DNA of 64,000 bases from contig JASKKH010000004.1 of NCBI GenBank assembly GCA_030154265.1, positions 1 to 64,000 on the forward strand, read 5' to 3'. This document shows, piece after piece, positions 1-64,000 of this stretch; positions within the stretch are counted from its first letter, which is position 1; each line of letters opens with the position of its first letter. Origin of the DNA: Clostridia bacterium. Its GTDB lineage: Bacteria; Bacillota; DSM-521; Neomoorellales; Neomoorellaceae. The notes below the pieces were generated by a model. It saw nothing but the letters and a program-made list of their open reading frames with translations. It was not told the DNA's origin and searched no databases. The translations under genes were made by a program, and so were the position numbers.

Positions 1-247
1 CAAAACCTTTAGAGGATGCCTGTAATGTACCGCTAACTAGACCCATCTTCTCCGGTAACCCGTATCTATCTGAACGAGTTCTGACAATATACCCTTCCTG
101 TTCTAATGTTCCTAAAAGTTCCAGGAAGGATTGTTTATCTTCTAAGTTTAATTCTTCTATTAACTCTTCAACTGTAAGAGGCCGATAAGACCGTTTCTTC
201 ATTAGGGAAAGTAATTCTTTCGTATCCATAAAAGTTCCCTTCTTCAT
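1..247 (-). CDS. rnr: Ribonuclease R, N-terminal part (cut by window edge)
   Basis: About 82 codons are present; the rest lies beyond base 1. RNase R is a processive 3'-5' exoribonuclease that degrades structured RNA and takes part in trans-translation quality control. The visible part is the N-terminal winged-helix segment (RPLTVEELIEEL, then LGTLEQEGYIVRTRSDRYGLP) leading toward the first cold-shock/OB domain (MGLVSGTLQA). I chose the ATG at 247 because an AGGAAGG ribosome binding site lies 8 nt upstream; a second in-frame ATG at 229 has a weaker site. Position downstream of secG matches the usual secG-rnr linkage. A terminator precedes it, so it probably has its own promoter. Confidence 0.9.
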   Translation of the reverse strand, partial: MKKGTFMDTKELLSLMKKRSYRPLTVEELIEELNLEDKQSFLELLGTLEQEGYIVRTRSDRYGLPEKMGLVSGTLQASSKGF

Positions 248-300
248 CTATGTATCCTTCCTATTATATGTTCATTAAATATAGTATTAAACATTTATGT

Positions 301-330
301 ACAAACAAAAAACACCCGGAAACACCGGGT
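301..330 (-). terminator. Rho-independent terminator after the HD-domain gene
   Basis: On the minus strand a 6-bp stem (ACCCGG/CCGGGT, 314-330) with a 5-nt loop is followed by a T-rich run. It lies just past the HD gene stop and before the rnr start, so it separates the secG-HD unit from rnr. Confidence 0.75.
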
Positions 331-337
331 ATTCATT

Positions 338-889
338 TTATAAACCTAAGTCTTTGGCTATACTCTTCATCGCTTCTAAACCTATGTGCATGAAGTCCTC
401 TAGGGAAAGTCCTAAATCACTACAACTGGCAATAATTTCTCTGTTGGCTCCACGGGCAAAAGATTTTTCGTTAAAACGATTAAGTAAAAAAGGAACATTA
501 ATAACCGCAAGCTTCTTTTCAGGATGAATTAAGGCTGCTGCCACAATCAATCCAGTAAGGGGGTCAGTACAATAAAGAGCTTTACTCATTAAATCTGGCC
601 GTGGTAAGCCATGATGCCCATTATGCGCTTTAACAGCATAAATAACATCTTCAAGCAACTGTTCTTTGGCCAGCATTTCAGCCCCCATTAAACTATGTTT
701 TTCAGGATCATCTTTTGTATATTCATAATCTATATCATGAAGTAAACCTGCCAAAGACCATTTTTCTTCATCTTCACCAAAGTGTCTAGCTAGTGCCTTC
801 ATTACAGCTTGTGCTGCCAGACAATGCTTTTGTAAGTTTTTATTTTTTAAATTCTTTTTTAATAATTGTAGAGCTTCTTGCTCTGTCAT
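338..889 (-). CDS. HD-domain (HDIG-type) metal-dependent phosphohydrolase
   Basis: 183 aa. HD-superfamily proteins bind divalent metals through conserved His/Asp and cleave phosphoester bonds. Visible are the HD core GLLHDIDYE (about residues 48-56), a second histidine region AHNGHHG (about 88-94) and a third CTDPLTG (about 107-113), as in the HDIG family (TIGR00277). The substrate cannot be told; small stand-alone proteins of this type are usually nucleotide phosphohydrolases of unknown physiological role. The ATG at 889 is preceded by a GGTGG site. It lies 42 nt downstream of secG and is probably co-transcribed with it; a terminator follows. Confidence 0.8.
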   Translation of the reverse strand: MTEQEALQLLKKNLKNKNLQKHCLAAQAVMKALARHFGEDEEKWSLAGLLHDIDYEYTKDDPEKHSLMGAEMLAKEQLLEDVIYAVKAHNGHHGLPRPDLMSKALYCTDPLTGLIVAAALIHPEKKLAVINVPFLLNRFNEKSFARGANREIIASCSDLGLSLEDFMHIGLEAMKSIAKDLGL

Positions 890-931
890 TATTTGCCACC
901 ACCATAGAATTAAGCATCTTTTAAAAAACTA

Positions 932-1159
932 TTATATTATAACTGATAAAATTATAGTTAATACTATAAAAATTCCTGCCAGAATTGCCGAAAGTTTGTT
1001 AAGAAATTCGTCAATCCCTTTTTTCTTTCCGAAAAGAGCTTCAGCTCCACCACCTATGGCTCCAGACATGCCTGCACCTTTACCTGACTGTAATAATACT
1101 GCCCCAATTAGACCTAGTGCTACTAATATATCAAGAACCAATACAATTGTATACAGCAA
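932..1159 (-). CDS. secG: Protein translocase subunit SecG
   Basis: 75 aa membrane subunit of the SecYEG channel that assists SecA-driven export. Two transmembrane helices are visible (about residues 3-22 and 55-74), separated by the signature GAGMSGAIGGGAEALFGKKK, which is typical of SecG. I chose the TTG start at 1159 because GGGAGGTGA sits 5-7 nt upstream; a GTG that would lengthen the protein lies inside that ribosome binding site and is unlikely to be used. SecG normally follows eno in Clostridia; here the enolase gene is about 16 kb away, with a glycan island between them. Confidence 0.92.
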   Translation of the reverse strand: MLYTIVLVLDILVALGLIGAVLLQSGKGAGMSGAIGGGAEALFGKKKGIDEFLNKLSAILAGIFIVLTIILSVII

Positions 1160-1341
1160 AAAATTCACCTCCCTGTTACGCACCGTAACGCCATAATTTT
1201 AACAAATAAATACCCATCTAAGCAAGAAAAACTAACTTTTATTACCTTTATAGCCAATGTTTCAAATCTATATAAACTTTTTGAGGAGGACTTTATTAAA
1301 ACTAACTGTTTATGATATATTTAAGAAAAAATTTGCTTGTT

Positions 1342-1365
1342 AGTAAAGTAAATAGTATCTTTACT
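1342..1365. repeat. Inverted repeat in the secG/ylmH divergent spacer
   Basis: Seven-base arms AGTAAAG and CTTTACT with a 10-nt centre lie about 55 nt upstream of the ylmH start. It could be an operator or a leader hairpin. The spacer between the divergent secG and ylmH genes must hold promoters for both, but I cannot assign convincing -35/-10 pairs. Confidence 0.35.
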
Positions 1366-1418
1366 TTTAGAAACTAATACTAACTCAAAATATATTCTTT
1401 TTAAGAACAGGAGGAAAA

Positions 1419-2171
1419 ATGTCACAAGAAAAAAGGCAATGGCTCTGGGCCCGTCTTGAAGACCTAGCCAGACAGGCAGAACATAGTGTCCGGTTCACCG
1501 GTTTCTTAGACCCAGCAGAGCAAATGGAAGCTAAGGCTTTTTTTAATCAAAATAAACAAGTTAACTTTGCATTTAATGGTGGGTATTTAGAGGCAGAACG
1601 GAAAATAGCCATCATTTATCCTGATTATATTGAACCTAAAAATATCGAACTACCCTTAGCTAACTTAATTATAACTTGGAATGAACGTTTTAATAGCCCG
1701 AATCACCGAGACTTTTTAGGAGCTCTTTTAGGAACAGGTTTACGCCGTGAAGTAATAGGTGATATTATTGTTGGCAAAGGTCGCTGTCAAGTAATTATAT
1801 TTACCGAAAGTGGCTCTTTTCTGGAATTTAATCTTACTGAAGTAGGTAAAACACCAGTAAAGGCCTCCCTTGAACCTCTGTCTAGTCTAGAAGTTCCTCC
1901 TCGTAAAGTAAAGGTTATAAAGGCAACTGTTACCTCACCCCGACTGGATACCTTACTTGCTAAGGCTTTTGGCCTTTCCCGCAGCAAAACCATCCCTCTA
2001 ATTAAGGGAGGACAGGTAAAACTTAACTGGCAAGAAGAAACTAACCCCGACCGCAAAATAGATGATGGTGATATACTATCACTAAGGGGTCACGGAAGGG
2101 CCACAGTAAAATCTATTGGTGGTAAAACTAAAAAAGGAAGATTAAACGTTCTATTAGAAAGATGGTTATAA
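1419..2171 (+). CDS. ylmH: YlmH-type S4-domain RNA-binding protein
   Basis: 250 aa. The C-terminal S4 RNA-binding domain starts near residue 172 (SPRLDTLLAKAFGLSRSKT, then IKGGQVKLNW and KIDDGDILSLRGHGR). The N-terminal about 165 residues match the YlmH fold. YlmH is usually in the division cluster ylmE-F-G-H-divIVA; family work links such S4 proteins to ribosome-associated quality control, so a role on stalled 50S particles is a reasonable inference. Start: ATG with AGGAGG 5 nt upstream. It is the only clear housekeeping gene on the plus strand here and stands alone, converging on the rfbH gene with just 15 nt between the stops and no visible bidirectional terminator. Confidence 0.85.
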   Translation: MSQEKRQWLWARLEDLARQAEHSVRFTGFLDPAEQMEAKAFFNQNKQVNFAFNGGYLEAERKIAIIYPDYIEPKNIELPLANLIITWNERFNSPNHRDFLGALLGTGLRREVIGDIIVGKGRCQVIIFTESGSFLEFNLTEVGKTPVKASLEPLSSLEVPPRKVKVIKATVTSPRLDTLLAKAFGLSRSKTIPLIKGGQVKLNWQEETNPDRKIDDGDILSLRGHGRATVKSIGGKTKKGRLNVLLERWL

Positions 2172-2186
2172 AAATAACAGATACAT

Positions 2187-3541
2187 TTATTTTCTATCCC
2201 TAACAAACTTCTTAATTGTTCCAACCAAAAACTCAATCATCTCATCGGTTATTCCAGGGTATACCCCAACCCAGAAAGTTTGATTCATAATTATGTCTGT
2301 ATTTTTCAGTTCACCAATAACTCTATACCCTTTACCAGTTCGTCTCATTTCATCAAAGCAAGGGTGTTTTATAAAGTTACCTGCAAAAAGCATTCTTGTC
2401 TGTATTCCATGATTTTCAAGGTAATTTACTATTTCATCCCTGGTAAAACCTGCATTTTCTTTCATCGTTAATAAAAATCCAAACCAACTGGGATCTGAAT
2501 TTCTAGTAATTTCCGGCAAGACAAATACATCAGACATATCAGCCAAACCATCTCGTAATAGATTCCAGTTCCGTTTTCTGGCTTCTATAAAATCAGGTAA
2601 TTTTTTAAGCTGAGCACATCCTATAGCCGCCTGCATATCAGTTACTTTCAAGTTATACCCAAAATGAGAGTAAACATATTTATGATCATAACCATAGGGA
2701 AGCTCTCCGAACTGCTGCTTAAAGCGCTTTTTACAGGTATTGTCATATCCCGGGGAACACCAGCAATCTCGCCCCCAGTCCCGAAATGATTCAACCAAAC
2801 GTTTAATCTGAATATCATTCGTGTAAACGGCTCCACCTTCACCCATGGTTATATGATGCGGTGGATAAAAACTGGAAGTTCCTATGTGGCCAATAGTTCC
2901 TGTATATTTCCATTTTCCATTATAGAAAAACTTTGAACCCAAAGCATCGCAGTTATCTTCTATTAACCAAAGATTATACTTATCACAAAAATCTTTTACA
3001 GTCTGTAGTTCAAAAGGATTTCCAAGGGTATGAGCAAGCATCACAGCCTTTGTTTTATCAGACAATGCCTTTTCAAGTTTAGTGCAGTCTATATTGTATG
3101 TGGGAAGTATTACATCCACAAAGACAGGTATAGCTCCATACTGAATGATAGGAGCAACCGTAGTTGGAAACCCTGCTGCTACTGTAATAACCTCATCACC
3201 CTTTTTTATTCTTCTATCTCCAAGCTTTGGTGAAGTCAAGGCCATAAAAGCCAAGAGATTTGCAGATGAGCCTGAATTAGTTAAAGAACAATATTTAACT
3301 CCTAAAAATTCTGCAAATTCCTTTTCAAATTGTTCTGTATATCTTCCTGCTGTAAGCCAAAAGTCCAATGCCGAATCTACAAGTGCTGAAATTTCCTTTT
3401 CATCAAAGACACGTCCGGCATACGGAATACGGTCACCTGGGGTAAATGTGTTGTTGATTTTTTTATGTTTAACTTCAAAATATTTAATTGCCGCTTCAAT
3501 AACTTTTTTTTTAAATTTTTTTCTAATTCTATCTTATCCAT
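2187..3541 (-). CDS. rfbH: CDP-6-deoxy-4-hexulose 3-dehydratase (RfbH/E1), reading frame broken in an A9 tract
   Basis: PMP-dependent iron-sulfur enzyme removing the 3-OH of CDP-4-keto-6-deoxyglucose on the way to 3,6-dideoxyhexoses. The family hallmarks are present: His instead of the PLP lysine ([14 protein letters not shown]) and the [2Fe-2S] cysteines ([11 protein letters not shown]). The expected start is the ATG at 3541, with GGAGG 6 nt upstream, overlapping the rfbG stop by 8 nt. From it the frame reads 13 codons to an A9 run (3504-3512 on the plus strand). The family-like sequence ([14 protein letters not shown], then [11 protein letters not shown]) continues only after a -1 shift. 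An intact start for the remaining frame exists only at TTG 3368, which would delete the conserved N-terminus. Either slippage restores it, or the gene or read is mutated. The E3 reductase is not in this window. Confidence 0.85.
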
Positions 3542-4625
3542 ATGAAACCTCCATTTTAGAGTTAGAATATTCTCTTATTTGTCGTAAACATACTGTTTTA
3601 ATATCTTGATTTTCTTTATATGCTTTTGTCCATTCGATGACTTTGTCAATTGCCTGTTCCAAAGACCATTTTGGATACCAACCCAGTTTAAATTTCGCCT
3701 TTGAGCAGTCTAGCTTCAAGTAATGAGCCTCATGGGGGTAAGCCCCTTCGTTAATTTCATAAGAGGCGTTCGACCCCCATTTTTCACATATTTTTTTAAC
3801 TACCCACTCTACTGTCTTAGCATCATTATCATTGGGACCAAAATTCCATCCCTCGGAAAACTCGAGTCCATTTTCATAAAGTTTTTGTGCCAAAAGAAGA
3901 TATCCACTAAGAGGCTCTAAAACATATTGCCAGGGCCTTATAGCTTTGGGATTTCTAATTAATATTTTTTCTCCTTTTAAAAGAGCTCTGATACAGTCAG
4001 GTACTAATCTGTATTGAGCCCAGTCACCTCCACCGATAACATTACCGGCTCTTGCAGATGCCAGGCCTACTCCGTGTATATGATAATATTTCGGATTAAA
4101 AAATGAATTTCTATATGAAGAAGTTATCAGTTCTGAGCAAGCTTTACTGTTGGAATATGGGTCATAACCACCCATGGGTTCATTTTCTCTATAGCCCCAT
4201 ACCCACTCATTGTTTTTATAACACTTATCAGTTGTTACATTAATAACAGCTCTTACGCTTTTACACTTTCTAACAGCCTCAAAAAGATTTACAGTCCCCA
4301 TGGCGTTTACATCATATGTTTCCGTAGGGTTTTTGTAAGACTCTCTAACCAATGATTGTGCCGCCATATGAATTACTATTTCAGGATTAACTGCGAGCAT
4401 TGCCTTGCCTAATACATCACCATCTCTGATATCTGCAATTATTGTTTTGACAAAACTATCTATTTTACAGAGCCTAAATAGGCTTGGTTCTGTCGGTGGA
4501 TTTAAAGCATATCCAGTTACCTCAGCCCCCAGTAAATTAAGCCATAAGCATAACCAAGAGCCCTTAAATCCTGTATGACCTGTGATAAAAACCCTTTTAT
4601 TTTTCCAAAAAATTTTTTCTATCAT
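3534..4625 (-). CDS. rfbG: CDP-glucose 4,6-dehydratase
   Basis: 363 aa extended short-chain dehydrogenase converting CDP-glucose to CDP-4-keto-6-deoxyglucose. The N-terminus carries the Rossmann glycine motif (FITGHTGFKGSWL, residues 13-25). Sequences typical of the RfbG family follow: HMAAQSLVRESY, the catalytic Thr region VTTDKCY, YDPYSNSKACSE with the YxxxK pair, and AGNVIGGGDWA. Length is normal for the family (about 360). Start ATG with GGTGG 7 nt upstream. Its end overlaps the rfbH start, implying translational coupling; with rfbF (12479-11703) it brackets the CDP-sugar operon. Confidence 0.93.
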   Translation of the reverse strand: MIEKIFWKNKRVFITGHTGFKGSWLCLWLNLLGAEVTGYALNPPTEPSLFRLCKIDSFVKTIIADIRDGDVLGKAMLAVNPEIVIHMAAQSLVRESYKNPTETYDVNAMGTVNLFEAVRKCKSVRAVINVTTDKCYKNNEWVWGYRENEPMGGYDPYSNSKACSELITSSYRNSFFNPKYYHIHGVGLASARAGNVIGGGDWAQYRLVPDCIRALLKGEKILIRNPKAIRPWQYVLEPLSGYLLLAQKLYENGLEFSEGWNFGPNDNDAKTVEWVVKKICEKWGSNASYEINEGAYPHEAHYLKLDCSKAKFKLGWYPKWSLEQAIDKVIEWTKAYKENQDIKTVCLRQIREYSNSKMEVSYG

Positions 4626-4699
4626 AATAATTCCACCAATATCAATTTATTCCCATAACTTCATAAGACTTAGCTAGATAATAGTTCTCCACTAAAAAT

Positions 4700-5422
4700 T
4701 TAATCTTTGGGAAAGCTTATTCCATATTTTTTACAAAACTTTTTGTGGTTTTCTTGTTCGTAGTTTCCTTTAAAGCGTTTCCTTGTAACCATTCCATAAT
4801 GGTAGAGTACTACTTTATGGAGACACATTGGCTTGTACCCATTTCTACACATGCGCCACCAGTAGTCTACATCTTCCCAGGTGGCCACTTCAAACTGTTC
4901 ATCATAGTAACCTACTGTATCAACAAGTTCCCGGGTCATAACATAACAGGCTGCTAAAAAACCTTCAGTAGCTTCTCCTTTCGTTTCTTCAATATGCTTT
5001 TTTTTACGTTCGGGAAATGTCTTCTGATCCCCACCGAGGAGAGTATACGGACAAACACAGCCTACTTCCAGGTTTTGCTCAAGGTATTCAATAAGGTCTT
5101 CCAACCAGTTTTCTGCGAAAATAAGGTCATTGCTGATATGGGCTATATAATCTCCGGTAGCTGCTTGCAGTCCTTGATTTCCTGCTTTTGTAGTCCCTAA
5201 ATTCTGAGGATTAGTTATAACCTGATAACCTCTGAGAAAAGGAGTATCCGGCTCCAAGTTTTTGAGATACTGCGGAGTTTCATTATCAGTTGAGCCATTA
5301 TCAATCACGATCAGTTCAAAAGGATAATGGGTATATTGAAAGAGAGTTTCCAAACATTGTTTTGTGTATGGTAAATTGTTCCAAACAGGAAGATAAATAC
5401 TACAGTATTTTTGATTATGCAT
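4700..5422 (-). CDS. Glycosyltransferase family 2 (GT-A fold)
   Basis: 240 aa cytoplasmic or membrane-associated transferase. The GT2 nucleotide-binding start is clear (SIYLPVWNNLPYTKQCLETL, then ELIVIDNGSTDNE). NPQNLGTTKAGNQGL and a modified DXD-type segment (HISNDLIF, about residue 97) follow, and the acceptor-side ATWEDVDYWWRM matches the common WEDVD acid motif. It resembles rhamnosyltransferase-like GT2 enzymes in surface-glycan clusters. Donor and acceptor cannot be assigned; position inside the CDP-sugar operon suggests it may transfer the sugar made there. Confidence 0.8.
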   Translation of the reverse strand: MHNQKYCSIYLPVWNNLPYTKQCLETLFQYTHYPFELIVIDNGSTDNETPQYLKNLEPDTPFLRGYQVITNPQNLGTTKAGNQGLQAATGDYIAHISNDLIFAENWLEDLIEYLEQNLEVGCVCPYTLLGGDQKTFPERKKKHIEETKGEATEGFLAACYVMTRELVDTVGYYDEQFEVATWEDVDYWWRMCRNGYKPMCLHKVVLYHYGMVTRKRFKGNYEQENHKKFCKKYGISFPKD

Positions 5423-5460
5423 TTCTATTAATCCTCCCTTTTAGGTTTGATGTTTAACGC

Positions 5461-6414
5461 CTATGAGCCTTCAGGGGAGTCCTTTAATACCTTACAATAT
5501 TTTAAATACGGATCTTCAATTATGGTTTTTACATCAAGGATACTCAGCCTGGCCCTGTAATACTGATATAGTTCGTATATGCCTTTTTCATAGGGAGTAA
5601 ATTCATAAGGTCCAATATTTTCAAGAAGTTTACTGTTATCTCCTGTATACTCAAGATTCATACCTTCATTTAAAACGTAAACATCACTCTGAAAATCACT
5701 TATTTTATTAATAAGTTCTGCAATAGAAATTAGATCAATTGATTGGGTAGGTGTAACATTTAAATGCTTGTTTTTCATAACTCTCTTTTGGACAATACTC
5801 TCAACTATAGTCACAAAATCGTCAATATATAAGTAATCAAAGACCACATTTTGATTAATAGTAATTGGAAGATGGAGCAGATTTTTAACGATGGCATTGG
5901 AAATGAATCTGGAACAATAGTCTTCATATTTACCATAAAGACCAAATATTCGCAAACAAATAATATTATTGGACTTCTCAATGTATTTGGAAATTAGATA
6001 CTTAGAATATCCGTAATCATCAGCTGGCACATGTTTGTCAAAATAATCTTCCGGCATTTTGGGTTTATTGTGGCGCCTATCGTATTCGGCCCCGGTACCT
6101 AAATGAATCATATAAGTTTCGGGACTTAGACAGCGGACAATGTTAAAAAACATCTTCAGGTTTGTAGAAATAATGCTCGTTTCACCTTTGTCATAATTGG
6201 ATTTTCGCGTGCCACCAACACTAGCACAATGAATAACTACGTCAACGTGATTATTATTGAAAAAGCTCTCCACCGCTTCCACATCTAGAAGTTCGAGATC
6301 TGCATGTGTAGTAGCGTAGGTTGTATATCGTTCAGGCTGTTTACTAAAATATTCGGATAGATTCCGCCCAACAAAACCTCCGCAACCTGTGATCAATATA
6401 TTGATTTTACCCAT
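5461..6414 (-). CDS. NAD(P)-dependent nucleotide-sugar epimerase/reductase (extended SDR)
   Basis: 317 aa. A Rossmann motif (ILITGCGGFVGRNLSEYF, residues 6-23) and the catalytic pair YGYSK (about 154-158) identify an extended SDR, with HLGTGAEYDRR in the usual Ser/Thr region. In gene clusters with RfbF/G/H such an SDR normally reduces the CDP-4-keto-3,6-dideoxy sugar (abequose- or paratose-synthase type). Next to a TPP carboligase it could instead reduce the branched ketosugar (YerF type in yersiniose synthesis). The family is firm, the substrate inferred. Stop is 38 nt before the next gene; same operon. Confidence 0.75.
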   Translation of the reverse strand: MGKINILITGCGGFVGRNLSEYFSKQPERYTTYATTHADLELLDVEAVESFFNNNHVDVVIHCASVGGTRKSNYDKGETSIISTNLKMFFNIVRCLSPETYMIHLGTGAEYDRRHNKPKMPEDYFDKHVPADDYGYSKYLISKYIEKSNNIICLRIFGLYGKYEDYCSRFISNAIVKNLLHLPITINQNVVFDYLYIDDFVTIVESIVQKRVMKNKHLNVTPTQSIDLISIAELINKISDFQSDVYVLNEGMNLEYTGDNSKLLENIGPYEFTPYEKGIYELYQYYRARLSILDVKTIIEDPYLKYCKVLKDSPEGS

Positions 6415-6453
6415 TACATCTCACCCTCGGATCGAATTTTCATTTTTTGACTA

Positions 6454-8259
6454 TCATTCACTCCATGGCTTAATAAACATATGAGACATGAATTCTTTTC
6501 TGTCTAGGAAAGGATACAAATCCTCCAGCGGACTCGCTACCATTTTACCGTCACTTCCCATTTTAGAAGCGAGTTTGGGTTCGAGGGTTTGTTCCGGAGA
6601 CATTACTACTTCACATACCACAGCACCTTGTTCATTTAAAACTTCTCGTATTTTATCGCGCAGTTCACAATGATTAACAATTCGATGGGTTTTAAAACCA
6701 TACGCTTGAGCAATCTTAATCATATCGGGTAATCCAAGCCCACTATCCTTGTTACATCCAACGTAGTTTTTATTAAAGTAATTCTTTTGAGTATTCTTGA
6801 TGCTGAGATATCCGCCATTGTTAAAAATGAATATCTTAATTGGTAAATCATAGTTAATTATTGTTTGCAGTTCCTGAATATTAAGCTGTATTCCTCCATC
6901 ACCGGTAAGACAAATGGTCCTTTGCTTATTATTTGCTAGGCAGACACCAATACTCGATGGCAGAGAATGGCCCATTGCGCCAATCCCAACATGGGAAATT
7001 ATTCTTTGCCCCTTTTTAACCTTAAACGCTTGTACTGAAGTCGTAAAATGGGTACCCGCATTTCCTGGAATTATAATATCATCGGCAGCCAATTCATCAG
7101 AAAGAATGTCTATAAAAACAAAGGGATGGACAAAATGCTTTTCGTCTCGATATTGTTGTAACACAACTGGATATTCAGAATTCCATTTCCTACAGATACT
7201 AACCCATTCTTCTACATTGGTATTTTGAAAATTTTCTGTTTGAGTCAATAATTCTTTAATAAAATCTTTTGCATCAAAGTTGATTGGCACGTCAGGTTTA
7301 ATGTTATTTTTTTTGAGTTCTCCTTCGTCAATATCAACAATTATTTTTTTTGCTTCACGTGCAAAGGCTTTATAATTAAATCCCGTCAAACTGATATCAA
7401 GCCCTGAACCAATACTCAACAACACATCAGAGTTTTGTATAATAAAATTAGCGGCACGCTGCCCCCAATAATTGGGTCTGCCCATGTAAAGAGGATGATC
7501 ATTACCTATCAGATCCATGGCATTAAAGGTGGTCAAAACGGGAATTCCTAATTGTTCTGCCAGTTGGGTAAATTCCTCAACCGCATGAGCCAGTCGAATT
7601 CCGTTACCGGCTAAAATAACCGGCCGCCGGGCTTCTTTAAGCATGGCAACGCATTTCGCTGTTTGCTGTATAAGCAGATTCCTATCAGGCTGAGTTTTCA
7701 ATTTATCCTCGTCAAAGGAAATTAAATCCTCCTCATTTACAAGGGCAGATTGAATATCCAATGGAACATCCAGCCACACAGGCCCTGGCCTTCCTTCCTT
7801 TGCTAAAAAGACCGCTTTTTCTAAATGATACTTTACCATTTTGGGATCTTTAATCATTACTGCATACTTGGTAATGGATTTTACTATCTCAATGGGATCA
7901 GTCCCTTGTAAGCACGTTTGTCTTATTTGTTGATCTCCAATTGTATTTTCCAGCCTGAATTGGCCGGAAATAAACATGCAGGGAATGGAATCAAGCCACG
8001 CACTGGCTACTCCGGTAACGGCATTTGTACCTCCCGGCCCTGTTGTTACCATCGCAACACCGAAATTATCCGTTGCTCGCGAATAGGCAACAGCCATCAT
8101 GGCGGCCGCTTGTTCATGAAGGGCACACACGTGCTGAACCTGTTTGTTTTTGCCTAGTGAGTCAACCAGGTGCATGGCCTGCCCGCCGGGAAGCAAGAAG
8201 ACGTGTTTGATTCCTAAATCAGCTATAAACGAAACAATAAAATCTGCTATTTTAACCAT
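6454..8259 (-). CDS. TPP-dependent carboligase of the acetolactate-synthase family (YerE-like candidate)
   Basis: 601 aa with the three-domain layout of TPP enzymes. The N-terminal Pyr domain has the cofactor-activating Glu49 (HEQAAAMMAVAYS) and GPGGTN; a central DHS-like domain follows; the C-terminal PP domain has the GDG...NN binding motif (GDGGIQLNIQEL to IFNNGG, about 450-480). Housekeeping IlvB normally sits with ilvN and ilvC, which are absent. Beside rfbF/G/H the closest known role is YerE, which adds a two-carbon unit from pyruvate to a CDP-4-keto-3,6-dideoxyhexose, making a branched sugar. That assignment is inference; a carboligase acting on another keto acid of this operon is an alternative. 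Confidence 0.8.
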   Translation of the reverse strand: MVKIADFIVSFIADLGIKHVFLLPGGQAMHLVDSLGKNKQVQHVCALHEQAAAMMAVAYSRATDNFGVAMVTTGPGGTNAVTGVASAWLDSIPCMFISGQFRLENTIGDQQIRQTCLQGTDPIEIVKSITKYAVMIKDPKMVKYHLEKAVFLAKEGRPGPVWLDVPLDIQSALVNEEDLISFDEDKLKTQPDRNLLIQQTAKCVAMLKEARRPVILAGNGIRLAHAVEEFTQLAEQLGIPVLTTFNAMDLIGNDHPLYMGRPNYWGQRAANFIIQNSDVLLSIGSGLDISLTGFNYKAFAREAKKIIVDIDEGELKKNNIKPDVPINFDAKDFIKELLTQTENFQNTNVEEWVSICRKWNSEYPVVLQQYRDEKHFVHPFVFIDILSDELAADDIIIPGNAGTHFTTSVQAFKVKKGQRIISHVGIGAMGHSLPSSIGVCLANNKQRTICLTGDGGIQLNIQELQTIINYDLPIKIFIFNNGGYLSIKNTQKNYFNKNYVGCNKDSGLGLPDMIKIAQAYGFKTHRIVNHCELRDKIREVLNEQGAVVCEVVMSPEQTLEPKLASKMGSDGKMVASPLEDLYPFLDRKEFMSHMFIKPWSE

Positions 8260-8282
8260 ATTTTTTAATCACCTTTTTCCAT

Positions 8283-8954
8283 TTACAATTCTTCAAAACT
8301 GTTTATTAAAAATGAACAGTTTTGAAAGTTAAACTCTTTGTAGCTAGTTAACACACATATTACTTGCATGCCCGCAGTACGGGCAGCCATTACCCCTGAA
8401 GGACTATCCTCAAAAACAATACAGTTTGCAGGCCTGGTTCCCAGGGAATAAGCCGTTTTAAAATAAATTTCTGGGTCCGGTTTTGGATAAGTAATATCGT
8501 CCAGTGTAGTAACTGCATTAAAATATTTCCCAAGGTCAAATAACTTGAATATAGCCTGCTGATCTGCTCTGTTGGATGTCGTGGCTAAGCCCAGCTGTTT
8601 TCCTTCATAATTTAAGGAACCAAGAAATTCTTTTACACCGGGAACTAAATTAACACGGCCCGACTGCAGTAAAGAGCGATAAATCATGCGTTTATAATAA
8701 GTTAAACTTGCAACATCCGCATCATCTTTGATGTTAAGTTTTTCAACCCAGTACTTAATCACGTCTTTTTCAGGTTTTCCTCTCCATGAAACATCATCAG
8801 GGCTTAGAAAAACACCATAATGTTTCAAAAACGTTTTTTGATATGCCAGGTACTTAATTGGCTCTGAATTTATTATCACGCCGTCCATATCAAAAATAAT
8901 GCAATGAAAATAGTCAATTAATTTACGTATCTCGCTTTTACGCTCCATAATCAC
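8283..8954 (-). CDS. HAD-superfamily phosphatase (beta-phosphoglucomutase-like)
   Basis: 223 aa. Four HAD motifs are visible: nucleophile motif CIIFDMDGVI (about residues 18-27), motif II ATTSNR, the Lys of motif III (YPKPDPEIY) and motif IV VFEDSPSGV. The helical cap between motifs I and II is of the beta-PGM type. Its start overlaps the stop of the DAHP-synthase-like gene by 4 nt (ATGA), so the two are probably co-translated. The likely job is dephosphorylation of that enzyme's product or a related sugar phosphate; the actual substrate cannot be read from sequence. Confidence 0.82.
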   Translation of the reverse strand: MIMERKSEIRKLIDYFHCIIFDMDGVIINSEPIKYLAYQKTFLKHYGVFLSPDDVSWRGKPEKDVIKYWVEKLNIKDDADVASLTYYKRMIYRSLLQSGRVNLVPGVKEFLGSLNYEGKQLGLATTSNRADQQAIFKLFDLGKYFNAVTTLDDITYPKPDPEIYFKTAYSLGTRPANCIVFEDSPSGVMAARTAGMQVICVLTSYKEFNFQNCSFLINSFEEL

Positions 8955-9970
8955 ACCAGCTGTCGCTTAATAGATTTGCAAATAGGTTTCAACTTATTCA
9001 TCATTTTCTCAAACTGTTCAAAAGACAAAGCTTGGTTCTTATCACTTTTGGCTTCCGAGGGGTTGGGATGGGTTTCTATCAGCAAACCATCGACTTCCAT
9101 AGCCGCTGCTGCCTGCCCAACCAGTGGAACCTGGGCGGCCCTGCCCATAGCATGAGAGGGATCCAAAACAATTGGTAAATGGCTTATTTCCTTTAATAAT
9201 GCAGTTGAACATACATCTAAAGAAAACCTGGTTTGCGGCTCAAAGGTTCTAATTCCTCTTTCACACAAAATTACGTTTGGATTGCCATTCGATAAAATAA
9301 AATCAGCAGCTTGCAAAAACTCTTTAATGGTTGCCATGAATGCCCGTTTTAATAATACTGGTTTATTAATACGTCCACATCTTGAAAGCAAGTTAAAGAT
9401 ATACATAGATTTAGTCCCAATCTGAATAATGTCTGCACAATCGGCAACTTCGTCCAGGTGGGAATTATCCTTAACTTCTGTTATGATTTTCATTCCAAAT
9501 TCATTACGTACTTTGTCTAAAATTTTAAGGCCCTTTTCCTCCAAACCCTGAAATGTATATGGAGAAGTTCTGGGTTTATATGCCCCTGCCCGAAACACTT
9601 TAATATTACATTTTTCGCTTAAAAACTCTGCTGTTCTCATTACCTGGTCTTCTGATTCAACTGCACACGGACCTGCCATCATGATAGTCTTATTTGCACC
9701 AAATACCAGGTCATCCCCAAGATTGATAACTGTATTGTTTTGTTGATACTTTCTGGTACTGATTTGATATTCAGTGTCAAAGTCAATAATAGTATCTATT
9801 ATTTCTCTATAATCAGCTAATGCTGCAACATCTTTCCAACCGGAAGATGTAATTATATGAACAATCCCATTAAGTATAACCTCTTTAAATTCAATGTCGG
9901 CGTTTAACAACCAGTTTTTCAACCTTTCGAGCGAATTTTCTAACGTATTCTTTTTAAATTTAATAATCAT
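8951..9970 (-). CDS. DAHP-synthase-family enzyme (type I-beta with ferredoxin-like N-domain), divergent active site
   Basis: 339 aa, the size of the Thermotoga-type enzyme that condenses phosphoenolpyruvate with erythrose 4-phosphate. Residues 1-85 form the ferredoxin-like regulatory domain, and the barrel follows with AGPCAVES (99-106), KPRTSPYTFQG (132-142), CERGIRTFE (236-244) and DPSHAMGR (270-277). Several normally fixed spots differ: QIGTKSM (183-189) where the family has QIGARNM, LKRAF (207-211) for LKRGM, and ETH (299-301) for EVH. In a glycan operon this points to a paralogue with another aldose-phosphate substrate or a dedicated pool, rather than the shikimate enzyme. KDO8P synthase is the nearest alternative. 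Confidence 0.8.
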   Translation of the reverse strand: MIIKFKKNTLENSLERLKNWLLNADIEFKEVILNGIVHIITSSGWKDVAALADYREIIDTIIDFDTEYQISTRKYQQNNTVINLGDDLVFGANKTIMMAGPCAVESEDQVMRTAEFLSEKCNIKVFRAGAYKPRTSPYTFQGLEEKGLKILDKVRNEFGMKIITEVKDNSHLDEVADCADIIQIGTKSMYIFNLLSRCGRINKPVLLKRAFMATIKEFLQAADFILSNGNPNVILCERGIRTFEPQTRFSLDVCSTALLKEISHLPIVLDPSHAMGRAAQVPLVGQAAAAMEVDGLLIETHPNPSEAKSDKNQALSFEQFEKMMNKLKPICKSIKRQLV

Positions 9971-9990
9971 GATTTCTGCTCCTCCTTGGG

Positions 9991-11046
9991 TTATAAATGC
10001 CTTATTCTTAGTCCAAGAACATTTCTAAATAAAATATCTTGTAATCTGATAATTCCAAGACACTGTTTGTTTTCTGCAACTACCGGTACAACCGTGAAAC
10101 TTAATCCTTTTTGCTCCAGTTTCCGCAAAACACTTATTAAAGTCTTATCAGGATTAGCAATATAGGGCCGAGGGTTCATGATGTCTCTCGCCTGTAAATT
10201 TGTTAAATCAATTCTGTTTATTAAAAATTTTCGAATATCTGTGTCTGTAATGAGTCCAAGGAATTGATTTTTCTTATTAACTACACAGGTGCATCCAATC
10301 CTCTTAGTATCAATTTCAAAAGCTACTTCATTCACTGAACTTTCATCTAATACCTTTGGTAACTCGTCACCACAGCGCATAATGGCCCTTAATGGTAAAT
10401 TCAAGTTCTGCCCGACTAATTTGGCAACCTGTTTGGAATAATTATTGTCTTTTAAGATATAAGATCCGGAAACTAATACATCAATTCCCACTTCCCGAAG
10501 CAAGGCTGCTGATAAATTATTAATTCCACCATCAACATGTATTTTTGTATGAGGATACCTTTGTTTAAACTGCTGTATTTTTTCTACTACATTTTCATTA
10601 AATGTTCCGCCTGAAACACCCGGTTCAGCAGCCATAAAAAGTACATAATCAATTTCGGGTACGGCATAAAATAAGGCATCAACTGGAGTGTCCACATTTA
10701 TTGCTAATCCAAAATTACAACCCAATTTTTGTTTTAATTCCTTTAGCTGTGATAAATTGTATTTATTTTCAACATGTATACAAAAATAATCCTTTTTCCG
10801 CATATTGACTTTTGAAATATACATTTCAGGATTTTTTACTGAGAGATGAACTTCAAATGGAAGATCTGTATATTGGTAAATTAATGAGAGATCATCCAAA
10901 GATAATGTTTTCTCATTTTCGGAAACGTCATAATGTATTAAATCAATTCCAATATTTGATAAAGCAACCAGTGTCTCTTTAAATTTTTTATTTTGCCCAC
11001 AAGAGGCCAGTAGAGAATATGAGATTTTAGGGATGTTTTTGAACAT
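9991..11046 (-). CDS. Ribulose-phosphate 3-epimerase-like barrel fused to a CBS pair
   Basis: 351 aa fusion. Residues 1-215 are a ribulose-5-phosphate 3-epimerase-type TIM barrel with all four metal ligands in place: His38 and Asp40 (LIHYD), His67 (EVHLSV) and Asp172 (HVDGGIN). A phosphate-loop-like EPGVSGGTF is also seen. Residues about 220-351 form two CBS repeats (TCVVNKKNQFLGLITDTDIR, then ARDIMNPRP and VVAENKQCLGIIRLQDIL), as found at the C-terminus of arabinose-5-phosphate isomerase (KdsD). Epimerases do not normally carry CBS domains, which bind adenosyl ligands. It probably supplies a pentose phosphate to the next enzymes in the operon. Confidence 0.82.
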   Translation of the reverse strand: MFKNIPKISYSLLASCGQNKKFKETLVALSNIGIDLIHYDVSENEKTLSLDDLSLIYQYTDLPFEVHLSVKNPEMYISKVNMRKKDYFCIHVENKYNLSQLKELKQKLGCNFGLAINVDTPVDALFYAVPEIDYVLFMAAEPGVSGGTFNENVVEKIQQFKQRYPHTKIHVDGGINNLSAALLREVGIDVLVSGSYILKDNNYSKQVAKLVGQNLNLPLRAIMRCGDELPKVLDESSVNEVAFEIDTKRIGCTCVVNKKNQFLGLITDTDIRKFLINRIDLTNLQARDIMNPRPYIANPDKTLISVLRKLEQKGLSFTVVPVVAENKQCLGIIRLQDILFRNVLGLRIRHL

Positions 11047-11049
11047 CTC

Positions 11050-11682
11050 TTAAAACTCCTTATGCTTTTTTAATATCTCCTTTATACCCAGACCACTATC
11101 AATAGCTTTCATAATATCAACTTCATCATTTATTGTTTTGATAACGCGTTTTTCTACCTCGCAACGTTGTGGCCCGGGAATGATAACTATACCGTCCTTG
11201 TCACCAAAAGCCCAATCTCCTGGACTAATCTGCACTTCCTTAATCTTGATCTTGATGTCGGTAGCTTTGACTCGCCCTCTCCCCTTAATATCACGGGGAG
11301 AATATCCTTCTGCAAAGATTAACAAGTCTATTAAGTTCTGGGTGAAGGCACTGTCGCGAGTTAACCCTCCTATAATTACACCACCTAACTTTTGCCGGAT
11401 GGCAATCCTAGACATTAATTCGCCGAAATAGGCAAACTCTGAACTACCTTCCACACACAATATTTCCCCTGGCAAAAAAGTCTCTAGAAAGCCTAGACCT
11501 TTGGCTATATTCTCATCTGAAGTTTCTATTGTTTCTAATTGTATAGTTCTAACTCTTCCGTAAAACTTTTTATAAGGATTATTTAAAAGTAAACCATCAA
11601 TAACTTGGCTTCTGAAACCCATCTTATCTAATTCATCCGAAAACATTCCCGAGCATCCATGTTTGATAATCTGACTTTGCAT
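11050..11682 (-). CDS. RraA-like aldolase/decarboxylase family protein
   Basis: 210 aa, member of the RraA-like / 4-hydroxy-4-methyl-2-oxoglutarate aldolase family. The signature is GGVIIGGLTRDS (about residues 100-111), with the Arg-Asp pair that binds metal and substrate, and GDWAFGDKDGIVIIP near residue 155. Bacterial family members cleave branched keto acids to pyruvate or decarboxylate oxaloacetate; others bind RNase E without catalysis. In this operon a keto-acid lyase or aldolase is more likely, perhaps giving or taking pyruvate for the TPP carboligase. It is separated by only 3 nt from the epimerase-CBS gene. Confidence 0.75.
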   Translation of the reverse strand: MQSQIIKHGCSGMFSDELDKMGFRSQVIDGLLLNNPYKKFYGRVRTIQLETIETSDENIAKGLGFLETFLPGEILCVEGSSEFAYFGELMSRIAIRQKLGGVIIGGLTRDSAFTQNLIDLLIFAEGYSPRDIKGRGRVKATDIKIKIKEVQISPGDWAFGDKDGIVIIPGPQRCEVEKRVIKTINDEVDIMKAIDSGLGIKEILKKHKEF

Positions 11683-11702
11683 AATTATATCTCCTCATTT
11701 AT

Positions 11703-12479
11703 TTATTCCCATACTTTCCAAGGGGCTCTATCAGACTGCCATAATTCTTCTAAATGATTTTTATCCCGGAGCGTATCCATTGGATGCCAGAAACCGGTAT
11801 GCTTATAAGCCATTAACTGACCATCCCGTGCGAGGTTTTCCAAAGGTTCTCTCTCTAAAACAGTGTTATCATCTACTAGGTATCCAAAAACCTCCGGCTG
11901 CATTATAAAAAAGCCGGCATTGATCCATAAGTTATCACCTTTTGGCTTCTCTTGGAATCCTTTAACTTGGTTATTTTCCGCTAAATCTAAAGCTCCAAAT
12001 CTTCCACCGAGTTGAGTAGCTGTTACTGTAGCCAGTTTTCCATGGGATTTGTGATATTCTACTAATTTCTGGATATTGACATCAGAAACCCCGTCCCCAT
12101 AAGTCAGCATAAAGGTTTCATTCTCAATATAAGGCTGAATTCTCTTCACTCGACCACCTGTCATGGTCTCAATTCCCGTGTCCACTAAAGTAACTCTCCA
12201 TGGTTCGGCTGAGTGATTGTGAATAATCTTTGCATTATCATACCTGAAGTCAAATGTTATATTTGATTCGTGTAAAAAATAATGAGCAAAATAGTCTTTT
12301 ATGCAATAACCTTTATATCCCAAGCAAATAATAAAATCATTAAAACCATGGTAAGAATATAATTTCATGATATGCCAGAGAATAGGCCTTTCCCCAATTT
12401 CAATCATAGGTTTCGGCCTCAGATGAGACTCTTCACTTATCCTGGTTCCAAAACCACCGGCAAGTATGACTACCTGCAT
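11703..12479 (-). CDS. rfbF: Glucose-1-phosphate cytidylyltransferase
   Basis: 258 aa nucleotidyltransferase making CDP-glucose from CTP and glucose 1-phosphate, the first step of the CDP-dideoxysugar route. The N-terminal LAGGFGTRISEESHLRPKPM is the RfbF form of the nucleotide-binding loop; LTYGDGVSDV holds the metal-binding Asp, and FQEKPKGDNLWINAGFF and GFWHPMDTLRDKN are family signatures. Length is normal. Start ATG with AAGGAG upstream. It is the first gene of the operon that ends with rfbG-rfbH; eight gene junctions here are short or overlapping. Confidence 0.93.
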   Translation of the reverse strand: MQVVILAGGFGTRISEESHLRPKPMIEIGERPILWHIMKLYSYHGFNDFIICLGYKGYCIKDYFAHYFLHESNITFDFRYDNAKIIHNHSAEPWRVTLVDTGIETMTGGRVKRIQPYIENETFMLTYGDGVSDVNIQKLVEYHKSHGKLATVTATQLGGRFGALDLAENNQVKGFQEKPKGDNLWINAGFFIMQPEVFGYLVDDNTVLEREPLENLARDGQLMAYKHTGFWHPMDTLRDKNHLEELWQSDRAPWKVWE

Positions 12480-12581
12480 GTTGAAACCCGCTCCTTATTT
12501 AAATGATGATTTCCTCAAGTTACTCATTGATTAAATACGGTTGATGGGGACACTACACTTTTATATTTTGTAGGGCTTTAC

Positions 12582-12606
12582 GAAGGGTTTTTAATTGACA
12601 CCCTTC
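12582..12606. repeat. Inverted repeat upstream of the rfbF operon
   Basis: Seven-base arms GAAGGGT and ACCCTTC with an 11-nt AT-rich centre lie about 100 nt upstream of rfbF and 20 nt past the preceding glycosyltransferase stop. There is no T-run directly after either arm, so it is a poor terminator. It could be an operator or mark the boundary of two transcription units. Confidence 0.35.
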
Positions 12607-12626
12607 AAGTCAAGCCATTAATTATT

Positions 12627-13742
12627 TTAAGATAAACATGAGTTATATCCCTGCCATGTTTTTCGGGCACATTCATCCCAGGTGAAAGTTCTTACCCTTG
12701 CAAATCCTTTTTGACGAAGAGTTTCCCCCAAAGTCGGATCTATCGCCAGCAATTTCATAGCTTCAACCCAACCATTCAAATCATCAGGATTAATTAATAT
12801 TCCCGCATCTCCTACAATTTCGGGAAGAGACGCTTTATTTGATGAAAGTACCGGAGTACCGCAGGCCATTGCTTCCAGTACAGGAAGACCAAATCCTTCA
12901 AAATATGATGGGAACAAAAGTGCTGCTGAGTTACGATACAAAGGAGGTAAATCATCTATAGGAACAAACCCTGTTACAATTGGTATTTCAGACATTTTGT
13001 CCATAATCTTCCTCATAGCCTGCGTCGGAGAATCATTTCCCACAAAAACAAGTTGATATTTGTCTGATATTTTCTTTGAAAACTCAGAATAAGTACGCAG
13101 AATTGTTTCACAATTTTTCCGCCAGTCAAAACCACCAACATAGAGAAAATATGGTAATTTAATTCCGTACTTTTGTAATACTATCGAATCTTTGTCTTTA
13201 ACAATTGGAGTAAAAAACTGATGGTCTACTCCCTCATGTGTTACAAACACCTTAGCCGACGGTAATGAAAAAAATTTTATTAAATCTTGCTTGGTAGCAT
13301 AAGAGTTAGCTATTATTTTATCAACAAAAAACAACAGAGGTTTTACATTTTCTTCTATAAAAGTTTTTTCCCTAGGATAATGGTTTGGAAAATGTAGAGG
13401 AATTACATCATGAATGGTTACAACTACTTTTGTTCCCTGTTTTTTTATCTGTTTAAGGTCAGCAAGAGTATATATAGGATGGTAATAATCTGTAATATGC
13501 AGCACATCAACTCGATCTTTTTTAATTAACCCCGAAAGGCCTCCTTCTTTGCTATTAACTAAATGCAGTACAACTTGTTGTTTAGAGAAAGGTATAGTAA
13601 AATTACCTAAGCTGCGGTAAAGGTAGTATGAATGACAAATCGGGGAGTCGAGAAAAGCTTTTAGTAAGTTTCTTGTATATACTCCGATGCCACGAAATTG
13701 GTGACCTGTTACCAAGGGATTAATGTCAATACCAATCTTCAC
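12627..13742 (-). CDS. Glycosyltransferase family 4 (GT-B fold)
   Basis: 371 aa retaining transferase. The N-terminal domain begins IGIDINPLVTGHQFRGIGVY, as in mannosyltransferase-type GT4 enzymes. The C-terminal donor domain shows YVGGFDWRKN (about 206-215), the EX7E motif EGFGLPVLE (about 293-301) and ACGTPVLSSNKASLPEIVGDAG. It overlaps the upstream GT2 gene by 4 nt, so translation is coupled. It probably adds a hexose (mannose-type donor is typical) to the surface glycan built by this island; the linkage is unknown. Confidence 0.85.
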   Translation of the reverse strand: MKIGIDINPLVTGHQFRGIGVYTRNLLKAFLDSPICHSYYLYRSLGNFTIPFSKQQVVLHLVNSKEGGLSGLIKKDRVDVLHITDYYHPIYTLADLKQIKKQGTKVVVTIHDVIPLHFPNHYPREKTFIEENVKPLLFFVDKIIANSYATKQDLIKFFSLPSAKVFVTHEGVDHQFFTPIVKDKDSIVLQKYGIKLPYFLYVGGFDWRKNCETILRTYSEFSKKISDKYQLVFVGNDSPTQAMRKIMDKMSEIPIVTGFVPIDDLPPLYRNSAALLFPSYFEGFGLPVLEAMACGTPVLSSNKASLPEIVGDAGILINPDDLNGWVEAMKLLAIDPTLGETLRQKGFARVRTFTWDECARKTWQGYNSCLS

Positions 13743-14542
13743 TGTGGATCACCAGGGTAATCGAAACCCCCTTTTAGTTCTAAAAATTTAGCAATTTTAA
13801 TAAATTCATAGAAGGCTGACAAATAACAAAGAACATACCCGTGGAGTCCATCTTTAAATCCTTCCTTCTGGTGATACATTTCATTAAATTTTTTTGAAAA
13901 AACTTTAAATAAATCTTTTTCAGAAAAGGAAGTATTAGCATTGGTCTTAAACATTTCCAGTGCATCTAAATCAGTGTAATTATTAAATTTTTTTAGATAT
14001 TGGTGAAGAGAATGATAACTATAGTGTTTAACATGTCCTCGTGATAATTCTTTGACAATATAAGGAACAACCGTAAAATTTTCATGTACTTCTCGATGAA
14101 TAACTCGTACGGAATCCTTTCGAAATAATCGCAATTTTGGCGACGGATACCACCCGCAATACCTAATCCATTTTCCGAGGAAAAAATTTTTGTAGAGTAA
14201 ACAGAACCCACGTGTTTCACCAGGTGATACTAAAACCTCCTGAATTTCTTCTACCAACTCCGGTTCTATTTCTGTATCAGCTTCTAGAAGCAGAATCCAA
14301 TTATTAGAACATAAGTTAATTGCATTTTCCCATTGCTTTGCAAATCCTGGCCAGGGTCGATAATACACTTTAGCCCCTGCTTCTTCTCCTATCTGGACGG
14401 TACGGTCAGTACTTCCAGCATCCACGATAATAATTTCATCAACCCATGCAATACTCTTCAGACAGCGATGTAAATTTCTTTCTTCATTAAGTGTGATAAT
14501 AGCTGCGGAAACTTTTTCTCTCCTGGGATAATTATCTTTCAT
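13739..14542 (-). CDS. Glycosyltransferase family 2 (WaaE/KdtX-like)
   Basis: 267 aa. The GT2 start is clear: SAAIITLNEERNLHRCLKSI, VDEIIIVDAGSTDRT. LLLEADTEIEPEL (about residue 90) supplies the DXD metal site, and the PSPKLRLFRKDSVR and HREVHENF segments are characteristic of the WaaE/KdtX group of lipopolysaccharide-core glucosyltransferases. Such genes also occur in Gram-positive glycan clusters. It overlaps the following GT4 gene by 4 nt. Donor sugar not assignable. Confidence 0.83.
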   Translation of the reverse strand: MKDNYPRREKVSAAIITLNEERNLHRCLKSIAWVDEIIIVDAGSTDRTVQIGEEAGAKVYYRPWPGFAKQWENAINLCSNNWILLLEADTEIEPELVEEIQEVLVSPGETRGFCLLYKNFFLGKWIRYCGWYPSPKLRLFRKDSVRVIHREVHENFTVVPYIVKELSRGHVKHYSYHSLHQYLKKFNNYTDLDALEMFKTNANTSFSEKDLFKVFSKKFNEMYHQKEGFKDGLHGYVLCYLSAFYEFIKIAKFLELKGGFDYPGDPQ

Positions 14543-14613
14543 AAAATTCAGCCACCTTGTCTCTAATATATTTTAAATTCCACCGTAACGGAAAAATGCA
14601 TGATAAAAAAAAG

Positions 14614-15705
14614 TTACTTTCTGTTCAGCAACCGTTTTGAAATCTTAAACGCAATTTTTTCAATTGAATATTTTTGCTCAACATATTTCCTTGCTTCAAA
14701 ACCTTTCCGTTTTACATCGTAACGATTTTCCGCAACATAACGCATTTTCTGCCGAAGTGCTTTTTTGTCAACTATTGCCCATCTAGCTCCCGGACACCAA
14801 TAGTCCTTTATTTCCTCCAGTCCCAGAACTTCTACCAAGAAACTATTTCGGGAATTTAAAAATTCGGTATGTCCCGACCATCTGAGGGCAATTACCGGTA
14901 CCCCACAGGCCATTGCCTCCATAGCCGGTAAGTTCCAGCCTTCACCACGAGAGGCGGAAACATAACATGTAGCCTTCTGATATAATTCAGGCAAATCGGA
15001 ATAAGGAATTATCTCTTTTTTCAGTCTAATAGCTCCCCCTTTGGGATATTTTTTGAAAACAGACTGGAGCAGGTTAGAAAGGGTTTTTCCTTGGGGATCA
15101 TACCGTCCTCCATTTTCATAAGCTTTGATGACCAATTCAACAGGTTCTAAACAATCGAATTCTTCACTAAAAGCTTCCAGCAGAACATCACACCCTTTTC
15201 GCGGTATCAATTCAAAGCTTGAAATAAAGGTAACTTTCTTCTTTGAATTGGTACTCTTAGCAGGTTTAAAATGGTTAGTGTCCACTCCCAAATGCATAAT
15301 ATGAAGTTTTTCTTTTCTGACCCCGCAAGTTAGAAAAGTCTCGTAATTAAAACGTGAAGGGATCCAAACTTCATCCATACTGTTGCATTTTTCAACCCAC
15401 TTTTTATCGACTTTATCAGCCTCAGTCATTGTAAATCCTACGTTATAGTATTTTGAATTGGCTTCAAACATATGGGCCGGACAAAAAAATATTTGAACTG
15501 ATCCAGGAGGTGGAAGAGGATTCTTCTCCATATTTTTCAGTCTGGATTCATTGATTGGATCTTTAATTAAAGTATTTAATGATCTGAAGGGTCGTAAGGT
15601 AACTTTCCAGCCTAAATCCTCCAAAGCAAGTAAAATTCTTCGCTGCATTTCGCCATAACCAGATGCATCCAAACCAGGCGGCCCTATAGCTAAAAGCTCC
15701 ATCAT
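14614..15705 (-). CDS. Glycosyltransferase family 4-like, paralogue of the 25618-26730 gene
   Basis: 363 aa GT-B transferase. SGYGEMQRRI near the N-terminus, MDEVWIPSRFNYETF (about 129-143), FISSFELIPRKGCDVLLEAF and the EX7E motif EGWNLPAME (about 258-266) are visible. The same order of motifs is found in the product of 25618-26730 (MDEVWVPSTFNRDTF, IPRKGYDILLEAY, EGWNFPVLE), and both lie directly after an rmd-type gene, so they are copies of one module. Start: first of two adjacent ATGs, with GGGAGAG upstream. It is followed by a 133-nt AT-rich spacer on the rmd side, in which I see no gene. Confidence 0.83.
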   Translation of the reverse strand: MMELLAIGPPGLDASGYGEMQRRILLALEDLGWKVTLRPFRSLNTLIKDPINESRLKNMEKNPLPPPGSVQIFFCPAHMFEANSKYYNVGFTMTEADKVDKKWVEKCNSMDEVWIPSRFNYETFLTCGVRKEKLHIMHLGVDTNHFKPAKSTNSKKKVTFISSFELIPRKGCDVLLEAFSEEFDCLEPVELVIKAYENGGRYDPQGKTLSNLLQSVFKKYPKGGAIRLKKEIIPYSDLPELYQKATCYVSASRGEGWNLPAMEAMACGVPVIALRWSGHTEFLNSRNSFLVEVLGLEEIKDYWCPGARWAIVDKKALRQKMRYVAENRYDVKRKGFEARKYVEQKYSIEKIAFKISKRLLNRK

Positions 15706-15838
15706 ACTCTCTCCCTTTTTATATTAACTCACAATCCCAAAATATAAGTGTTTTATCTCTAATTGGGTTCAGTTCGTTTTTTTACAAAAAAATATCTATT
15801 TCTACAACACAAACAAAACAATAAAATTACTAATATGT

Positions 15839-16795
15839 TTAGCAAACCCTGTCTCTCCAATAATTCAGTAGATCTGTAATTGTTTTTTTAAGGGAGATTT
15901 CCGGTTTCCAACCTGTCTGTTTGTTAAATTTTGAATAATCACCCAAGAGGATGGGAACATCAGAAGGACGCAATCTTGATTCATCTACTTCTACTGTGAT
16001 TTTTTGGTTAGATAAAGCTAGAATCATATCCAATAGCTCTTTAATTTTTATTGCTATACCAGAAGCAATATTATATACTTCACCTGGAACACCGTATTCA
16101 AGTGCCAACCAATACCCTCGAACCGTATCTCTAACATCAGTAAAATCTCTTTTAGCTTCTAAGTTACCTACTTTTATTACCGGTTTCCTTAAGCCTTTTT
16201 CTATTTCAGCAACCTGCTTGCAGAAATTGGAAGTGACAAACATTTCTCCTCGCCGTGGTCCCGTATGATTAAAGGCTCTTGTTCTAACTATATGAAGACC
16301 GTAAGAGGCTTGATACTGATATCCTAAAAGATCCTGTGCGACCTTACTTACTCCATAAGGACTTAAAGGGCGTAATGGATTTTTTTCTTTAATGGGTGTT
16401 TCCTCGGGGTAAACCATCCCATATTCCTCAGAAGAGCACGCAATTTGAATCTTTACTGGGTTATTACATGACCTAACAGCCTCAAAAATATTTAATTCAC
16501 TTAGAATATTATTTTGTAATGTCTCTTCTGGCGCTCCCCAGGAAGTAGGAACAAAACTCTGGGCTGCAAGATGGAAAATTCTGTCCGGTCTAACAGTTTC
16601 TATTACCTTTCTGACAGCAAAGGGGTCTAGTAAATTACATTCAACCAGATTGATCTTATCTAATAGGTGCTCAATATTGTCCAATTTACTCCTTACTCTA
16701 ACAGTTCCGAAAACTTCCACATCTTGCTGATTAAGAGCATACTCAGCAAGATGGCTGCCTGCAAATCCTGTAATTCCTGTAATCAATATTTTCAT
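15839..16795 (-). CDS. rmd: GDP-4-keto-6-deoxymannose reductase / GDP-mannose dehydratase family (RMD-like)
   Basis: 318 aa extended SDR. The Rossmann motif is ILITGITGFAGSHLAEYAL (residues 3-21) and the active-site region is CSSEEYGMVYPEETP with YGVSK (about 122-150). The length, SSEEYG and VGNLEAKRDFTDVRD resemble GDP-6-deoxy-D-lyxo-4-hexulose reductase, which makes GDP-D-rhamnose, more than the longer dehydratase GMD. No separate gmd is in the window, so the keto intermediate must come from elsewhere, or this enzyme acts as the dehydratase. A truncated copy lies at 26751-26990. Upstream lies a wrecked manC, so this copy has lost its original operon partner. Confidence 0.8.
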   Translation of the reverse strand: MKILITGITGFAGSHLAEYALNQQDVEVFGTVRVRSKLDNIEHLLDKINLVECNLLDPFAVRKVIETVRPDRIFHLAAQSFVPTSWGAPEETLQNNILSELNIFEAVRSCNNPVKIQIACSSEEYGMVYPEETPIKEKNPLRPLSPYGVSKVAQDLLGYQYQASYGLHIVRTRAFNHTGPRRGEMFVTSNFCKQVAEIEKGLRKPVIKVGNLEAKRDFTDVRDTVRGYWLALEYGVPGEVYNIASGIAIKIKELLDMILALSNQKITVEVDESRLRPSDVPILLGDYSKFNKQTGWKPEISLKKTITDLLNYWRDRVC

Positions 16796-16802
16796 TTTTT
16801 AT

Positions 16803-16976
16803 CTAACCTTCTTTCTTTTCTCCTTCGTATTGGTCTGTTAACCTGATAACGGCTTTGGGATGATTTGTAGGACATTTCAAATAATCTGATGCAATTTCAT
16901 CCATAATTCTATGGAGATCCAGGGTTCTTTCTCCTAAAACTTTCCATTACCCCATATCATCCCAAAAGAAATTCCC
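16803..16976 (-). pseudogene. Remnant of manC (mannose-1-phosphate guanylyltransferase C-terminus)
   Basis: Two pieces of a ManC reading frame survive directly upstream of rmd. The first reads GNFFWDDMG followed by a stop where the intact gene at 26987-28429 reads GNFSWDDLGDW. The second reads LDLHRIMDEIA to CPTNHPKAVIRLTDQYEGEK, matching the cupin end HRIMASEELVLFEVSTSH and VIRLNDRYGREKKEG of that gene. About 100 internal codons are missing, and there is a TAG at 16803. The piece keeps the same position relative to rmd as the intact manC has to the broken rmd in the other island. Confidence 0.82.
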
Positions 16977-17048
16977 TCAAATCAAATTTAAAGTGAAGCC
17001 ATTTATTATTCATCTTATTCATATAATTTATTTTGGTTAAAAAATCTT

Positions 17049-17420
17049 CTTTTGGTTTTTTATGATATTAGAGGAATGACCAGTAACGGAAGTCTTACCC
17101 CGGAAATAGCAGAACAGATTGGCAACCTCTCCACATGCTCCAAAAATTTTATCTTCTGGTTGTGAAGTAGTTGCAATCAATGCAAAGTCTGATCCTACTT
17201 TCCCTGGTCATTTACCCGACCCGATACTTCCTCAAAACCTAAAAGAATTACAGTCTACTGAATCAAAGAAAACGCAGACCTGGGTATCGCCTATGATAGA
17301 GATGGTGACAGAATCAGAATGGTTGACAATGAAGGAAAAATCGTCTGGGAAGATAAGTTGATTTTTAGGAAAGAAATACTTTCCAAAATCCCAAATATAA
17401 GAACAGCATTTGAAAGGTAA
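17049..17420 (+). pseudogene. Remnant of a phosphomannomutase (manB-type) gene
   Basis: Plus-strand fragments of a phosphohexomutase can be read in changing frames. The N-terminus is FYDIRGM followed by LTPEIAEQIG; the middle is GCEVVAINAKSDPTFPGHLP and PDPILPQNLKEL; then, after a frameshift, ENADLGIAYDRDGDRIRMVD and EGKIVWEDKLI. The last contains the metal loop, with Arg replacing the usual Gly (DGDGDR in the family). The catalytic Ser loop region is deleted. It is not functional. Intact ManB would supply mannose 1-phosphate to ManC, so this belongs to the same lost GDP-mannose module. The intact mutase at 62265-63680 could now cover the step. Confidence 0.8.
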
Positions 17421-17492
17421 AACAGGTATAAAATAAATTATCCAAGTCCCATTTAAGGGTTCTTTTAGAAAAAAGCCATTCTTTACTGATAG

Positions 17493-17538
17493 AAAAAGGA
17501 GCTGACCCAAAAGTATTTTTTACTTTTGGATCAGCCCC
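17493..17538 (-). terminator. Rho-independent terminator of the glycolytic operon
   Basis: An 18-bp, nearly perfect stem (arms 17498-17515 and 17521-17538, loop of 5 nt) is followed on the minus strand by a T5 run. It lies 38 nt past the eno stop and so ends the gap-to-eno transcript. In the usual gene order transcription would continue toward secG. Confidence 0.88.
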
Positions 17539-17575
17539 TACCCTTTAGAGTTTTAAACTTAACTAAAATACCATA

Positions 17576-18862
<1,287 letters not shown>

Positions 18863-18883
18863 TCAAACACCTCCATTATTTTC

Positions 18884-20425
18884 CTATCGACTCTTAATCA
18901 AACTTTCACCGGTCATTTCAGCTGGCTTCTCTAACCCCAAAATATCTAATATTGTTGGAGCTATATCTTCTAGTTTTCCTTCTCTTAATGTGGCATTACG
19001 GTATTTATCATATGCCAGGATAAATGGTACCAAGTTGTTGGTATGGGCTGTATGCGGCTCACCTTTCTCATCCTGCATTTCTTCTGCATTTCCATGATCA
19101 GCTGTTATCAGAAGAGGTGCCTGACGTTCATTCATAGCGGCCACAATACGTCCAAGGCATTCATCTACTGTTTCAACTGCTTCAATGGCAGCTTTTAAGT
19201 CCCCAGTATGGCCTACCATATCGGGATTGGCAAAATTCAAGATGATTAAATCATACCTGCCAAGACGGTCCAACACAGCTGCCGTAACTTCCCTGGCACT
19301 CATAGAAGGCTTCTGGTCATATGTAGCCACCTTAGGTGAAGGAATAAGCAAACGATCTTCGTTTGGAAATGGTTCTTCTACGCCTCCGTTGAAGAAAAAA
19401 GTAACATGAGCATACTTTTCGGTCTCTGCAATACGAAGCTGCTTCAAACCGGCAGCAGCAATTACTTCCCCTAAAACATTCTTTAGCCTATGAGGTGGAA
19501 AAGCAACTGGTGCCGGTATAGAGACATCATACTGGGTTAAGCAAACAAATTCGATATCTAAACGGCCACCAGGACGTTCAAAGAATTGAAATTTCCGCTC
19601 AACAAACGCCCTTGTAATCTGCCTTGCCCTGTCAGCCCGAAAGTTAAAAAAGATTACACTATCATTGTTTTTAACTAACCCTAAGGGCTTGCCTTTATAA
19701 GTAACTATCGCTGGTTCTACGAACTCATCGGTAATATCTTTTTCATATGAAGACTGAATTGCTTCCCCAGAAGAGGTAACTTGATGGCCCTCGCCAATTA
19801 CCATAGCTCTATAGGCCCTTGCAGTTCGGTCCCAGCGTTTATCACGATCCATAGCATAATAACGACCCATTATACTGGCTATAGCTCCAACGCCTAACTG
19901 TTGACACTTAGCCTCAACCTGCGATAGATAATCATCAGCGCTAGCCGGCGGAACATCACGGCCATCCAAGAAAGCATGAATATAAACCTTTTCTAAACCT
20001 TCTCTCTTGGCTAGTTCTAAAAGAGCGTATAAGTGATCTAAGTGACTATGTACACCCCCATCAGAAACTAGTCCCATTAAATGTAGATCTCCGTCACGTT
20101 CTTTTGCTTTTTGAATAGCATTAAGTAGCACTTTATTACTATAAAAAGAACCGTCTTTTATGGCTCTTGTAATCCGGGTTAATTCCTGGTAAACAATCCT
20201 ACCAGCACCTATGTTTAAGTGTCCGACCTCTGAATTACCCATCTGCCCTGATGGTAAGCCTACCTCTTCACCTGCAGCTTGTAAACGCGTATTGGGATAC
20301 GTCTTTAATAATTTTTTATAATTGGTCAAATTAGCCTGACTTATGGCATTACCTGACCCCGATGAACTTAAGCCAAAACCATCTAGAATTATTAACATTA
20401 AAGGACGATTAACTTCTATAGCCAA
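18884..20425 (-). CDS. gpmI: 2,3-bisphosphoglycerate-independent phosphoglycerate mutase
   Basis: 513 aa, Mn-dependent enzyme of the alkaline-phosphatase fold, converting 3- to 2-phosphoglycerate. Metal and nucleophile motifs are visible: LIILDGFGLSSSG at the N-terminus, the phospho-serine loop GQMGNSEVGHLNIGAGR (about 58-74), HAFLDGRDVPP, FFNFRADRARQ, and C-terminal NFANPDMVGHTG and ITADHGNAEEM. I took TTG at 20425 as the start because AAGGGG lies 8-9 nt upstream. The gap to tpiA is 12 nt. Confidence 0.97.
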   Translation of the reverse strand: MAIEVNRPLMLIILDGFGLSSSGSGNAISQANLTNYKKLLKTYPNTRLQAAGEEVGLPSGQMGNSEVGHLNIGAGRIVYQELTRITRAIKDGSFYSNKVLLNAIQKAKERDGDLHLMGLVSDGGVHSHLDHLYALLELAKREGLEKVYIHAFLDGRDVPPASADDYLSQVEAKCQQLGVGAIASIMGRYYAMDRDKRWDRTARAYRAMVIGEGHQVTSSGEAIQSSYEKDITDEFVEPAIVTYKGKPLGLVKNNDSVIFFNFRADRARQITRAFVERKFQFFERPGGRLDIEFVCLTQYDVSIPAPVAFPPHRLKNVLGEVIAAAGLKQLRIAETEKYAHVTFFFNGGVEEPFPNEDRLLIPSPKVATYDQKPSMSAREVTAAVLDRLGRYDLIILNFANPDMVGHTGDLKAAIEAVETVDECLGRIVAAMNERQAPLLITADHGNAEEMQDEKGEPHTAHTNNLVPFILAYDKYRNATLREGKLEDIAPTILDILGLEKPAEMTGESLIKSR

Positions 20426-20437
20426 AATAATATCCCC

Positions 20438-21190
20438 TTATTCTTTATTGTAATTTACAATAGCTGCAAAAGAATTTGCTTCTAAACTAGCACCACCAAC
20501 TAAAGCTCCATCAATATCAGGCTGAGCCATTAATTCAGATATATTACCAGGTTTGACACTACCACCATATTGAATACGGGTATTTTGAACAACGTCCCCA
20601 TACATTTCTCTCAAAATTTCCCTAATAAAAGCAATAACCTCTTGGGCATCACTTGCTGTGGCTGTTTGACCTGTGCCTATAGCCCAAACTGGTTCATAAG
20701 CAATTACCAATTTTTTAACCTGGTCAGCATCAAGTCCCTTTAATCCTTCCCTTACTTGCTGGCCAACTACTTCCATGGTCTTTTTTTCTTCCCTATCAGC
20801 CAAGGTTTCCCCTACACATACAATTGGTAAAATTCCGTTCTGGTAAGCCGCCATTACCTTCTTATTAACAGTGGCATCGGTTTCTCCAAAATACTGACGT
20901 CTCTCAGAATGGCCAATTATAACATAAGTACAACCTAACTCTTTAAGCATTGGCCCTGAAATTTCGCCAGTATAGGCTCCTTTCTCTTCCCAAAACATAT
21001 TCTGAGCACCAACAAGTATTTTGGATTGGTTAGCAGCTTTAACTGCTTCGGCCAACGCAGTAAAAGGTGGACAAACAACCACTTCAACACTTGAAGTAGT
21101 AATTAAGGATTTTAGTTGACTCACTAACTGATGAGCTTCTGATGAGGTTTTATGCATTTTCCAATTACCAGCAATAATTGGTTGGCGCAA
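20438..21190 (-). CDS. tpiA: Triosephosphate isomerase
   Basis: 250 aa TIM barrel. Catalytic Lys in GNWKMHK, catalytic His in IIGHSERR, catalytic Glu in AYEPVWAIGTG, and the phosphate loop YGGSVKPGN are all present. I chose TTG at 21190 (protein starting MRQPIIAGNWKMHK) because GGGGG lies 8 nt upstream and the family starts at this point. An ATG 15 nt further upstream lacks a ribosome binding site and itself forms part of the G-run. Confidence 0.97.
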   Translation of the reverse strand: MRQPIIAGNWKMHKTSSEAHQLVSQLKSLITTSSVEVVVCPPFTALAEAVKAANQSKILVGAQNMFWEEKGAYTGEISGPMLKELGCTYVIIGHSERRQYFGETDATVNKKVMAAYQNGILPIVCVGETLADREEKKTMEVVGQQVREGLKGLDADQVKKLVIAYEPVWAIGTGQTATASDAQEVIAFIREILREMYGDVVQNTRIQYGGSVKPGNISELMAQPDIDGALVGGASLEANSFAAIVNYNKE

Positions 21191-21246
21191 TGTAAGAACC
21201 CCCATTTTTCTTAATAGGATATGCCATCATTACTATATCTTATTTA

Positions 21247-22428
21247 TTATTTTTCAGTTAAGGCTACTATCCCCGGCAATTCTTTACCTTCAAGGAACTC
21301 CAATGAAGCCCCGCCTCCGGTAGAGATATGTCCAATTTGATCCGCTACCCCAGCCTTTTCTATAGCTGCTACTGAGTCTCCACCGCCTACAATAGACATT
21401 CCTTCAACAGCAGCTACCGCCTTAGCAACAGCCTCGGTACCACGAGCAAAGGTATCCATTTCAAATACCCCCATTGGTCCATTCCAAACAACTGTACGTG
21501 CTCCTTTTATAGCATTAGCAAAACTACGAGCAGTTTCTGGCCCAATATCCAAGGCCATCCAACCATCAGGAACAGCATTTACAGTTACTACTTGATTGGG
21601 GGCATCGTCTTTAAATTCCTGAGCTACTACTAAGTCTTGGGGTAAATTTAAATCTACGCCTCTCTCTCCTACCGCACCTATCAATTCCTTAGCCAAAGGT
21701 ATTTGGTCTTCTTCGACTAAAGATTTCCCCATATCATACCCTTTAGCTCTTAAAAAGGTATTAGCCATTCCCCCACCAATAATTAGGGTATCTACTTTTG
21801 TTAAGAGGTTTTTTATAACACTTATTTTATCTGAAACCTTAGCACCCCCAATTATAGCTACAAAAGGTCTTTCCGGGTTAGATAATGCTTTACCTAAAGT
21901 TTCAATCTCCTTTTGTAAAAGGAATCCTGCTGCAGCAGGAAGAAAATGAGCTACTCCCTCAGTAGAGGCATGAGCCCGGTGCGCTGTACCAAACGCGTCA
22001 TTCACATAGATATCTGCAAGAGAAGCTAATTTTTTAGCAAAGTCAGGATCATTTTTTTCTTCCTCAGGATGGAAACGTAAGTTTTCTAAAAGTAACACTT
22101 CTCCTGTTTTAAGATTAGCAACAGCTTCTTCCACTTCCGCTCCAATACAATCATTCACCTTTTGTACCTTACGGCCTAAAAGAGCCTCTAATTCTTTTGC
22201 AACCGGATCTAATCTAAGTTCTTCTTTAACTTGACCCTTCGGACGTCCTAAATGTGACATAAGAATTACCTTAGCATTATGTTCAACTAAGTATTGAATA
22301 GTAGGTAAAGCTGCTCGAATACGAGTATTATCTGTTACCTCTCCATCCTTAAGGGGAACATTAAAATCAACTCGGACCAAAACTTTTTTATTATTTACAT
22401 CAAGGTCTTTAAGGGTTAATTTTGCCAC
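21247..22428 (-). CDS. pgk: Phosphoglycerate kinase
   Basis: 393 aa, makes ATP and 3-phosphoglycerate from 1,3-bisphosphoglycerate. Signature [11 protein letters not shown], the substrate-binding arginines ([18 protein letters not shown]), the [12 protein letters not shown] segment, the hinge [11 protein letters not shown], and the nucleotide-binding [13 protein letters not shown] close to the C-terminus are in order. Length is typical. Second gene of the operon, 91 nt after gap; that spacer contains a strong hairpin. Confidence 0.98.
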
Positions 22429-22494
22429 TAGTAAAAACCTCCCTTGTTGGTTCTACAAAAAAAGAAATAGGTCCTTATACCCTTTATGTGAAAA

Positions 22495-22512
22495 GGTCGC
22501 CTTACGGCGACC
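22495..22512 (-). other. Intercistronic GUAA-tetraloop hairpin between gap and pgk
   Basis: On the transcribed strand a perfect 7-bp stem GGTCGCC/GGCGACC is closed by a GTAA loop (a GNRA tetraloop in RNA) and followed by TTTT. It lies 8 nt past the gap stop. It could act as a weak terminator, giving more gap than pgk mRNA, or as a 3'-end stabiliser after processing. Confidence 0.6.
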
Positions 22513-22519
22513 GTACTTT

Positions 22520-23527
22520 TTAGAGTCCTTTTTCTACCATGAAAGCCGCTAAATCGGTTACTCTCTTTGAATAAGCCCATTCATTATCGTACCATGAAAC
22601 CACTTTAGCCAGGTTGCCATCGATTACCATAGTGGATAAAGCATCGACTATGGAAGAATGGGGATCACCATTGTAATCACGAGAAACCAATGGTTCTTCA
22701 CTGTAACCTAGTATCCCTTTCATATTGCCTTCAGAAGCTGCCTTCATAGCGGAATTTATTTCCTCCACAGTAGTAGGCTTTTCTAGCTCGGCAACTAGGT
22801 CAACGACTGAAACATTAGGTGTTGGAACGCGCATGGCCAGACCATTTAGTTTTCCTTTTAGTTCAGGCATAACTATCCCAATAGCCTTTGCTGCACCTGT
22901 TGTTGTAGGAATAATGGAAAGAGCTCCAGCCCTGGCCCTGCGTAAATCCCTATGCGTAAGATCAAGGATTCGCTGGTCATTGGTATAAGAATGGGCAGTA
23001 GTCATAAGACCTTTTTTAATTGTAAAGTTATCATGCAATACCTTGGTTATAGGAGCTAAACAGTTTGTAGTACAAGATGCATTAGAAACAATATGATGTT
23101 TTGACGGATCATATTTTTCATTATTGACCCCCATAACAATGGTAATATCTTCATTTTTTGCCGGAGCAGTAATAATGACCTTCTTGGCACCAGCCTCTTT
23201 ATGGGCTGCTGCCTTTGTTGCGTCTGTAAAAACACCTGTTGATTCAATGACTATATCTACACCAAGGTCTTTCCAGGGTAGTTTGGAAGGTTCCCGCTCA
23301 GCTAAAACTTTAACAAAGCGGCCATTAACAACTATACCGTCTTCATGGGTTTCAACAGTGGCATTTAAACGTCCATGAACCGAGTCATACTTTAAAAGAT
23401 GAGCATTCGTTTCAATGTCAGCTATATCATTGATAGCCACTACTTCCAATTCAGGTTTTTCCAAAAAAGCCCTGAACACCAAACGACCAATGCGGCCGAA
23501 ACCGTTAATACCTACCTTTACCGCCAC
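22520..23527 (-). CDS. gap: Glyceraldehyde-3-phosphate dehydrogenase
   Basis: 335 aa NAD-dependent enzyme of glycolysis. The N-terminal NAD-binding [16 protein letters not shown], the catalytic cysteine in [12 protein letters not shown] (about 150-161), [20 protein letters not shown] and the C-terminal [11 protein letters not shown] are visible. Asp of NDIAD after the Rossmann beta-2 fits NAD rather than NADP preference. GTG start with AGGAGG upstream. First gene of the operon; its usual neighbour, the regulator gene cggR, is absent and only an rpoN ruin lies upstream. Confidence 0.98.
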
Positions 23528-23559
23528 TATGTAATCCTCCTTTTGATCTTAAATATATA

Positions 23560-23608
23560 CAAGGATATTCAAGGATTAAGGTCTAAAACCAATCCTTGTT
23601 CTTGTCAA
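23560..23608 (-). promoter_or_regulatory. Putative gap operon promoter and operator
   Basis: On the minus strand a consensus -35 (TTGACA, 23603-23608) lies upstream of gap; the -10 is unclear (TAGACC at 17 nt is weak). A perfect inverted repeat, CAAGGATT (23570-23577) and AATCCTTG (23591-23598), covers the region between -35 and -10, and a further CAAGGAT half-site lies at 23560-23566. This layout suits a repressor of the glycolytic operon. No regulator gene is adjacent. Confidence 0.5.
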
Positions 23609-23717
23609 ATTTTCTTCTGGTTTATTATATCTTAAGTTATTCCAATTTATTAATATTATATTTATATATCGTAAGTTTCGACGCTCTATACCAAAATCCT
23701 CCTGTTATGAACGCATT

Positions 23718-24180
23718 CTAATAACGTTTTCTCTTAATAGCACATGGGATTCTCTCTGTATCACGATACTTGGCCACTGTTCGGCGTGAAATTCTTATCC
23801 CTTGGTTTATGTAACATTTGTTGAAGCTTAGAGTCTGTTAAAGGACTAGATGGATCTTCTCTTTTTATCACATCGATAATCGTTCTTTTTATACTTTCTG
23901 CACAAACGTTAACACCCTTCCTGGGGCTGTTAGCAAATAAAAAACTTTATTTTAAAAACACCCTGTGGCGTTTGTACATACTTTGCTGCCACCATGCTTA
24001 CAGTAGATTCATGTATATCTAAATCTTCGATAACTTCCTTCATCGTTAGGGGCTTTAAATATTTTAACCTCTTGTCGAAAATCTCTTTGCTTTTTTATCA
24101 AACAATTAACCACCCTATAGATTGTCATCCGCCGTTGTTCAAGACTACGAATAAGCCACGTGGCTGAATTTAGTTTGCTT
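23718..24180 (-). pseudogene. Remnant of rpoN (sigma-54 factor)
   Basis: Sigma-54 C-terminal sequence can be read in several frames on the minus strand. Recognisable blocks are WLIRSLEQRRMTIYRVVNC, LKPLTMKEVIEDLDIHES then TVSMVAAKYVQTPQGVFK, SIKRTIIDVIKREDPSSPL, and the RpoN box ISRRTVAKYRDTERIP just before the stop. At least three frameshifts and internal stops separate them, and the N-terminal half (region I and core-binding) is gone. In many Clostridia rpoN precedes cggR-gap, so this is the decayed native gene in its original place. Confidence 0.88.
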
Positions 24181-24566
24181 TCAATAATTGGTTAAATCTA
24201 AAGAGGTATAGTCACTAATTATACTATTATCCGAAGTCCACATTTAATCACCGTTCTAGTAATTATCTTAAGAAAACCGCATCCTTGAGGTTAAGATCAA
24301 TATTAATTCTAATTTAAATGGTATTGTGGTTACTTTAATGGGGCTGTCACCAAAAGTTTTTTCCAAAATCTTCACCCCCACTTTAGCATTAAACATTAAA
24401 ATTGCGTCATAAATAATCTTATCCCGTACCACTTTTGTAGTGATACGAGTTACTTTTTGGGATTAAATCATCTATTTATACTCTTTTGAGACAACGATCT
24501 ATCAACAGACAGGTATTGACTGTTACTCTAACTTTTGCTTTGCCAAAGACTATCTACTTTTACTTA
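24181..24566. other. Gene-poor spacer with a hairpin and a short unrecognised open frame
   Basis: Nothing is clearly coding. A minus-strand open frame of 54 codons (24268-24432, GTG start, no good ribosome binding site) has plausible amino-acid composition (KVGVKILEKTFGDSPIKVTT) but I do not recognise it; it may be another decayed gene. An interrupted inverted repeat lies at 24421-24463 (CGTACCACT/AGTGATACG inside ATCCC/GGGAT). It could end the glycosyltransferase transcript, but it has no T-run. Confidence 0.35.
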
Positions 24567-25616
24567 TTATTCTCCTTGAAGCCAGATATAAAATTTTTCC
24601 TCCCATTCCCTGACAATTTTGTCATAGGTAAAATATCCTAAAGCTCTCTCTCTGGCAGATTTTGACATTCGGGCTATCTCTATCGGATTCTTCAGCAACT
24701 TAATTATCTCTTGTGCAAATTCTGCTATTGGCACACTGCCATTTTTCATTTTTACAACTCTACCAGTAACTCCATCTCTTATTGTAGTAGAAAGTGCTCC
24801 AATTTCAGAACAAATAGAAGGTGTTCCTGCCGCCTGGCATTCCATGGCAGAAATACAAAACAATTCTTTAAAAGTACAGGGATAAACATGAAGCTGACTT
24901 GTTTTCTGTTCATAAATAAGCCTTTCTCTTTCTATCCTTCCCAAAAAACTAACACCTGGGATTCGCATGAAGGCTTTTTTATATTTCTCATTCTGAGGTT
25001 TTCTTCCCCACAGGGTATAATCACTTGTAATAACAAGTCTGGCATCTGGAATTACTTTTTTCACTAGTGGAAAAATTTGAACCATATTGTCCAATCCTTT
25101 CCTGGGTACAGAGCAATAAATAAGCTTATTTTTTATTTTTGGTAAAACGGTACTATATTCTTTATCATTTATGCCAAGCCTGGTTTGATATATTTTATCC
25201 CGCGGTACTTCGGTATTCTTTAAGAGCTCTTGAGTATGAAAAGAACTTATAGTAATAACTTTTTTAACGAAAGGTAATAACTTGGTCCAATCTTTAACCA
25301 AATTGCTATTTTCTTCTATTGACCAGTATAATTTTAATTTAGCTGGTACTAAATCCAATCTGGGAGGCTGGCCCCGGACAACCACCATAACATCCCATTT
25401 TTCCCTATAATCAAATTTGCCTATATTTCTATATCCAACCCCATTAAAAATACCTTCACGTAAAGTCTTATTAAATACCGTAACTTCATGTCTTTTGGAA
25501 AGTTCCCTCGTTATCTGCACAATTGCAGCTTCTGATCCTGGTAACCCGCTTCCCTCCATGTCCGGATCATTCCAGTCCTTTTGTGTTGGAAATGAATAGT
25601 AGAAACATATTTTCAT
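24567..25616 (-). CDS. Glycosyltransferase family 1/4-like (GT-B fold)
   Basis: 349 aa. The N-terminus (KICFYYSFPTQKDW, then GSGLPGSEAAIVQITRELSK) is the acceptor-domain start of GT4-like enzymes. The C-terminal domain shows LIYCSVPRKGLDNMVQIFPL and the EX7E motif ELFCISAME (about 262-270), followed by QAAGTPSICSEIGAL. I start at ATG 25616, one base after the stop of the upstream transferase, rather than at a longer in-frame ATG (25634) inside that gene. It is the last gene of the manC operon; function is in surface-glycan assembly with unknown specificity. Confidence 0.82.
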   Translation of the reverse strand: MKICFYYSFPTQKDWNDPDMEGSGLPGSEAAIVQITRELSKRHEVTVFNKTLREGIFNGVGYRNIGKFDYREKWDVMVVVRGQPPRLDLVPAKLKLYWSIEENSNLVKDWTKLLPFVKKVITISSFHTQELLKNTEVPRDKIYQTRLGINDKEYSTVLPKIKNKLIYCSVPRKGLDNMVQIFPLVKKVIPDARLVITSDYTLWGRKPQNEKYKKAFMRIPGVSFLGRIERERLIYEQKTSQLHVYPCTFKELFCISAMECQAAGTPSICSEIGALSTTIRDGVTGRVVKMKNGSVPIAEFAQEIIKLLKNPIEIARMSKSARERALGYFTYDKIVREWEEKFYIWLQGE

Positions 25617-25617
25617 A

Positions 25618-26730
25618 TTAGCTATACCCCTCATTTAAAAGCCTGTTCATTATTCTTTCGGCCGTAACATCCCAGGTTAGATTTTTGATACTTTCCAGGG
25701 CATTATCAGCTTTTTTTAGTGCTTCCGCTTTATTCTCATAAACTCTTCGCATCAGTTTCCTGAGATGGGAAATATCTGGTTTAGCCCATCTAAATCCCAT
25801 ATAAAATTTATCAATCGGCAGCCCCAGTCTGGGAACAGGTTCCAATTCTTTAACTTTTATGAGAAAAGCATTTTTTTCACTCACAAAGTCCAAGTGGGCT
25901 GACCAATCAGTAGTAATAACTGGAACTCCAGATGCCATAGCTTCTAGTACCGGGAAATTCCACCCTTCGCCCCTTGTAGGAAGTACAAAACAATCGGCAC
26001 TTTTATAAAGATTCGCCATTTCAGAAGTATTTAAGATTTGTGATATCAAATTTATTTTAGGTGGATTTTTGACTCCCGTATTGTTCATAAAATGCTTTAT
26101 TTCTTGTTTTATTTTCTCACCTGAATCATAATTTCTCCTGACATGGGATTTAATAACTAACTTTACAGCATCATTACCTGTAAATTCTTTCAAATAAGCC
26201 TCTAGTAAAATATCATAACCCTTTCTGGGAATCCACTCACATACTGTTAAAAAAGTAAAATCTTTTCTATTCCCTTTGCCCTTGGCATCCCGGGGATTAA
26301 AAACAGTAGTATCAACACCCAGGGGTAAGACTGTTACTTTTTCCTTTTGAATGCCACTTTTTATAAAGGTATCACGATTAAAAGTTGAAGGAACCCAAAC
26401 TTCATCCATTTTGTTACATAAATCCACCCATTGTTCAGGTACTCCGTCAATCTCGAGCATCGTTAAACCAATAGATTTTTTATAACCTTCTTCGTAGAGA
26501 AATAATGGTGGAATACCAATGTTTAAAAGATATTCACATTCTCCTTTTCTAAGCATTAGCCCTTCTAAAATCTTTCTAGTATGCCCTGGTAGATTAAAAG
26601 GCGGTGTGAACCAAGCTATAGGTTGTAAAAAAATTTCTACTCCCTGTCGATGAAGGGCTAATGTTATCTCTCTGGTTACCGTTGTATATCCAGCGAGACC
26701 ATAAACTGGTCCTGCGATGTGCAACTTCAT
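25618..26730 (-). CDS. Glycosyltransferase family 4-like, paralogue of the 14614-15705 gene
   Basis: 370 aa GT-B transferase beginning KLHIAGPVYGLAGYTTVTRE. MDEVWVPSTFNRDTF, VTVLPLGVDTTVFNPRD, EWIPRKGYDILLEAYLKEF and the EX7E motif EGWNFPVLE (about 264-272) align with the transferase at 14614-15705, as does the C-terminal GFRWAKPD/GARWAIVD pair. Both genes follow an rmd locus, so they are a duplicated module. The start ATG lies 20 nt after the residual rmd stop; the spacing fits an original manC-rmd-GT operon. Confidence 0.83.
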   Translation of the reverse strand: MKLHIAGPVYGLAGYTTVTREITLALHRQGVEIFLQPIAWFTPPFNLPGHTRKILEGLMLRKGECEYLLNIGIPPLFLYEEGYKKSIGLTMLEIDGVPEQWVDLCNKMDEVWVPSTFNRDTFIKSGIQKEKVTVLPLGVDTTVFNPRDAKGKGNRKDFTFLTVCEWIPRKGYDILLEAYLKEFTGNDAVKLVIKSHVRRNYDSGEKIKQEIKHFMNNTGVKNPPKINLISQILNTSEMANLYKSADCFVLPTRGEGWNFPVLEAMASGVPVITTDWSAHLDFVSEKNAFLIKVKELEPVPRLGLPIDKFYMGFRWAKPDISHLRKLMRRVYENKAEALKKADNALESIKNLTWDVTAERIMNRLLNEGYS

Positions 26731-26750
26731 AAAAATCCCCTGTCAAAACC

Positions 26751-26990
26751 TTAATAATAGTCCCTTTTGGAAACTTTTTTTCTCCAATAATCCAACAGAT
26801 CTTTAATAGTCTTCTCAAGAGGTATCTCGGGTTCCATCCCGTCTGTTTATTAAATTTTAAATAATTTCCCACAAGAATAGGGACGCATTTTCCTCAACCT
26901 GCTTACAGAAATTGAAGGCAACTGTTAGAGGGCATATTCGGCCAGGTGGCTTCCTACAAATCCCGTTATTCCGGTAATTAAAATTTTCAT
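26751..26990 (-). pseudogene. Remnant of rmd, internally deleted copy
   Basis: The first 21 codons (MKILITGITGFVGSHLAEYA plus Leu) match the intact rmd at 15839-16795 and then meet a TAA. A short piece related to NFCKQV follows, then the C-terminus PILVGNYLKFNKQTGWNP and, after a frameshift, EIPLEKTIKDLLDYWRKK. More than 230 codons are missing. Its ATG overlaps the manC stop (ATGA), showing that the two genes were once translationally coupled here. Confidence 0.87.
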
Positions 26991-28429
26991 TCTTTAATCC
27001 ACCCACCTTCCTTCTTTTCCCTACCGTACCTGTCATTTAACCTAATAACATCATCCAAGTGAGAGGTAGATACCTCAAACAGGACGAGCTCTTCAGATGC
27101 CATAATCCTGTGAGAAACATTAGGTTTGACATGTATCACTTTACCTGGTTTAACAGGAATAACTTCCTCACCAAGTAGAATGAATCCCGTACCAGACTCA
27201 ATATAAAAAGTCTCTTCCTTTTCTTTGTGCAAATGGACACTCGTTGCCTCCCCCGGAGCTACAATAAGAATCTTAGCTGCATAATTTTGAGTTTGGGCCC
27301 AAATAATTTCTCTTCCCCAAGGCTTTTCGATCATAGTTCCTGAGTTTTTATATTCATCTCTCCTTCTTTTTTTTAGATGAGTCGTAATATTTAAAAATTC
27401 TTCAGAATTTAATACTTTCTTAATCTGGTTAAGCATATCCTCTGCACAAACCAACAAACCATCATCAGAACCGGCAATCACCAAATTATCCACACCAATA
27501 ACCATTACAGGTCCCCTGTCCCAATCCACTATACACCCAGAAGAATTTACACTTAATACATTATCCGTTCTGCAGAGGCCGTTTCTTTTCAAGGCTCTCC
27601 AATCCCCTAAATCATCCCAGGAGAAATTACCTTCTACAACAATAATATTACGGCATTTTTCAACTATCCCATAATCAATAGATATAGCAGGAATAGATGC
27701 AAAAAGTTCTTTCATGTAGGTGTTTAAATCTGTGCCACAGCCCTTTTCATGCTGAAAGTTTTTGATTTTTTCTAAGGCTGTGTATAATTCTGGGAGATAT
27801 TTTTTAACCAGTGACCGGAGAGTACTTAGCTTCCAGATAAACATTCCAGAATTCCAAAGACAGTTACCAGATTTAAGTAGGGACTCCGCCTTACTTTTTT
27901 GGGGTTTTTCAATAAATCTTTTTACAAAATAAGCACATGTTTTCTTGTCGGCCTTTTTACCCAAAATGATATAACCATATTCTGTCTCTGGCCTGGTAGG
28001 AGTAATACCAACTGTTACAACCTCTACGTCGTTTGTAAGCTGTACTGCTTGCTTCAGTGTATTAACCCAGTTTTCTTCATTATCGATAAGATGATCAGAC
28101 GGAACAACTACCATAACCGGGTCAGTTTCATATCTTTCAGCAATAACCATAGAAGCATAACCAATTGCCACAGCAGTATCTTTGGTAACCGGTTCAATGA
28201 TAAGATTTTTTTCATCCATTTCAGGTAATTGCATTTTAACCTGTTCTTTATATTTTTCAGGAATAACAATATAAATATCATCCGTTTGTACTAGTTTCCA
28301 CAATCTTTCAACTGTTTTCTGTAAAAGGCTTTTTGAATCACCCAATGTTAAGAATTGTTTGGGTAAATCTGGGGAACTTTTCGGCCAGAACCTGTTTCCC
28401 CTTCCCCCTGCCAGTACCAGGGCAATCAT
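26987..28429 (-). CDS. manC: Mannose-1-phosphate guanylyltransferase with C-terminal cupin (ManC/GMP-PMI type)
   Basis: 480 aa. Residues 1-340 form the guanylyltransferase: LAGGRGNRFWPKSSPDLPKQ (nucleotide-binding loop), VVPSDHLID with the metal-binding Asp, and FVKRFIEKP. Residues about 365-470 form the cupin: MIEKPWGREI, VHLHKEKEETFYI and HVKPNVSHRIM, the type II phosphomannose isomerase fold. Product is GDP-mannose, used for mannose or 6-deoxymannose units. Start ATG with AAGGAGG upstream. A second manC at 16803-16976 is a ruin, and the start of a third copy survives near 29429. Confidence 0.92.
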   Translation of the reverse strand: MIALVLAGGRGNRFWPKSSPDLPKQFLTLGDSKSLLQKTVERLWKLVQTDDIYIVIPEKYKEQVKMQLPEMDEKNLIIEPVTKDTAVAIGYASMVIAERYETDPVMVVVPSDHLIDNEENWVNTLKQAVQLTNDVEVVTVGITPTRPETEYGYIILGKKADKKTCAYFVKRFIEKPQKSKAESLLKSGNCLWNSGMFIWKLSTLRSLVKKYLPELYTALEKIKNFQHEKGCGTDLNTYMKELFASIPAISIDYGIVEKCRNIIVVEGNFSWDDLGDWRALKRNGLCRTDNVLSVNSSGCIVDWDRGPVMVIGVDNLVIAGSDDGLLVCAEDMLNQIKKVLNSEEFLNITTHLKKRRRDEYKNSGTMIEKPWGREIIWAQTQNYAAKILIVAPGEATSVHLHKEKEETFYIESGTGFILLGEEVIPVKPGKVIHVKPNVSHRIMASEELVLFEVSTSHLDDVIRLNDRYGREKKEGGWIKE

Positions 28430-28574
28430 TCTATTTTCCTCCTTGAATTAAATGGTTTTTATTATAATTCATTCTATTCAAATTTTATTGGTATGTTAAA
28501 ATTTTCTATTGGATCTTCATGGTTGGTTTATAAGTAAACTTCAGATAACTTTATAACTTATAGTGAAAGAACAA

Positions 28575-28599
28575 AAAGACACCTTGGTACGGTGCCTTT
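28575..28599 (-). terminator. Hairpin 1 of three related terminators, with vestige of a third Cys-rich gene
   Basis: AAAGACACC/GGTGCCTTT (one G-U pair) around a TTGGTAC loop, nearly identical to the hairpins at 28660-28684 and 29533-29558. The following 24 nt (to about 28627) resemble the last codons of the two Cys-rich genes in altered form, so a third copy of that gene has probably been deleted, leaving only its 3' end and terminator. Confidence 0.6.
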
Positions 28600-28654
28600 G
28601 AAAATAGGTATTTTGGAAGTAGTGTATCATTTTAAAAATGGTCAAAGTGTTCAT

Positions 28655-28684
28655 TAAAAAAAGACACCCTGGTACGGTGTCTTT
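28655..28684 (-). terminator. Terminator after the first Cys-rich gene (hairpin 2)
   Basis: Perfect 9-bp stem AAAGACACC/GGTGTCTTT with a 7-nt loop, followed on the minus strand by a run of at least seven T. It lies 14 nt past the 28698-29327 gene and separates it from manC. Confidence 0.85.
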
Positions 28685-28697
28685 GCTAATGGATATT

Positions 28698-29327
28698 TTA
28701 GAAGCATTGTTCGGGTGGTGTTGGAGGACATACTCCAGGTAAAGGAAGACAATGTGCTGGTACACAGAAACCGTAGCTGGGAACAAGTAATTGTACTTTT
28801 AGTATACACTTAATTACAAGACATACTTGAATGCCGCACATTACTCTGATTGAGTCTTCCTCTACGTTAGTAACAACACATATACAACTTATTATAGTAC
28901 TCTCAGTACAGTCGGGTGATACTTCTTCAGGACAGCATAGAGTCACAGTTTTGGTAAAATTAAATGTTCTTTCAATAGTCTCTTCTTCATTATTAGGGTT
29001 TATTAAGGTTACAGGAACTGTAATAAGTAAGGTTATTGTAAAAAATCCAGTTTCATCTACTTCTGTACGGCTAATTTCTGTACATGTTATTTCTTCACCG
29101 GGAGTTAATTTACACCCTAATATATCCCCTTCATTAAAAGTTCCTGTTTCAAATTCCATATAGGCTCCAGTTGTTATTATAGTTTCCCTGCTAATGTCAT
29201 CAACTTGAAAACAGCTGTCATAAACCTTATCTACTACTATACATTCAATACGGTCAAAAGGCGGACATCCTTCCGGTGGACACTTTCCCGGCTGTATTTG
29301 TTGACGAGTCATTTTTTCTTCTACCAT
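28698..29327 (-). CDS. Cysteine-rich protein of unknown function (possible spore-surface protein), copy 1
   Basis: 209 aa with 18 cysteines, no signal peptide. N-terminal CPPEGCPPFDRIECIVV is followed by DKVYDSCFQ; a Thr/Glu-rich variable middle; CC...C...CIC near 130-150; and the tail VQLLVPSYGFCVPA to PPTPPEQCF. All 18 cysteines align with those of the neighbour at 29571-30203, and the ends are almost identical while the middles diverge. The make-up (cysteine pairs, Pro-rich ends, no export signal) resembles spore coat or exosporium proteins that cross-link on the forespore, but that is inference. ATG with AAGGAGGG upstream; its own terminator, so monocistronic. Confidence 0.75.
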   Translation of the reverse strand: MVEEKMTRQQIQPGKCPPEGCPPFDRIECIVVDKVYDSCFQVDDISRETIITTGAYMEFETGTFNEGDILGCKLTPGEEITCTEISRTEVDETGFFTITLLITVPVTLINPNNEEETIERTFNFTKTVTLCCPEEVSPDCTESTIISCICVVTNVEEDSIRVMCGIQVCLVIKCILKVQLLVPSYGFCVPAHCLPLPGVCPPTPPEQCF

Positions 29328-29404
29328 CCTTAGCCCTCCTTATTTACAGATTGCTGAAATATCTCGATTCAATGATAAGATTTTTTCATTTATTTTTTAG
29401 GTAA

Positions 29405-29429
29405 TTACATTAAGTATCAAGGCAATCAT
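29405..29429 (-). pseudogene. Vestigial manC start codon region
   Basis: On the minus strand ATG ATT GCC TTG ATA CTT reads MIALIL, matching the intact manC start MIALVL, and nearby upstream bases match the manC leader (ATTCTATTCAA block). It lies between the two Cys-rich genes, as expected if a unit consisting of Cys-rich gene, terminator and manC start had been tandemly duplicated. Confidence 0.5.
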
Positions 29430-29525
29430 TCTTTTAATTTATTCTATTCAACCGTTTATGATTAGGTTATTTGGATATTATGGTTAATTTGTAACTATAA
29501 TCCATTTAATTTCATAATATATATT

Positions 29526-29558
29526 AAAAAAAAAAGACACCGCGGTACCGGTGTCTTT
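29526..29558 (-). terminator. Terminator after the second Cys-rich gene (hairpin 3)
   Basis: Perfect 9-bp stem AAAGACACC/GGTGTCTTT with an 8-nt loop and a run of about seven T on the minus strand. It lies 12 nt past the stop of 29571-30203. Confidence 0.88.
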
Positions 29559-29570
29559 GAAAATAGTATT

Positions 29571-30203
29571 TTAGAAACATTGTTCGGGTGGTGTCGGAGG
29601 ACACACTCCAGGTATAGTAACACAAGGTGCTGGTACACAGAAGCCATAGCTGGGAACAAGTAATTGTACTTTTAGTATACACTTAATTACAAGACATACT
29701 TGAATGTCGCACTGGAATGTTACTCTAGTTGGATTATCATGATCATCAACCTCAATAACTGCACAATTGCATGCTACCAATGTACTTTCAGAACAATCTG
29801 GATCTACACCATCCGGGCAGCAAAGTGTTACAGTTTTTATAATGGTCTGTTTCCTTTCTACAACTTCAGTTTCCTCATTTGGGTTTACAAACCTTAAAAA
29901 GACTTCTACTAACAGAGTTAGGGTTACAAATCCGGTTTCATCTACAGGTTCACGTTTAATCACTTTACAATTTATAGGTTCATCAGGATCTAATCCGCAT
30001 AGTATTTCATCACCTACATTTAAAGGTCCTGTTGTGAATTCATCTGTTGTAATTTCTTTTGAAAAATCTTCAATTTGGAAGCAGCTATCATAAACCTTAT
30101 CCACCACTATACATTCAATACGGTCAAAAGGCGGACATCCTTCCGGTGGACACTTTCCCGGCATTATTTGCTGTTGTTGGCGGGTCATTTTTTCTTCTGC
30201 CAT
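29571..30203 (-). CDS. Cysteine-rich protein of unknown function (possible spore-surface protein), copy 2
   Basis: 210 aa, paralogue of 28698-29327 with all 18 cysteines kept. The N-terminus (GKCPPEGCPPFDRIECIVV) and the C-terminal block from VCLVIKCILKVQLLVPSYGF on are essentially identical, while residues about 40-140 differ strongly. That suggests either selection on the ends or gene conversion of the ends. It begins MAEEKMTRQQQQ with an AAGGAGGG site 7 nt upstream, and ends in its own terminator. No transmembrane or signal segment. Function unknown; likely a structural, disulfide-linked surface protein. Confidence 0.75.
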   Translation of the reverse strand: MAEEKMTRQQQQIMPGKCPPEGCPPFDRIECIVVDKVYDSCFQIEDFSKEITTDEFTTGPLNVGDEILCGLDPDEPINCKVIKREPVDETGFVTLTLLVEVFLRFVNPNEETEVVERKQTIIKTVTLCCPDGVDPDCSESTLVACNCAVIEVDDHDNPTRVTFQCDIQVCLVIKCILKVQLLVPSYGFCVPAPCVTIPGVCPPTPPEQCF

Positions 30204-30330
30204 CTACTAGCCCTCCTTATTTAAGTAGTCATATATTTAAACCTACTATATATTATTTTAAAGGTGTTAAAGGGTTACATTTTTATAAAATTGGTAAAAT
30301 TACCTATTAAAAAAATTTTTATATATTTCA

Positions 30331-30349
30331 AGAAACCTGCCAGGTTCCT
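30331..30349 (-). terminator. Weak terminator candidate after the HMA-like gene
   Basis: A short stem AACCT/AGGTT with a GCC loop, extended by mismatched pairs, lies 11 nt past the HMA-like stop and is followed by a T-rich but interrupted tract on the minus strand. Confidence 0.35.
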
Positions 30350-30359
30350 AGCAACGTCT

Positions 30360-30704
30360 TCAAGCACGAACAAAATTTTGATACCCCAAACTCAAAATTT
30401 CAAAAATGATTTGTTCAATAGATATTTTGTAAGGATTATAACTAATAATCAGTTTTTGGGGGTTCTGATACGGCTTAATATTTACTATTCCGGGCATTTG
30501 AAGCAGCCTTTTGGAAATAATTTTATGATCATTTTCTGAATCCATATCAAGAATTGTCAGGTTTAAAGTTACAGTACTAGTAATTTCTTGTGAATATGAC
30601 TTGTCATTAGAAATTTTCTGCGGTACATTCCCTTTACAGGGTTCTTTGTGTGCTTTATTTTGTTGAGGGATCATTCCCTGAATATTTCTTTTATACCAGC
30701 TCAT
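30360..30704 (-). CDS. HMA-like domain protein lacking the metal-binding CxxC
   Basis: 114 aa. The last about 70 residues have the beta-alpha-beta-beta-alpha-beta pattern of heavy-metal-associated domains (VTLNLTILDMDSENDHKIIS, MPGIVNIKPY, KLIISYNPYKISIEQIIFEI), but no CxxC in the first loop, so copper binding in the usual way is unlikely. The N-terminal 45 residues are polar. I prefer ATG 30704 because GGGGGAG lies 6 nt upstream. The frame stays open to a GTG at 30812 without a ribosome binding site, which would add a basic, partly hydrophobic 36-residue leader. Function unknown. Confidence 0.6.
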   Translation of the reverse strand: MSWYKRNIQGMIPQQNKAHKEPCKGNVPQKISNDKSYSQEITSTVTLNLTILDMDSENDHKIISKRLLQMPGIVNIKPYQNPQKLIISYNPYKISIEQIIFEILSLGYQNFVRA

Positions 30705-31061
30705 TAATTCTCCCCCAATCCATAGTAGTAAACAACTTTTTAGAAACTTTTTTCTTCTCAACCTCTCCCCTTGAAATTCCAATCCTTTAGTTAGCTGTTT
30801 TACTTTTTTCACGGAAAGAACTCTTTATTTCCTACATCTGCATACGTATTTAGGTGCTTCATTCTCACTTCCCCTAAAAAAATGTGATTGATTTTGGCAA
30901 AAAAATACATACCTATCTAAAACTGTAATCTGGCCAGTAAACTTCTATCATTATGAGACAAGCTCCCTATTTGTGGCATCAGACATTTTTACCTTGTTTG
31001 TCTTTTTCTTAACCACAAAATATAATCAATATTGTAGAAACATTTCTAAGAAGGTTAAAAA

Positions 31062-31868
31062 TTGAAAGTAAAGAGTTTTAGAGTATTGATTTTAGTAGCG
31101 TTTCTTATAATAACAATGCTGCAATTTAATGTTCCTGTTGCTGAAGCATCCTGGGGCTTAGAAAAACTTTTAAACTTGAACCGTTCTCAGGACACTTCCC
31201 AAAACCCTCCTCAAACAAAAGAGGAACAGCCAAGAAATCCTGCTGAACCACAGGTTCCAGAGGAAGAAGAAAATACTCAGAATCCAGATGCAACCGTTGA
31301 CAGTGAAACGCCAGACAGTAAACAAAGTACTGCCGATTTGATCAGGTATCTAAGGAATAGAAGATTGAGATATTATAATCCCGGCAACACTACACCAACA
31401 ACAGAACCACAAAAAAATCAAGAGCAAGCAACTGCTCAACCCCAGGCGCCAAAGGAAGAAAAAAATACTCAGGATCCGGATGTAACTGCTGACAAGGAAG
31501 TTTTAAAACTATTTAATATGGTCAATGAAGAACGCAAAAGCCGCGGCCTGCATCCCCTCATGTTACATACAGAATTAACGAATCTTGCTGAAATGAAAAG
31601 TAGCGACATGGTAGAAAATAATTATTTCGACCACACTTCCCCAAATTTAGGAAATTTTTACGAAATGGTTTATAATGCTAGGATCCCCTTCAGACAGGTA
31701 GGAGAAAACCTCGCTTATGCTAGTTGTGTTGAAAAAGCACATTATTTATTAATGGGAAGTGAAGGCCATAAAAAAAATATTTTAAATCCCAATTTTACTC
31801 ATATAGGTATCGGAGTAGCACATGATCGTTATGGTGTTAAAGTAACACAGCTCTTCATTGCTCAATAG
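31062..31868 (+). CDS. Secreted CAP-domain (SCP/PR-1, YkwD-like) protein
   Basis: 268 aa. A signal peptide (VLILVAFLIITMLQFNVPVA, cleavage near ASWG) is followed by a Pro/Glu/Gln-rich linker of about 110 residues and a C-terminal CAP domain (about 145-268). CAP landmarks: LFNMVNEERKSRGLHPL, FDHTSP with the cavity His, GENLAYA and GHKKNILNPNFTHIGIGV. The linker holds a repeated unit (PQVPEEEENTQNPD and PQAPKEEKNTQDPD). YkwD-type proteins are exported in Bacillota, some spore-associated; enzymatic activity is not established. TTG start with AAGAAGG upstream. Lone plus-strand gene in this island. Confidence 0.85.
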   Translation: MKVKSFRVLILVAFLIITMLQFNVPVAEASWGLEKLLNLNRSQDTSQNPPQTKEEQPRNPAEPQVPEEEENTQNPDATVDSETPDSKQSTADLIRYLRNRRLRYYNPGNTTPTTEPQKNQEQATAQPQAPKEEKNTQDPDVTADKEVLKLFNMVNEERKSRGLHPLMLHTELTNLAEMKSSDMVENNYFDHTSPNLGNFYEMVYNARIPFRQVGENLAYASCVEKAHYLLMGSEGHKKNILNPNFTHIGIGVAHDRYGVKVTQLFIAQ

Positions 31869-31891
31869 TTGCTATATCATATAAAAAAAAT

Positions 31892-31985
31892 AGAATGAGG
31901 CTGTAGAAGAAATACTATAGAAAAAAGAAAATTGAGTGGTATTAAAATAAACAATCAATCTTTTTCCTGTGCTACAGCCCATTCT
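31892..31985. repeat. Long-range inverted repeat after the CAP gene
   Basis: AGAATGAGGCTGTAG (31892-31906) pairs with CTACAGCCCATTCT (31972-31985), one bulge, 65-nt AT-rich interior. The right arm is followed by TTTTATTT. It could be the CAP gene terminator with an unusually long loop, or the ends of a small mobile element. No target-site duplication was recognised. The rest of 31986-32160 is AT-rich with no gene. Confidence 0.4.
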
Positions 31986-32184
31986 TTTATTTCATGATCA
32001 ATACCAAATACAACATATACTTTTACAGAAGATAGTATTAGGAAAACGCTTTATCCATTCCGGTGTTATTTTCATAAAATGTTATGTTTTATTTTATTAG
32101 ATAACACAAAAAATGTTACATATTACTTATTAGGTATATAATGTGCATTGTTACTCTTCTTCGTTTGCTAGATCGTCCATTTCA

Positions 32185-32349
32185 TTAAGGGCCATGGGAT
32201 AGCCTATCCCATGGCTTTTCAGAAATTTCTTGATACTCTTCCTCACTTATTTCTTCTAGCTTATAAAGCTGTTCTAGCTGTAACAATTGATTTTTTATTG
32301 TTTGTGGATCATATAATTCTTTATAAGCCTTTTCAGCAATCTGGTTCAT
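32185..32349 (-). pseudogene. GvpG-like gas-vesicle protein fragment
   Basis: A 54-residue open frame reads [20 protein letters not shown], then QLEQLYKLEEISEEEYQEIS. This matches the conserved part of gas-vesicle protein GvpG (in the Bacillus megaterium protein, KQLYDLPTIQQKLIQLQ followed by FELGEIPEEAFQE). The hydrophobic N-terminus is missing and there is no ribosome binding site. A second frame continues the tail (NEMDDLANEEE). A 25-nt palindrome (32191-32215) interrupts the end. Most likely a relic; no other gvp gene is nearby. Confidence 0.6.
32191..32215. repeat. 25-nt near-perfect palindrome
   Basis: GCCATGGGATAG, one central C, then CTATCCCATGGC: 12-bp arms with a single-base centre, followed on the plus strand by TTTTC. 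As RNA it would form a hairpin with a 3-5 nt loop and could terminate plus-strand transcription; as DNA it is a possible cruciform or dimeric-protein site. Confidence 0.6.
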
Positions 32350-32644
32350 TATATAAAAAATGCTTTACCTTGAAAGGTTCTTCGGGGTATCTTAACGGTA
32401 ATTCGAACATTTCTCGAATCGTATGTACCTGTTTTTTAAGACCCCCTATATCCTCATATGAAATTTTTGTACTTTCACCTGATTTAAGAGTAAATATTAG
32501 TGCTAATGCAAATAAGGTTGTAGATAAAGGACTATCAGGAGTAAAAAAACACCAAATAAGCGGTGTATTTATTAATTGTTCCTTATACCAATAATAACCA
32601 TAAATTGTTCCTATTATATTTATATAAGGGTAATTAAAAACCAT
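32333..32644 (-). pseudogene. Chimeric relic: DUF1405 (YpjA-like) membrane fragment joined to an AAA-ATPase fragment
   Basis: 103 codons. Residues about 9-50 ([17 protein letters not shown], then [17 protein letters not shown]) are the N-terminal part of a DUF1405 membrane protein, normally about 200 aa. From residue about 60 the sequence switches to [20 protein letters not shown] then [12 protein letters not shown], the linker before the Walker A of Cdc48/VCP-type AAA ATPases, and stops before the P-loop. Neither part could work. It overlaps the GvpG-like relic, so a deletion has fused pieces of at least three genes. Confidence 0.65.
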
Positions 32645-32901
32645 CTCTGGAACGGATTATACCAAAGAAGATATTTTATCAAAGAAAAACAGTTATTAAT
32701 TTTTTGATTAAAGAGGTAGTTAAGTCCATATCGATACCAATAAAATACCGTAAGATTATACTTTTTAAACGTAAAAAAGGTAAATATCTAGTTATCGATA
32801 TCCAAAAAATTCCAGGCCGTCCGCCGTAATGGAACAACTTGTCGCCAATAAAACATGCTGTTATGTTCAATAACTGGATATGTTACCGTTCGACGCATAT
32901 A
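32645..32901. other. Decayed spacer downstream of whiA
   Basis: Only short, stop-broken frames are seen; some minus-strand pieces ([13 protein letters not shown]) could be the lost N-terminus of the DUF1405 relic. In related genomes this is where whiA would run toward rpoN. No terminator for whiA is evident. Confidence 0.35.
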
Positions 32902-33807
32902 TCAGTTCTTCCCTTGAGTCCGCACCTGTTTTGTCAGCCTCTCTAATCGCCTCAAGCGATGATTTACCCCTGATTTTCCTATTGGTGGATTAAGCATTTC
33001 CCCCAATTCCTTTAAACTTGCTTCCGGATATTGTAACCTTAAATTTGCTATCTCTTTCAAACTTTGGGGCAAACTATCCCAGCCTATAGTAGTTACTAAG
33101 TAACGAATATTCTCCGCTTGACGCAAACCGGTTTCAACTGTCTTGTTTAAATTGGCTGTTTCACAATTAACTAACCGATTAACTTGATTACGCATATCCC
33201 TATAAACCAAAACATTCTCATAAGCCAGAACCGCATTATAGGCTCCCATAAGGCTTAACGTGCGAACAATCTGTTCACTGTCTTTCAAATATATAATATA
33301 GCCTCGCTGACGTTGGCTTAAACGTGCCTCAATTTCTAGTTTCTCCATTAATTCTTTCATAAAATTAGCTTCAGTTTCGTCTGAAAAAAAATATTCTAAG
33401 TGATGGGTACCTGAAGGTCTATTTACTGACCCTGATATCAAAAAAGCCCCTCTTAGATAAGCAGCCCTACAACATCTATATTCAGGTACTGTCTCCTTTT
33501 CATTTAACCACTTTTCAATATTCTCTCTACTTGTTTGCATTACCACTTTTAAAGTTGCCCTTCCCCTACTGCTCTTACGTCCGTTTTCTACACTTACATT
33601 AGGTGTTATAAATTCCTTGGCTAAAGAATAGAACTTTCTAGCAACCACAACATAGTAAGTACTCCATACAACCACATTTTGTTTTGAAATTGAATCAAAA
33701 CCACCTAACCTTAGTAAAGCCATCAACTCAGTTTTACGACAGCAACGTTTCTTACTTTTTATACGAGCTAACTCTTCCTTAGTCTGCAAGGAAAAAGATT
33801 GTACCAC
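32902..33807 (-). CDS. whiA: WhiA, DNA-binding protein of the LAGLIDADG/HTH fold
   Basis: 301 aa. Residues about 1-90 are the WhiA N-domain (SKKRCCRKTELMALLRLGGF). The LAGLIDADG-like core follows, with RCCRAAYLRGAFLISGSVNR then PSGTHHLEYFF (about 122-152). The C-terminal helix-turn-helix is QYPEASLKELGEMLNPPIGK then SGVNHRLRRLERL. In Bacillota WhiA affects cell division and chromosome segregation; in Actinobacteria it regulates sporulation genes. Last of the linked rapZ-yvcK-whiA genes, 26 nt after yvcK. Confidence 0.95.
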   Translation of the reverse strand: MVQSFSLQTKEELARIKSKKRCCRKTELMALLRLGGFDSISKQNVVVWSTYYVVVARKFYSLAKEFITPNVSVENGRKSSRGRATLKVVMQTSRENIEKWLNEKETVPEYRCCRAAYLRGAFLISGSVNRPSGTHHLEYFFSDETEANFMKELMEKLEIEARLSQRQRGYIIYLKDSEQIVRTLSLMGAYNAVLAYENVLVYRDMRNQVNRLVNCETANLNKTVETGLRQAENIRYLVTTIGWDSLPQSLKEIANLRLQYPEASLKELGEMLNPPIGKSGVNHRLRRLERLTKQVRTQGKN

Positions 33808-33833
33808 TAACCCTCACCTCACGGTAAAACCCT

Positions 33834-35183
33834 TTAGCTTAGATTACGGATTTTCCCCCATAATGAACAAATAAAATTTTTTCTTCTACGTTTTTGATAA
33901 CGATAAATTTCTTCAATTATTAGTCTAGCTAAGGAGTCTGAATTATGTCTAACCACATAGGTTTCATCAACCAACCATCCCCGCCGCAACTCTATTCCTA
34001 ATTTTGCCACCTTAGAACCGTTAATAATTACTGGACTCGCTCCCTTTTCGCTATATCGTTTTCGAGCCCTTTGCGAAATAGAACCGCTATGAGCAATTAC
34101 AACATCAATCAAACCTTTACCGCAATGATTATCTATTGCTTTGATGTGATCTAAAAGAGAATAATTATCTGTCTCTCCGGGTTGTGTCATAATATTACTT
34201 ATATAAAAGACTGGAGCTGATGTTTTACGTAAGGCTTCACTTATACCCTGTACCAATAAGTTTGGTAAGATACTTGTATATAAACTTCCTGGTCCAATAA
34301 TAACTGCATCTGCTTGTTTTATAGCTTCTAAAGCCGCTTCAGGAGGTCTACAGTCGGCCGGTTCTAGAAATACCCTTTTAATCTTCTTTTTAAAACCTTG
34401 GGTTACCTTAGGAATATTGCTTTCTCCAAAAACTATACTACCATCAGTTAATTCTGCCCCCATAACCACCTGACTAGTAGTTGAGGGGATAACCCGACCC
34501 CCTACAGCTAATACTCTCGCTAATTCTTGAATTGCACGATCAAAGTCCCCTGATAAATCTGTCATTGCAGCAATAAGTAAATTTCCCAGGCTGTGACCGC
34601 TAAGACCCTCTCCTTGGCGAAAACGATAATTGAACAGTTCTTCCATCAAAATTTCAGTATCAGCCAAGGCTACTAAGCAGTTACGTATATCTCCCGGAGG
34701 TGGTATATTTAATTCCTTTCTTAAACGTCCGGAACTACCACCATCATCAGCCACAGTAACAATTGCAGTTAAATTACGTGTATATTTTTTTAAACCTTTA
34801 AGGAGAACAGCTAGACCTGTACCCCCACCAATGGCTACTATTCGTGGTCCCTTAGCCAAGTATTGGCGTCGATAAAATAATTGCCATAAGCTAGAAGTTT
34901 TTCCCGGATAAACGACACGTAAAAAAGAGCTGGCAAGTCGCTTAATACTAAAAACTATAAGTACCAGCCCTATACCAGCTACCACTAAGCCTCCTGTCAA
35001 AGTAGATTTTAAACCTTTAAAAAAATATAAATCCAACCAGATAATATTCATTTGAGAAGAACCAAGCAAAGTTATCCCCAGGATAAATGTTATACCTGAA
35101 ATAAGTAAAAATGCCCCTAAAACTATCAGCAGTAGCCAACGCTTAATTTTAAACCCGGGGTAAAGCCACTTAAAGCCTTCCAC
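33834..35183 (-). CDS. yvcK: YvcK-type gluconeogenesis factor (CofD-like) with N-terminal membrane anchor
   Basis: 449 aa. Two predicted transmembrane helices (about 16-38 and 60-80) precede a CofD-like domain starting IVAIGGGTGLAVLLKGLKKY (about 116), with VADDGGSSGRLRKEL, PPPGDIRNCLVAL, the GHSLGNLLIAA region and DAVIIGPGSLYTSILPNLLV. YvcK proteins bind UDP-sugars and are needed for growth on gluconeogenic carbon sources and normal cell shape. The membrane-anchored form is longer than B. subtilis YvcK (about 320 aa) and is common in Clostridia. Sits between rapZ and whiA as usual. Confidence 0.94.
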   Translation of the reverse strand: MEGFKWLYPGFKIKRWLLLIVLGAFLLISGITFILGITLLGSSQMNIIWLDLYFFKGLKSTLTGGLVVAGIGLVLIVFSIKRLASSFLRVVYPGKTSSLWQLFYRRQYLAKGPRIVAIGGGTGLAVLLKGLKKYTRNLTAIVTVADDGGSSGRLRKELNIPPPGDIRNCLVALADTEILMEELFNYRFRQGEGLSGHSLGNLLIAAMTDLSGDFDRAIQELARVLAVGGRVIPSTTSQVVMGAELTDGSIVFGESNIPKVTQGFKKKIKRVFLEPADCRPPEAALEAIKQADAVIIGPGSLYTSILPNLLVQGISEALRKTSAPVFYISNIMTQPGETDNYSLLDHIKAIDNHCGKGLIDVVIAHSGSISQRARKRYSEKGASPVIINGSKVAKLGIELRRGWLVDETYVVRHNSDSLARLIIEEIYRYQKRRRKNFICSLWGKIRNLS

Positions 35184-35208
35184 CTGGTACCCTCCCCCGC
35201 AACTCTTC

Positions 35209-36132
35209 TTAAATATTAAAATCCTCTTTTTTATATCCCTTTTTGTTTCTCTTTAAATAACGTTCAATGTCCCGATGTTTAACTGATACTTCATAATTGT
35301 CATTCTTAATAAGTTCTCCTATCTTATTAGCTAAGGTTACCGAACGATGTTGACCCCCTGTACAACCAATAGCTATGACTAAATGTGATTTTCCCTCCCG
35401 TAAGTAATGAGGGATTAGAAATTTCAGTAAATCTATAAATTGTTCAATAAAACTTTGGGTTTCAGGTGAAGACATGACAAATTCCTCAATACAACGATCA
35501 TGACCCGTAAAAGGACGCAAAGATTCAATATAGAATGGATTAGGAAGGAAGCGAACATCCATAACCAAATCAGCATCTAAGGGAATACCATATTTATAAC
35601 CAAATGAAATAACAGTGATAAGCAACTGTTTCTGATTATCAGCAAAAAGCTCCGTTAATTGTTCCTTTAGTTTTTGTGGTTTTAACTCAGAAGTATCAAT
35701 TATTTTACTAGCCATGCCCCTAAGTTCCTCTAGACGATGACGTTCCTCAATAATCCCCTCTAAAATCTGGCCACCACTGGATAAAGGATGCCTCCTTCGG
35801 GTTTCTTTGTAACGCCGCACCAAAATTTCATCGGCCGCTTCCAAAAAAAGAATTTCATAAGCTATACCATGGCTGTCCAAATAATTAAATGCTTCACTAA
35901 GACCAGTGAAAAATTGTCCTCCGCGAATATCAATGACTAAAGCTGCCTTTTTTATCTTTTTCCCTTTTTCACCGGAATCGATTAAGAGATTTACAAAACC
36001 TGGAATTAGGGAAGGGGGAAGATTATCTACACAAAAAAAGCCAAGATCCTCAAAGCAACGTATCGCTTGGGTCTTTCCTGCTCCTGAAATACCGGTAACT
36101 ATTAATAAGCTTAGATCTTTCTTAGATACCAT
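35209..36132 (-). CDS. rapZ: RapZ/YvcJ family nucleotide-binding protein
   Basis: 307 aa. The N-terminal P-loop domain ([20 protein letters not shown], residues 9-28; [12 protein letters not shown]) and the C-terminal domain ([48 protein letters not shown]) match the family. In E. coli RapZ controls glmS through small RNAs; in B. subtilis YvcJ has GTPase activity and influences competence. Which applies here is unknown. It is 27 nt after the PHP gene. Confidence 0.94.
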
Positions 36133-36159
36133 GTTCTTCCCTCCCCAAAAAGTTTTTAT

Positions 36160-36897
36160 TCAAATTTGTCGTAAATTTATTACCTGTTCGGGTGATATTC
36201 CAGCTGTTCGTATTAATTTTAAACCTTCCTCTAAACGCCCCACGGTAGAAGGTTGATGAGAATCACTGTTTACAACAAAATTTACTCCATATCGTGCAAC
36301 TTTAGCCAGCTCTTTTGGTTTTTGAAACAAATGACCTACATTTATTTCCCAGGCAGTTCCCACCCTGGCACAGGCTGAAGCTAAAGCTTCAATGTCAACA
36401 GGCATCCCTAAACCCGGGTGGGCGATGCAAAATATCTTATATTTCTCCATGGCTGCTATTAAAGTCCTTGTATTTACCTCAATAGCCTTATGCTTCCAAT
36501 AGTCATTATATTTATAAAATTGGTTAGCTAATACAAAATCACGAACCGCTTTAAGACTCGTAGGTAAAATAAATGGGTGTAAACCCACTAATAAAATATC
36601 TAGTTTATCAATAACATTTAAAGGAATATCAATTTCCCCATTTAACCCTACAATGTTAGCCTCGGCACCTACTAAAACCTTAATAGCAGGAAACTCCCTG
36701 CTCAAGATCTCTCTTTTTAGCCTTAAATATTCCTTAGAGGTGCTTATACCCACACCAATATTTCTAGGACCGTGATCAGTAAGAGCTACTGTTTGTAATC
36801 CTGCACATTGGGCTGCATCAACCATTGCTTTGGGATTTGCTTTTCCATCGCTATAGATTGTATGAACGTGAAAATCAGCCCAGAAGGACTGAAACAA
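36160..36897 (-). CDS. PHP-domain phosphoesterase (YcdX-like)
   Basis: 245 aa. Metal-binding motifs of the PHP superfamily are seen: ADFHVHTIYSDGKANP (His9/His11 region), ALTDHG (about 39-44), LVGAEANIVG, IAHPGLGMP and FVVNSDSH near the C-terminus. YcdX-type enzymes hydrolyse phosphomonoesters with a trinuclear Zn site. The gene is tightly packed between a HAD phosphatase (4 nt) and rapZ; the pairing of two phosphatases suggests a shared small-molecule role, not determined. Confidence 0.85.
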   Translation of the reverse strand: MFQSFWADFHVHTIYSDGKANPKAMVDAAQCAGLQTVALTDHGPRNIGVGISTSKEYLRLKREILSREFPAIKVLVGAEANIVGLNGEIDIPLNVIDKLDILLVGLHPFILPTSLKAVRDFVLANQFYKYNDYWKHKAIEVNTRTLIAAMEKYKIFCIAHPGLGMPVDIEALASACARVGTAWEINVGHLFQKPKELAKVARYGVNFVVNSDSHQPSTVGRLEEGLKLIRTAGISPEQVINLRQI

Positions 36898-36901
36898 AAG
36901 T

Positions 36902-37705
36902 TTAGCCCCCTAATATAAATTTTTCTAATGCCTTGGCAACGCCACCTTCATTATTAGTCCCAGTTACATAATCAGCATAAGCCTTAACGGTTTCTGGAGC
37001 ATTACCCATAGCTATCGATATACCAGCATATTTAAACATTTCAATATCGTTATAACTATCACCAAAAACCATAATTTCTTCTGCTTTAAAACCTTCCATT
37101 TCTGCCAAGGCCTTAAGTCCTCGGGCTTTATTAGCCTCGCGGTTAAGTGTTTCTAAATAAAAAGGTAGAGAACGAGTGATATATACCTTATCACCCACAT
37201 CCCTCTTAATGTCCTCTTCTAACAGGTCCAATTTATCTCCTTCTTGTAAGGCAACTATTTTTAAAGGACCTTTTTTTAGAAAATCTAACATATCATCAAC
37301 CTTATATAACTTGACTCCTGTCCTTTCAACATATTCTATATTTTCTTTCTTGATATTCTCTACATATAATTTATCATCCAGATATACATTATAAGCATAC
37401 CCATAATGCCTAATATGTCTAATTATACATTCAGCCAAAGATAATGGTAGTCCACGTTCAAAAAAAACTTCTCCAGTTATTGGATGTCGTACCTGGGCCC
37501 CATGATAAACAATCATAGGTAATTCTATACCTAACTCAACAGCAAAAGATTGAGCAGAACTAAACATACGACCAGTAGCCAGGGTAACATTAATTCCTTT
37601 TTCCCTAACCTTTCTGATTGCTTCTTTAGCCTTTTTATCTATGACTATCTCATCCGTTAATAGTGTTCCATCTAAGTCAAGGGCTACTAGTTGTATTTTC
37701 GCCAT
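36902..37705 (-). CDS. Cof-type HAD phosphatase
   Basis: 267 aa. HAD motif I LVALDLDGTLL at the N-terminus, motif II TLATGRM, a C2-type cap, Lys in NREANKARGLKALAE and motif IV MVFGDSYNDIEMFKYAG. The Cof family acts on diverse sugar and cofactor phosphates. I start at ATG 37705 (MAKIQLVALD) because GGGGAGGAAA lies 5-8 nt upstream; the frame is open 13 codons further but without a site. The start lies inside the uvrC end (29-nt overlap). Confidence 0.88.
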   Translation of the reverse strand: MAKIQLVALDLDGTLLTDEIVIDKKAKEAIRKVREKGINVTLATGRMFSSAQSFAVELGIELPMIVYHGAQVRHPITGEVFFERGLPLSLAECIIRHIRHYGYAYNVYLDDKLYVENIKKENIEYVERTGVKLYKVDDMLDFLKKGPLKIVALQEGDKLDLLEEDIKRDVGDKVYITRSLPFYLETLNREANKARGLKALAEMEGFKAEEIMVFGDSYNDIEMFKYAGISIAMGNAPETVKAYADYVTGTNNEGGVAKALEKFILGG

Positions 37706-39518
37706 TTGGTTTCCTCCCCAAGCTTTCAAGAATACGCTTAGCAACTGATCTATTTATCCCTTCAACAGCTGTTAATTCTTCTTCAGTCGCCTGCCTAATT
37801 TTACTGACTGAACCGAAAGCACGTAAAAGAGCCTTTTTACGTTTTGGCCCTACCCCAGGAATATCATCTAATATAGAACGATAAGTGCCCTTATTTCTCT
37901 TTTTCCTATGGTAAGTTATAGCAAAACGGTGAACTTCATCTCGCAAATGTTGTAATAAATGTAAAGCCTTACTTTCTCGAGGCAACCTGATAGGTTCATT
38001 GCTATCTATATTAAATAATAGCTCTTCTTCTTTAGCTAAACTAAAAGTAGGTATATCACCTACTCCCATTGACTCCATAACTTGCCGAGCAGCATGAAGT
38101 TGCCCTAAACCGCCATCTATAAGAACTAAGTCAGGCATATCGGAAAATTTCGGATCCCGCTCTTCGGCACGACGAAAACGACGACTTATAACCTCTTGCA
38201 TTGAAGCAAAATCATTAGGGCCTTTAACCGTTTTTATTTGGAACCGCCGATAAGCCGAAACTTGAGGCTTTCCATCAATAAAAACAGACATAGCCCCCAC
38301 CTGATTGGTCCCTTGAAAGTTAGAAATGTCATAGGCCTCCATTCTCCGCGGCAACCGTGGTAACCCCAAAAGCTCTTGAATCTCCATAAGGGCTTCTTTG
38401 CTACCCTCTTCCTGTTGTCTCCAAAGAAGCAAATGTTCTTGTAGAAGAGTTATTGCATTCTCATGAACTAAATTTAGAAGTTTAAGTTTTGTACCCCGTT
38501 TTGGAACTTTTAATCTAACCTTAGTTCCTCTAAGTTGGGTTAACCACTGAGCAATTGTTTCCATATCTTCAACTTCATCATGAAGATAGATAACAGGAGG
38601 AATCTCTACACCACGACTATAGTACTGTTTTAATAAAGCAGCCATTATTTCTGCTCTGGACAATCCGCTAGTTCCTTCAAGGAAAAAGTGGTCACGACCA
38701 ATTATTTTTCCACCCCGGCTAAAAAATACAATACCTAAGGCTGCTCCTCTTTCGCGTGCAAAAGCAATAGCATCAGCGTCATCCTCACTTGCCGCTGTTA
38801 CTTTCTGCCTTTCGCAAACGTCCTGTACTGCCTTAAGTTGATCCCGGATTTTAGCCGCTTTCTCAAATTCTAGCCTTTCGGAGGCCATCTCCATTTCCTC
38901 TTTTAGTTTCTTACTTAAAACCTCATGTTTACCTTCCAAAAACATAATTACATTATCTACTGCTTGGCGATAAACCTCTGGTGTCACTTGATTAGTACAG
39001 GGTGCAAGACATCGTCCAATGTGGTAATTTAGACAAGGGCGGCTACGAGGTTTTAAAGGTGTCCCTTTACAAGTCCTAATAGGAAATAATGCCCGTAAAA
39101 TTTTTAATGTTTCTCGGAGGGAGCCAACATTAGTATACGGGCCAAAATAACGGGAACCATCTCTAACTACCGAGCGCGTTACCTGTACTCGTGGGAACTG
39201 CTCTTTAGAAGTAATCTTTATATAGGGATAACTCTTATCATCTTTCAAGTTTACGTTATACCGAGGTTTGTGTTCCTTAATGAGATTAGATTCTAAAACT
39301 AAAGCTTCTACTTCATTATCTGTAAGGATATACTCGATATCAGTAATATGGCTAACCATTACTGCTGTACGAGGTAATTGCTGCCCCCTGAAATATGACT
39401 TTACCCGTTTTTTCAATGAGGTAGCTTTACCCACATAGATTACTTCCCCTTTTGCATCATACATAAGGTAGACCCCAGGATGGTCTGGTAAATGTTGAAG
39501 TTTTTCTTTAAGGTCCAT
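37677..39518 (-). CDS. uvrC: UvrABC excinuclease subunit C
   Basis: 613 aa. GIY-YIG nuclease at the N-terminus (HPGVYLMYDAKGEVIYVGKA, residues 13-32), UVR helix hairpin about 200-235 (MASERLEFEKAAKIRDQLK), RNase H-like C-terminal nuclease (RRMEAYDISNFQGTNQVGAM, VLIDGGLGQLHAA) and a tandem HhH tail (DIPGVGPKRKKALLRAFGS). Cysteines CKGTPLKPRSRPCLNYHIGR then CLAPC near 150-172 could bind the iron-sulfur cluster reported for UvrC. Makes both incisions in nucleotide excision repair with UvrA/B encoded just upstream. Confidence 0.97.
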   Translation of the reverse strand: MDLKEKLQHLPDHPGVYLMYDAKGEVIYVGKATSLKKRVKSYFRGQQLPRTAVMVSHITDIEYILTDNEVEALVLESNLIKEHKPRYNVNLKDDKSYPYIKITSKEQFPRVQVTRSVVRDGSRYFGPYTNVGSLRETLKILRALFPIRTCKGTPLKPRSRPCLNYHIGRCLAPCTNQVTPEVYRQAVDNVIMFLEGKHEVLSKKLKEEMEMASERLEFEKAAKIRDQLKAVQDVCERQKVTAASEDDADAIAFARERGAALGIVFFSRGGKIIGRDHFFLEGTSGLSRAEIMAALLKQYYSRGVEIPPVIYLHDEVEDMETIAQWLTQLRGTKVRLKVPKRGTKLKLLNLVHENAITLLQEHLLLWRQQEEGSKEALMEIQELLGLPRLPRRMEAYDISNFQGTNQVGAMSVFIDGKPQVSAYRRFQIKTVKGPNDFASMQEVISRRFRRAEERDPKFSDMPDLVLIDGGLGQLHAARQVMESMGVGDIPTFSLAKEEELLFNIDSNEPIRLPRESKALHLLQHLRDEVHRFAITYHRKKRNKGTYRSILDDIPGVGPKRKKALLRAFGSVSKIRQATEEELTAVEGINRSVAKRILESLGRKPNGENTTSSP

Positions 39519-39580
39519 AATTACCGCCCCACTAAATATTAACTTTTAATTAATACTCCTTTTGTGGGTAAAAATTCCTC

Positions 39581-42430
39581 TCAAGCACTATTATTAAAAG
39601 TTTTAATATCCTTTTCTAAGACCTTTTTTAAATACTTGCCTGTATATGAACTAGTTACTTGGCTGATTTCTTGTGGTGTGCCAGTAGCCACTATTTTACC
39701 ACCACCATCACCGCCTTCAGGTCCAAGATCAATTATATAATCCACAGATTTAATTACATCAAGGTTATGCTCAATAACCACTACTGTATTACCTGTATCA
39801 ACCAACCTCTGTAGTACAGTTAACAATTTCTCAATATCAGCAATATGAAGTCCAGTTGTAGGTTCATCTAAAATATACATTGTGCGTCCATTGCTTCGTT
39901 TGGCTAATTCTGTAGCCAATTTTACCCTTTGGGCTTCCCCTCCAGACAAGGTGGTAGCAGGTTGTCCTAAGGTTATATAGCCCAAACCCACGTCCTGCAG
40001 GATAGATAAGCGTCGGTATAGTCGAGGTATTGCTGAAAAGAATTCTGCCGCCTCATCAACTGTCATAGCTAAAACGTCAGCAATAGATTTGCCTTTATAT
40101 TTAATAGCTAATGTTTCCCGGTTATAACGTTTACCTTGGCAAACTTCACAAGGAACGTAAACATCAGGTAAAAAGTGCATTTCAATTTTTATAATACCGT
40201 CACCGCTACAAGCTTCACAACGTCCCCCTTTGACATTAAAACTAAAGCGACCAGGTTTATAACCTCTAGCCCGAGCTTCAGGTGTTGCCGCAAATAAAGC
40301 ACGAATATCGTCAAAAACCCCAGTGTAGGTTGCAGGGTTAGAACGGGGAGTCCGCCCAATAGGCGACTGATCGACAGCAATGACTTTATCAAGATGTTCT
40401 GTTCCGGTAATAGAAACAAAATCATCCGTATTGTTAGAATTTCCTTTGAAATGATCAGATAGGGCCCGATAAAGAATTTCATTAACAAGTGTACTCTTAC
40501 CTGAACCTGAAACACCAGTAACACCAATGAATAACCCTAAAGGAAAAGAAACATCTATTTGTTTAAGATTGTGTTTCTTGGCTCCTTTAATGGTTATATA
40601 TTTACCATTGGGCTTCCTAACTACCTCTGGAACTGAAATACGTTTACGCCCACTTAGGTACTTCCCAGTTACAGACTGGGGATTAGACATTATTTCATTA
40701 ACCGTACCGGCCGCTACTACCTGACCTCCATGGTCACCTGCTCCCGGGCCAATATCTACTATATAATCAGCTTCCCGCATAGTATCTTCATCGTGTTCAA
40801 CTACAATGACAGTATTACCCAAATCCCGTAAACGTTTTAAGGTTTTTATTAGCCTATCATTATCCCGTTGGTGAAGGCCAATACTCGGCTCATCTAATAT
40901 ATACAAGACACCCATGAGTTGTGAGCCAATCTGGGTTGCTAAACGAATACGTTGAGCCTCCCCTCCTGAAAGGGTAGCTGCTGCACGATCTAAAGTCAGG
41001 TAATCTAAGCCCACATCTAGCAGAAACTGTAATCGAGACAATATTTCTTTTAAAATCTGCCTGGCTATAATCTGTTCTCGTTCGTTAAGCTCCAGCTTCC
41101 TTAAGAATTCAGCTGCTTCCCTAACATTAAGAGCTGTAAGCTGACATATATTAAGACCTCCAACTTTAACAGCAAGGGCTTCAGGCTTTAGACGAGCTCC
41201 CTGACACGAAGGACAGGTTTGTTGACTCATATATTTTTCAATTTCGCTTCGTGCCCATTCCGACTGGGTTTCCTGATAACGCCTTTCTAAGTTAGGGATT
41301 ACTCCCTCAAAAGGAGCCTCATATTTCCGGATATCCCCAAAACGGTTAACATAACGAAATTTGATTCGTTCCGCTCCAGAACCATACAAGATAATGTTAA
41401 AATGTTCTGGTGATAGCTCCCCGACAGGAACATCCATACTAAAACCATAATGACTGGCCAAGCACTCTAACATTTGGTTATAAATATTAATACTACTGCG
41501 ACTCCATGGTATAATCGCACCTTCTCGTAAAGAAAGGTCTTTATTTGGAACAACCAGTTTTGGGTCAACCTTCATTGTAATCCCTAAACCTGTACATGAC
41601 GAGCAGGCCCCATAAGGGTTATTAAACGAAAAAAAGCGTGGAGTTATTTCCGGTAAGTTAACCCCGCACTCTACACAGGCAGACTTCTCACTTAAAAGTA
41701 GCTCCTCATGATCAATAACATCCAGAAGTACCAAACCCTCGGATAACTTTAAGGCTGTTTCCAGTGATTCAGCTAAACGACTTGCAACATTAGACCGCAC
41801 CTTTAAGCGGTCAACAACAACTTCTATATTGTGTTTTTTATTTTTATTAAGAATAATATCCTCACTTATTTCCTTAATTTCCCCATCTATACGGACACGT
41901 ACATACCCTTCCTTACGAATCTCTTCTAGGATGTTACGATACTCCCCTTTACGTCCACGTACAATAGGAGCCATAACTTGAAGACGAGTACCTTCAGGGT
42001 ATGTTAGTATACGATCAACCATTTGTGAAATTGTCTGAGGAGCTATTGACTTGCCACACTTTGGGCAATGCGCCCTGCCAATGTGTGCAAATAAGAGACG
42101 CAAATAGTCATAAATTTCAGTAACCGTACCTACTGTTGACCGTGGATTATGACTGGCTGTCTTCTGATCTATAGAAATAGCTGGTGACAGACCTTCTATA
42201 GCATCAACATCAGGTTTATCCATTTGCCCTAAAAACTGGCGTGCATATGAAGAAAGAGACTCAACATAACGGCGCTGTCCCTCAGCATAAATAGTATCAA
42301 AGGCAAGGGAAGATTTTCCGGATCCTGATAACCCCGTAATAACAACTAATTTATCTCGGGGTATGTCAACATTTATATTTTTTAAGTTATGAACTCGAGC
42401 TCCCTGAACAACAATTTTATCTTTTGCCAT
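39581..42430 (-). CDS. uvrA: UvrABC excinuclease subunit A
   Basis: 949 aa damage-recognition ATPase with two ABC modules. First Walker [21 protein letters not shown] near residue 32, second [15 protein letters not shown] near 640; ABC signatures [12 protein letters not shown] and [12 protein letters not shown]; zinc modules CVECGV...CSSCTG (about 255-285), CPSCQG and CEACSGDG...CEVCQG (about 740-765). Length is typical. The plus-strand frames opposite are shadows. It lies 62 nt from uvrC and 144 nt from uvrB. Confidence 0.98.
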
Positions 42431-42574
42431 ATAATTTAACCCCCCCCAGGGGAAAATCCTTAAAAATTGACCTTTTTAGCTATATACGCCTGTATTATAA
42501 CATAAAAGGTCCTATATCTTAAGGAAATACCAGCTAGGGGGTCATTATTTAAATTATGGTTTTTTATTTAAGGT

Positions 42575-44560
42575 TTAGCTTGCCTGTTCTTTTAATTCTA
42601 GAATAGCATCTCTAAGCTCCGCAGCTCTTTCAAACTCTAAGTTCTTAGCTGCCATTCTCATTTCTTTTTCTAGCTGGCTAATAAGAGATTTAAGTTCACT
42701 TTTGTTAAATTTACGTTGTTTCTTCTTACCTTTAACCTGATATTCTTCTGGACTTTCAGCTGCAGTTGTAGCTTCAATAATTTGTCGTACCGGCTTAATT
42801 ACTGTTTGGGGTATAATATTATTTTCTTCGTTATATTTAATTTGTATCTTACGCCGCCTATTGGTTTCACTTATAGCTCGGCGCATTGAGTCAGTAATGG
42901 TATCAGCATACATGATAACCTTACCATCTGCATTACGAGCTGCCCGTCCAATTGTCTGGATGAGAGAACGTTCAGACCTTAAAAAACCTTCCTTATCAGC
43001 ATCCAAAATAGCTACTAAAGATACTTCAGGTAAATCAAGACCTTCCCGTAAAAGGTTAATACCAACAAGAACATCAAAAACACCTAAACGTAAATCACGT
43101 ATGATTTCCATTCTTTCAATGGCACCAATATCCGAATGCATATATCGAACCTTTATACCTACTTCTAATAAATAATCAGTTAAATCTTCAGCCATACGCT
43201 TAGTTAAAGTAGTAACCAAGACTCTTTGATTTTTAAGCAATCTTTTATTTATTTCTTCTAAAAGATCGTCAATCTGCCCTTTTACCGGCCTTACAATAAC
43301 TTCGGGATCTACTAAACCTGTTGGTCGGATAATCTGTTCAACCACTTGTTCGGAATGGTCTAACTCATATTTACCAGGTGTGGCCGAAACATATATCACT
43401 TGGTTAATACGATCATTAAATTCCTCAAAAGTTAATGGTCTATTATCGAGGGCCGAAGGTAAACGGAAACCATATTCAACTAAAGTAGTTTTTCGAGAAC
43501 GATCCCCCTCATACATACCACCAACTTGGGGAACAGAAATATGCGATTCATCGATTATTAATAAATAATCTTCAGGAAAATAATCCAGTAGCGTATAGGG
43601 GGGCTCCCCTGGTGCTCTTCCAGTTAAATGTCGTGAATAATTTTCAATACCTTTACAAAAACCGATTTCCTTCATCATTTCCAGATCAAAATTTGTCCTT
43701 TGTTCTAAGCGTTGGGCCTCAAGAAGTTTACCCTCCTGCCTAAGTTCTTGAAGCCGTTCCTCAAGTTCTTTTTTGATACTTTTTATTGCTCGTTCCATTT
43801 TTTCATCTTCAACTACATAGTGGCTTGCCGGGAAAATAGCAACATGTTTACGTCGACCTAGTATTTCTCCTGTCAAAGTATCTATTTCAAGTAACCTTTC
43901 GATTTCATCCCCAAACATTTCTACGCGAATAGCTTTTTCTGTAAAAGAAGCCGGGAAAATTTCTATAACATCGCCATGAACCCTAAAAGTACTCCGCTTA
44001 AAATCATAATCATTTCGAGAGTACTGTATATCAACTAATTTTCTTAAAATCTCATCACGATCATATTCCTGTCCCTCACGTAAAGAAAGCATCAGGGTAC
44101 TATAGTCCTCAGGTGAACCTAAACCATAAATACAGGAAACACTAGCAACAATAATAACATCGCGCCTCTCAAACAAAGCTGCTGTAGCGGAGTGGCGTAG
44201 TTTATCAATTTCATCGTTTATTGAACTATCTTTTTCAATATAGGTATCAGATTGAGGTACATAAGCTTCCGGTTGGTAATAATCGTAGTAACTAACAAAA
44301 TATTCTACACAGTTATCAGGAAAGAACTCTTTAAATTCACCACAAAGCTGAGCCGCTAGTGTTTTATTTGGAGCCAAGACTAAAGTTGGCCTCTGTGCAG
44401 CCTGAATAACTTGGGCCATTGTATAAGTCTTACCGGTACCGGTTGCCCCAAGTAGAGTTTGATGACGATAACCCTTTTTTAACCCATCTACTAAACTAGA
44501 TATAGCTTTAGGTTGATCACCACAAGGTACATATTGAGATTTTAATTTAAAGGGCGGCAT
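42575..44560 (-). CDS. uvrB: UvrABC excinuclease subunit B
   Basis: 661 aa helicase-like repair protein. Walker [16 protein letters not shown] (about 38-52), beta-hairpin [20 protein letters not shown] that clamps the strand, Walker [20 protein letters not shown], motif [21 protein letters not shown], and a C-terminal UVR motif ([20 protein letters not shown]) that contacts UvrC. ATG with GGGGGGAG upstream. First gene of the uvrBAC run, separated from the peptidase gene by a terminator. Confidence 0.98.
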
Positions 44561-44641
44561 TCCGCTCCCCCCTTTCCGGAAGTCATTATATCATATTGGG
44601 CTGTGTCCTTTCTAACAGATAACCTTGTCCAATAATTTACC

Positions 44642-44676
44642 AAAAAAAGCACCCAGTAAAAAACTGAATGTGCTTT
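44642..44676 (-). terminator. Terminator after the M1-like peptidase gene
   Basis: AAAGCAC/GTGCTTT outer stem with an inner CAGT/ACTG pairing, followed on the minus strand by T7. It lies just past the stop at 44690 and upstream of uvrB. Confidence 0.82.
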
Positions 44677-44689
44677 AATGTAATATTCA

Positions 44690-46405
44690 CTAAAAATCTT
44701 GTTGTTCAAAGGCCAAATATGGTTCAAAATCCTTGATATCCAAATCCCCATAATATGTCAAAACATTTATTAAGGCTTTATCGGAAATTATTTCATAACG
44801 ATAATATTGTTGAATATACTTAAGAGCCTTTAATAAACATTCTTGTCCCATAATCTCTTCTAATTTAAGCCAAAGCATAGCCCCCCGACTATAAACAGCC
44901 TGATGGTAGGTTTGTTCATCTTGATATCTTTCTAAAGGTAAGTTTATGGGAAGTTCTGTTTTCTTCCCTCGCTTTTTTATATTTGCCAATTTATTTTTAT
45001 AATCATGAGGATAACAGTTACGGAAAAAAACTAACGCGCTATACTCTGCAAGAGCTTCATCAATCCAGGGCTGGCACCAACTATTGTTACCAACTTGGTT
45101 GTACCACCACTGGTGAGAAATTTCATGGGCTAATAAACCGTTATCTATATTTAAAGCATTGTTTAAAAGTATCAATCCTGGGTATTCCATACCTGCAAGA
45201 GTCTCCATCGGGACAAGAGCCATATTTAAATAAGAGTAAGGATAAATACCAAAACTATCTTGATAAAAATTTAATGCTTCTTCGGCAACTTTCATTATAA
45301 ACTGGTCGCAGTCTCCGGAAGAAGCTAGTACCAATTGTACTGAACCCACTTGCTTAGAAAATAAGTTCCATTCAGAAGAAACGGTAAAAGCAAACTCTCT
45401 AATAGGATATTCACTATTGAACTTCCAGTTCGTATGATCCCCCTTTATTTGACAACCTGTATTTTTTGAACTTGCTAATACACGATATTCAGACGGAAGG
45501 ATTAAAGTCACCTGATAATAAGCAGCCTCGGAAAAATAAGGCTCACCAAAAGTAGTGCCAGCTACTTTCTCCCATACATTATCTGTTCGAGGTGCAAGTA
45601 TTGGGTACCATCCTGCAATAGTGCTGGTTTTATTACTTCTCCCTAGCCTTGTTACTTTCTTGGGTACTGTAGTATTGAAAGAAATGTTTATTAAAACAGT
45701 TTCTCCGGGTGCTAAAGGATTTAAAAGGTCAACTAGTAAACTACTTCCTTTAGAATTGAATGCCACAGGCCTATTGTTTACCTTTACAGTCTTTACTATA
45801 GTTTTGGCCCCATTACCATAAGGGGCATTAGCAGGTAAGTTAAAACAAATTTCCTTCAGCGATTCTAAATAAGGATTTTGATACGCTAAAAATAGTTGCC
45901 CTTTTATGTTTCCATCACTAGGATTGTAGCTAGCAATTAAATCATATACAGGATGGTACCGATAGCGTATATTGTTGCCAATGTTTTTAATTAATAAAGA
46001 TAGGTTTGGATTATCATTCCCTCTATTAATATCACCAGACATTCCCATTACTTTGGTTGCTAAGGATAAGGGTACATAAAGTTGCTTATTTACTAAAATT
46101 GGCTCAACTACCAGTTGTTTTTTCTCACCTTCAAAGATTATATCTTTCTTGCCTAACTCAATTTCAGCTGTTTTAGCTGCTCTAAGAATAGCCTTACCAT
46201 CAAACCAATTGACTTCTCCCCCACCAATATTTAAAAAATCTTTGGCAGAAACTGCCCACTGTTCTGATACTTTTAGGGGAGGTGGGTCAATAACTATTTG
46301 TCTGAAGTTGGTTTCTAATTGATATGTATCGGGTTTGGAGTCGAACTTTAAAAAACACAATGAAACAGTTAAACAAACTACAGCTATAAGTAACTTTTTC
46401 ATCAT
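44690..46405 (-). CDS. Exported M1-family-like zinc metallopeptidase
   Basis: 571 aa. An N-terminal hydrophobic signal (KKLLIAVVCLTVSLCFLKF) exports or anchors it. After a beta-rich N-terminal region with a copper-amine-oxidase-like segment (DIIFEGEKKQLVVEPILVNK, then LYVPLSLA), the gluzincin core has HEISHQWWYNQV (HExxH) and the downstream Glu in WIDEALAEYSAL. GMEYPGLILL corresponds to the GAMEN-type exopeptidase motif. It probably trims peptides outside the membrane. The ATG at 46405 or the adjacent one at 46402 is the likely start; the ribosome binding site is weak (AAGAG). Terminator follows. Confidence 0.83.
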   Translation of the reverse strand: MMKKLLIAVVCLTVSLCFLKFDSKPDTYQLETNFRQIVIDPPPLKVSEQWAVSAKDFLNIGGGEVNWFDGKAILRAAKTAEIELGKKDIIFEGEKKQLVVEPILVNKQLYVPLSLATKVMGMSGDINRGNDNPNLSLLIKNIGNNIRYRYHPVYDLIASYNPSDGNIKGQLFLAYQNPYLESLKEICFNLPANAPYGNGAKTIVKTVKVNNRPVAFNSKGSSLLVDLLNPLAPGETVLINISFNTTVPKKVTRLGRSNKTSTIAGWYPILAPRTDNVWEKVAGTTFGEPYFSEAAYYQVTLILPSEYRVLASSKNTGCQIKGDHTNWKFNSEYPIREFAFTVSSEWNLFSKQVGSVQLVLASSGDCDQFIMKVAEEALNFYQDSFGIYPYSYLNMALVPMETLAGMEYPGLILLNNALNIDNGLLAHEISHQWWYNQVGNNSWCQPWIDEALAEYSALVFFRNCYPHDYKNKLANIKKRGKKTELPINLPLERYQDEQTYHQAVYSRGAMLWLKLEEIMGQECLLKALKYIQQYYRYEIISDKALINVLTYYGDLDIKDFEPYLAFEQQDF

Positions 46406-46522
46406 GGTTATATTCACTCTTATATTCAATATTTAGGAAAATAATAGAACATTTTCAGTATAACATAAACAGCCAATTTAAAGTATAAAGTTTCAAATCT
46501 ATACCCATACAAACCAATTACA

Positions 46523-46555
46523 AAAGCCCTTTTGACAGCTGTATCAAAAGGGCTT
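46523..46555 (-). terminator. Terminator after the S41 peptidase gene
   Basis: A long stem (AAGCCCTTTTGA paired with TCAAAAGGGCTT) is followed by a short T-tract on the minus strand (CTTTTGT), 10 nt past the stop. It ends the ftsE-ftsX-M23-S41 unit. Confidence 0.82.
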
Positions 46556-46565
46556 GTTATAATAT

Positions 46566-47744
46566 TTACTGATTTTCCAACAGTTCAATAGCTTTTTGTA
46601 ATTGAGGATCATTTTCTACATCTGGGGCATTTGCTAAAACGTGTTGTTCTATCTCGGGTTCCATGGTAACTACATAATCAGGCATTATTCCTTTATGATG
46701 AATATCATGTTTTCCAGGTGTTAAATATTTATGGGTTGTAATTCTAACCGCCGTATCACCCGGTAAAGGATAAATGGTTTGTACAATCCCTTTACCAAAA
46801 GTCTTTTCACCTACCAAATACCCGCTTTTGGTATCCTTGATAGCACCAGCTACAATCTCAGAAGCACTAGCACTTCCCCCATTTACCAAAACCACTAGAG
46901 GTAAAGGTTGGGCATAACCCCGGGCCATAAGAGCTTCTGTTTTCTTACTATTACTTAAATAAACAATCGGTCCCTCGGGAACAAAATAACTGGCTACATC
47001 AACAGCTGCTGCTAGTGAACCTCCAGGATTATTTCTTAAATCAATAATTAGTCGCTTCATACCTTGTTGTCTAAGTTCCTTTAACTCATTCCCTAAATCA
47101 ACAGCTGTTTGTTCACTAAACATAGTTAAGAAGTTAAGGTACCCTATATCTTGATGCCCTTCTAAAATCTTACCCTCAACTGCCGGTACTTGAATAATTT
47201 CTCTAGTTAGAACAACCTGACGCGTAGAAAGATCATTTTCAGATAAAATAGTTAATTCTACCTTTGTACCAGGCTCACCTTTCATAAGGTTTGCGGCAGT
47301 CTCAAGATCCATATTATTCGTACTTTGCCCGTCAATATTTATAATAAAATCTTTGGTTTTTATTCCCGCTCGTTGGGCAGGAGCACCCTTAAAGGGAGAA
47401 ACCACCATGGGTACCTTCTTTTCTTCATCAAGGGTAATTAAAAGTCCAACACCGCCATAATTACTACCACCACTTATACTTTCTTTCAGACTGGTATAGG
47501 TTTCCTTATCAAGATAAGTAGAATATGGGTCGTTAAGGGAGCCAACCATACCCCTTAAAGCCCCTTCAATAAGCGTATCTGTATTTTTGGGTTCTAAAGC
47601 CTGTGACTGTATTAATGAATAAATCTTAAATCCCTTAATAACTTCCTGAAAATGAGTCACTACTCCAAAGCCCACAGCCAAAGTTACCAGTACGCAAAAT
47701 ACCAAGAACCAATTAATAAACTGTCGCCAGACTTTATTAGGCAA
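46566..47744 (-). CDS. S41-family C-terminal processing peptidase (CtpA/CtpB type)
   Basis: 392 aa. One N-terminal transmembrane helix (about 10-30), GMVGSLNDPYSTYLDKETY, a PDZ domain (about 92-175, with APAQRAGIKTKDFIINIDGQ) and the catalytic region: nucleophile Ser in GGSASASEIVAGAI (about 284-297) and the general-base Lys in GEKTFGKGIVQ. The protein acts outside the membrane; in Bacillota such proteases cut regulatory or wall-related proteins, CtpB during sporulation. Its place after ftsX and an M23 activator supports a cell-wall link. Confidence 0.92.
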   Translation of the reverse strand: MPNKVWRQFINWFLVFCVLVTLAVGFGVVTHFQEVIKGFKIYSLIQSQALEPKNTDTLIEGALRGMVGSLNDPYSTYLDKETYTSLKESISGGSNYGGVGLLITLDEEKKVPMVVSPFKGAPAQRAGIKTKDFIINIDGQSTNNMDLETAANLMKGEPGTKVELTILSENDLSTRQVVLTREIIQVPAVEGKILEGHQDIGYLNFLTMFSEQTAVDLGNELKELRQQGMKRLIIDLRNNPGGSLAAAVDVASYFVPEGPIVYLSNSKKTEALMARGYAQPLPLVVLVNGGSASASEIVAGAIKDTKSGYLVGEKTFGKGIVQTIYPLPGDTAVRITTHKYLTPGKHDIHHKGIMPDYVVTMEPEIEQHVLANAPDVENDPQLQKAIELLENQ

Positions 47745-47821
47745 GCCACCCCACCACCTGATGATTTAGTACTCTTACTTTAAAACACCCATAAACAAAT
47801 TATATGTACAATGGGTAAAAA

Positions 47822-48955
47822 TTAGTAATAATTCATTGGGTTGGTTGGCTCTCCATTTAGCATAACCGTAAAATGCAAATGTGGCCCTGTACTCCATCCT
47901 GTAGATCCAACGCGGCCAATGGTCTGGCCTTTACTCACTTCCTGCCCCTCTCGAACCGTTATTACAGATAGATGAGCATACATAGTAGACAAACCACCAC
48001 CATGATCAATTATGACATGATTACCATACCCACCTATATATCCTGTAGATATTATCTGTCCACCTAGTGGAGCAACAATTTTAGTACCTGAAGGAGCTGG
48101 AATATCAATTCCATCATGGAATCTCCTTGTGCCTAATATGGGATGAATTCTCCAACCAAAGGGAGACGAAATACTCCTATAACCATTTAATGGCCATATC
48201 ATCCCTTGCGTCCCTTCCGAAGGGAGTAATCGATTATTGGCTGATTGAATTGCGCGAATTTTACTGGCAATTTGGCGAGAAGTGGCTTCCATTTCATCTA
48301 AAGCCTTGGCTATCCGCTGTTTCTCCTGCTCCACTTGAGCCAAGACTTGGCGTCTTTCTTCCTTACGGGAGGCCATATAATTCCGCTCACTCTGAGCCTT
48401 ACGTTGAAGTGAAGCAATTTTGTCTCGCTCGGCTTCCAGTTTGGCCTTTTGGGCAATTATCTTTTCCCTTTCAGCCTTTATTTCTTCAACTAGTTTAACA
48501 TCATTATCTACAATCTTAGATAATAGTTCCTTTCTAACCAAAAAATCCTCAAGACTACTGGAATTCAAAAGGACTTCTAGATAATTAATCCTACCAACCT
48601 GATAAATTTCTTTTAATCGATTACGCAAAACATCAATACGTTTCTTCTGGGCTTCTTCTGCCTCTTTAAGTTCTAAGGTAACTTGTTTAACCTCTTCCTG
48701 TGCTTTTTCCAGTTTATAATCAAGCTCTTTTATTAGTTTTTCTTTCTCTTCAATTTCTCTGTCTAATTGCTCTAGTTGCTTAATTAACGCCTCGCCCTCA
48801 TGTTTCTTTTGATTTAGCAGTTGTTGTTGTTTATTTATATTCTGCTGAATTTGGCGCTGCTGGTTTTTTAACTCATCTAAACTTGCTCCATATACAGGCA
48901 CGATTCCAAAACAAAATAGAGCAATAAGTATTGTTGGTAATAGTTTTACCCGCAT
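47822..48955 (-). CDS. Secreted M23 peptidase / murein hydrolase activator (EnvC-like)
   Basis: 377 aa. Signal peptide ([20 protein letters not shown]), a long coiled coil about residues 25-235 rich in Gln, Lys and Glu, then an M23 (LytM) domain with [16 protein letters not shown] (HxxxD zinc ligands) and the GPHLHFTV (HxH) motif; both zinc motifs are complete, so it may be catalytically active. Coiled-coil M23 proteins such as PcsB or EnvC are driven by FtsEX through the coiled coil; ftsX is the next gene upstream (30 nt), so the same partnership is likely. Confidence 0.92.
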
Positions 48956-48985
48956 CTTTCCCCTCCTTTCCTTTCTTTTTTAAGT

Positions 48986-49873
48986 CTAAACTCTAAGAAA
49001 ACGCCTGATCGAAAGGATACTTCCCAAAGCACCTACCAAAGCGCCCCCAGCTACCAGTGTTAGAGCACAACGTAATATTAAAACCTCATCGAATATAAGT
49101 GGTACAAATGTCACAGCTGTACCTATTTTATTTAAAATCATATTGTATCCGAAATATACCATTAACGCAGCTATTGACGAACCAATTAATCCTAACATCA
49201 GACCTTCCAGTATAAAAGGCCAGCGAATAAACCAGTCAGTTGCTCCAACATACTTCATGATATTTATTTCACGCTGGCGTGAAAATACTGTTAAACGAAT
49301 GGTTATCATAATTAGGAATAATGCTCCAAAGCCCAATAGTAAAATAATTCCTGCTCCAAGCCATCTTAACCAACGCGCGACAGCAAAAAGTTTATCAATT
49401 ATTTCTTGGCCATAATTAACCTTTTCTACCCAAGGTAATGTCCCGACTGTTATTGCCACATCTTCAATAGTCTCAGGGTTATCCACCTTTACCAATAGAT
49501 AATCAGGTAATGGATTTATACCTCCAGTAGCTTCTAAAAGTTCCTGTTCGCCCCCAAATTGCTGACTGATCTGTTTAAGACCCTCTTCTTTAGGTACCAG
49601 TTTAACTTCGGTAACCTGTGACATAGCCTCGATCTTCTTCTGAGTATTTATAACTTCCTGTCGCGGAGTATCCACTTGAAAGAAAACGGCAACCTGAACA
49701 TTCGATTGTACACTAGTAGCAATATAATTAATATTGAGCGCTAATAGTAAAAAAGCCCCTAAGATAAACATAGAAACAGTTACACTACCCATAGCAGCTA
49801 AACTCATCCACATATTCCGAAACAAAGATAAACTTGCTTGCTTAATAAAATAGCCGACAGTTCTAAGTTTCAT
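48986..49873 (-). CDS. ftsX: Cell division membrane protein FtsX
   Basis: 295 aa with four transmembrane helices (about residues 20-45, 160-185, 210-235, 265-285) and an extracellular loop between the first two, the normal FtsX topology. With FtsE it couples ATP hydrolysis in the cytoplasm to a murein hydrolase outside. The start ATG at 49873 has GGAGG 8 nt upstream and overlaps the ftsE end by 11 nt. An in-frame ATG 6 nt earlier lies too close to that site. Confidence 0.95.
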   Translation of the reverse strand: MKLRTVGYFIKQASLSLFRNMWMSLAAMGSVTVSMFILGAFLLLALNINYIATSVQSNVQVAVFFQVDTPRQEVINTQKKIEAMSQVTEVKLVPKEEGLKQISQQFGGEQELLEATGGINPLPDYLLVKVDNPETIEDVAITVGTLPWVEKVNYGQEIIDKLFAVARWLRWLGAGIILLLGFGALFLIMITIRLTVFSRQREINIMKYVGATDWFIRWPFILEGLMLGLIGSSIAALMVYFGYNMILNKIGTAVTFVPLIFDEVLILRCALTLVAGGALVGALGSILSIRRFLRV

Positions 49874-50558
49874 AACCATATCCTCCCTCTGGGTCATCCC
49901 TGACCAGTCGGCCATTTTGCAAAACTATTACCCTTTTTCTAAGACTATTTACAATATCTGCAGCGTGTGTTGCCATAATAACTGTTGTCCCAAGGTGGTT
50001 AATTTCTTGTAAAAGTTCCATTATTTCTTTCGAAGTTGCCGGATCAAGATTACCGGTTGGCTCATCAGCAATTAGCAATTGCGGGTTATTAACAATAGCC
50101 CTGGCAATAGCGGTACGCTGTTGTTCACCACCTGATAACTGATGAGGGAACATCCGAGCCCGGCTACTAAGTCCTACCCGATCCAAGGCTTTTTCCACCC
50201 TAGGCTTAATTTCCTTATCACTCATTTCTAAAACCTGCAAGGCAAAAGCAACATTTTCATAGACCGTTCGTCCAGGAAGTAATCGAAAATCCTGAAAAAC
50301 TATCCCCATATTACGCCGTAACAGGGGAATTTCTTTTCTCTTCAAACGAGTAATACTACAACCATCTATAATAATTTGCCCTTTGTTAGGAACTTCTTCT
50401 CTAAACAAAAGTTTAATAAATGTCGTCTTCCCCGCACCGCTGGGTCCAACCAAAAAAACAAACTCGCCTTTTTCTATTTTTAAACTTATATTATATAAGG
50501 CTGTAACTTTGGAAGAATTATAACTTTTATAAACATTAAAAAACTGAATAAAACTCAA
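49863..50558 (-). CDS. ftsE: Cell division ATP-binding protein FtsE
   Basis: 231 aa ABC ATPase: Walker A GPSGAGKTTFIKLLF (about 38-52), Q-loop FQDFRLLPGRTV, signature LSGGEQQRTAIARA, Walker B LLIADEPTGNLD and H-loop ATHAAD. FRLLP after the Q-loop is typical of FtsE. TTG start with GGAGGG 7 nt upstream. First gene of the ftsEX-hydrolase-protease unit. Confidence 0.96.
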   Translation of the reverse strand: MSFIQFFNVYKSYNSSKVTALYNISLKIEKGEFVFLVGPSGAGKTTFIKLLFREEVPNKGQIIIDGCSITRLKRKEIPLLRRNMGIVFQDFRLLPGRTVYENVAFALQVLEMSDKEIKPRVEKALDRVGLSSRARMFPHQLSGGEQQRTAIARAIVNNPQLLIADEPTGNLDPATSKEIMELLQEINHLGTTVIMATHAADIVNSLRKRVIVLQNGRLVRDDPEGGYGYET

Positions 50559-50582
50559 TATTTAACCCTCCAAAAATAAAGA

Positions 50583-50608
50583 AAAAAACAACCTCATTAG
50601 GGTTGTTT
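50583..50608 (-). terminator. Terminator after the transketolase C-subunit gene
   Basis: AACAACC/GGTTGTT stem, 7-nt loop, followed by T7 on the minus strand, between the transketolase and ftsE genes. Confidence 0.82.
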
Positions 50609-50682
50609 TCGACATAATTAAAAAGAATCCTCTTTAACTTGTCCTTTGTAAATTATTGCTTTTATTCCCAAAAACCAAAGAT

Positions 50683-51618
50683 CTATATTTTCTTTTCTAA
50701 AAGTTTTTTGACTTTTGTTTTAATATTACTTGCCGTTAATCCGTATTTTTCCATTAATTCAGCAGGTTTACCAGACTCACCAAAAGTATCGCCAATACCA
50801 ACCATCGCCATAGGTACCGGTTTTTCTGTTGCTAAAACTTCAGCCACAGCACTTCCTAAACCGCCCATAATAGTATGTTCCTCAGCCGTGACTATAGCTC
50901 CAGTTGCTGCCGCAGCCAAAACAGCTTCTCTATCAATAGGTTTAATAGTACTCATATTCACTACCATTACATTTATACCTTCTGAAGCCAGTTCCTCTGC
51001 TGCCACAAGAGCCTCATTTACCATAATTCCACAAGCAATTATGGCAGCATCCTGTCCCTTACGCAACTGATCAGCCTTCCCAATTTGAAATTTGTAATTA
51101 TTTTCATAAACAGTTTCTACCGCCGGACGACCTAAACGAAGATAAACAGGTCCATGGTAATCAGCCACTGCCTGAACAGCTTGCCTGGTTTCTTCTGCGT
51201 CTGCAGGGACAACTACCGTCATATTGGGTAAAACTCTCATTAACGCTATATCCTCAATAGCCTGGTGTGAAGCCCCATCTTCCCCTACCGTCAAACCGGA
51301 ATGTGTAGCAGCAATTTTTACATTAACCTGAGGATAAGCAATCCCGTTCCGAATTTGCTCAAAAGCCCTACCAGTAGCAAAAACCGCAAAAGTGCTAGCA
51401 AAGGGTATTTTCCCACTCAATGCTAATCCGGCAGCCGTACACATTAGGTTTTGCTCAGCAATACCCATATTGAAAAATCTCTCGGGAAACTCTTTAGCAA
51501 ACAAAGCAGTTTTTGTCGATTTTGACAAATCAGCATCAAGAACAACTATATCCTTGTTTTGCCTGCCCAGTTCAACTAATGCCTTACCGTATGCCTCCCG
51601 AGTAGCAATCTTAGCCAC
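50683..51618 (-). CDS. Transketolase, C-terminal subunit
   Basis: 311 aa: the pyrimidine-binding and C-terminal domains of transketolase as a separate chain. Visible: VVLDADLSKSTKT, FFNMGIAEQNLMCTAAGLAL with the catalytic Glu, TVGEDGASHQAIEDIALMR, and VYLRLGRPAVE. With the N-subunit 18 nt upstream it forms the split transketolase common in Clostridia and archaea, which interconverts pentose, triose and erythrose phosphates and so supplies erythrose 4-phosphate. Terminator follows. Confidence 0.94.
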   Translation of the reverse strand: MAKIATREAYGKALVELGRQNKDIVVLDADLSKSTKTALFAKEFPERFFNMGIAEQNLMCTAAGLALSGKIPFASTFAVFATGRAFEQIRNGIAYPQVNVKIAATHSGLTVGEDGASHQAIEDIALMRVLPNMTVVVPADAEETRQAVQAVADYHGPVYLRLGRPAVETVYENNYKFQIGKADQLRKGQDAAIIACGIMVNEALVAAEELASEGINVMVVNMSTIKPIDREAVLAAAATGAIVTAEEHTIMGGLGSAVAEVLATEKPVPMAMVGIGDTFGESGKPAELMEKYGLTASNIKTKVKKLLEKKI

Positions 51619-51636
51619 AATAACACCTTCCTTCGT

Positions 51637-52485
51637 TTAACTTTGACCATTTTCCTGGCCATCTAATTCAGCCAAAGCTTTATTTAATTCCTCAGATTTA
51701 GGAGCTTTACCATGCCAGTCGGCCTCATTTTCCATGAAAGATATGCCTTTTCCTTTAACGGTTTCCGCAATGATAACAGACGGTTTACCTTGGACTTTTT
51801 TAGCATTTTCAATAGCAGTTTGTATTTGGTCAAAGTCGTGGCCATCAATAGTTTGTACTGACCATCCAAAAGCTTTAAACTTCTCTGCTACAGGTTCTGG
51901 CGACATAACCTCAGATATTTTACCATCTATCTGGAGGTGGTTATGATCCACTATTGCTATTAAGTTATCCAGTTTATAATGGGCCGCAGCCATAGCAGCT
52001 TCCCAAACCATTCCCTCTTGTATTTCTCCATCACCTAACAAAACATAAACATTGTAATTGCGGTTATCTAAACGTGCTGCTAAAGCCATACCATTTGCAA
52101 CAGCTAAACCATGGCCTAAAGAACCTGTAGAGACCTCTACTCCGGGTACAGACTTACGGTCTGGATGGCCTTGTAACGGACTTCCTAACTTACGTAAGGT
52201 AATTAATTTTTCTGTTGGAAAATAGCCCTTCTCAGCCAAAGCTGCATAAAGAGCTGGTGCAGCATGCCCTTTGGACAGAATAAAACGATCCCTATCTGGC
52301 CAATCAGGATTTTCAGGATCCACCTTCATGACGTTAAAATATAAAGTGGCCAATATCTCCACAGCCGATAAAGAACCACCTGGATGCCCGGAACCTGCCT
52401 CACCTACCATTTTAACTATGTGGCTACGTAACCGCCGTGCTATTTGTTTTAAATCTTGTGATTGCAATTTATCTATTCCCTCCAT
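51637..52485 (-). CDS. Transketolase, N-terminal (TPP-binding) subunit
   Basis: 282 aa. The TPP-binding domain shows [20 protein letters not shown] near residue 36, [30 protein letters not shown] and the [20 protein letters not shown]...DHN cofactor motif (about 150-180). Length equals split N-subunits. It overlaps the upstream YitT-type gene by 13 nt. It forms the enzyme with the next gene. Confidence 0.94.
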
Positions 52486-53315
52486 TTAGCAAAACCTTCC
52501 CCCAAAACCTCGTGAACATTGCTGACAATAACAAAAGCCTGTGGATCTATGTCAGCTACTAAATCCTTTAAACGGCTTACCTCGGAACGAGTTACTACTA
52601 CAAGCAAAATCTCCTTCTTTTCCCGAGTATATAAACCTCGGCCAGATATACCTGTTACTCCCCGACCTAAATGTTCGATAACCTTTTTGGCTATTAATTC
52701 ATTATTATTGGAAATTACTAAAGCAGCTTTAGCAAAACCGCCACCTTCCTGAACAGCATCTATAGCCCGACTTGTAAGAAATAAAGCCAATAGGGCATAA
52801 AGAGCAACTTCAACATTAAAAACCATACCCGCAAGTGTAATTACTATTGCATCAACTATAAGCAATCCTGTTCCAGCAGTAATATGTAAAAAATGACGAA
52901 ATAGTAAAGCTGCTAAGTCTGTTCCGCCTGTACTACCTCCTGAGCGAAAAACTATTCCCATACCAATACCAACAATAATACCGCCATAAATAGAGGCTAA
53001 TAAAGCATTGGATGTAAGAGCATCTAGCCAGAAATGTAAAGTATCAGTTAATACCGATAGCACTACTGTACCATAGAGAGTTCTGATGCCAAATTTTATT
53101 CCTAAAAATTTGAGGCCAGCCAGGAATAACGGTATATTTAAAGCCAACATTGTTATTCCTACCGGCCAACCAAAACTATAATATAATACTGTAGATAGAC
53201 CACTTACCCCACCGGCAGCAATTTTATTGGGAATAAGAAACAGCACAAGGCCCAAAGCAACAATTAAACAACCGGCAGTTATACCCAGGTAACTTGACCA
53301 TTGTTTTTTGGACAA
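52473..53315 (-). CDS. YitT/YvjA-family membrane protein (DUF161 + DUF2179)
   Basis: 280 aa. Five to six hydrophobic helices occupy residues 1-185 (for example [35 protein letters not shown]), followed by a soluble DUF2179 domain (about 205-280, [40 protein letters not shown]). Function of the family is unknown; transport is suspected. I start at TTG 53315 ([11 protein letters not shown]) because AGGGGG lies 7 nt upstream; a GTG at 53342 has none. Confidence 0.85.
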
Positions 53316-53399
53316 ACAAACGACCCCCTGAGCCTTATTCACTTTCGACAGAAATCGTTATATTCCTCCTGATCCGTGGCAAATTTTCCCCTAAAAGTA

Positions 53400-53600
53400 T
53401 TATTCCACCCAAATTATTGCCTGATAAGGGCAAACTTCTTGGCAAGTACCACATTCATTACATGCATCTGTAATACAAAAAAATCCACCCGATGTATTGG
53501 AAATGATAGAGTTCGTACTGTTTTCTATTATTGCTTTTTGGGGGCATGCCACCATACAATTACCACAGGCTATGCAGTTATCAATTATTTGGTAAGACAT
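53400..53600 (-). CDS. 2[4Fe-4S] ferredoxin
   Basis: 66 aa. Two CxxCxxCxxxCP motifs (CIACGNCMVACP at 9-20 and CNECGTCQEVCP at about 48-59) bind two [4Fe-4S] clusters, as in clostridial electron carriers. The spacer between the motifs is about 10 residues longer than in the 55-residue clostridial form. ATG with GGGGGT upstream. It lies between prfB and the yitT-type gene; no redox partner gene is adjacent. Confidence 0.93.
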   Translation of the reverse strand: MSYQIIDNCIACGNCMVACPQKAIIENSTNSIISNTSGGFFCITDACNECGTCQEVCPYQAIIWVE

Positions 53601-53653
53601 TTTTTACCCCCGCTTTTTATTTTCATTGTTACCTAGATTGGGTAGATTATTCA

Positions 53654-53687
53654 AAAAAATAAACCCCGGCACATGTTATGCCAAGGT
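53654..53687 (-). terminator. Terminator after prfB
   Basis: On the minus strand CCTTGGCA pairs with TGCCGGGG (with wobble pairs) around a short loop and is followed by TTTATTTTTTT. It begins right at the prfB stop. Confidence 0.8.
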
Positions 53688-54800
53688 CAACTTTCTTCCT
53701 TGTTAGTACGTTGCCACATCAAGCAAGCTCTGATAAAGGGTTCAATACCTCCATCCATAACAGCCTGAATATTTCCTACTTCTACGTCCGTTCTATGGTC
53801 TTTAACTAAAGTGTAGGGATGAAACACATAGGATCGTATTTGGCTACCCCAAGCAATCTCTCTCTGTTCACCACGTATTTGAGCTAATTCAGCCTCCTGT
53901 TCTCGACGCTTTAAATCAACCAGTTTAGCTTGTAGTATTTTCATAGCTGCCAATCGATTAGAATGTTGTGAGCGTTCACTTTGACAGCTAACGACTATCC
54001 CGGTTGGCAGATGTGTTATACGCACAGCCGAGTCGGTCTTATTGACATGCTGTCCTCCAGCACCCTGAGCCCGATAGGTATCAATCTTTAAATCATCAGG
54101 ATTGATTTTTACCTCTTCATTTGCTTCAACCTCAGGTATTACGTCTACTGAAGCGAAGGAAGTATGACGGCGGCCGGCAGCATCAAATGGAGATATACGA
54201 ACAAGACGGTGAACGCCTTTCTCTGTTTGGAGATATCCATATGCATTATTACCTTTAATGAGGATCGTGACACTTTTAATTCCTGCTTCTTCACCCTCCA
54301 TGTAGTCCAAAATCTCTACCTGATAGCCTTGATTTTCGGCCCACCTTGTATACATTCTTAACAACATCGCAGCCCAATCCTGAGACTCCGTTCCCCCAGC
54401 TCCGGGATGCAAAGATAAAATAGCATTATTATTATCATATGGCCCGTTTAAAAGGGTGGCCAAAAACTGATCTTCTACTGACTTTTCTATATTTGTTAGT
54501 TCTCTGGCAATTTCCCCTTCTAAAGAAGTATCTTCTTCAATTTGGGCTAATTGCCAGAGTTCAATTAAATCATTATAACTTTTCTCTAAAGTTCTGTAAC
54601 TTGATATTTTTTCTTTAAGAGCAGTCAGCCTCTTCCCAACTTTTTCAGCCCGCTCACGTTCATCCCAGAAATTTGGACTTAACATTTCTTTTTCTAAGGT
54701 TTTTATCTCACTGGCAGCTGAATCTAAGTCAAAGAGAGCTCCTTAATTCTTCTATTTTTTTAGATAATGTTTCAAAACGATTTTTGTAATCTTGTAACAT
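53687..54800 (-). CDS. prfB: Peptide chain release factor 2, with programmed +1 frameshift
   Basis: 370 aa when the shift is included. The first frame starts at ATG 54800, runs 23 codons (MLQDYKNRFETLSKKIEELR and SSL) and meets TGA at 54731-54729. After a +1 shift at CTT the second frame starts at 54730 and runs to 53687. RF2 features: catalytic GGQ in YRAQGAGGQHVNKT, and the stop-codon-reading SPF in RLVRISPFDAAGRRHTSFAS. It releases chains at UGA and UAA; the UGA in its own message makes shifting rise when RF2 is scarce. Not a pseudogene. Confidence 0.97.
54729..54744 (-). promoter_or_regulatory. RF2 programmed frameshift signal
   Basis: The message reads AAGGAG, four bases, then CTT TGA C. 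The internal Shine-Dalgarno-like AAGGAG, the slippery CTT and the slow UGA are the classical autoregulatory elements of prfB. Confidence 0.95.
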
Positions 54801-54839
54801 CTATTATCCCTCTTTCCCAAGCATTGTCATATTTGGAAC

Positions 54840-57536
54840 TTAGTTTCTCTTATTCTTAGCACCACAACATTTTTTATATTTTTTGCCACTTCCACATGGA
54901 CAAGGGGCGTTACGTCCTACTTTTTGATTGCGTCGAATAGATTGTTTTGTCTCTTTGCCTTCACTGGGTTGGCGGTTTTCTTTTATCTCACGAGGCCGTT
55001 CTGGTTCTTGCTGAACAATATTTACCCGGAAAAGATAACGAACAACATCTTCATGAATTGAAGCAATCATGTCATTAAACATCTGGTAAGCCTCAAGCTT
55101 GTATGCTACTAAAGGATCTTGCTGCCCATAGGCCCTTAAACCAATACCTTGACGTAATTGTTCCATAGCATCAAGGTGATCCATCCATTTTAAATCAACT
55201 ATCCGTAATAAAATTAACCGCTCTATTTCTTCTAAATTTTCTTTGCCTAGTTCGTTTTCACGTTGTTGATAGGCTTCCATAGCTTTTTCCCGTAAAAAGC
55301 CATAGACCTCTTCTCTTTCCATCCCTTTTATAATATCAATTAAAGCATCTTGATCGCAACCTGGTAAGAATAACTTCTCGGCATAATCCATCATACCGGC
55401 TAAATCCCATTCTTCGGGATACTTGCTTTCCCCAGCAAAGCGTTCAATTGTTTGGTCAACAACATTGTTAATCATATCTATAATTACAGGTCGTATATTA
55501 CCCCCAGTTAAAACTTCCCTTCTTTGGCTGTAAATTACCTCCCGTTGCTTATTAATTACATCATCATACTCCAGTACATGCTTGCGTATATCAAAATTGT
55601 GAGATTCAACCTTTTTTTGTGCTTGCTCCAAAGAACGAGATATTAATGGGTGATCTATAGGGGTACTATCATCCATCCCAAGACGATCTAAAATTCCTGT
55701 TAGGTTATCCGAACCAAAAAGTCGCATCAAGTCATCTTCTAAAGATACATAAAAGCGGCTACCACCAGGATCCCCTTGACGTCCTGCACGACCACGTAAC
55801 TGATTATCAATTCGCCGACTTTCGTGGCGTTCTGTACCTATAATAAATAGTCCTCCAAGGTCTACCACTTGGCGGCGTTCAGCTTCTGTTTCTTCCTGTG
55901 CGGCAACAAGGAATTTCTTATATTCCTGATGGGCTGCAACCACTTCGGGGTCATCTTCATCAATTTTTATTGCAGTAGCTGCAGCTATCAGTTCCGGAGA
56001 ATAACCCTTTTTCCTCATCTTTTCCTTAGCAAGAGCCTCAGGGTTACCTCCTAAAATAATATCTGTTCCGCGACCAGCCATATTTGTTGCTATGGTTACC
56101 ATGCCAAGCCTGCCAGCCTGAGAAATAATTTCAGCTTCTTTTTCATGATATTTAGCATTTAAAACCTGGTGGTTAATACCCTTTCGCTTAAGCATCTGGC
56201 TTAGCTGCTCTGATTTCTCTATGGAAACAGTACCTACCAATAGGGGTTGTCCTTTAGCATGTCGTTCAGCTATTTCTTCAACTACTGCCTCAAATTTACC
56301 CTTCTCTGTACGGTAAACAACGTCAGGATAGTCCTTTCTAATCATGGGTTTATTAGTAGGTATGACCACCACATCTAATCCATATATTTTACGAAACTCT
56401 TCTTCTTCAGTAGCTGCAGTACCTGTCATACCAGCCAATTTATTATACATTCTAAAATAATTTTGGAAAGTAATAGTTGCTAAGGTCTGTGATTCTCTTT
56501 CGATTTTAACGCCTTCTTTAGCCTCAATAGCTTGGTGTAAACCTTCACTATACCGTCTGCCAAACATAAGTCTTCCTGTAAATTCATCAACAATGATTAC
56601 TTCTCCATCTTTAACAACATAGTCACGATCCCGTTTCATTAAGGTATGCGCTTTTAAAGCCTGGTTTACATGATGAGACAATTCTATGTTGGCATTATCG
56701 TAAAGGTTATCTACTCCAAGCATTTTTTCAACCTTAGCTACCCCTTCTTCCGTTAGGGTCGCCACCTTAGCCTTTTCATCAACATTATAGTCAACCTCGG
56801 GTTTTAAACGAGGAATAATTTTCGCAACAGTATAATACATTTCTGTTGGCTTATCAGCCATACCAGAAATAATGAGAGGGGTTCTGGCCTCATCAATTAA
56901 GATACTGTCAACCTCATCAACAATAGCGTAATTTAAATCTCGTTGAACCATTTCTTCTGGACGTAATGCCATATTGTCTCTTAGATAATCAAAACCAAAC
57001 TCATTATTGGTTCCATAAGTAATATCTGCAGCATAAGCTTCTCTCCGAGCCTGGGCATCCAATCCATGAACGATTAGCCCTACTTTAAGACCTAAAAATC
57101 TATAAATACGACCCATCCACTCACTATCACGTTGAGCAAGGTAATCATTCACAGTAATGATATGGACACCCTTACCTGTTAGAGCATTAAGATAAGCCGG
57201 TAAGGTTGCCACTAATGTTTTTCCTTCACCTGTCTTCATTTCCGCTATTCGCCCTTGGTGAAGAACTATACCCCCCATAAGTTGGACATCAAAATGGCGC
57301 ATTCCTAAAACCCTGCTAGAAGCTTCTCTAACTACTGCAAAAGCCTCCGACATTAAATTATCTAAACTTTCCCCATTTTCTAAGCGTCTCTTAAATTCTG
57401 CAGTTTTTGCCTTAAGTGCGGCATCCTCTAACGCCTTGATTTCTTTCTCAAGAGCGTTTATTTTATCTACTTGGCGTTTTAGTTTCTTAATATCCCTGGC
57501 ATTATCATCGAAAAGATTACGTAGAAACTTTAGCAT
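54840..57536 (-). CDS. secA: Preprotein translocase ATPase SecA
   Basis: 898 aa motor of Sec export. Walker A region [20 protein letters not shown] (about 100-119), [55 protein letters not shown] and the C-terminal zinc motif [14 protein letters not shown] that binds SecB or membranes. The length is at the longer end of the bacterial range. AAGGAGG 6 nt before the ATG. Immediately upstream of prfB, the usual Bacillota order. Confidence 0.98.
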
Positions 57537-57603
57537 TGCCTTCCTCCTTTTATCTTCTTAATACCGCTTAAACGGAGACTGGCAAACCTCTGTTAAATAC
57601 AAT

Positions 57604-57626
57604 AAAGGAACCGTGCCGGTCCCTTT
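57604..57626 (-). terminator. Hairpin in the hpf-secA spacer
   Basis: AAAGGGACC/GGTTCCTTT stem with a GGCAC loop; the following sequence is only partly T-rich. It is either a second terminator behind hpf or a structure in the secA leader. Confidence 0.5.
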
Positions 57627-57713
57627 GATACCAAACAAACCTGCTGTATACATTTTAGCATGCGGTAAGACAAGTGACAATTGCGAAATCAATGGGTTAA
57701 AATAAATAGTTAA

Positions 57714-57758
57714 AATCCTGAGAGTAATAAGTTTTAAAACTGTTACTCTCAGGATTTA
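57714..57758 (-). terminator. Terminator after hpf
   Basis: CCTGAGAGTAA pairs perfectly with TTACTCTCAGG around a loop of about 20 nt that itself can pair (AGTTTTAAAACT); a T-rich tract follows on the minus strand. Fifteen bases past the hpf stop. Confidence 0.75.
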
Positions 57759-57772
57759 TTAGTCTAAACGCC

Positions 57773-58300
57773 TTAATATTCAGGTTCAATTAGTCCATAG
57801 TTACCATCTTTTCGCTTATAGAGAACGTTTACCTCTTCTGTTTCAGCATTAGAGAAAACAAAGAAATTATGTCCCAGTAGATTCATTTGTAAAATTGCTT
57901 CTTCCAAAGGCATAGGCTTAACAGGAAAACGTTTAGTACGAATTAATCGAGGTTCTTCATCATCTTTTTCAGGAGGATTTTCAGTTGGAAGATCCTTAAT
58001 TGTGCCACTTTTTATTTTTTTATTTAATTTCGTTTTATATTTAGCTATCTGCCTTTCTAGTTTTTCAACAACCAAATCGATAGAAGTGTACATATCGTTT
58101 GTTGCTTCTTCGCCTCTTAATATGTAACCATTCAGTGGAATAGTTACTTCAATAACATGTTTTTCCTTTGTAACAGATAAATTAACTTGAACTACATTAA
58201 TGCCTTCGACAAGACGTTCAATTTTAGCTAAACGTTTTTCAATATACTGCCTAAGTGCTTGGGTGACCTTAAGGTTTTTGCCACGGAGAATTAATTCCAC
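57773..58300 (-). CDS. hpf: Long-form ribosome hibernation-promoting factor
   Basis: 175 aa. N-terminal S30AE domain (ELILRGKNLKVTQALRQYIE to about residue 100) that blocks the decoding centre, a basic/acidic linker, and the C-terminal dimerisation domain (RTKRFPVKPMPLEEAILQMN, GHNFFVFSNAETEEVNVLYK) that pairs two ribosomes as 100S dimers. I place the start at GTG 58300 (AGGAG 7 nt upstream); a TTG 9 nt earlier is too close to that site. Confidence 0.95.
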   Translation of the reverse strand: MELILRGKNLKVTQALRQYIEKRLAKIERLVEGINVVQVNLSVTKEKHVIEVTIPLNGYILRGEEATNDMYTSIDLVVEKLERQIAKYKTKLNKKIKSGTIKDLPTENPPEKDDEEPRLIRTKRFPVKPMPLEEAILQMNLLGHNFFVFSNAETEEVNVLYKRKDGNYGLIEPEY

Positions 58301-58383
58301 CCGCAACACTCCTTTCTGGTTCCTTTTTACTATTGTTCTCCATTTCTTGGTTAAAATCCTTCTCTAAAAATAAAAATTAACAG

Positions 58384-58414
58384 AAACCAGAAAGGCCCCG
58401 GTTTTACCGAGGCC
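58384..58414 (-). terminator. Terminator after the cold-shock gene
   Basis: GGCCTCGG/CCGGGGCC stem (one G-U pair), TAAAA loop, followed by TTTCTGGTTT on the minus strand, directly after the csp stop. Confidence 0.75.
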
Positions 58415-58421
58415 TAATAGG

Positions 58422-58619
58422 CTATAGTTTGTACACATTAGCCGCCTGGGGACCGCGAGGCCCATCAACAATATCAAATTCAACTTCCTGCCCCTCGGCT
58501 AAGGATTTAAAACCTTCCTCCTGTATGGCGGAAAAGTGTACGAAAACATCCTTGCCTTCTTCTCTCTCGATAAAACCGTAACCCTTTTCGGGGCTAAACC
58601 ATTTAACTTTGCCCTGCAT
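58422..58619 (-). CDS. Cold-shock protein (CspA family)
   Basis: 65 aa single OB-fold RNA chaperone. RNP1 is GYGFIERE (14-21) and RNP2 is DVFVHFSAI (24-32), preceded by [10 protein letters not shown]. Length and residues are those of bacterial Csp proteins. ATG with TTAGGAGGAATG upstream. Monocistronic: own sigma-A promoter and terminator. Confidence 0.97.
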
Positions 58620-58644
58620 GTTCTAAACATTCCTCCTAAAATAT

Positions 58645-58672
58645 TCTCCCTTGAGGTCGGGAGATCCTCAAG
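58645..58672 (-). promoter_or_regulatory. csp leader with two competing hairpins
   Basis: In the 5' leader, CTTGAGG can pair with CCTCAAG (7 bp, 9-nt loop). Alternatively TCTCCC inside that loop can pair with GGGAGA just downstream. Both cannot form fully together. The second stem ends about 16 nt before the ribosome binding site. Confidence 0.5.
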
Positions 58673-58679
58673 CAAACTA

Positions 58680-58708
58680 ATTTTAGCACGGCTGCAAATC
58701 ACTGTCAA
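58680..58708 (-). promoter_or_regulatory. Sigma-A promoter of the cold-shock gene
   Basis: TTGACA (58703-58708), 17-nt spacer, TAAAAT (58680-58685) on the minus strand. Transcription would start about 50-55 nt before the csp ATG. Confidence 0.85.
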
Positions 58709-58811
58709 ATATTCTTTGAGAATATTATAATTGCCAAAAAAACATCGAATTCTAGGATGGTTTTTAATTCCAATAACAGACTTCGTCAAAAATATTTTTC
58801 ACTTTATAACC

Positions 58812-58884
58812 TGTGGATAACGTGGATAACTCTGTTAATAACTTGGCATCTTTACTCTCAAACTGTGGACGGAAATGTGGAAGG
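58812..58884. promoter_or_regulatory. Cluster of DnaA-box-like sites
   Basis: TGTGGATAA (58812-58820, a perfect complement of TTATCCACA) is directly followed by CGTGGATAA (58821-58829). TGTGGACGG (58864) and TGTGGAAGG (58876) are weaker matches in the same orientation. The cluster lies about 105-205 nt upstream of the csp -35 and after the comFC stop. Confidence 0.5.
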
Positions 58885-58921
58885 ATAAAAATTTTGTCAA
58901 CTAAAGTGTTAATTTAGCGTT

Positions 58922-59641
58922 TTACAGGGAATAATTAGATTTTTCAATCCCCGTAGCTAAAGTTACTACTGTTATCTTAACTGCCCCAGAACCTAATAAA
59001 AAGTGTGTACACACACTAGCTGTAGCACCGGTTGTTAATACATCATCAACAAGAAGCAAATGTGAACCTCTAATTTTACTAGGCTCTTTTACTCGGAAAG
59101 CCCCTGCTAAATTACGCCACCTTTGTTGACGCGAAAGTCCAGCTTGCGGAATTGTTTCCTTAGTCCGTATCAAAATATCATTCCCTACAGATATCCCTAG
59201 TTCCTTACCTAAAGCAAGAGCTAAGAGTTCAGATTGATTAAAAGTACGAGCTCTAAGGCGAAATTTAGTTAACGGTACTGGAACTATTATATGGGGACGT
59301 TCTGTTCTTAATGCCTTAATTGTAATATTTGCTAAAAGTTGACCCAAAGGTTTAACCAAAGAACGACGACCTTTGTATTTAAGTTCCCAAATCATTTCCT
59401 TTAATATGCCTCGGTAAGCCCCTACTGCTCGAGCCTTATGGAAAACTGGTAATTCCACTTGGCATTGACTACATATATCTGAACTATTTAATGGCAAAAA
59501 CCGCCCACAGTATTTACAAGGCTTTAGCTGTTGTTTACTATAATCCAATTTTTCCAAGCAATTATGACAAAATGCCCCATATCTAAAAGGGCGACCGCAC
59601 CAAGTACAAAATTTCCCCTTGAAAAAAAGCAAATTAAGCAT
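58922..59641 (-). CDS. comFC: ComFC/phosphoribosyltransferase-like competence protein
   Basis: 239 aa. N-terminal zinc fingers (CTWCGRPFRYGAFCHNC, CKYCGRFLP...CSQC) and a type I PRTase fold at the C-terminus with HLLLVDDVLTTGATASVC (PRPP-binding motif, about 196-213). ComFC is needed for DNA uptake or recombination in natural transformation. It follows comFA by 36 nt in the same direction, as in the comF operon. Confidence 0.93.
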   Translation of the reverse strand: MLNLLFFKGKFCTWCGRPFRYGAFCHNCLEKLDYSKQQLKPCKYCGRFLPLNSSDICSQCQVELPVFHKARAVGAYRGILKEMIWELKYKGRRSLVKPLGQLLANITIKALRTERPHIIVPVPLTKFRLRARTFNQSELLALALGKELGISVGNDILIRTKETIPQAGLSRQQRWRNLAGAFRVKEPSKIRGSHLLLVDDVLTTGATASVCTHFLLGSGAVKITVVTLATGIEKSNYSL

Positions 59642-59677
59642 ATATTTTAATAATACATCCTTTTTCTAATGTTAGTT

Positions 59678-61486
59678 TTATTTTAATAAGTAACCCCTTT
59701 TATATGCTAACTGATTAAAATTTTTTATCTGCTTACAAGCCGAGGCCATAGAATGAGTAACTCTTTGGCCAATAAACCAAACATTACCTTGAGGATATGT
59801 GGATGCCCGCCCAACACGACCAGCTATCTGCACCAAAGTATTGTTATCAAAGACTCTTTCGTCATCAGCATAAAGAACCAAAACATTAAGTCTTGGTATA
59901 GTAACTCCCCTTTCCAAAACTGTTGTTGTTACTAAAATAGGAAATTCCCCTTTACGAAAAGAATTAATAATCTCTTCTCGCCGAGAACAATTAGCATAAC
60001 ATCCTCGGACCCAAGAAGGTTGTATAAGATTACAATTTGCCAATAGCTTTACTAACTTTTTAACCTCCATTACAGAAGATACAAAGACCAAAATCTGAAC
60101 CCGCTGCTTGAGGGTTACTTCTATACATTTAATCAAAAACTTTAATACTCGTTTATTTCCAAACCATTTTAAAAAAGGATCTGTAATTATCTTAGGTTCA
60201 GGTAAAGGATAGCCATGATGACGAGCTGGTAAATAGATAACCTCCAACTCACGTCTATTTACCCGTTCTATAAGATTGGTCGGGGGAGTAGCTGTCAACC
60301 AAAGAACCTGTCCACTTTGATGCCGAGCACGTTCTACAACATGATATAGCATAGGATTACCTGCCAAAGGAAAAGCATCAACTTCATCTAAAATCACTAA
60401 GTCAAACATACGATAAAAACGTAACGTCTGGTGAGTTGTAGCTAAGATTAAGTCAGCTTGACTGTATTTATCTGTGCTGCCTCCATAAACTGCTTTGATA
60501 GATAATTGGGGCCAAACAGACCTCAATCGAAGATATAGTTCGCGGATAACCTCCCTGCGGGGACAAGTATAGAGTACTTTTCCCCCTCGTTCCAAAACAG
60601 TAGTAATCGCCCCATAGGCAACTTCCGTTTTACCAGCTCCACAAACTGCCCATAATAAACACTCCTTAGCTTTACCTTTAGCAACAAAATCTTTGGCTTT
60701 GTCATACGCATCCTTTTGAGCCAATGATAAATCAAATTCAAGTTTGGGGTTACATTTAACTTCATAATCTCTTTTTGCAATTTTTTCCGACTTTTGCCGG
60801 GCATAAAGAGGACGACAAAGGCGAGATTGCCCCATATTTAAGCATTCCTCACAAACAAAATCTTCTGATTGGCAAGCCGCACATTTTACCTTTATTAATT
60901 TAGTAGACTGACCACATCGCTTGCAACAAGGTTTGCCATTGGCATCATAACCAACACCGGGAAACAGTAATATATCTCCTTTCAAATGGAGCCAATGCAG
61001 AATATCTTCTAAAGGTGTTCTCACTTTGATTTTATTCTCTATCATGGACTGAATTAGTTCTTCTCGCCAAAAAATACGTCCTTCCATAATTTCTTTTATT
61101 AATTCTATTTCATCTATCGGTGGAGGCATCAGTGGCTCTACCAAGGCCCCTTTTGTTGGTTCCCAGGAAGTTAATCCCAATAACCGCCTTCCAATGGTCA
61201 TGATTTTATTAATGAGTTGTTTATTATTTCCTTCCCTATCTAAATTACTTTTTAAAAAAAGATCACGAAAAAACGCCGCCGTTCCTATAGGTAACGCCGG
61301 CGTTAAAAGTTTAAAATTTTTGTAACCTTGTCGTACCCAAAACGTAAAATCTAAACCGGGTTTATGGCTGATTCCTAAATGGCCACTATTTTTCCCATAT
61401 ACAAGATAAACATAGCCCATCCAGCAAAAGAAAGATTGCGGATATCCCTTTACTTTATTCATGAGGTTGTATTCCTTCTTGAACAC
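59678..61486 (-). CDS. comFA: ComFA DEAD-box-like DNA translocase
   Basis: 602 aa, longer than B. subtilis ComFA (about 460). Residues 1-190 are an extra N-terminal region. A four-cysteine-pair zinc domain follows (CCKRCGQ...CAACQSEDFVCEEC, about 192-225). The helicase core has Walker A AVCGAGKTEVAYG (about 287), LDEVDAFP (DEAD-equivalent), LTATPP and IAGRVGRASTYPQG. It powers import of single-stranded DNA across the membrane. GTG start with GGGAGAG upstream; an ATG 24 nt further in, with AAGGA at longer spacing, is an alternative. Confidence 0.92.
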   Translation of the reverse strand: MFKKEYNLMNKVKGYPQSFFCWMGYVYLVYGKNSGHLGISHKPGLDFTFWVRQGYKNFKLLTPALPIGTAAFFRDLFLKSNLDREGNNKQLINKIMTIGRRLLGLTSWEPTKGALVEPLMPPPIDEIELIKEIMEGRIFWREELIQSMIENKIKVRTPLEDILHWLHLKGDILLFPGVGYDANGKPCCKRCGQSTKLIKVKCAACQSEDFVCEECLNMGQSRLCRPLYARQKSEKIAKRDYEVKCNPKLEFDLSLAQKDAYDKAKDFVAKGKAKECLLWAVCGAGKTEVAYGAITTVLERGGKVLYTCPRREVIRELYLRLRSVWPQLSIKAVYGGSTDKYSQADLILATTHQTLRFYRMFDLVILDEVDAFPLAGNPMLYHVVERARHQSGQVLWLTATPPTNLIERVNRRELEVIYLPARHHGYPLPEPKIITDPFLKWFGNKRVLKFLIKCIEVTLKQRVQILVFVSSVMEVKKLVKLLANCNLIQPSWVRGCYANCSRREEIINSFRKGEFPILVTTTVLERGVTIPRLNVLVLYADDERVFDNNTLVQIAGRVGRASTYPQGNVWFIGQRVTHSMASACKQIKNFNQLAYKRGYLLK

Positions 61487-61645
61487 ATTCTCTCCCTACC
61501 ATACTTGGATAATAAACAATATTTTCGTCCTTGTTCTTTAGCTTTAGCCAAATTAAACCTTTTTCCATGGCCTGTATCCCCTTGCTATACTATTATTAAT
61601 TAGATTCGATAGCAAGAATACTTCTCCTTCCGGTAAACCATTTAT

Positions 61646-62062
61646 TTAAGATATAATTCGGTTTAATTTGGCATTAGCACTATCAAAATTATCCTGACGA
61701 ATATCTAAAAGATGAATTGAAGCATTATCATTGGTAGGGATTTTTTTTAAAGAAATTCCATCTTGAGCATAAATTAGTTTAAAAGGTGGATAAGGATAAT
61801 CAAAACAGCGCAAGATACCTAAAGTCGTATGTTTATGAGTATCTGCAATAATCCATAAATCCATTGGTGGGGAACCTCGCCAAAAACGCCAACGGAGAAA
61901 TCTACGTAATATTCCCTCAAGGTATCCCCCACATTCGGAAACAACTAATACTAAACATGGATAACGTTCTGTTGAATTTCTATATTGCCACCAGAGCCAG
62001 CCGTAAAACACAACCAGGACACTTATAGCTAATAATAAAATTATTGGTGCCTGGTAGCTCAC
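61646..62062 (-). CDS. Membrane-anchored protein of unknown function
   Basis: 138 aa. One N-terminal transmembrane helix (APIILLLAISVLVVFYGWLW, about 5-24) is followed by an aromatic- and Arg-rich stretch (YLEGILRRFLRWRFWRG) and a small alpha/beta region (PMDLWIIADTHKHTTLGILR). I do not recognise the family; the pattern IIADTHKHTTL with a following aspartate-rich end might suggest a small nucleotide-like fold. GTG start at 62062, placed by AGGGGGTGA 5-7 nt upstream. It diverges from the small zinc-ribbon gene with only 51 nt between the starts. Confidence 0.65.
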   Translation of the reverse strand: MSYQAPIILLLAISVLVVFYGWLWWQYRNSTERYPCLVLVVSECGGYLEGILRRFLRWRFWRGSPPMDLWIIADTHKHTTLGILRCFDYPYPPFKLIYAQDGISLKKIPTNDNASIHLLDIRQDNFDSANAKLNRIIS

Positions 62063-62113
62063 GTTATTCACCCCCTATCTTATCTTATGAAAATAGCAAA
62101 GGAGGTGACAAAT

Positions 62114-62275
62114 TTGCCGGCTAACGATAGTTGTTTACGTTGTGGGGCTTCTCTTAGTTTAGTTGAACGGGCAAACATGGAAAACGCCGTAGACATCACC
62201 GGCAAAGGCTCTATCTGCCCAAACTGTTACCAAGAACTTTCACCTGAGGAGTATAACTATTATTTTAAATCCTAA
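62114..62275 (+). CDS. Small zinc-ribbon-like protein
   Basis: 53 aa. Two cysteine pairs (CLRCG at about 7-11 and CPNC near 36-39) suggest a structural zinc ribbon; the tail ELSPEEYNYYFKS is acidic/aromatic. I start at TTG 62114 (MPANDSCLRCG) because AAAGGAGGTGA lies 5 nt upstream; a longer frame from ATG 62087 would contain that site within its coding part. The end overlaps the convergent mutase gene by 11 nt. Function unknown. Confidence 0.6.
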   Translation: MPANDSCLRCGASLSLVERANMENAVDITGKGSICPNCYQELSPEEYNYYFKS

Positions 62276-63680
62276 GTTTTGATATAAGATCTTGTTGAAT
62301 TAGTCGGAGGCACTCTTTATTGGGTGCCTCAACATATAATCTTAACAAAGGTTCCGTACCAGAAGGACGAATTAAAGCCCAACTACCATCTTCTAAGTTT
62401 AACTTGACACCATCTATACTTAACCTTTCAGTTACAGTCAAACCCCCAACTTTATCAGGCGCAAAATCCGATAACTCCCCTAATACTCTTGTTTTTACTT
62501 CAGGGCTTACTTTTAAATCTAAACGTTCACTTACTAATTTCCCATAACGTCCATGTAGGTCCTCCAAGATATCTCTTAAGCTCTGCCTCTCTACTGCCCT
62601 GAGTTCAGCGATTAAAGCAGTGGCCAGTATACCATCCTTCTCAGGAATATGCCCTCTAATACTCATACCTCCACTTTCTTCTCCACCAAGAACACAATCT
62701 TTTTCCTGCAAAAACTGCCCAATATATTTAAAACCAACTGGAGTCTCAAAAACTTCTAACCCATTGGCAGCAGCCAATTTATCTAAAAAATGGGTAGTTG
62801 CTACTGTCCTGGTTACCGGACCCATTAATTTTCGATTTTTAACTAAATGGGCAAGTATTAGGTATAATACTTCATTTGCAGTTATATACGTACCATCATT
62901 ATCTATTACCCCGAAACGATCTGCATCACCGTCTAAGGCCAGTCCCAAATCAAATTCTTTTTCTTTTACCTTGTTAGCTAGTTCTACTAATCCTTTAGCA
63001 CTAGGTTCTGGTAAAGACCCTCCAAACAGTGGATCTCGATAATTATGAATTGTATGTACCTCACAACCTGCCTCTTTAAGGAAATCTGCTAAATAGCCTA
63101 TACCTGCTCCATACATAGGATCAACAACAACTTTTAAATTGGCAGCCTTTATAACATCAACATCAATTAATCCTTTCAAGTATTGAAGATAAGCAGTTCT
63201 AACTTCTAATTCTTTAACTAATCCACTTTCACGGGCTTTTTCTAAATCTTGTCGTTTTATCTGCCCTCCGGTTATTACCTTCTTCATTTCATTTTCAATA
63301 GCATCAGTTATTTCCGGAACAGCTGGACCAGCATAATCAGGAATAAACTTTAGCCCACAATAATTAGGAGGATTATGACTCGCAGTAAGCATTAAAGCCC
63401 CTGCTGCTTTGTATTGTTTTATGGCCCAAGCAGTAACTGGTGTAGGAACTGAACGCTCGGGTAAGTAAATAGTAAACCCATTTGCTGTAAGTACTTCTGC
63501 CACTATAGCGGCAAACTCAGGAGCTAAGAAACGGTTATCATATCCAATAATAACTTCTCTTGAACCCTCTTGATTTAATAAATAATTTGCGATAGCCTGA
63601 GTCACACTGCGGACATTAGCAAAAGTAAATTCATCAGCTATGATAGCTCGCCAACCATCAGTACCAAACTTAATAGCCAT
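62265..63680 (-). CDS. Phosphoglucomutase/phosphomannomutase family protein
   Basis: 471 aa alpha-D-phosphohexomutase. Four landmarks are in order: KFGTDGWRAI (residues 4-13), catalytic serine loop LTASHNPPNYCGLKF (about 97-111), metal loop LALDGDADRFGVID (about 239-252), sugar loop GGEESGGMS and phosphate loop RPSGTEPLLRLYVEA. It interconverts hexose 1- and 6-phosphates. It may supply glucose 1-phosphate to RfbF and mannose 1-phosphate to ManC, the latter step being open since the manB-type gene at 17049 is broken. ATG with GGAGGTG upstream. Confidence 0.93.
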   Translation of the reverse strand: MAIKFGTDGWRAIIADEFTFANVRSVTQAIANYLLNQEGSREVIIGYDNRFLAPEFAAIVAEVLTANGFTIYLPERSVPTPVTAWAIKQYKAAGALMLTASHNPPNYCGLKFIPDYAGPAVPEITDAIENEMKKVITGGQIKRQDLEKARESGLVKELEVRTAYLQYLKGLIDVDVIKAANLKVVVDPMYGAGIGYLADFLKEAGCEVHTIHNYRDPLFGGSLPEPSAKGLVELANKVKEKEFDLGLALDGDADRFGVIDNDGTYITANEVLYLILAHLVKNRKLMGPVTRTVATTHFLDKLAAANGLEVFETPVGFKYIGQFLQEKDCVLGGEESGGMSIRGHIPEKDGILATALIAELRAVERQSLRDILEDLHGRYGKLVSERLDLKVSPEVKTRVLGELSDFAPDKVGGLTVTERLSIDGVKLNLEDGSWALIRPSGTEPLLRLYVEAPNKECLRLIQQDLISKLRI

Positions 63681-63720
63681 TTAAAAAACACCTCCAATTA
63701 ATTTAAACCTCCAACTCCCT

Positions 63721-64000
63721 TTAGCTATTTTTTGTCGGGTCTTCTGGAGCATCTGTGATATCGACGGGATTAGTGAGGTTGTCTTGCTTACAATTCACAT
63801 ATAAAGAGCCATTGCTCCTTAGTACAGCATAGTCAACTTCATTAATATCATTTACACCCTGGGCCTTCAACTGTTCCATTAACCAGTTTTCATCCAAGTT
63901 ATTCTGTTTAAGATTCTCAAAAAGGATTTCCTTATCTACAATTAACTCTGTAGGTAATCCTTCATAATTTGTTGAAACCTTTATATCAGAGGGTGTTAAA
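63721..64000 (-). CDS. DUF421 (YetF-like) membrane protein, C-terminal part
   Basis: About 93 codons; the N-terminal membrane half lies beyond the window. The readable part, GLPTELIVDKEILFENLKQN then NLDENWLMEQLKAQGVNDIN, with YAVLRSNGSLYV, is the cytosolic alpha/beta domain of the YetF/YrbG family, followed by a short acidic tail ending DPTKNS. Family function is poorly known; some members act in spore envelopes or stress. It stops 40 nt before the mutase gene, probably in the same transcript. Confidence 0.85.
   Translation of the reverse strand, partial: LTPSDIKVSTNYEGLPTELIVDKEILFENLKQNNLDENWLMEQLKAQGVNDINEVDYAVLRSNGSLYVNCKQDNLTNPVDITDAPEDPTKNS

What the first reader, a model, noticed from the sequence alone, without database searches (positions are those of the whole stretch)
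23718..24180. Sigma-54 gene decayed in place and cggR lost
The RpoN box and sigma-54 HTH region survive as broken pieces exactly where rpoN normally precedes the glycolytic operon. Loss of sigma-54 would remove all -24/-12 promoter control unless a second copy exists. The adjacent regulator cggR is absent, so glycolytic control must have changed.
Basis: partly seen in the sequence, partly recalled or inferred. Interest (0 to 1): 0.6.

Follow-up and report, generated by a model that had tools for sequence, protein, structure and literature searches.

The report
Dead sigma-54 gene, no spare copy
A Moorella-like bacterium has lost its only detectable sigma-54 gene (a specialised transcription switch) and its one native partner protein has lost the parts that work with sigma-54, yet one operon elsewhere in the assembly still looks wired for the missing factor.

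Summary
Window 23721-24185 (minus strand) encodes residues 305-461 of RpoN (sigma-54), broken by three frameshifts and two codon deletions; the 5' two thirds are gone. A frameshift-aware alignment scores 496, against 31-40 for shuffled DNA. The assembly (1.99 Mb, 99.9% complete, Moorellaceae) has no other rpoN; 16 of 17 relatives in the family carry one (15 with an unbroken frame).

Only two sigma-54 activators (EBPs) remain. The native one lost its sensor half, its GAFTGA loop and its Walker B acidic pair but keeps its DNA-binding end. The other, unknown elsewhere in the family, is intact, on a 6.1-kb contig that also carries the genome's only two perfect -24/-12 promoters. That island is a late arrival, a contaminant, or a sign of an unassembled second rpoN.

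The cggR inference fails: cggR is also missing at this locus in six relatives that have rpoN there, including M. thermoacetica. Its absence predates the decay and does not imply changed glycolytic control.

Sigma-54 loss with altered EBPs is known (Neisseria, Fusobacterium, Jannaschia). This is a new, unusually legible case.

The parts
23721..24185 (-). rpoN (sigma-54) pseudogene: C-terminal DNA-binding third, residues 305-461, three frameshifts and two codon deletions
23721..23807 (-). piece carrying the RpoN box (SRRTVAKYRD)
23806..23955 (-). third reading-frame piece, residues about 390-433
23930..24097 (-). piece carrying the sigma-54 HTH, with one codon deleted and invariant residues changed
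22520..23527 (-). gap, first gene of the intact glycolytic run gap-pgk-tpi-gpm-eno
   Evidence: 88% identical to M. thermoacetica
23624..23653 (-). sigma-A-like promoter candidate (TTAATA-18-TATAAT) upstream of gap
   Evidence: consensus match only, number found in the region is near chance
24567..31868 (.). block lying between rpoN and its former upstream neighbours: two glycosyltransferases, a ManC-like enzyme, two cysteine-rich paralogues, a CAP-domain protein
32471..32870 (-). broken DUF1405 and acetyltransferase genes, former neighbours between whiA and rpoN
32902..33807 (-). whiA, intact, former upstream neighbour

Best explanation
This is the wreck of the only detectable sigma-54 gene of a Moorellaceae bacterium. 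A block of surface-polysaccharide and coat-type genes (about 8 kb) now lies between the genes that used to be upstream of rpoN and its 3' third (shown); whatever brought it in, or a linked deletion, removed the activator-interacting and core-binding domains (inferred). The remaining DNA-binding third then collected frameshifts (shown). Without RpoN no -24/-12 promoter can be opened (established sigma-54 biology). The rest of the system matches: native loci have no perfect -24/-12 site, and the one native EBP has lost its sensor half, its GAFTGA loop and its Walker B DE pair while its lid and Fis-type HTH stay conserved (shown). It most likely survives as a DNA-binding regulator of sigma-A promoters, in the manner of TyrR or DhaR (inferred). 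The intact EBP and promoters on contig C32 are most likely a late-acquired, now orphaned short-chain-acid operon or a contaminating contig (inferred). The absence of cggR is older and separate (shown by relatives).
For: Only rpoN pieces in the assembly are at this locus. 16 of 17 family members carry rpoN, 15 with an unbroken frame. Synteny whiA ... rpoN-gap in relatives; neighbours broken here. Perfect -24/-12 sites: 2 in G000, both on C32; 0 in rpoN-less G002; 9, 11, 17, 22 in G003, G005, G001, G007. Native EBP: GAFTGA to GALKQD, Walker B DE to EG, N-terminal about 420 aa gone, synteny kept; invariant sites kept 85/127 in the AAA+ core but 66/76 in lid plus HTH (p=0.0016), no such split in intact orthologues.
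Against: EBP1 on C32 is intact with GAFTGA and two perfect promoters, and composition fits the own genome, which is not expected long after sigma-54 loss. EBP and promoter counts are weak evidence on their own: M. thermoacetica G009 with intact rpoN also has only two true EBPs and one perfect site. The assembly is in 70 contigs.
Confidence: 0.8

Rival explanations
1. A second, functional rpoN exists in an unassembled stretch (for example beside contig C32), so this is a redundant dead copy and sigma-54 control continues.
For: EBP1 has no indel in 1764 nt where the indel rate of the rpoN remnant would predict about 11-19; its promoters are perfect; Francke et al. 2011 report a near perfect match between sigma-54 and true EBPs across genomes (PMC3162934).
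Against: 99.9% completeness and no further rpoN piece by profile or full-length protein; no second rpoN in any Moorellaceae genome searched (the second weak hit in G007 is in a 964-aa frame). The native EBP lost its sigma-54 contact loop.
Confidence: 0.1
2. Contig C32 is a contaminant from another organism, so the intact EBP and promoters do not belong to this genome, which is then wholly sigma-54-free.
For: Small contig with no overlap to others; EBP1 has no close homologue in the family, only in G047 (64%) among 399 phylum genomes; GC 34% at the low edge.
Against: Tetranucleotide correlation with the own genome 0.636, rank 32 of 52 own fragments; 2 of 134 foreign fragments and none of 29 low-GC ones reach it. 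Reported contamination is 0. Horizontal gain explains the same facts.
Confidence: 0.35
3. The frameshifts are sequencing or assembly errors and the gene is intact.
For: Draft assembly; M. stamsii rpoN is split once in its draft, which may be such an error.
Against: Three frameshifts, two codon deletions and the loss of 304 codons, with neighbouring whiA, gap, pgk, tpi and eno clean; changed residues at HTH sites invariant in relatives.
Confidence: 0.02
4. The remnant still makes a small DNA-binding peptide that occupies old -24/-12 sites.
For: 68 of 83 family-invariant sites are kept.
Against: No open frame joins HTH and RpoN box; the HTH is damaged; native target sites are gone.
Confidence: 0.01

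Closest known systems
Neisseria rpoN remnant (inactive sigma-54, no EBPs; PMC3162934, PMC12316311)
   Same: A sigma-54 gene surviving as a non-functional remnant in a lineage that has dropped sigma-54 control.
   Different: Here the front two thirds are gone rather than the promoter-contacting helices, and EBP genes remain.
Fusobacterium nucleatum and Jannaschia EBPs in genomes without sigma-54 (PMC3162934)
   Same: EBP kept without sigma-54 and with an altered GAFTGA loop, proposed to act with the housekeeping sigma.
   Different: Here the loop is replaced over four residues, Walker B and the sensor half are also lost, and the rpoN wreck is still visible.
TyrR / DhaR / HupR type regulators (EBP-like, sigma-70 dependent)
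   Same: AAA+ EBP homologue without a working GAFTGA, with a Fis-type HTH.
   Different: Function here is inferred only; no target known.
Experimental rpoN deletion in Campylobacter jejuni (PMC7677240, title and abstract only)
   Same: Loss of rpoN in a lineage that normally has it.
   Different: A laboratory evolution experiment in a host-associated species; this is a natural lineage.

Membership tests
functional sigma-54 (RpoN/SigL) | one open frame with activator-interacting, core-binding and DNA-binding domains | tested here: not met
   only residues 305-461, in three frames
rpoN pseudogene in the ancestral place | sequence homology plus conserved position upstream of gap with several disabling lesions | tested here: met
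functional sigma-54 activator (EBP2, C15) | GAFTGA loop and Walker B DE | tested here: not met
   GALKQD and EG
TyrR-like sigma-70 regulator (EBP2, C15) | regulation of a housekeeping-sigma promoter | not testable with these tools
   inferred from loss of the loop with conserved HTH
sigma-54-dependent operon (C32) | EBP with GAFTGA and -24/-12 promoters | tested here: met
sigma-54-dependent operon (C32) | sigma-54 present in the same cell | tested here: not met
   none in the assembly; a gap cannot be excluded
cggR-gap glycolytic operon | CggR (PF04198) gene upstream of gap | tested here: not met
   none in the own genome; none at the locus in six relatives

The most novel reading that the evidence does not exclude
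A sigma-54-type activator with an intact GAFTGA loop and perfect -24/-12 promoters (contig C32) is kept under selection and works in a cell that makes no RpoN, through some other polymerase factor or a promoter that doubles as a sigma-A promoter.
Probability: 0.05. Interest if true: 0.75.

Novelty: new member of a known kind. Interest (0 to 1): 0.4.

Why it matters
Sigma-54 control is close to all or nothing across genomes: the factor with its activators, or neither. Here the loss can be read in steps in one genome: a broken sigma gene, native promoters gone, a native activator stripped of its sigma-54 contact and ATPase residues but keeping its DNA-binding end, and one operon still wired for the missing factor. 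The relative G002 has neither rpoN nor true EBPs, so the family could serve as a natural series for how a dedicated transcription system is dismantled.

Tried and rejected
Second rpoN in the assembly: none. N-terminal remnant near the site or next to whiA: none. Degenerate -24/-12 sites as a hidden regulon: the one-mismatch excess over control is about twofold, the same as in sigma-54-free G002, so not counted as evidence. EBP number alone as proof of attrition: dropped, since M. thermoacetica G009 with an intact rpoN also has only two true EBPs. C32 overlap with other contigs: none. Plasmid origin of EBP1: only distant plasmid homologues, under 60% identity. cggR loss linked to rpoN decay: rejected. 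The literature search found no report of rpoN loss in Moorellaceae, open papers only. The GAP tree is too short to say whether G000 and G002 share one loss.

Full report
What is there. The own genome (G000) has 1.99 Mb in 70 contigs, is 99.9% complete with 0 reported contamination, and the window is the start of contig C10. Its gap protein groups with Moorella and G002 in a small tree (support 96/97). On the minus strand just upstream of gap (22520-23527) lies a broken rpoN. Pfam Sigma54_DBD finds four pieces, all here. Aligned with frameshifts allowed, 24185-23721 reads as residues 305-461 of M. thermoacetica RpoN with 104 of 152 residues identical, three frameshifts and two one-codon deletions, score 496 against 31-40 for shuffles. 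With the frameshifts allowed for there is no in-frame stop. Residues 1-304 are absent here and elsewhere.

How it came about. In relatives the order is whiA - acetyltransferase - DUF1405 - rpoN - gap (M. stamsii, G001, G003, G005, G007), or whiA - rpoN - gap in M. thermoacetica, with 193 bp between rpoN and gap. In the window whiA is intact (32902-33807), the acetyltransferase and DUF1405 genes are broken (32471-32870), then comes a block with two glycosyltransferases, a ManC-like enzyme, two cysteine-rich paralogues and a CAP protein (24567-31868), then the rpoN 3' third and gap. So the decay happened in place. That the block's arrival removed the front of the gene is inference.

Is there a second copy? 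None was found. Full-length RpoN and PF04552 find nothing else in the assembly. Of 17 other family genomes, 16 carry rpoN; 15 have an unbroken frame, and in G016 (M. stamsii) the draft frame is split once. G002 (1.4 Mb, 98% complete) has none.

The rest of the system. PF00158 gives two true EBPs in G000; the other four matches are weak hits to other AAA+ proteins. Relatives with rpoN range from one or two (G004, M. thermoacetica G009) to about seventeen, and G002 has none with a true score. So the count in G000 is low but not outside the range; the state of the two is what matters. Perfect TGGCAYRN4TTGCW sites number 2 in G000, 0 in G002, 1 in G009, 2 in G004, 6 in G006, and 9, 11, 17 and 22 in G003, G005, G001 and G007. 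Both G000 sites are on contig C32.

The native EBP (EBP2, C15:15894-16937, minus). It sits between an SGNH hydrolase and U32-MutS2, as in M. thermoacetica, where the orthologue is a 749-aa protein with an iron-sulfur/hydrogenase-like front. In G000 it is 348 aa. It has lost the front, the GAFTGA loop (now GALKQD) and the Walker B DE pair (now EG). Sites invariant in 13 orthologues are kept at 85/127 in the AAA+ core but 66/76 in lid and HTH (p=0.0016); intact orthologues show no such split. Its frame has no indel in 1044 nt, where the remnant's frameshift rate would predict about seven. This is what one expects if the DNA-binding end is still used and the sigma-54-facing end is not. Francke et al. 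2011 (PMC3162934) use the same reasoning for EBPs with altered GAFTGA in genomes without sigma-54. A sigma-A target has not been shown.

The intact EBP (EBP1, C32:158-1924). It has PAS, AAA+ with GAFTGA, and HTH. A perfect -24/-12 site precedes it (114-129) and another precedes the CoA-transferase gene that follows (2077-2092); then come an enoyl-CoA hydratase and a transporter-like gene. A similar layout, with a perfect site after the EBP gene, is seen with EBP1 homologues in G047, which has rpoN. EBP1 has no indel in 1764 nt, where the rate in the rpoN remnant would give about 11-19, so it has not drifted unused in this genome for as long. Composition fits G000, but this does not prove that C32 belongs to it. 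Late arrival, contamination and a hidden second rpoN all remain open; I rate the hidden rpoN at about 10%.

cggR. It is absent, but not lost with rpoN. Six relatives with rpoN next to gap have no cggR between them, and only 5 of 17 have any PF04198 protein, far from gap. A genome outside the family (L044) does have a gene of CggR size and place between rpoN and gap (identified by position and size, not by a domain search). So the absence is a family trait. A sigma-A-like site lies upstream of gap, at about chance frequency for the region. Nothing here shows changed glycolytic control.

Verdict. Loss of sigma-54 is a known kind of event; the value lies in catching the dismantling part-way, with one unexplained intact operon.

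Noticed in passing
G000 contig C32 (L125) 114-129, 158-1924, 2077-2092: Intact sigma-54 activator and the only two perfect -24/-12 promoters of the genome, before the activator and before a CoA-transferase gene, in a genome without detectable rpoN.
   Followed up: partly
G000 contig C15 15894-16937 (L126 5892-6938): Truncated EBP orthologue that lost GAFTGA and Walker B but keeps lid and HTH.
   Followed up: yes
G002 (probably the genome behind L042): A 1.4-Mb family member with no rpoN, no true EBP and no perfect -24/-12 site; gap there is preceded by etf genes.
   Followed up: partly
window about 32400-32870 (-): Broken acetyltransferase and DUF1405 genes next to whiA; the DUF1405 remnant is followed in frame by a stretch ([20 protein letters not shown]) that resembles Cdc48-type AAA ATPases.
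   Followed up: no
window 28698-29327 and 29571-30203 (-): Two tandem cysteine-rich paralogues (QPGKCPPEGCPPFDRIECIVVDKVYDSCFQ); the first has no Pfam match; possibly coat proteins.
   Followed up: no
G004:C190 (L133) 1413-3166: An EBP gene split by a frameshift in a relative that still has rpoN and only two perfect -24/-12 sites; perhaps an earlier stage of the same attrition.
   Followed up: no
L043 6383-7771 (Moorella stamsii): rpoN is split into two open frames in the draft genome although the genome has many EBPs; a sequencing error or a recent frameshift.
   Followed up: no

Follow-up and report, generated by a model that had tools for sequence, protein, structure and literature searches.

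The window is a 64,000-nt stretch on contig C10 of a Clostridia bacterium genome (1.99 Mb, 70 contigs). On its reverse strand lie two tandem genes for cysteine-rich proteins, named here coat gene copy 1 and copy 2 after the relationship discussed below, together with three terminator hairpins, a short 3′-end stub, a remnant of a manC-like gene between the copies and an intact manC-like gene (Table 1). All 18 cysteines align between the two proteins. The 3′ ends of the genes form a 146-nt repeat (93% identical) and their 5′ regions a 127-nt repeat (85% identical), while the middles have diverged. A previous inspection of the letters alone (hereafter the sequence-only reading) had described the pair in these terms, and the description holds. 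A pseudogene reading of copy 1 or copy 2 is ruled out, both frames being intact with 18 cysteines. The manC-like gene matches TIGR01479 at E=1.7e-92, yet under the cut-off of that model, and the Pfam NTP_transferase and ManC beta-helix models above theirs. Rfam returned no match in the window at gathering thresholds. At window positions 30360–30812, a small protein is weakly like metal-binding domains (MerTP, E=5.1e-5, far under cut-off); homologues of it lie close to the coat gene in 15 of the 24 loci compared.

Table 1. Features of the coat-gene pair and of the sugar-nucleotide genes in the window
Feature	Position	Strand	Remarks
Upstream box AATAnTATA[TC], possible −10 element of a sporulation promoter	30248–30257	−	Ahead of copy 1 only
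RBS region, outer edge of duplicated unit	30208–30223	−	16 nt identical to 29331–29346
Coat gene copy 1	29571–30203	−	Intact frame; 18 Cys in 210 aa; middle evolves fast
Terminator hairpin of copy 1	29533–29558	−	Terminator scan and shuffled folding
Duplicated manC leader upstream of copy 2	29436–29530	−	Leader alone: 3/1000 shuffles as good
Leader box TGAATAGAATAAAT, candidate promoter element of copy 2	29437–29450	−	Common to manC leaders
manC remnant	29347–29429	−	MIALIL start, ~170-nt deletion, manC codons ~65–80
Coat gene copy 2	28698–29327	−	Intact frame; 18 Cys in 209 aa; the copy nearer to outside relatives
Terminator hairpin of copy 2	28660–28684	−	Terminator scan and shuffled folding
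Coat-gene 3′-end stub	28600–28625	−	Within 53-nt repeat, 83% identical
Third terminator hairpin	28575–28599	−	Terminator scan and shuffled folding
Intact manC-like gene (mannose-1-phosphate guanylyltransferase / mannose-6-phosphate isomerase)	26987–28429	−	TIGR01479, Pfam
GDP-mannose dehydratase-like relict	26763–26990	−	Internally deleted: both ends, almost no middle
Phosphomannomutase pseudogene	17061–17411	+	Adjoins manC scraps
manC scraps	17064–16996, 16972–16925		Beside phosphomannomutase pseudogene
Intact paralogue of GDP-mannose dehydratase-like gene	15839–16795	−	89% identical to that of L034

The proteins had been assigned to an unknown family, and this part of the sequence-only reading has to be given up. 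Among the 24 aligned proteins, 20 match the NCBIfam model NF052457 (BMQ_0737 family morphogenetic spore coat protein) at E ≤ 0.01. Copy 2 matches it at E=4.2e-8 (33.6–34.4 bits) over profile positions 2–193 of 199, and copy 1 at E=0.00125 (19.2 bits) over positions 2–185 in the genome search; in hmmscan, copy 1 gave no match at E ≤ 0.01. Homology extends over nearly the whole profile. Since both scores (~34 and 19.2 bits) fail the curated membership cut-off of 71 bits, the two proteins are, on profile evidence, distant relatives of the family and not members. In a sample of the phylum, 37 of 199 genomes match the model, none above cut-off. Pfam gave nothing useful on the coat proteins, and no CotY/CotZ/ExsY family model in Pfam or NCBIfam was matched.

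A coat homologue occurs in 21 of the 22 genomes searched in the order, this one included, and the genome that lacks it is 58% complete. The tandem pair is found only here among the 22, and more than one coat match also occurs in G013 and in G026 (two contigs each). In another genome, a coat homologue lies in two frames with a stop (G002:C31:6344-6959, L043), through real decay or sequencing error. A second class of coat gene is seen among polysaccharide-type genes, beside a DUF3880/Glyco_trans_1_2 glycosyltransferase (L050:4282-4926, L035:3063-3725). The two endospore assembly or regulator genes looked for, SpoIVA (779.7 bits) and sigma-K (355.6 bits), are both encoded in the genome and score above cut-off. 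Comparisons were based on an alignment (A1) of 24 rows, of which the first 19 entered the tree, and on 18 proteins for the silent-site test. The alignment leaves out L044 and L046 (the latter with a stop in its given frame), the broken gene of G002, the second match of G026 and the weak or partial matches of G018, G020, G028, G030 and G031.

The AF2 models of both copies have a mean pLDDT of 82. That of copy 1 is all beta, and that of copy 2 has seven strands in the same order; the Cys-rich tails are low-confidence predictions in both. Compared with known folds, the copy 1 model gave a best Foldseek E of 0.01 (none ≤ 0.001) and a best Z of 3.0. The PDB sequence search with the coat proteins returned a single match (E 0.26). 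None of these is a useful match to a solved structure.

The three hairpins are alike, as the sequence-only reading had it. They account for three of the six terminator-like sites in 3 kb (shuffle mean 1.6), and for each of them none of 200 shuffles folds equally well. The possibility, raised in the same reading, that they belong to a genome-wide dispersed repeat unrelated to the genes is ruled out by pattern searches and by the self-match of the region. The 25-nt pattern of hairpins 1 and 2, allowing up to three mismatches, occurs in the genome at those two sites only; the pattern of hairpin 3, allowing up to two, finds itself and one 2-mismatch site on another contig; and the whole coat-pair region matches itself and manC only.

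The distorted 3′ end noticed ahead of the third hairpin is real. Stub and hairpin together form a 53-nt stretch, 83% identical to the end of the copy 2 gene with its hairpin. The third hairpin may be a leftover 3′ end with its terminator, from a lost copy or from a short local duplication. A vanished third gene, as had been proposed, asks more of this remnant than it holds, since only ~26 nt (~4 codons) plus the hairpin are left and a comparable stub lies behind the single coat gene of L034, a Clostridiales metagenome-assembled genome (MAG; JAICDB010000008.1). Because of that stub, a short local duplication of gene end and terminator is given an even chance against the remains of a full third gene. 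That the stub aligns about as well with copy 2 (score 32) as with copy 1 (31) favours the local event as well, whereas the order of gene end, hairpin and manC leader would also be expected of a third unit that had suffered a deletion. The spacer of the stub shows no likeness to the manC leaders (966/1000 and 592/1000 shuffles as good).

Between the copies, the reverse strand carries the start of manC, with its ATG at 29429, and a duplicated manC leader. Positions 29429–29576 are 71% identical to 28459–28618, and the leader with the MIALIL start (~8 codons) scores 59.5, narrowly above the best of 1000 shuffles (57.5). The manC start and part of its leader had been recognized from the letters alone, correctly; the remnant is longer than was then described, since it also includes manC codons ~65–80 after an internal deletion. 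This interior piece (28235–28190 vs 29411–29365) is matched by none of 1000 and none of 2000 shuffles. Extension of the fragment beyond 28190 to ~28164 is not significant alone (634/2000 shuffles as good). At the other edge, the two coat genes share their ribosome-binding site (RBS) region, and upstream of it copy 1 and copy 2 have no significant likeness (1611/2000 shuffles as good). Collectively, the repeats and the shuffle-tested manC fragment bear out the earlier proposal that a unit comprising the coat gene, its terminator and the start of manC was duplicated in tandem and that deletion followed. They support a duplicated unit that would have begun at the RBS of the coat gene and run into manC.

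Such an edge at the RBS would explain why copy 2 lacks the upstream box of copy 1 and stands behind a duplicated manC leader. The AATAnTATA[TC] box, which we take to resemble a sigma-K or sigma-E −10 site, is found 54 nt ahead of copy 1, and 54–60 nt ahead of 14 of 19 relatives' genes, the gene starts of several loci (including L038 and L041) being approximate in this and in the 3′-repeat comparison. None is found within 100 nt upstream of copy 2. Instead, manC, the fragment before copy 2, the distal manC relict and L034 have a leader consensus in common, TGAATAnnATRAATnA. Four genome sites fit this pattern (three of them the manC leaders of this window) against three for a reversed control, so it is not rare by itself; its weight lies in the shared position.

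The protein ends are conserved across the whole family, so only silent sites can tell of copying between the copies. Codons with the same amino acid were scored for identical synonymous choice in 153 pairs from 18 proteins. Between copy 1 and copy 2, silent codon identity is 64/75 in the ends and 29/55 in the middle (p=6.7e-5, with the ends/middle boundary picked after the repeat map had been seen). This contrast is the largest of the 153 pairs, for which the mean is +0.054 (sd 0.088); the other seven of the eight largest contrasts have nominal p values of 0.0054–0.035. In a boundary-free test, identical silent codons form two runs of 20 (permutation p 0.0004; p 0.024 for the single longest run alone), and three control pairs give p 0.62–0.66 on the two-run measure. 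The middles of the two copies are as diverged from each other as from L034, the nearest outside relative (silent identity 42/76 for copy 2 and 22/49 for copy 1). The silent sites common to both ends thus point to partial gene conversion, which would have homogenised the ends of the copies. In both AF2 models, the ends that carry the mark take in the first and the last of the long strands, together with the Cys-rich tails. A literature search for reports joining spore coat protein, gene conversion and tandem duplication found none, a statement about the search and not about what is in print.

Without conversion, the pair would be a young duplication of this lineage only, in which relaxed or positive selection speeds up the evolution of the copy 1 middle, and selection on the protein keeps the ends alike. 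The middle branch of copy 1 is indeed long (1.63, vs 0.46 for copy 2), the protein ends are conserved family-wide, and the silent-site contrast has the same, weaker, tendency in the other pairs. This account is nevertheless improbable, given that the middle is as diverged at silent sites as it is from L034 and the ends are not, with a contrast that no other pair reaches. An import of the middle of copy 1 by recombination from a divergent homologue, for example of the L035/L010 class, is slightly less probable still: copy 1, L035 and L010 have a common 5-column gap near column 62, but L035 and L010 pair together and not with copy 1 (support 95/89 for the whole protein, 89/85 for the middle).

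The age of the duplication is a separate matter from the conversion of its ends. In the tree, copy 1, copy 2 and L034 form a group (support 93/91), in which the two copies as one clade are neither shown nor rejected (AU p 0.32–0.46). L034 has, in order, one coat gene, a 61-nt repeat (97% identical) of the coat 3′ end with part of the hairpin (L034:6596-6768), a phosphomannomutase gene and manC. It is the sole locus with a 3′-end repeat behind a single coat gene among 22 testable relatives' loci (23 loci, less L039, whose slice ran off its contig), and the sole one of 24 compared in which manC and the coat gene are no more than 2 kb apart. The duplication may therefore predate the split from L034, which would have lost one copy and kept a 3′ stub with terminator, conversion holding the ends of the surviving pair alike. 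Consistent with this, the middle of copy 2 is 64% identical to that of L034 and 47% to that of copy 1, and its silent identity to copy 1 is no higher than that to L034. Against it, the grouping of copy 2 with L034 has uneven support (79/76 for the whole protein, 89/78 for the middle, 80/11 for the ends), the copies as a clade are not rejected, and the stub spacers of the two genomes are not significantly alike (780/2000 and 212/2000 shuffles as good, in two scorings). Its chances are put at a little under one half, and it is a variant of the history, compatible with tandem duplication followed by partial conversion.

A similar pattern appears at a larger scale. The single sugar-nucleotide segment of L034 maps to two places in the window, 15839–17411 and 24567–28429. 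In the segment beside the coat genes, manC has stayed intact but only a relict of the dehydratase gene is left; at 17.4–15.8 kb, it is the dehydratase gene that is intact, alongside manC scraps and the phosphomannomutase pseudogene. The two segments have lost complementary genes, which fits the theme of duplication followed by deletion.

On this evidence, with a probability of about 0.6, the pair encodes two subunits of a Cys-rich outer spore-coat layer, distantly related to BMQ_0737, and arose by tandem duplication with partial conversion. The Bacillus megaterium protein BMQ_0737 is placed with the outermost proteins of the spore (PMC4656864). Self-assembly into disulfide-linked arrays is known for Cys-rich coat proteins from more than one family (PMC7333573, PMC4950064, PMC8546674), and in several spore formers Cys-rich coat genes lie near collagen-like and glycosyltransferase genes (PMC7333573). 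By analogy, the disulfide-linked surface layer suggested in the sequence-only reading is a fair inference. A close parallel is the pair CotY and ExsY of Bacillus cereus (orthologues of CotY/CotZ of Bacillus subtilis), likewise two Cys-rich paralogues of one layer that self-assemble through disulfide links and play different parts in cap and encasement (PMC8546674). The likeness would be one of function, as the coat pair has no CotY/CotZ model match. CsxA of Clostridium sporogenes is also Cys-rich and clostridial, and clustered with a glycosyltransferase gene (PMC7333573); here the likeness is so far one of description.

A plausible course of events can be outlined from the repeats. A tandem duplication that broke immediately upstream of the coat RBS and within manC would have produced the order coat 1, terminator, manC fragment, coat 2, terminator, manC. 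The manC fragment would afterwards have lost its interior and its ribosome-binding site, and both coat frames would have been kept, with partial conversion of their ends and divergence of the copy 1 middle. In the protein, the conserved ends (first and last long strands with Cys-rich tails) may form common assembly and disulfide interfaces, and the middle a variable face. The ancestral sporulation promoter would drive copy 1, and the captured manC leader copy 2; the mother cell would produce both proteins, which would co-polymerise on the spore, like CotY and ExsY.

It is tempting, though doubtful at present, to go further and propose a two-subunit lattice in which conversion holds the assembly ends alike and the middle diversifies, the promoter swap bringing copy 2 into expression with the sugar genes of manC. 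If true, a single event would have given the coat a variable face and linked its synthesis to its glycosylation. The promoter swap, if real, would be a testable case of a new coat composition arising in one step. More generally, a gene present in 21 of 22 genomes of one order is now tied to a known spore-coat family, and the locus offers a probable case of a coat gene that was duplicated, acquired another upstream region and underwent partial homogenisation. Each of these processes is ordinary; their record here is unusually readable.
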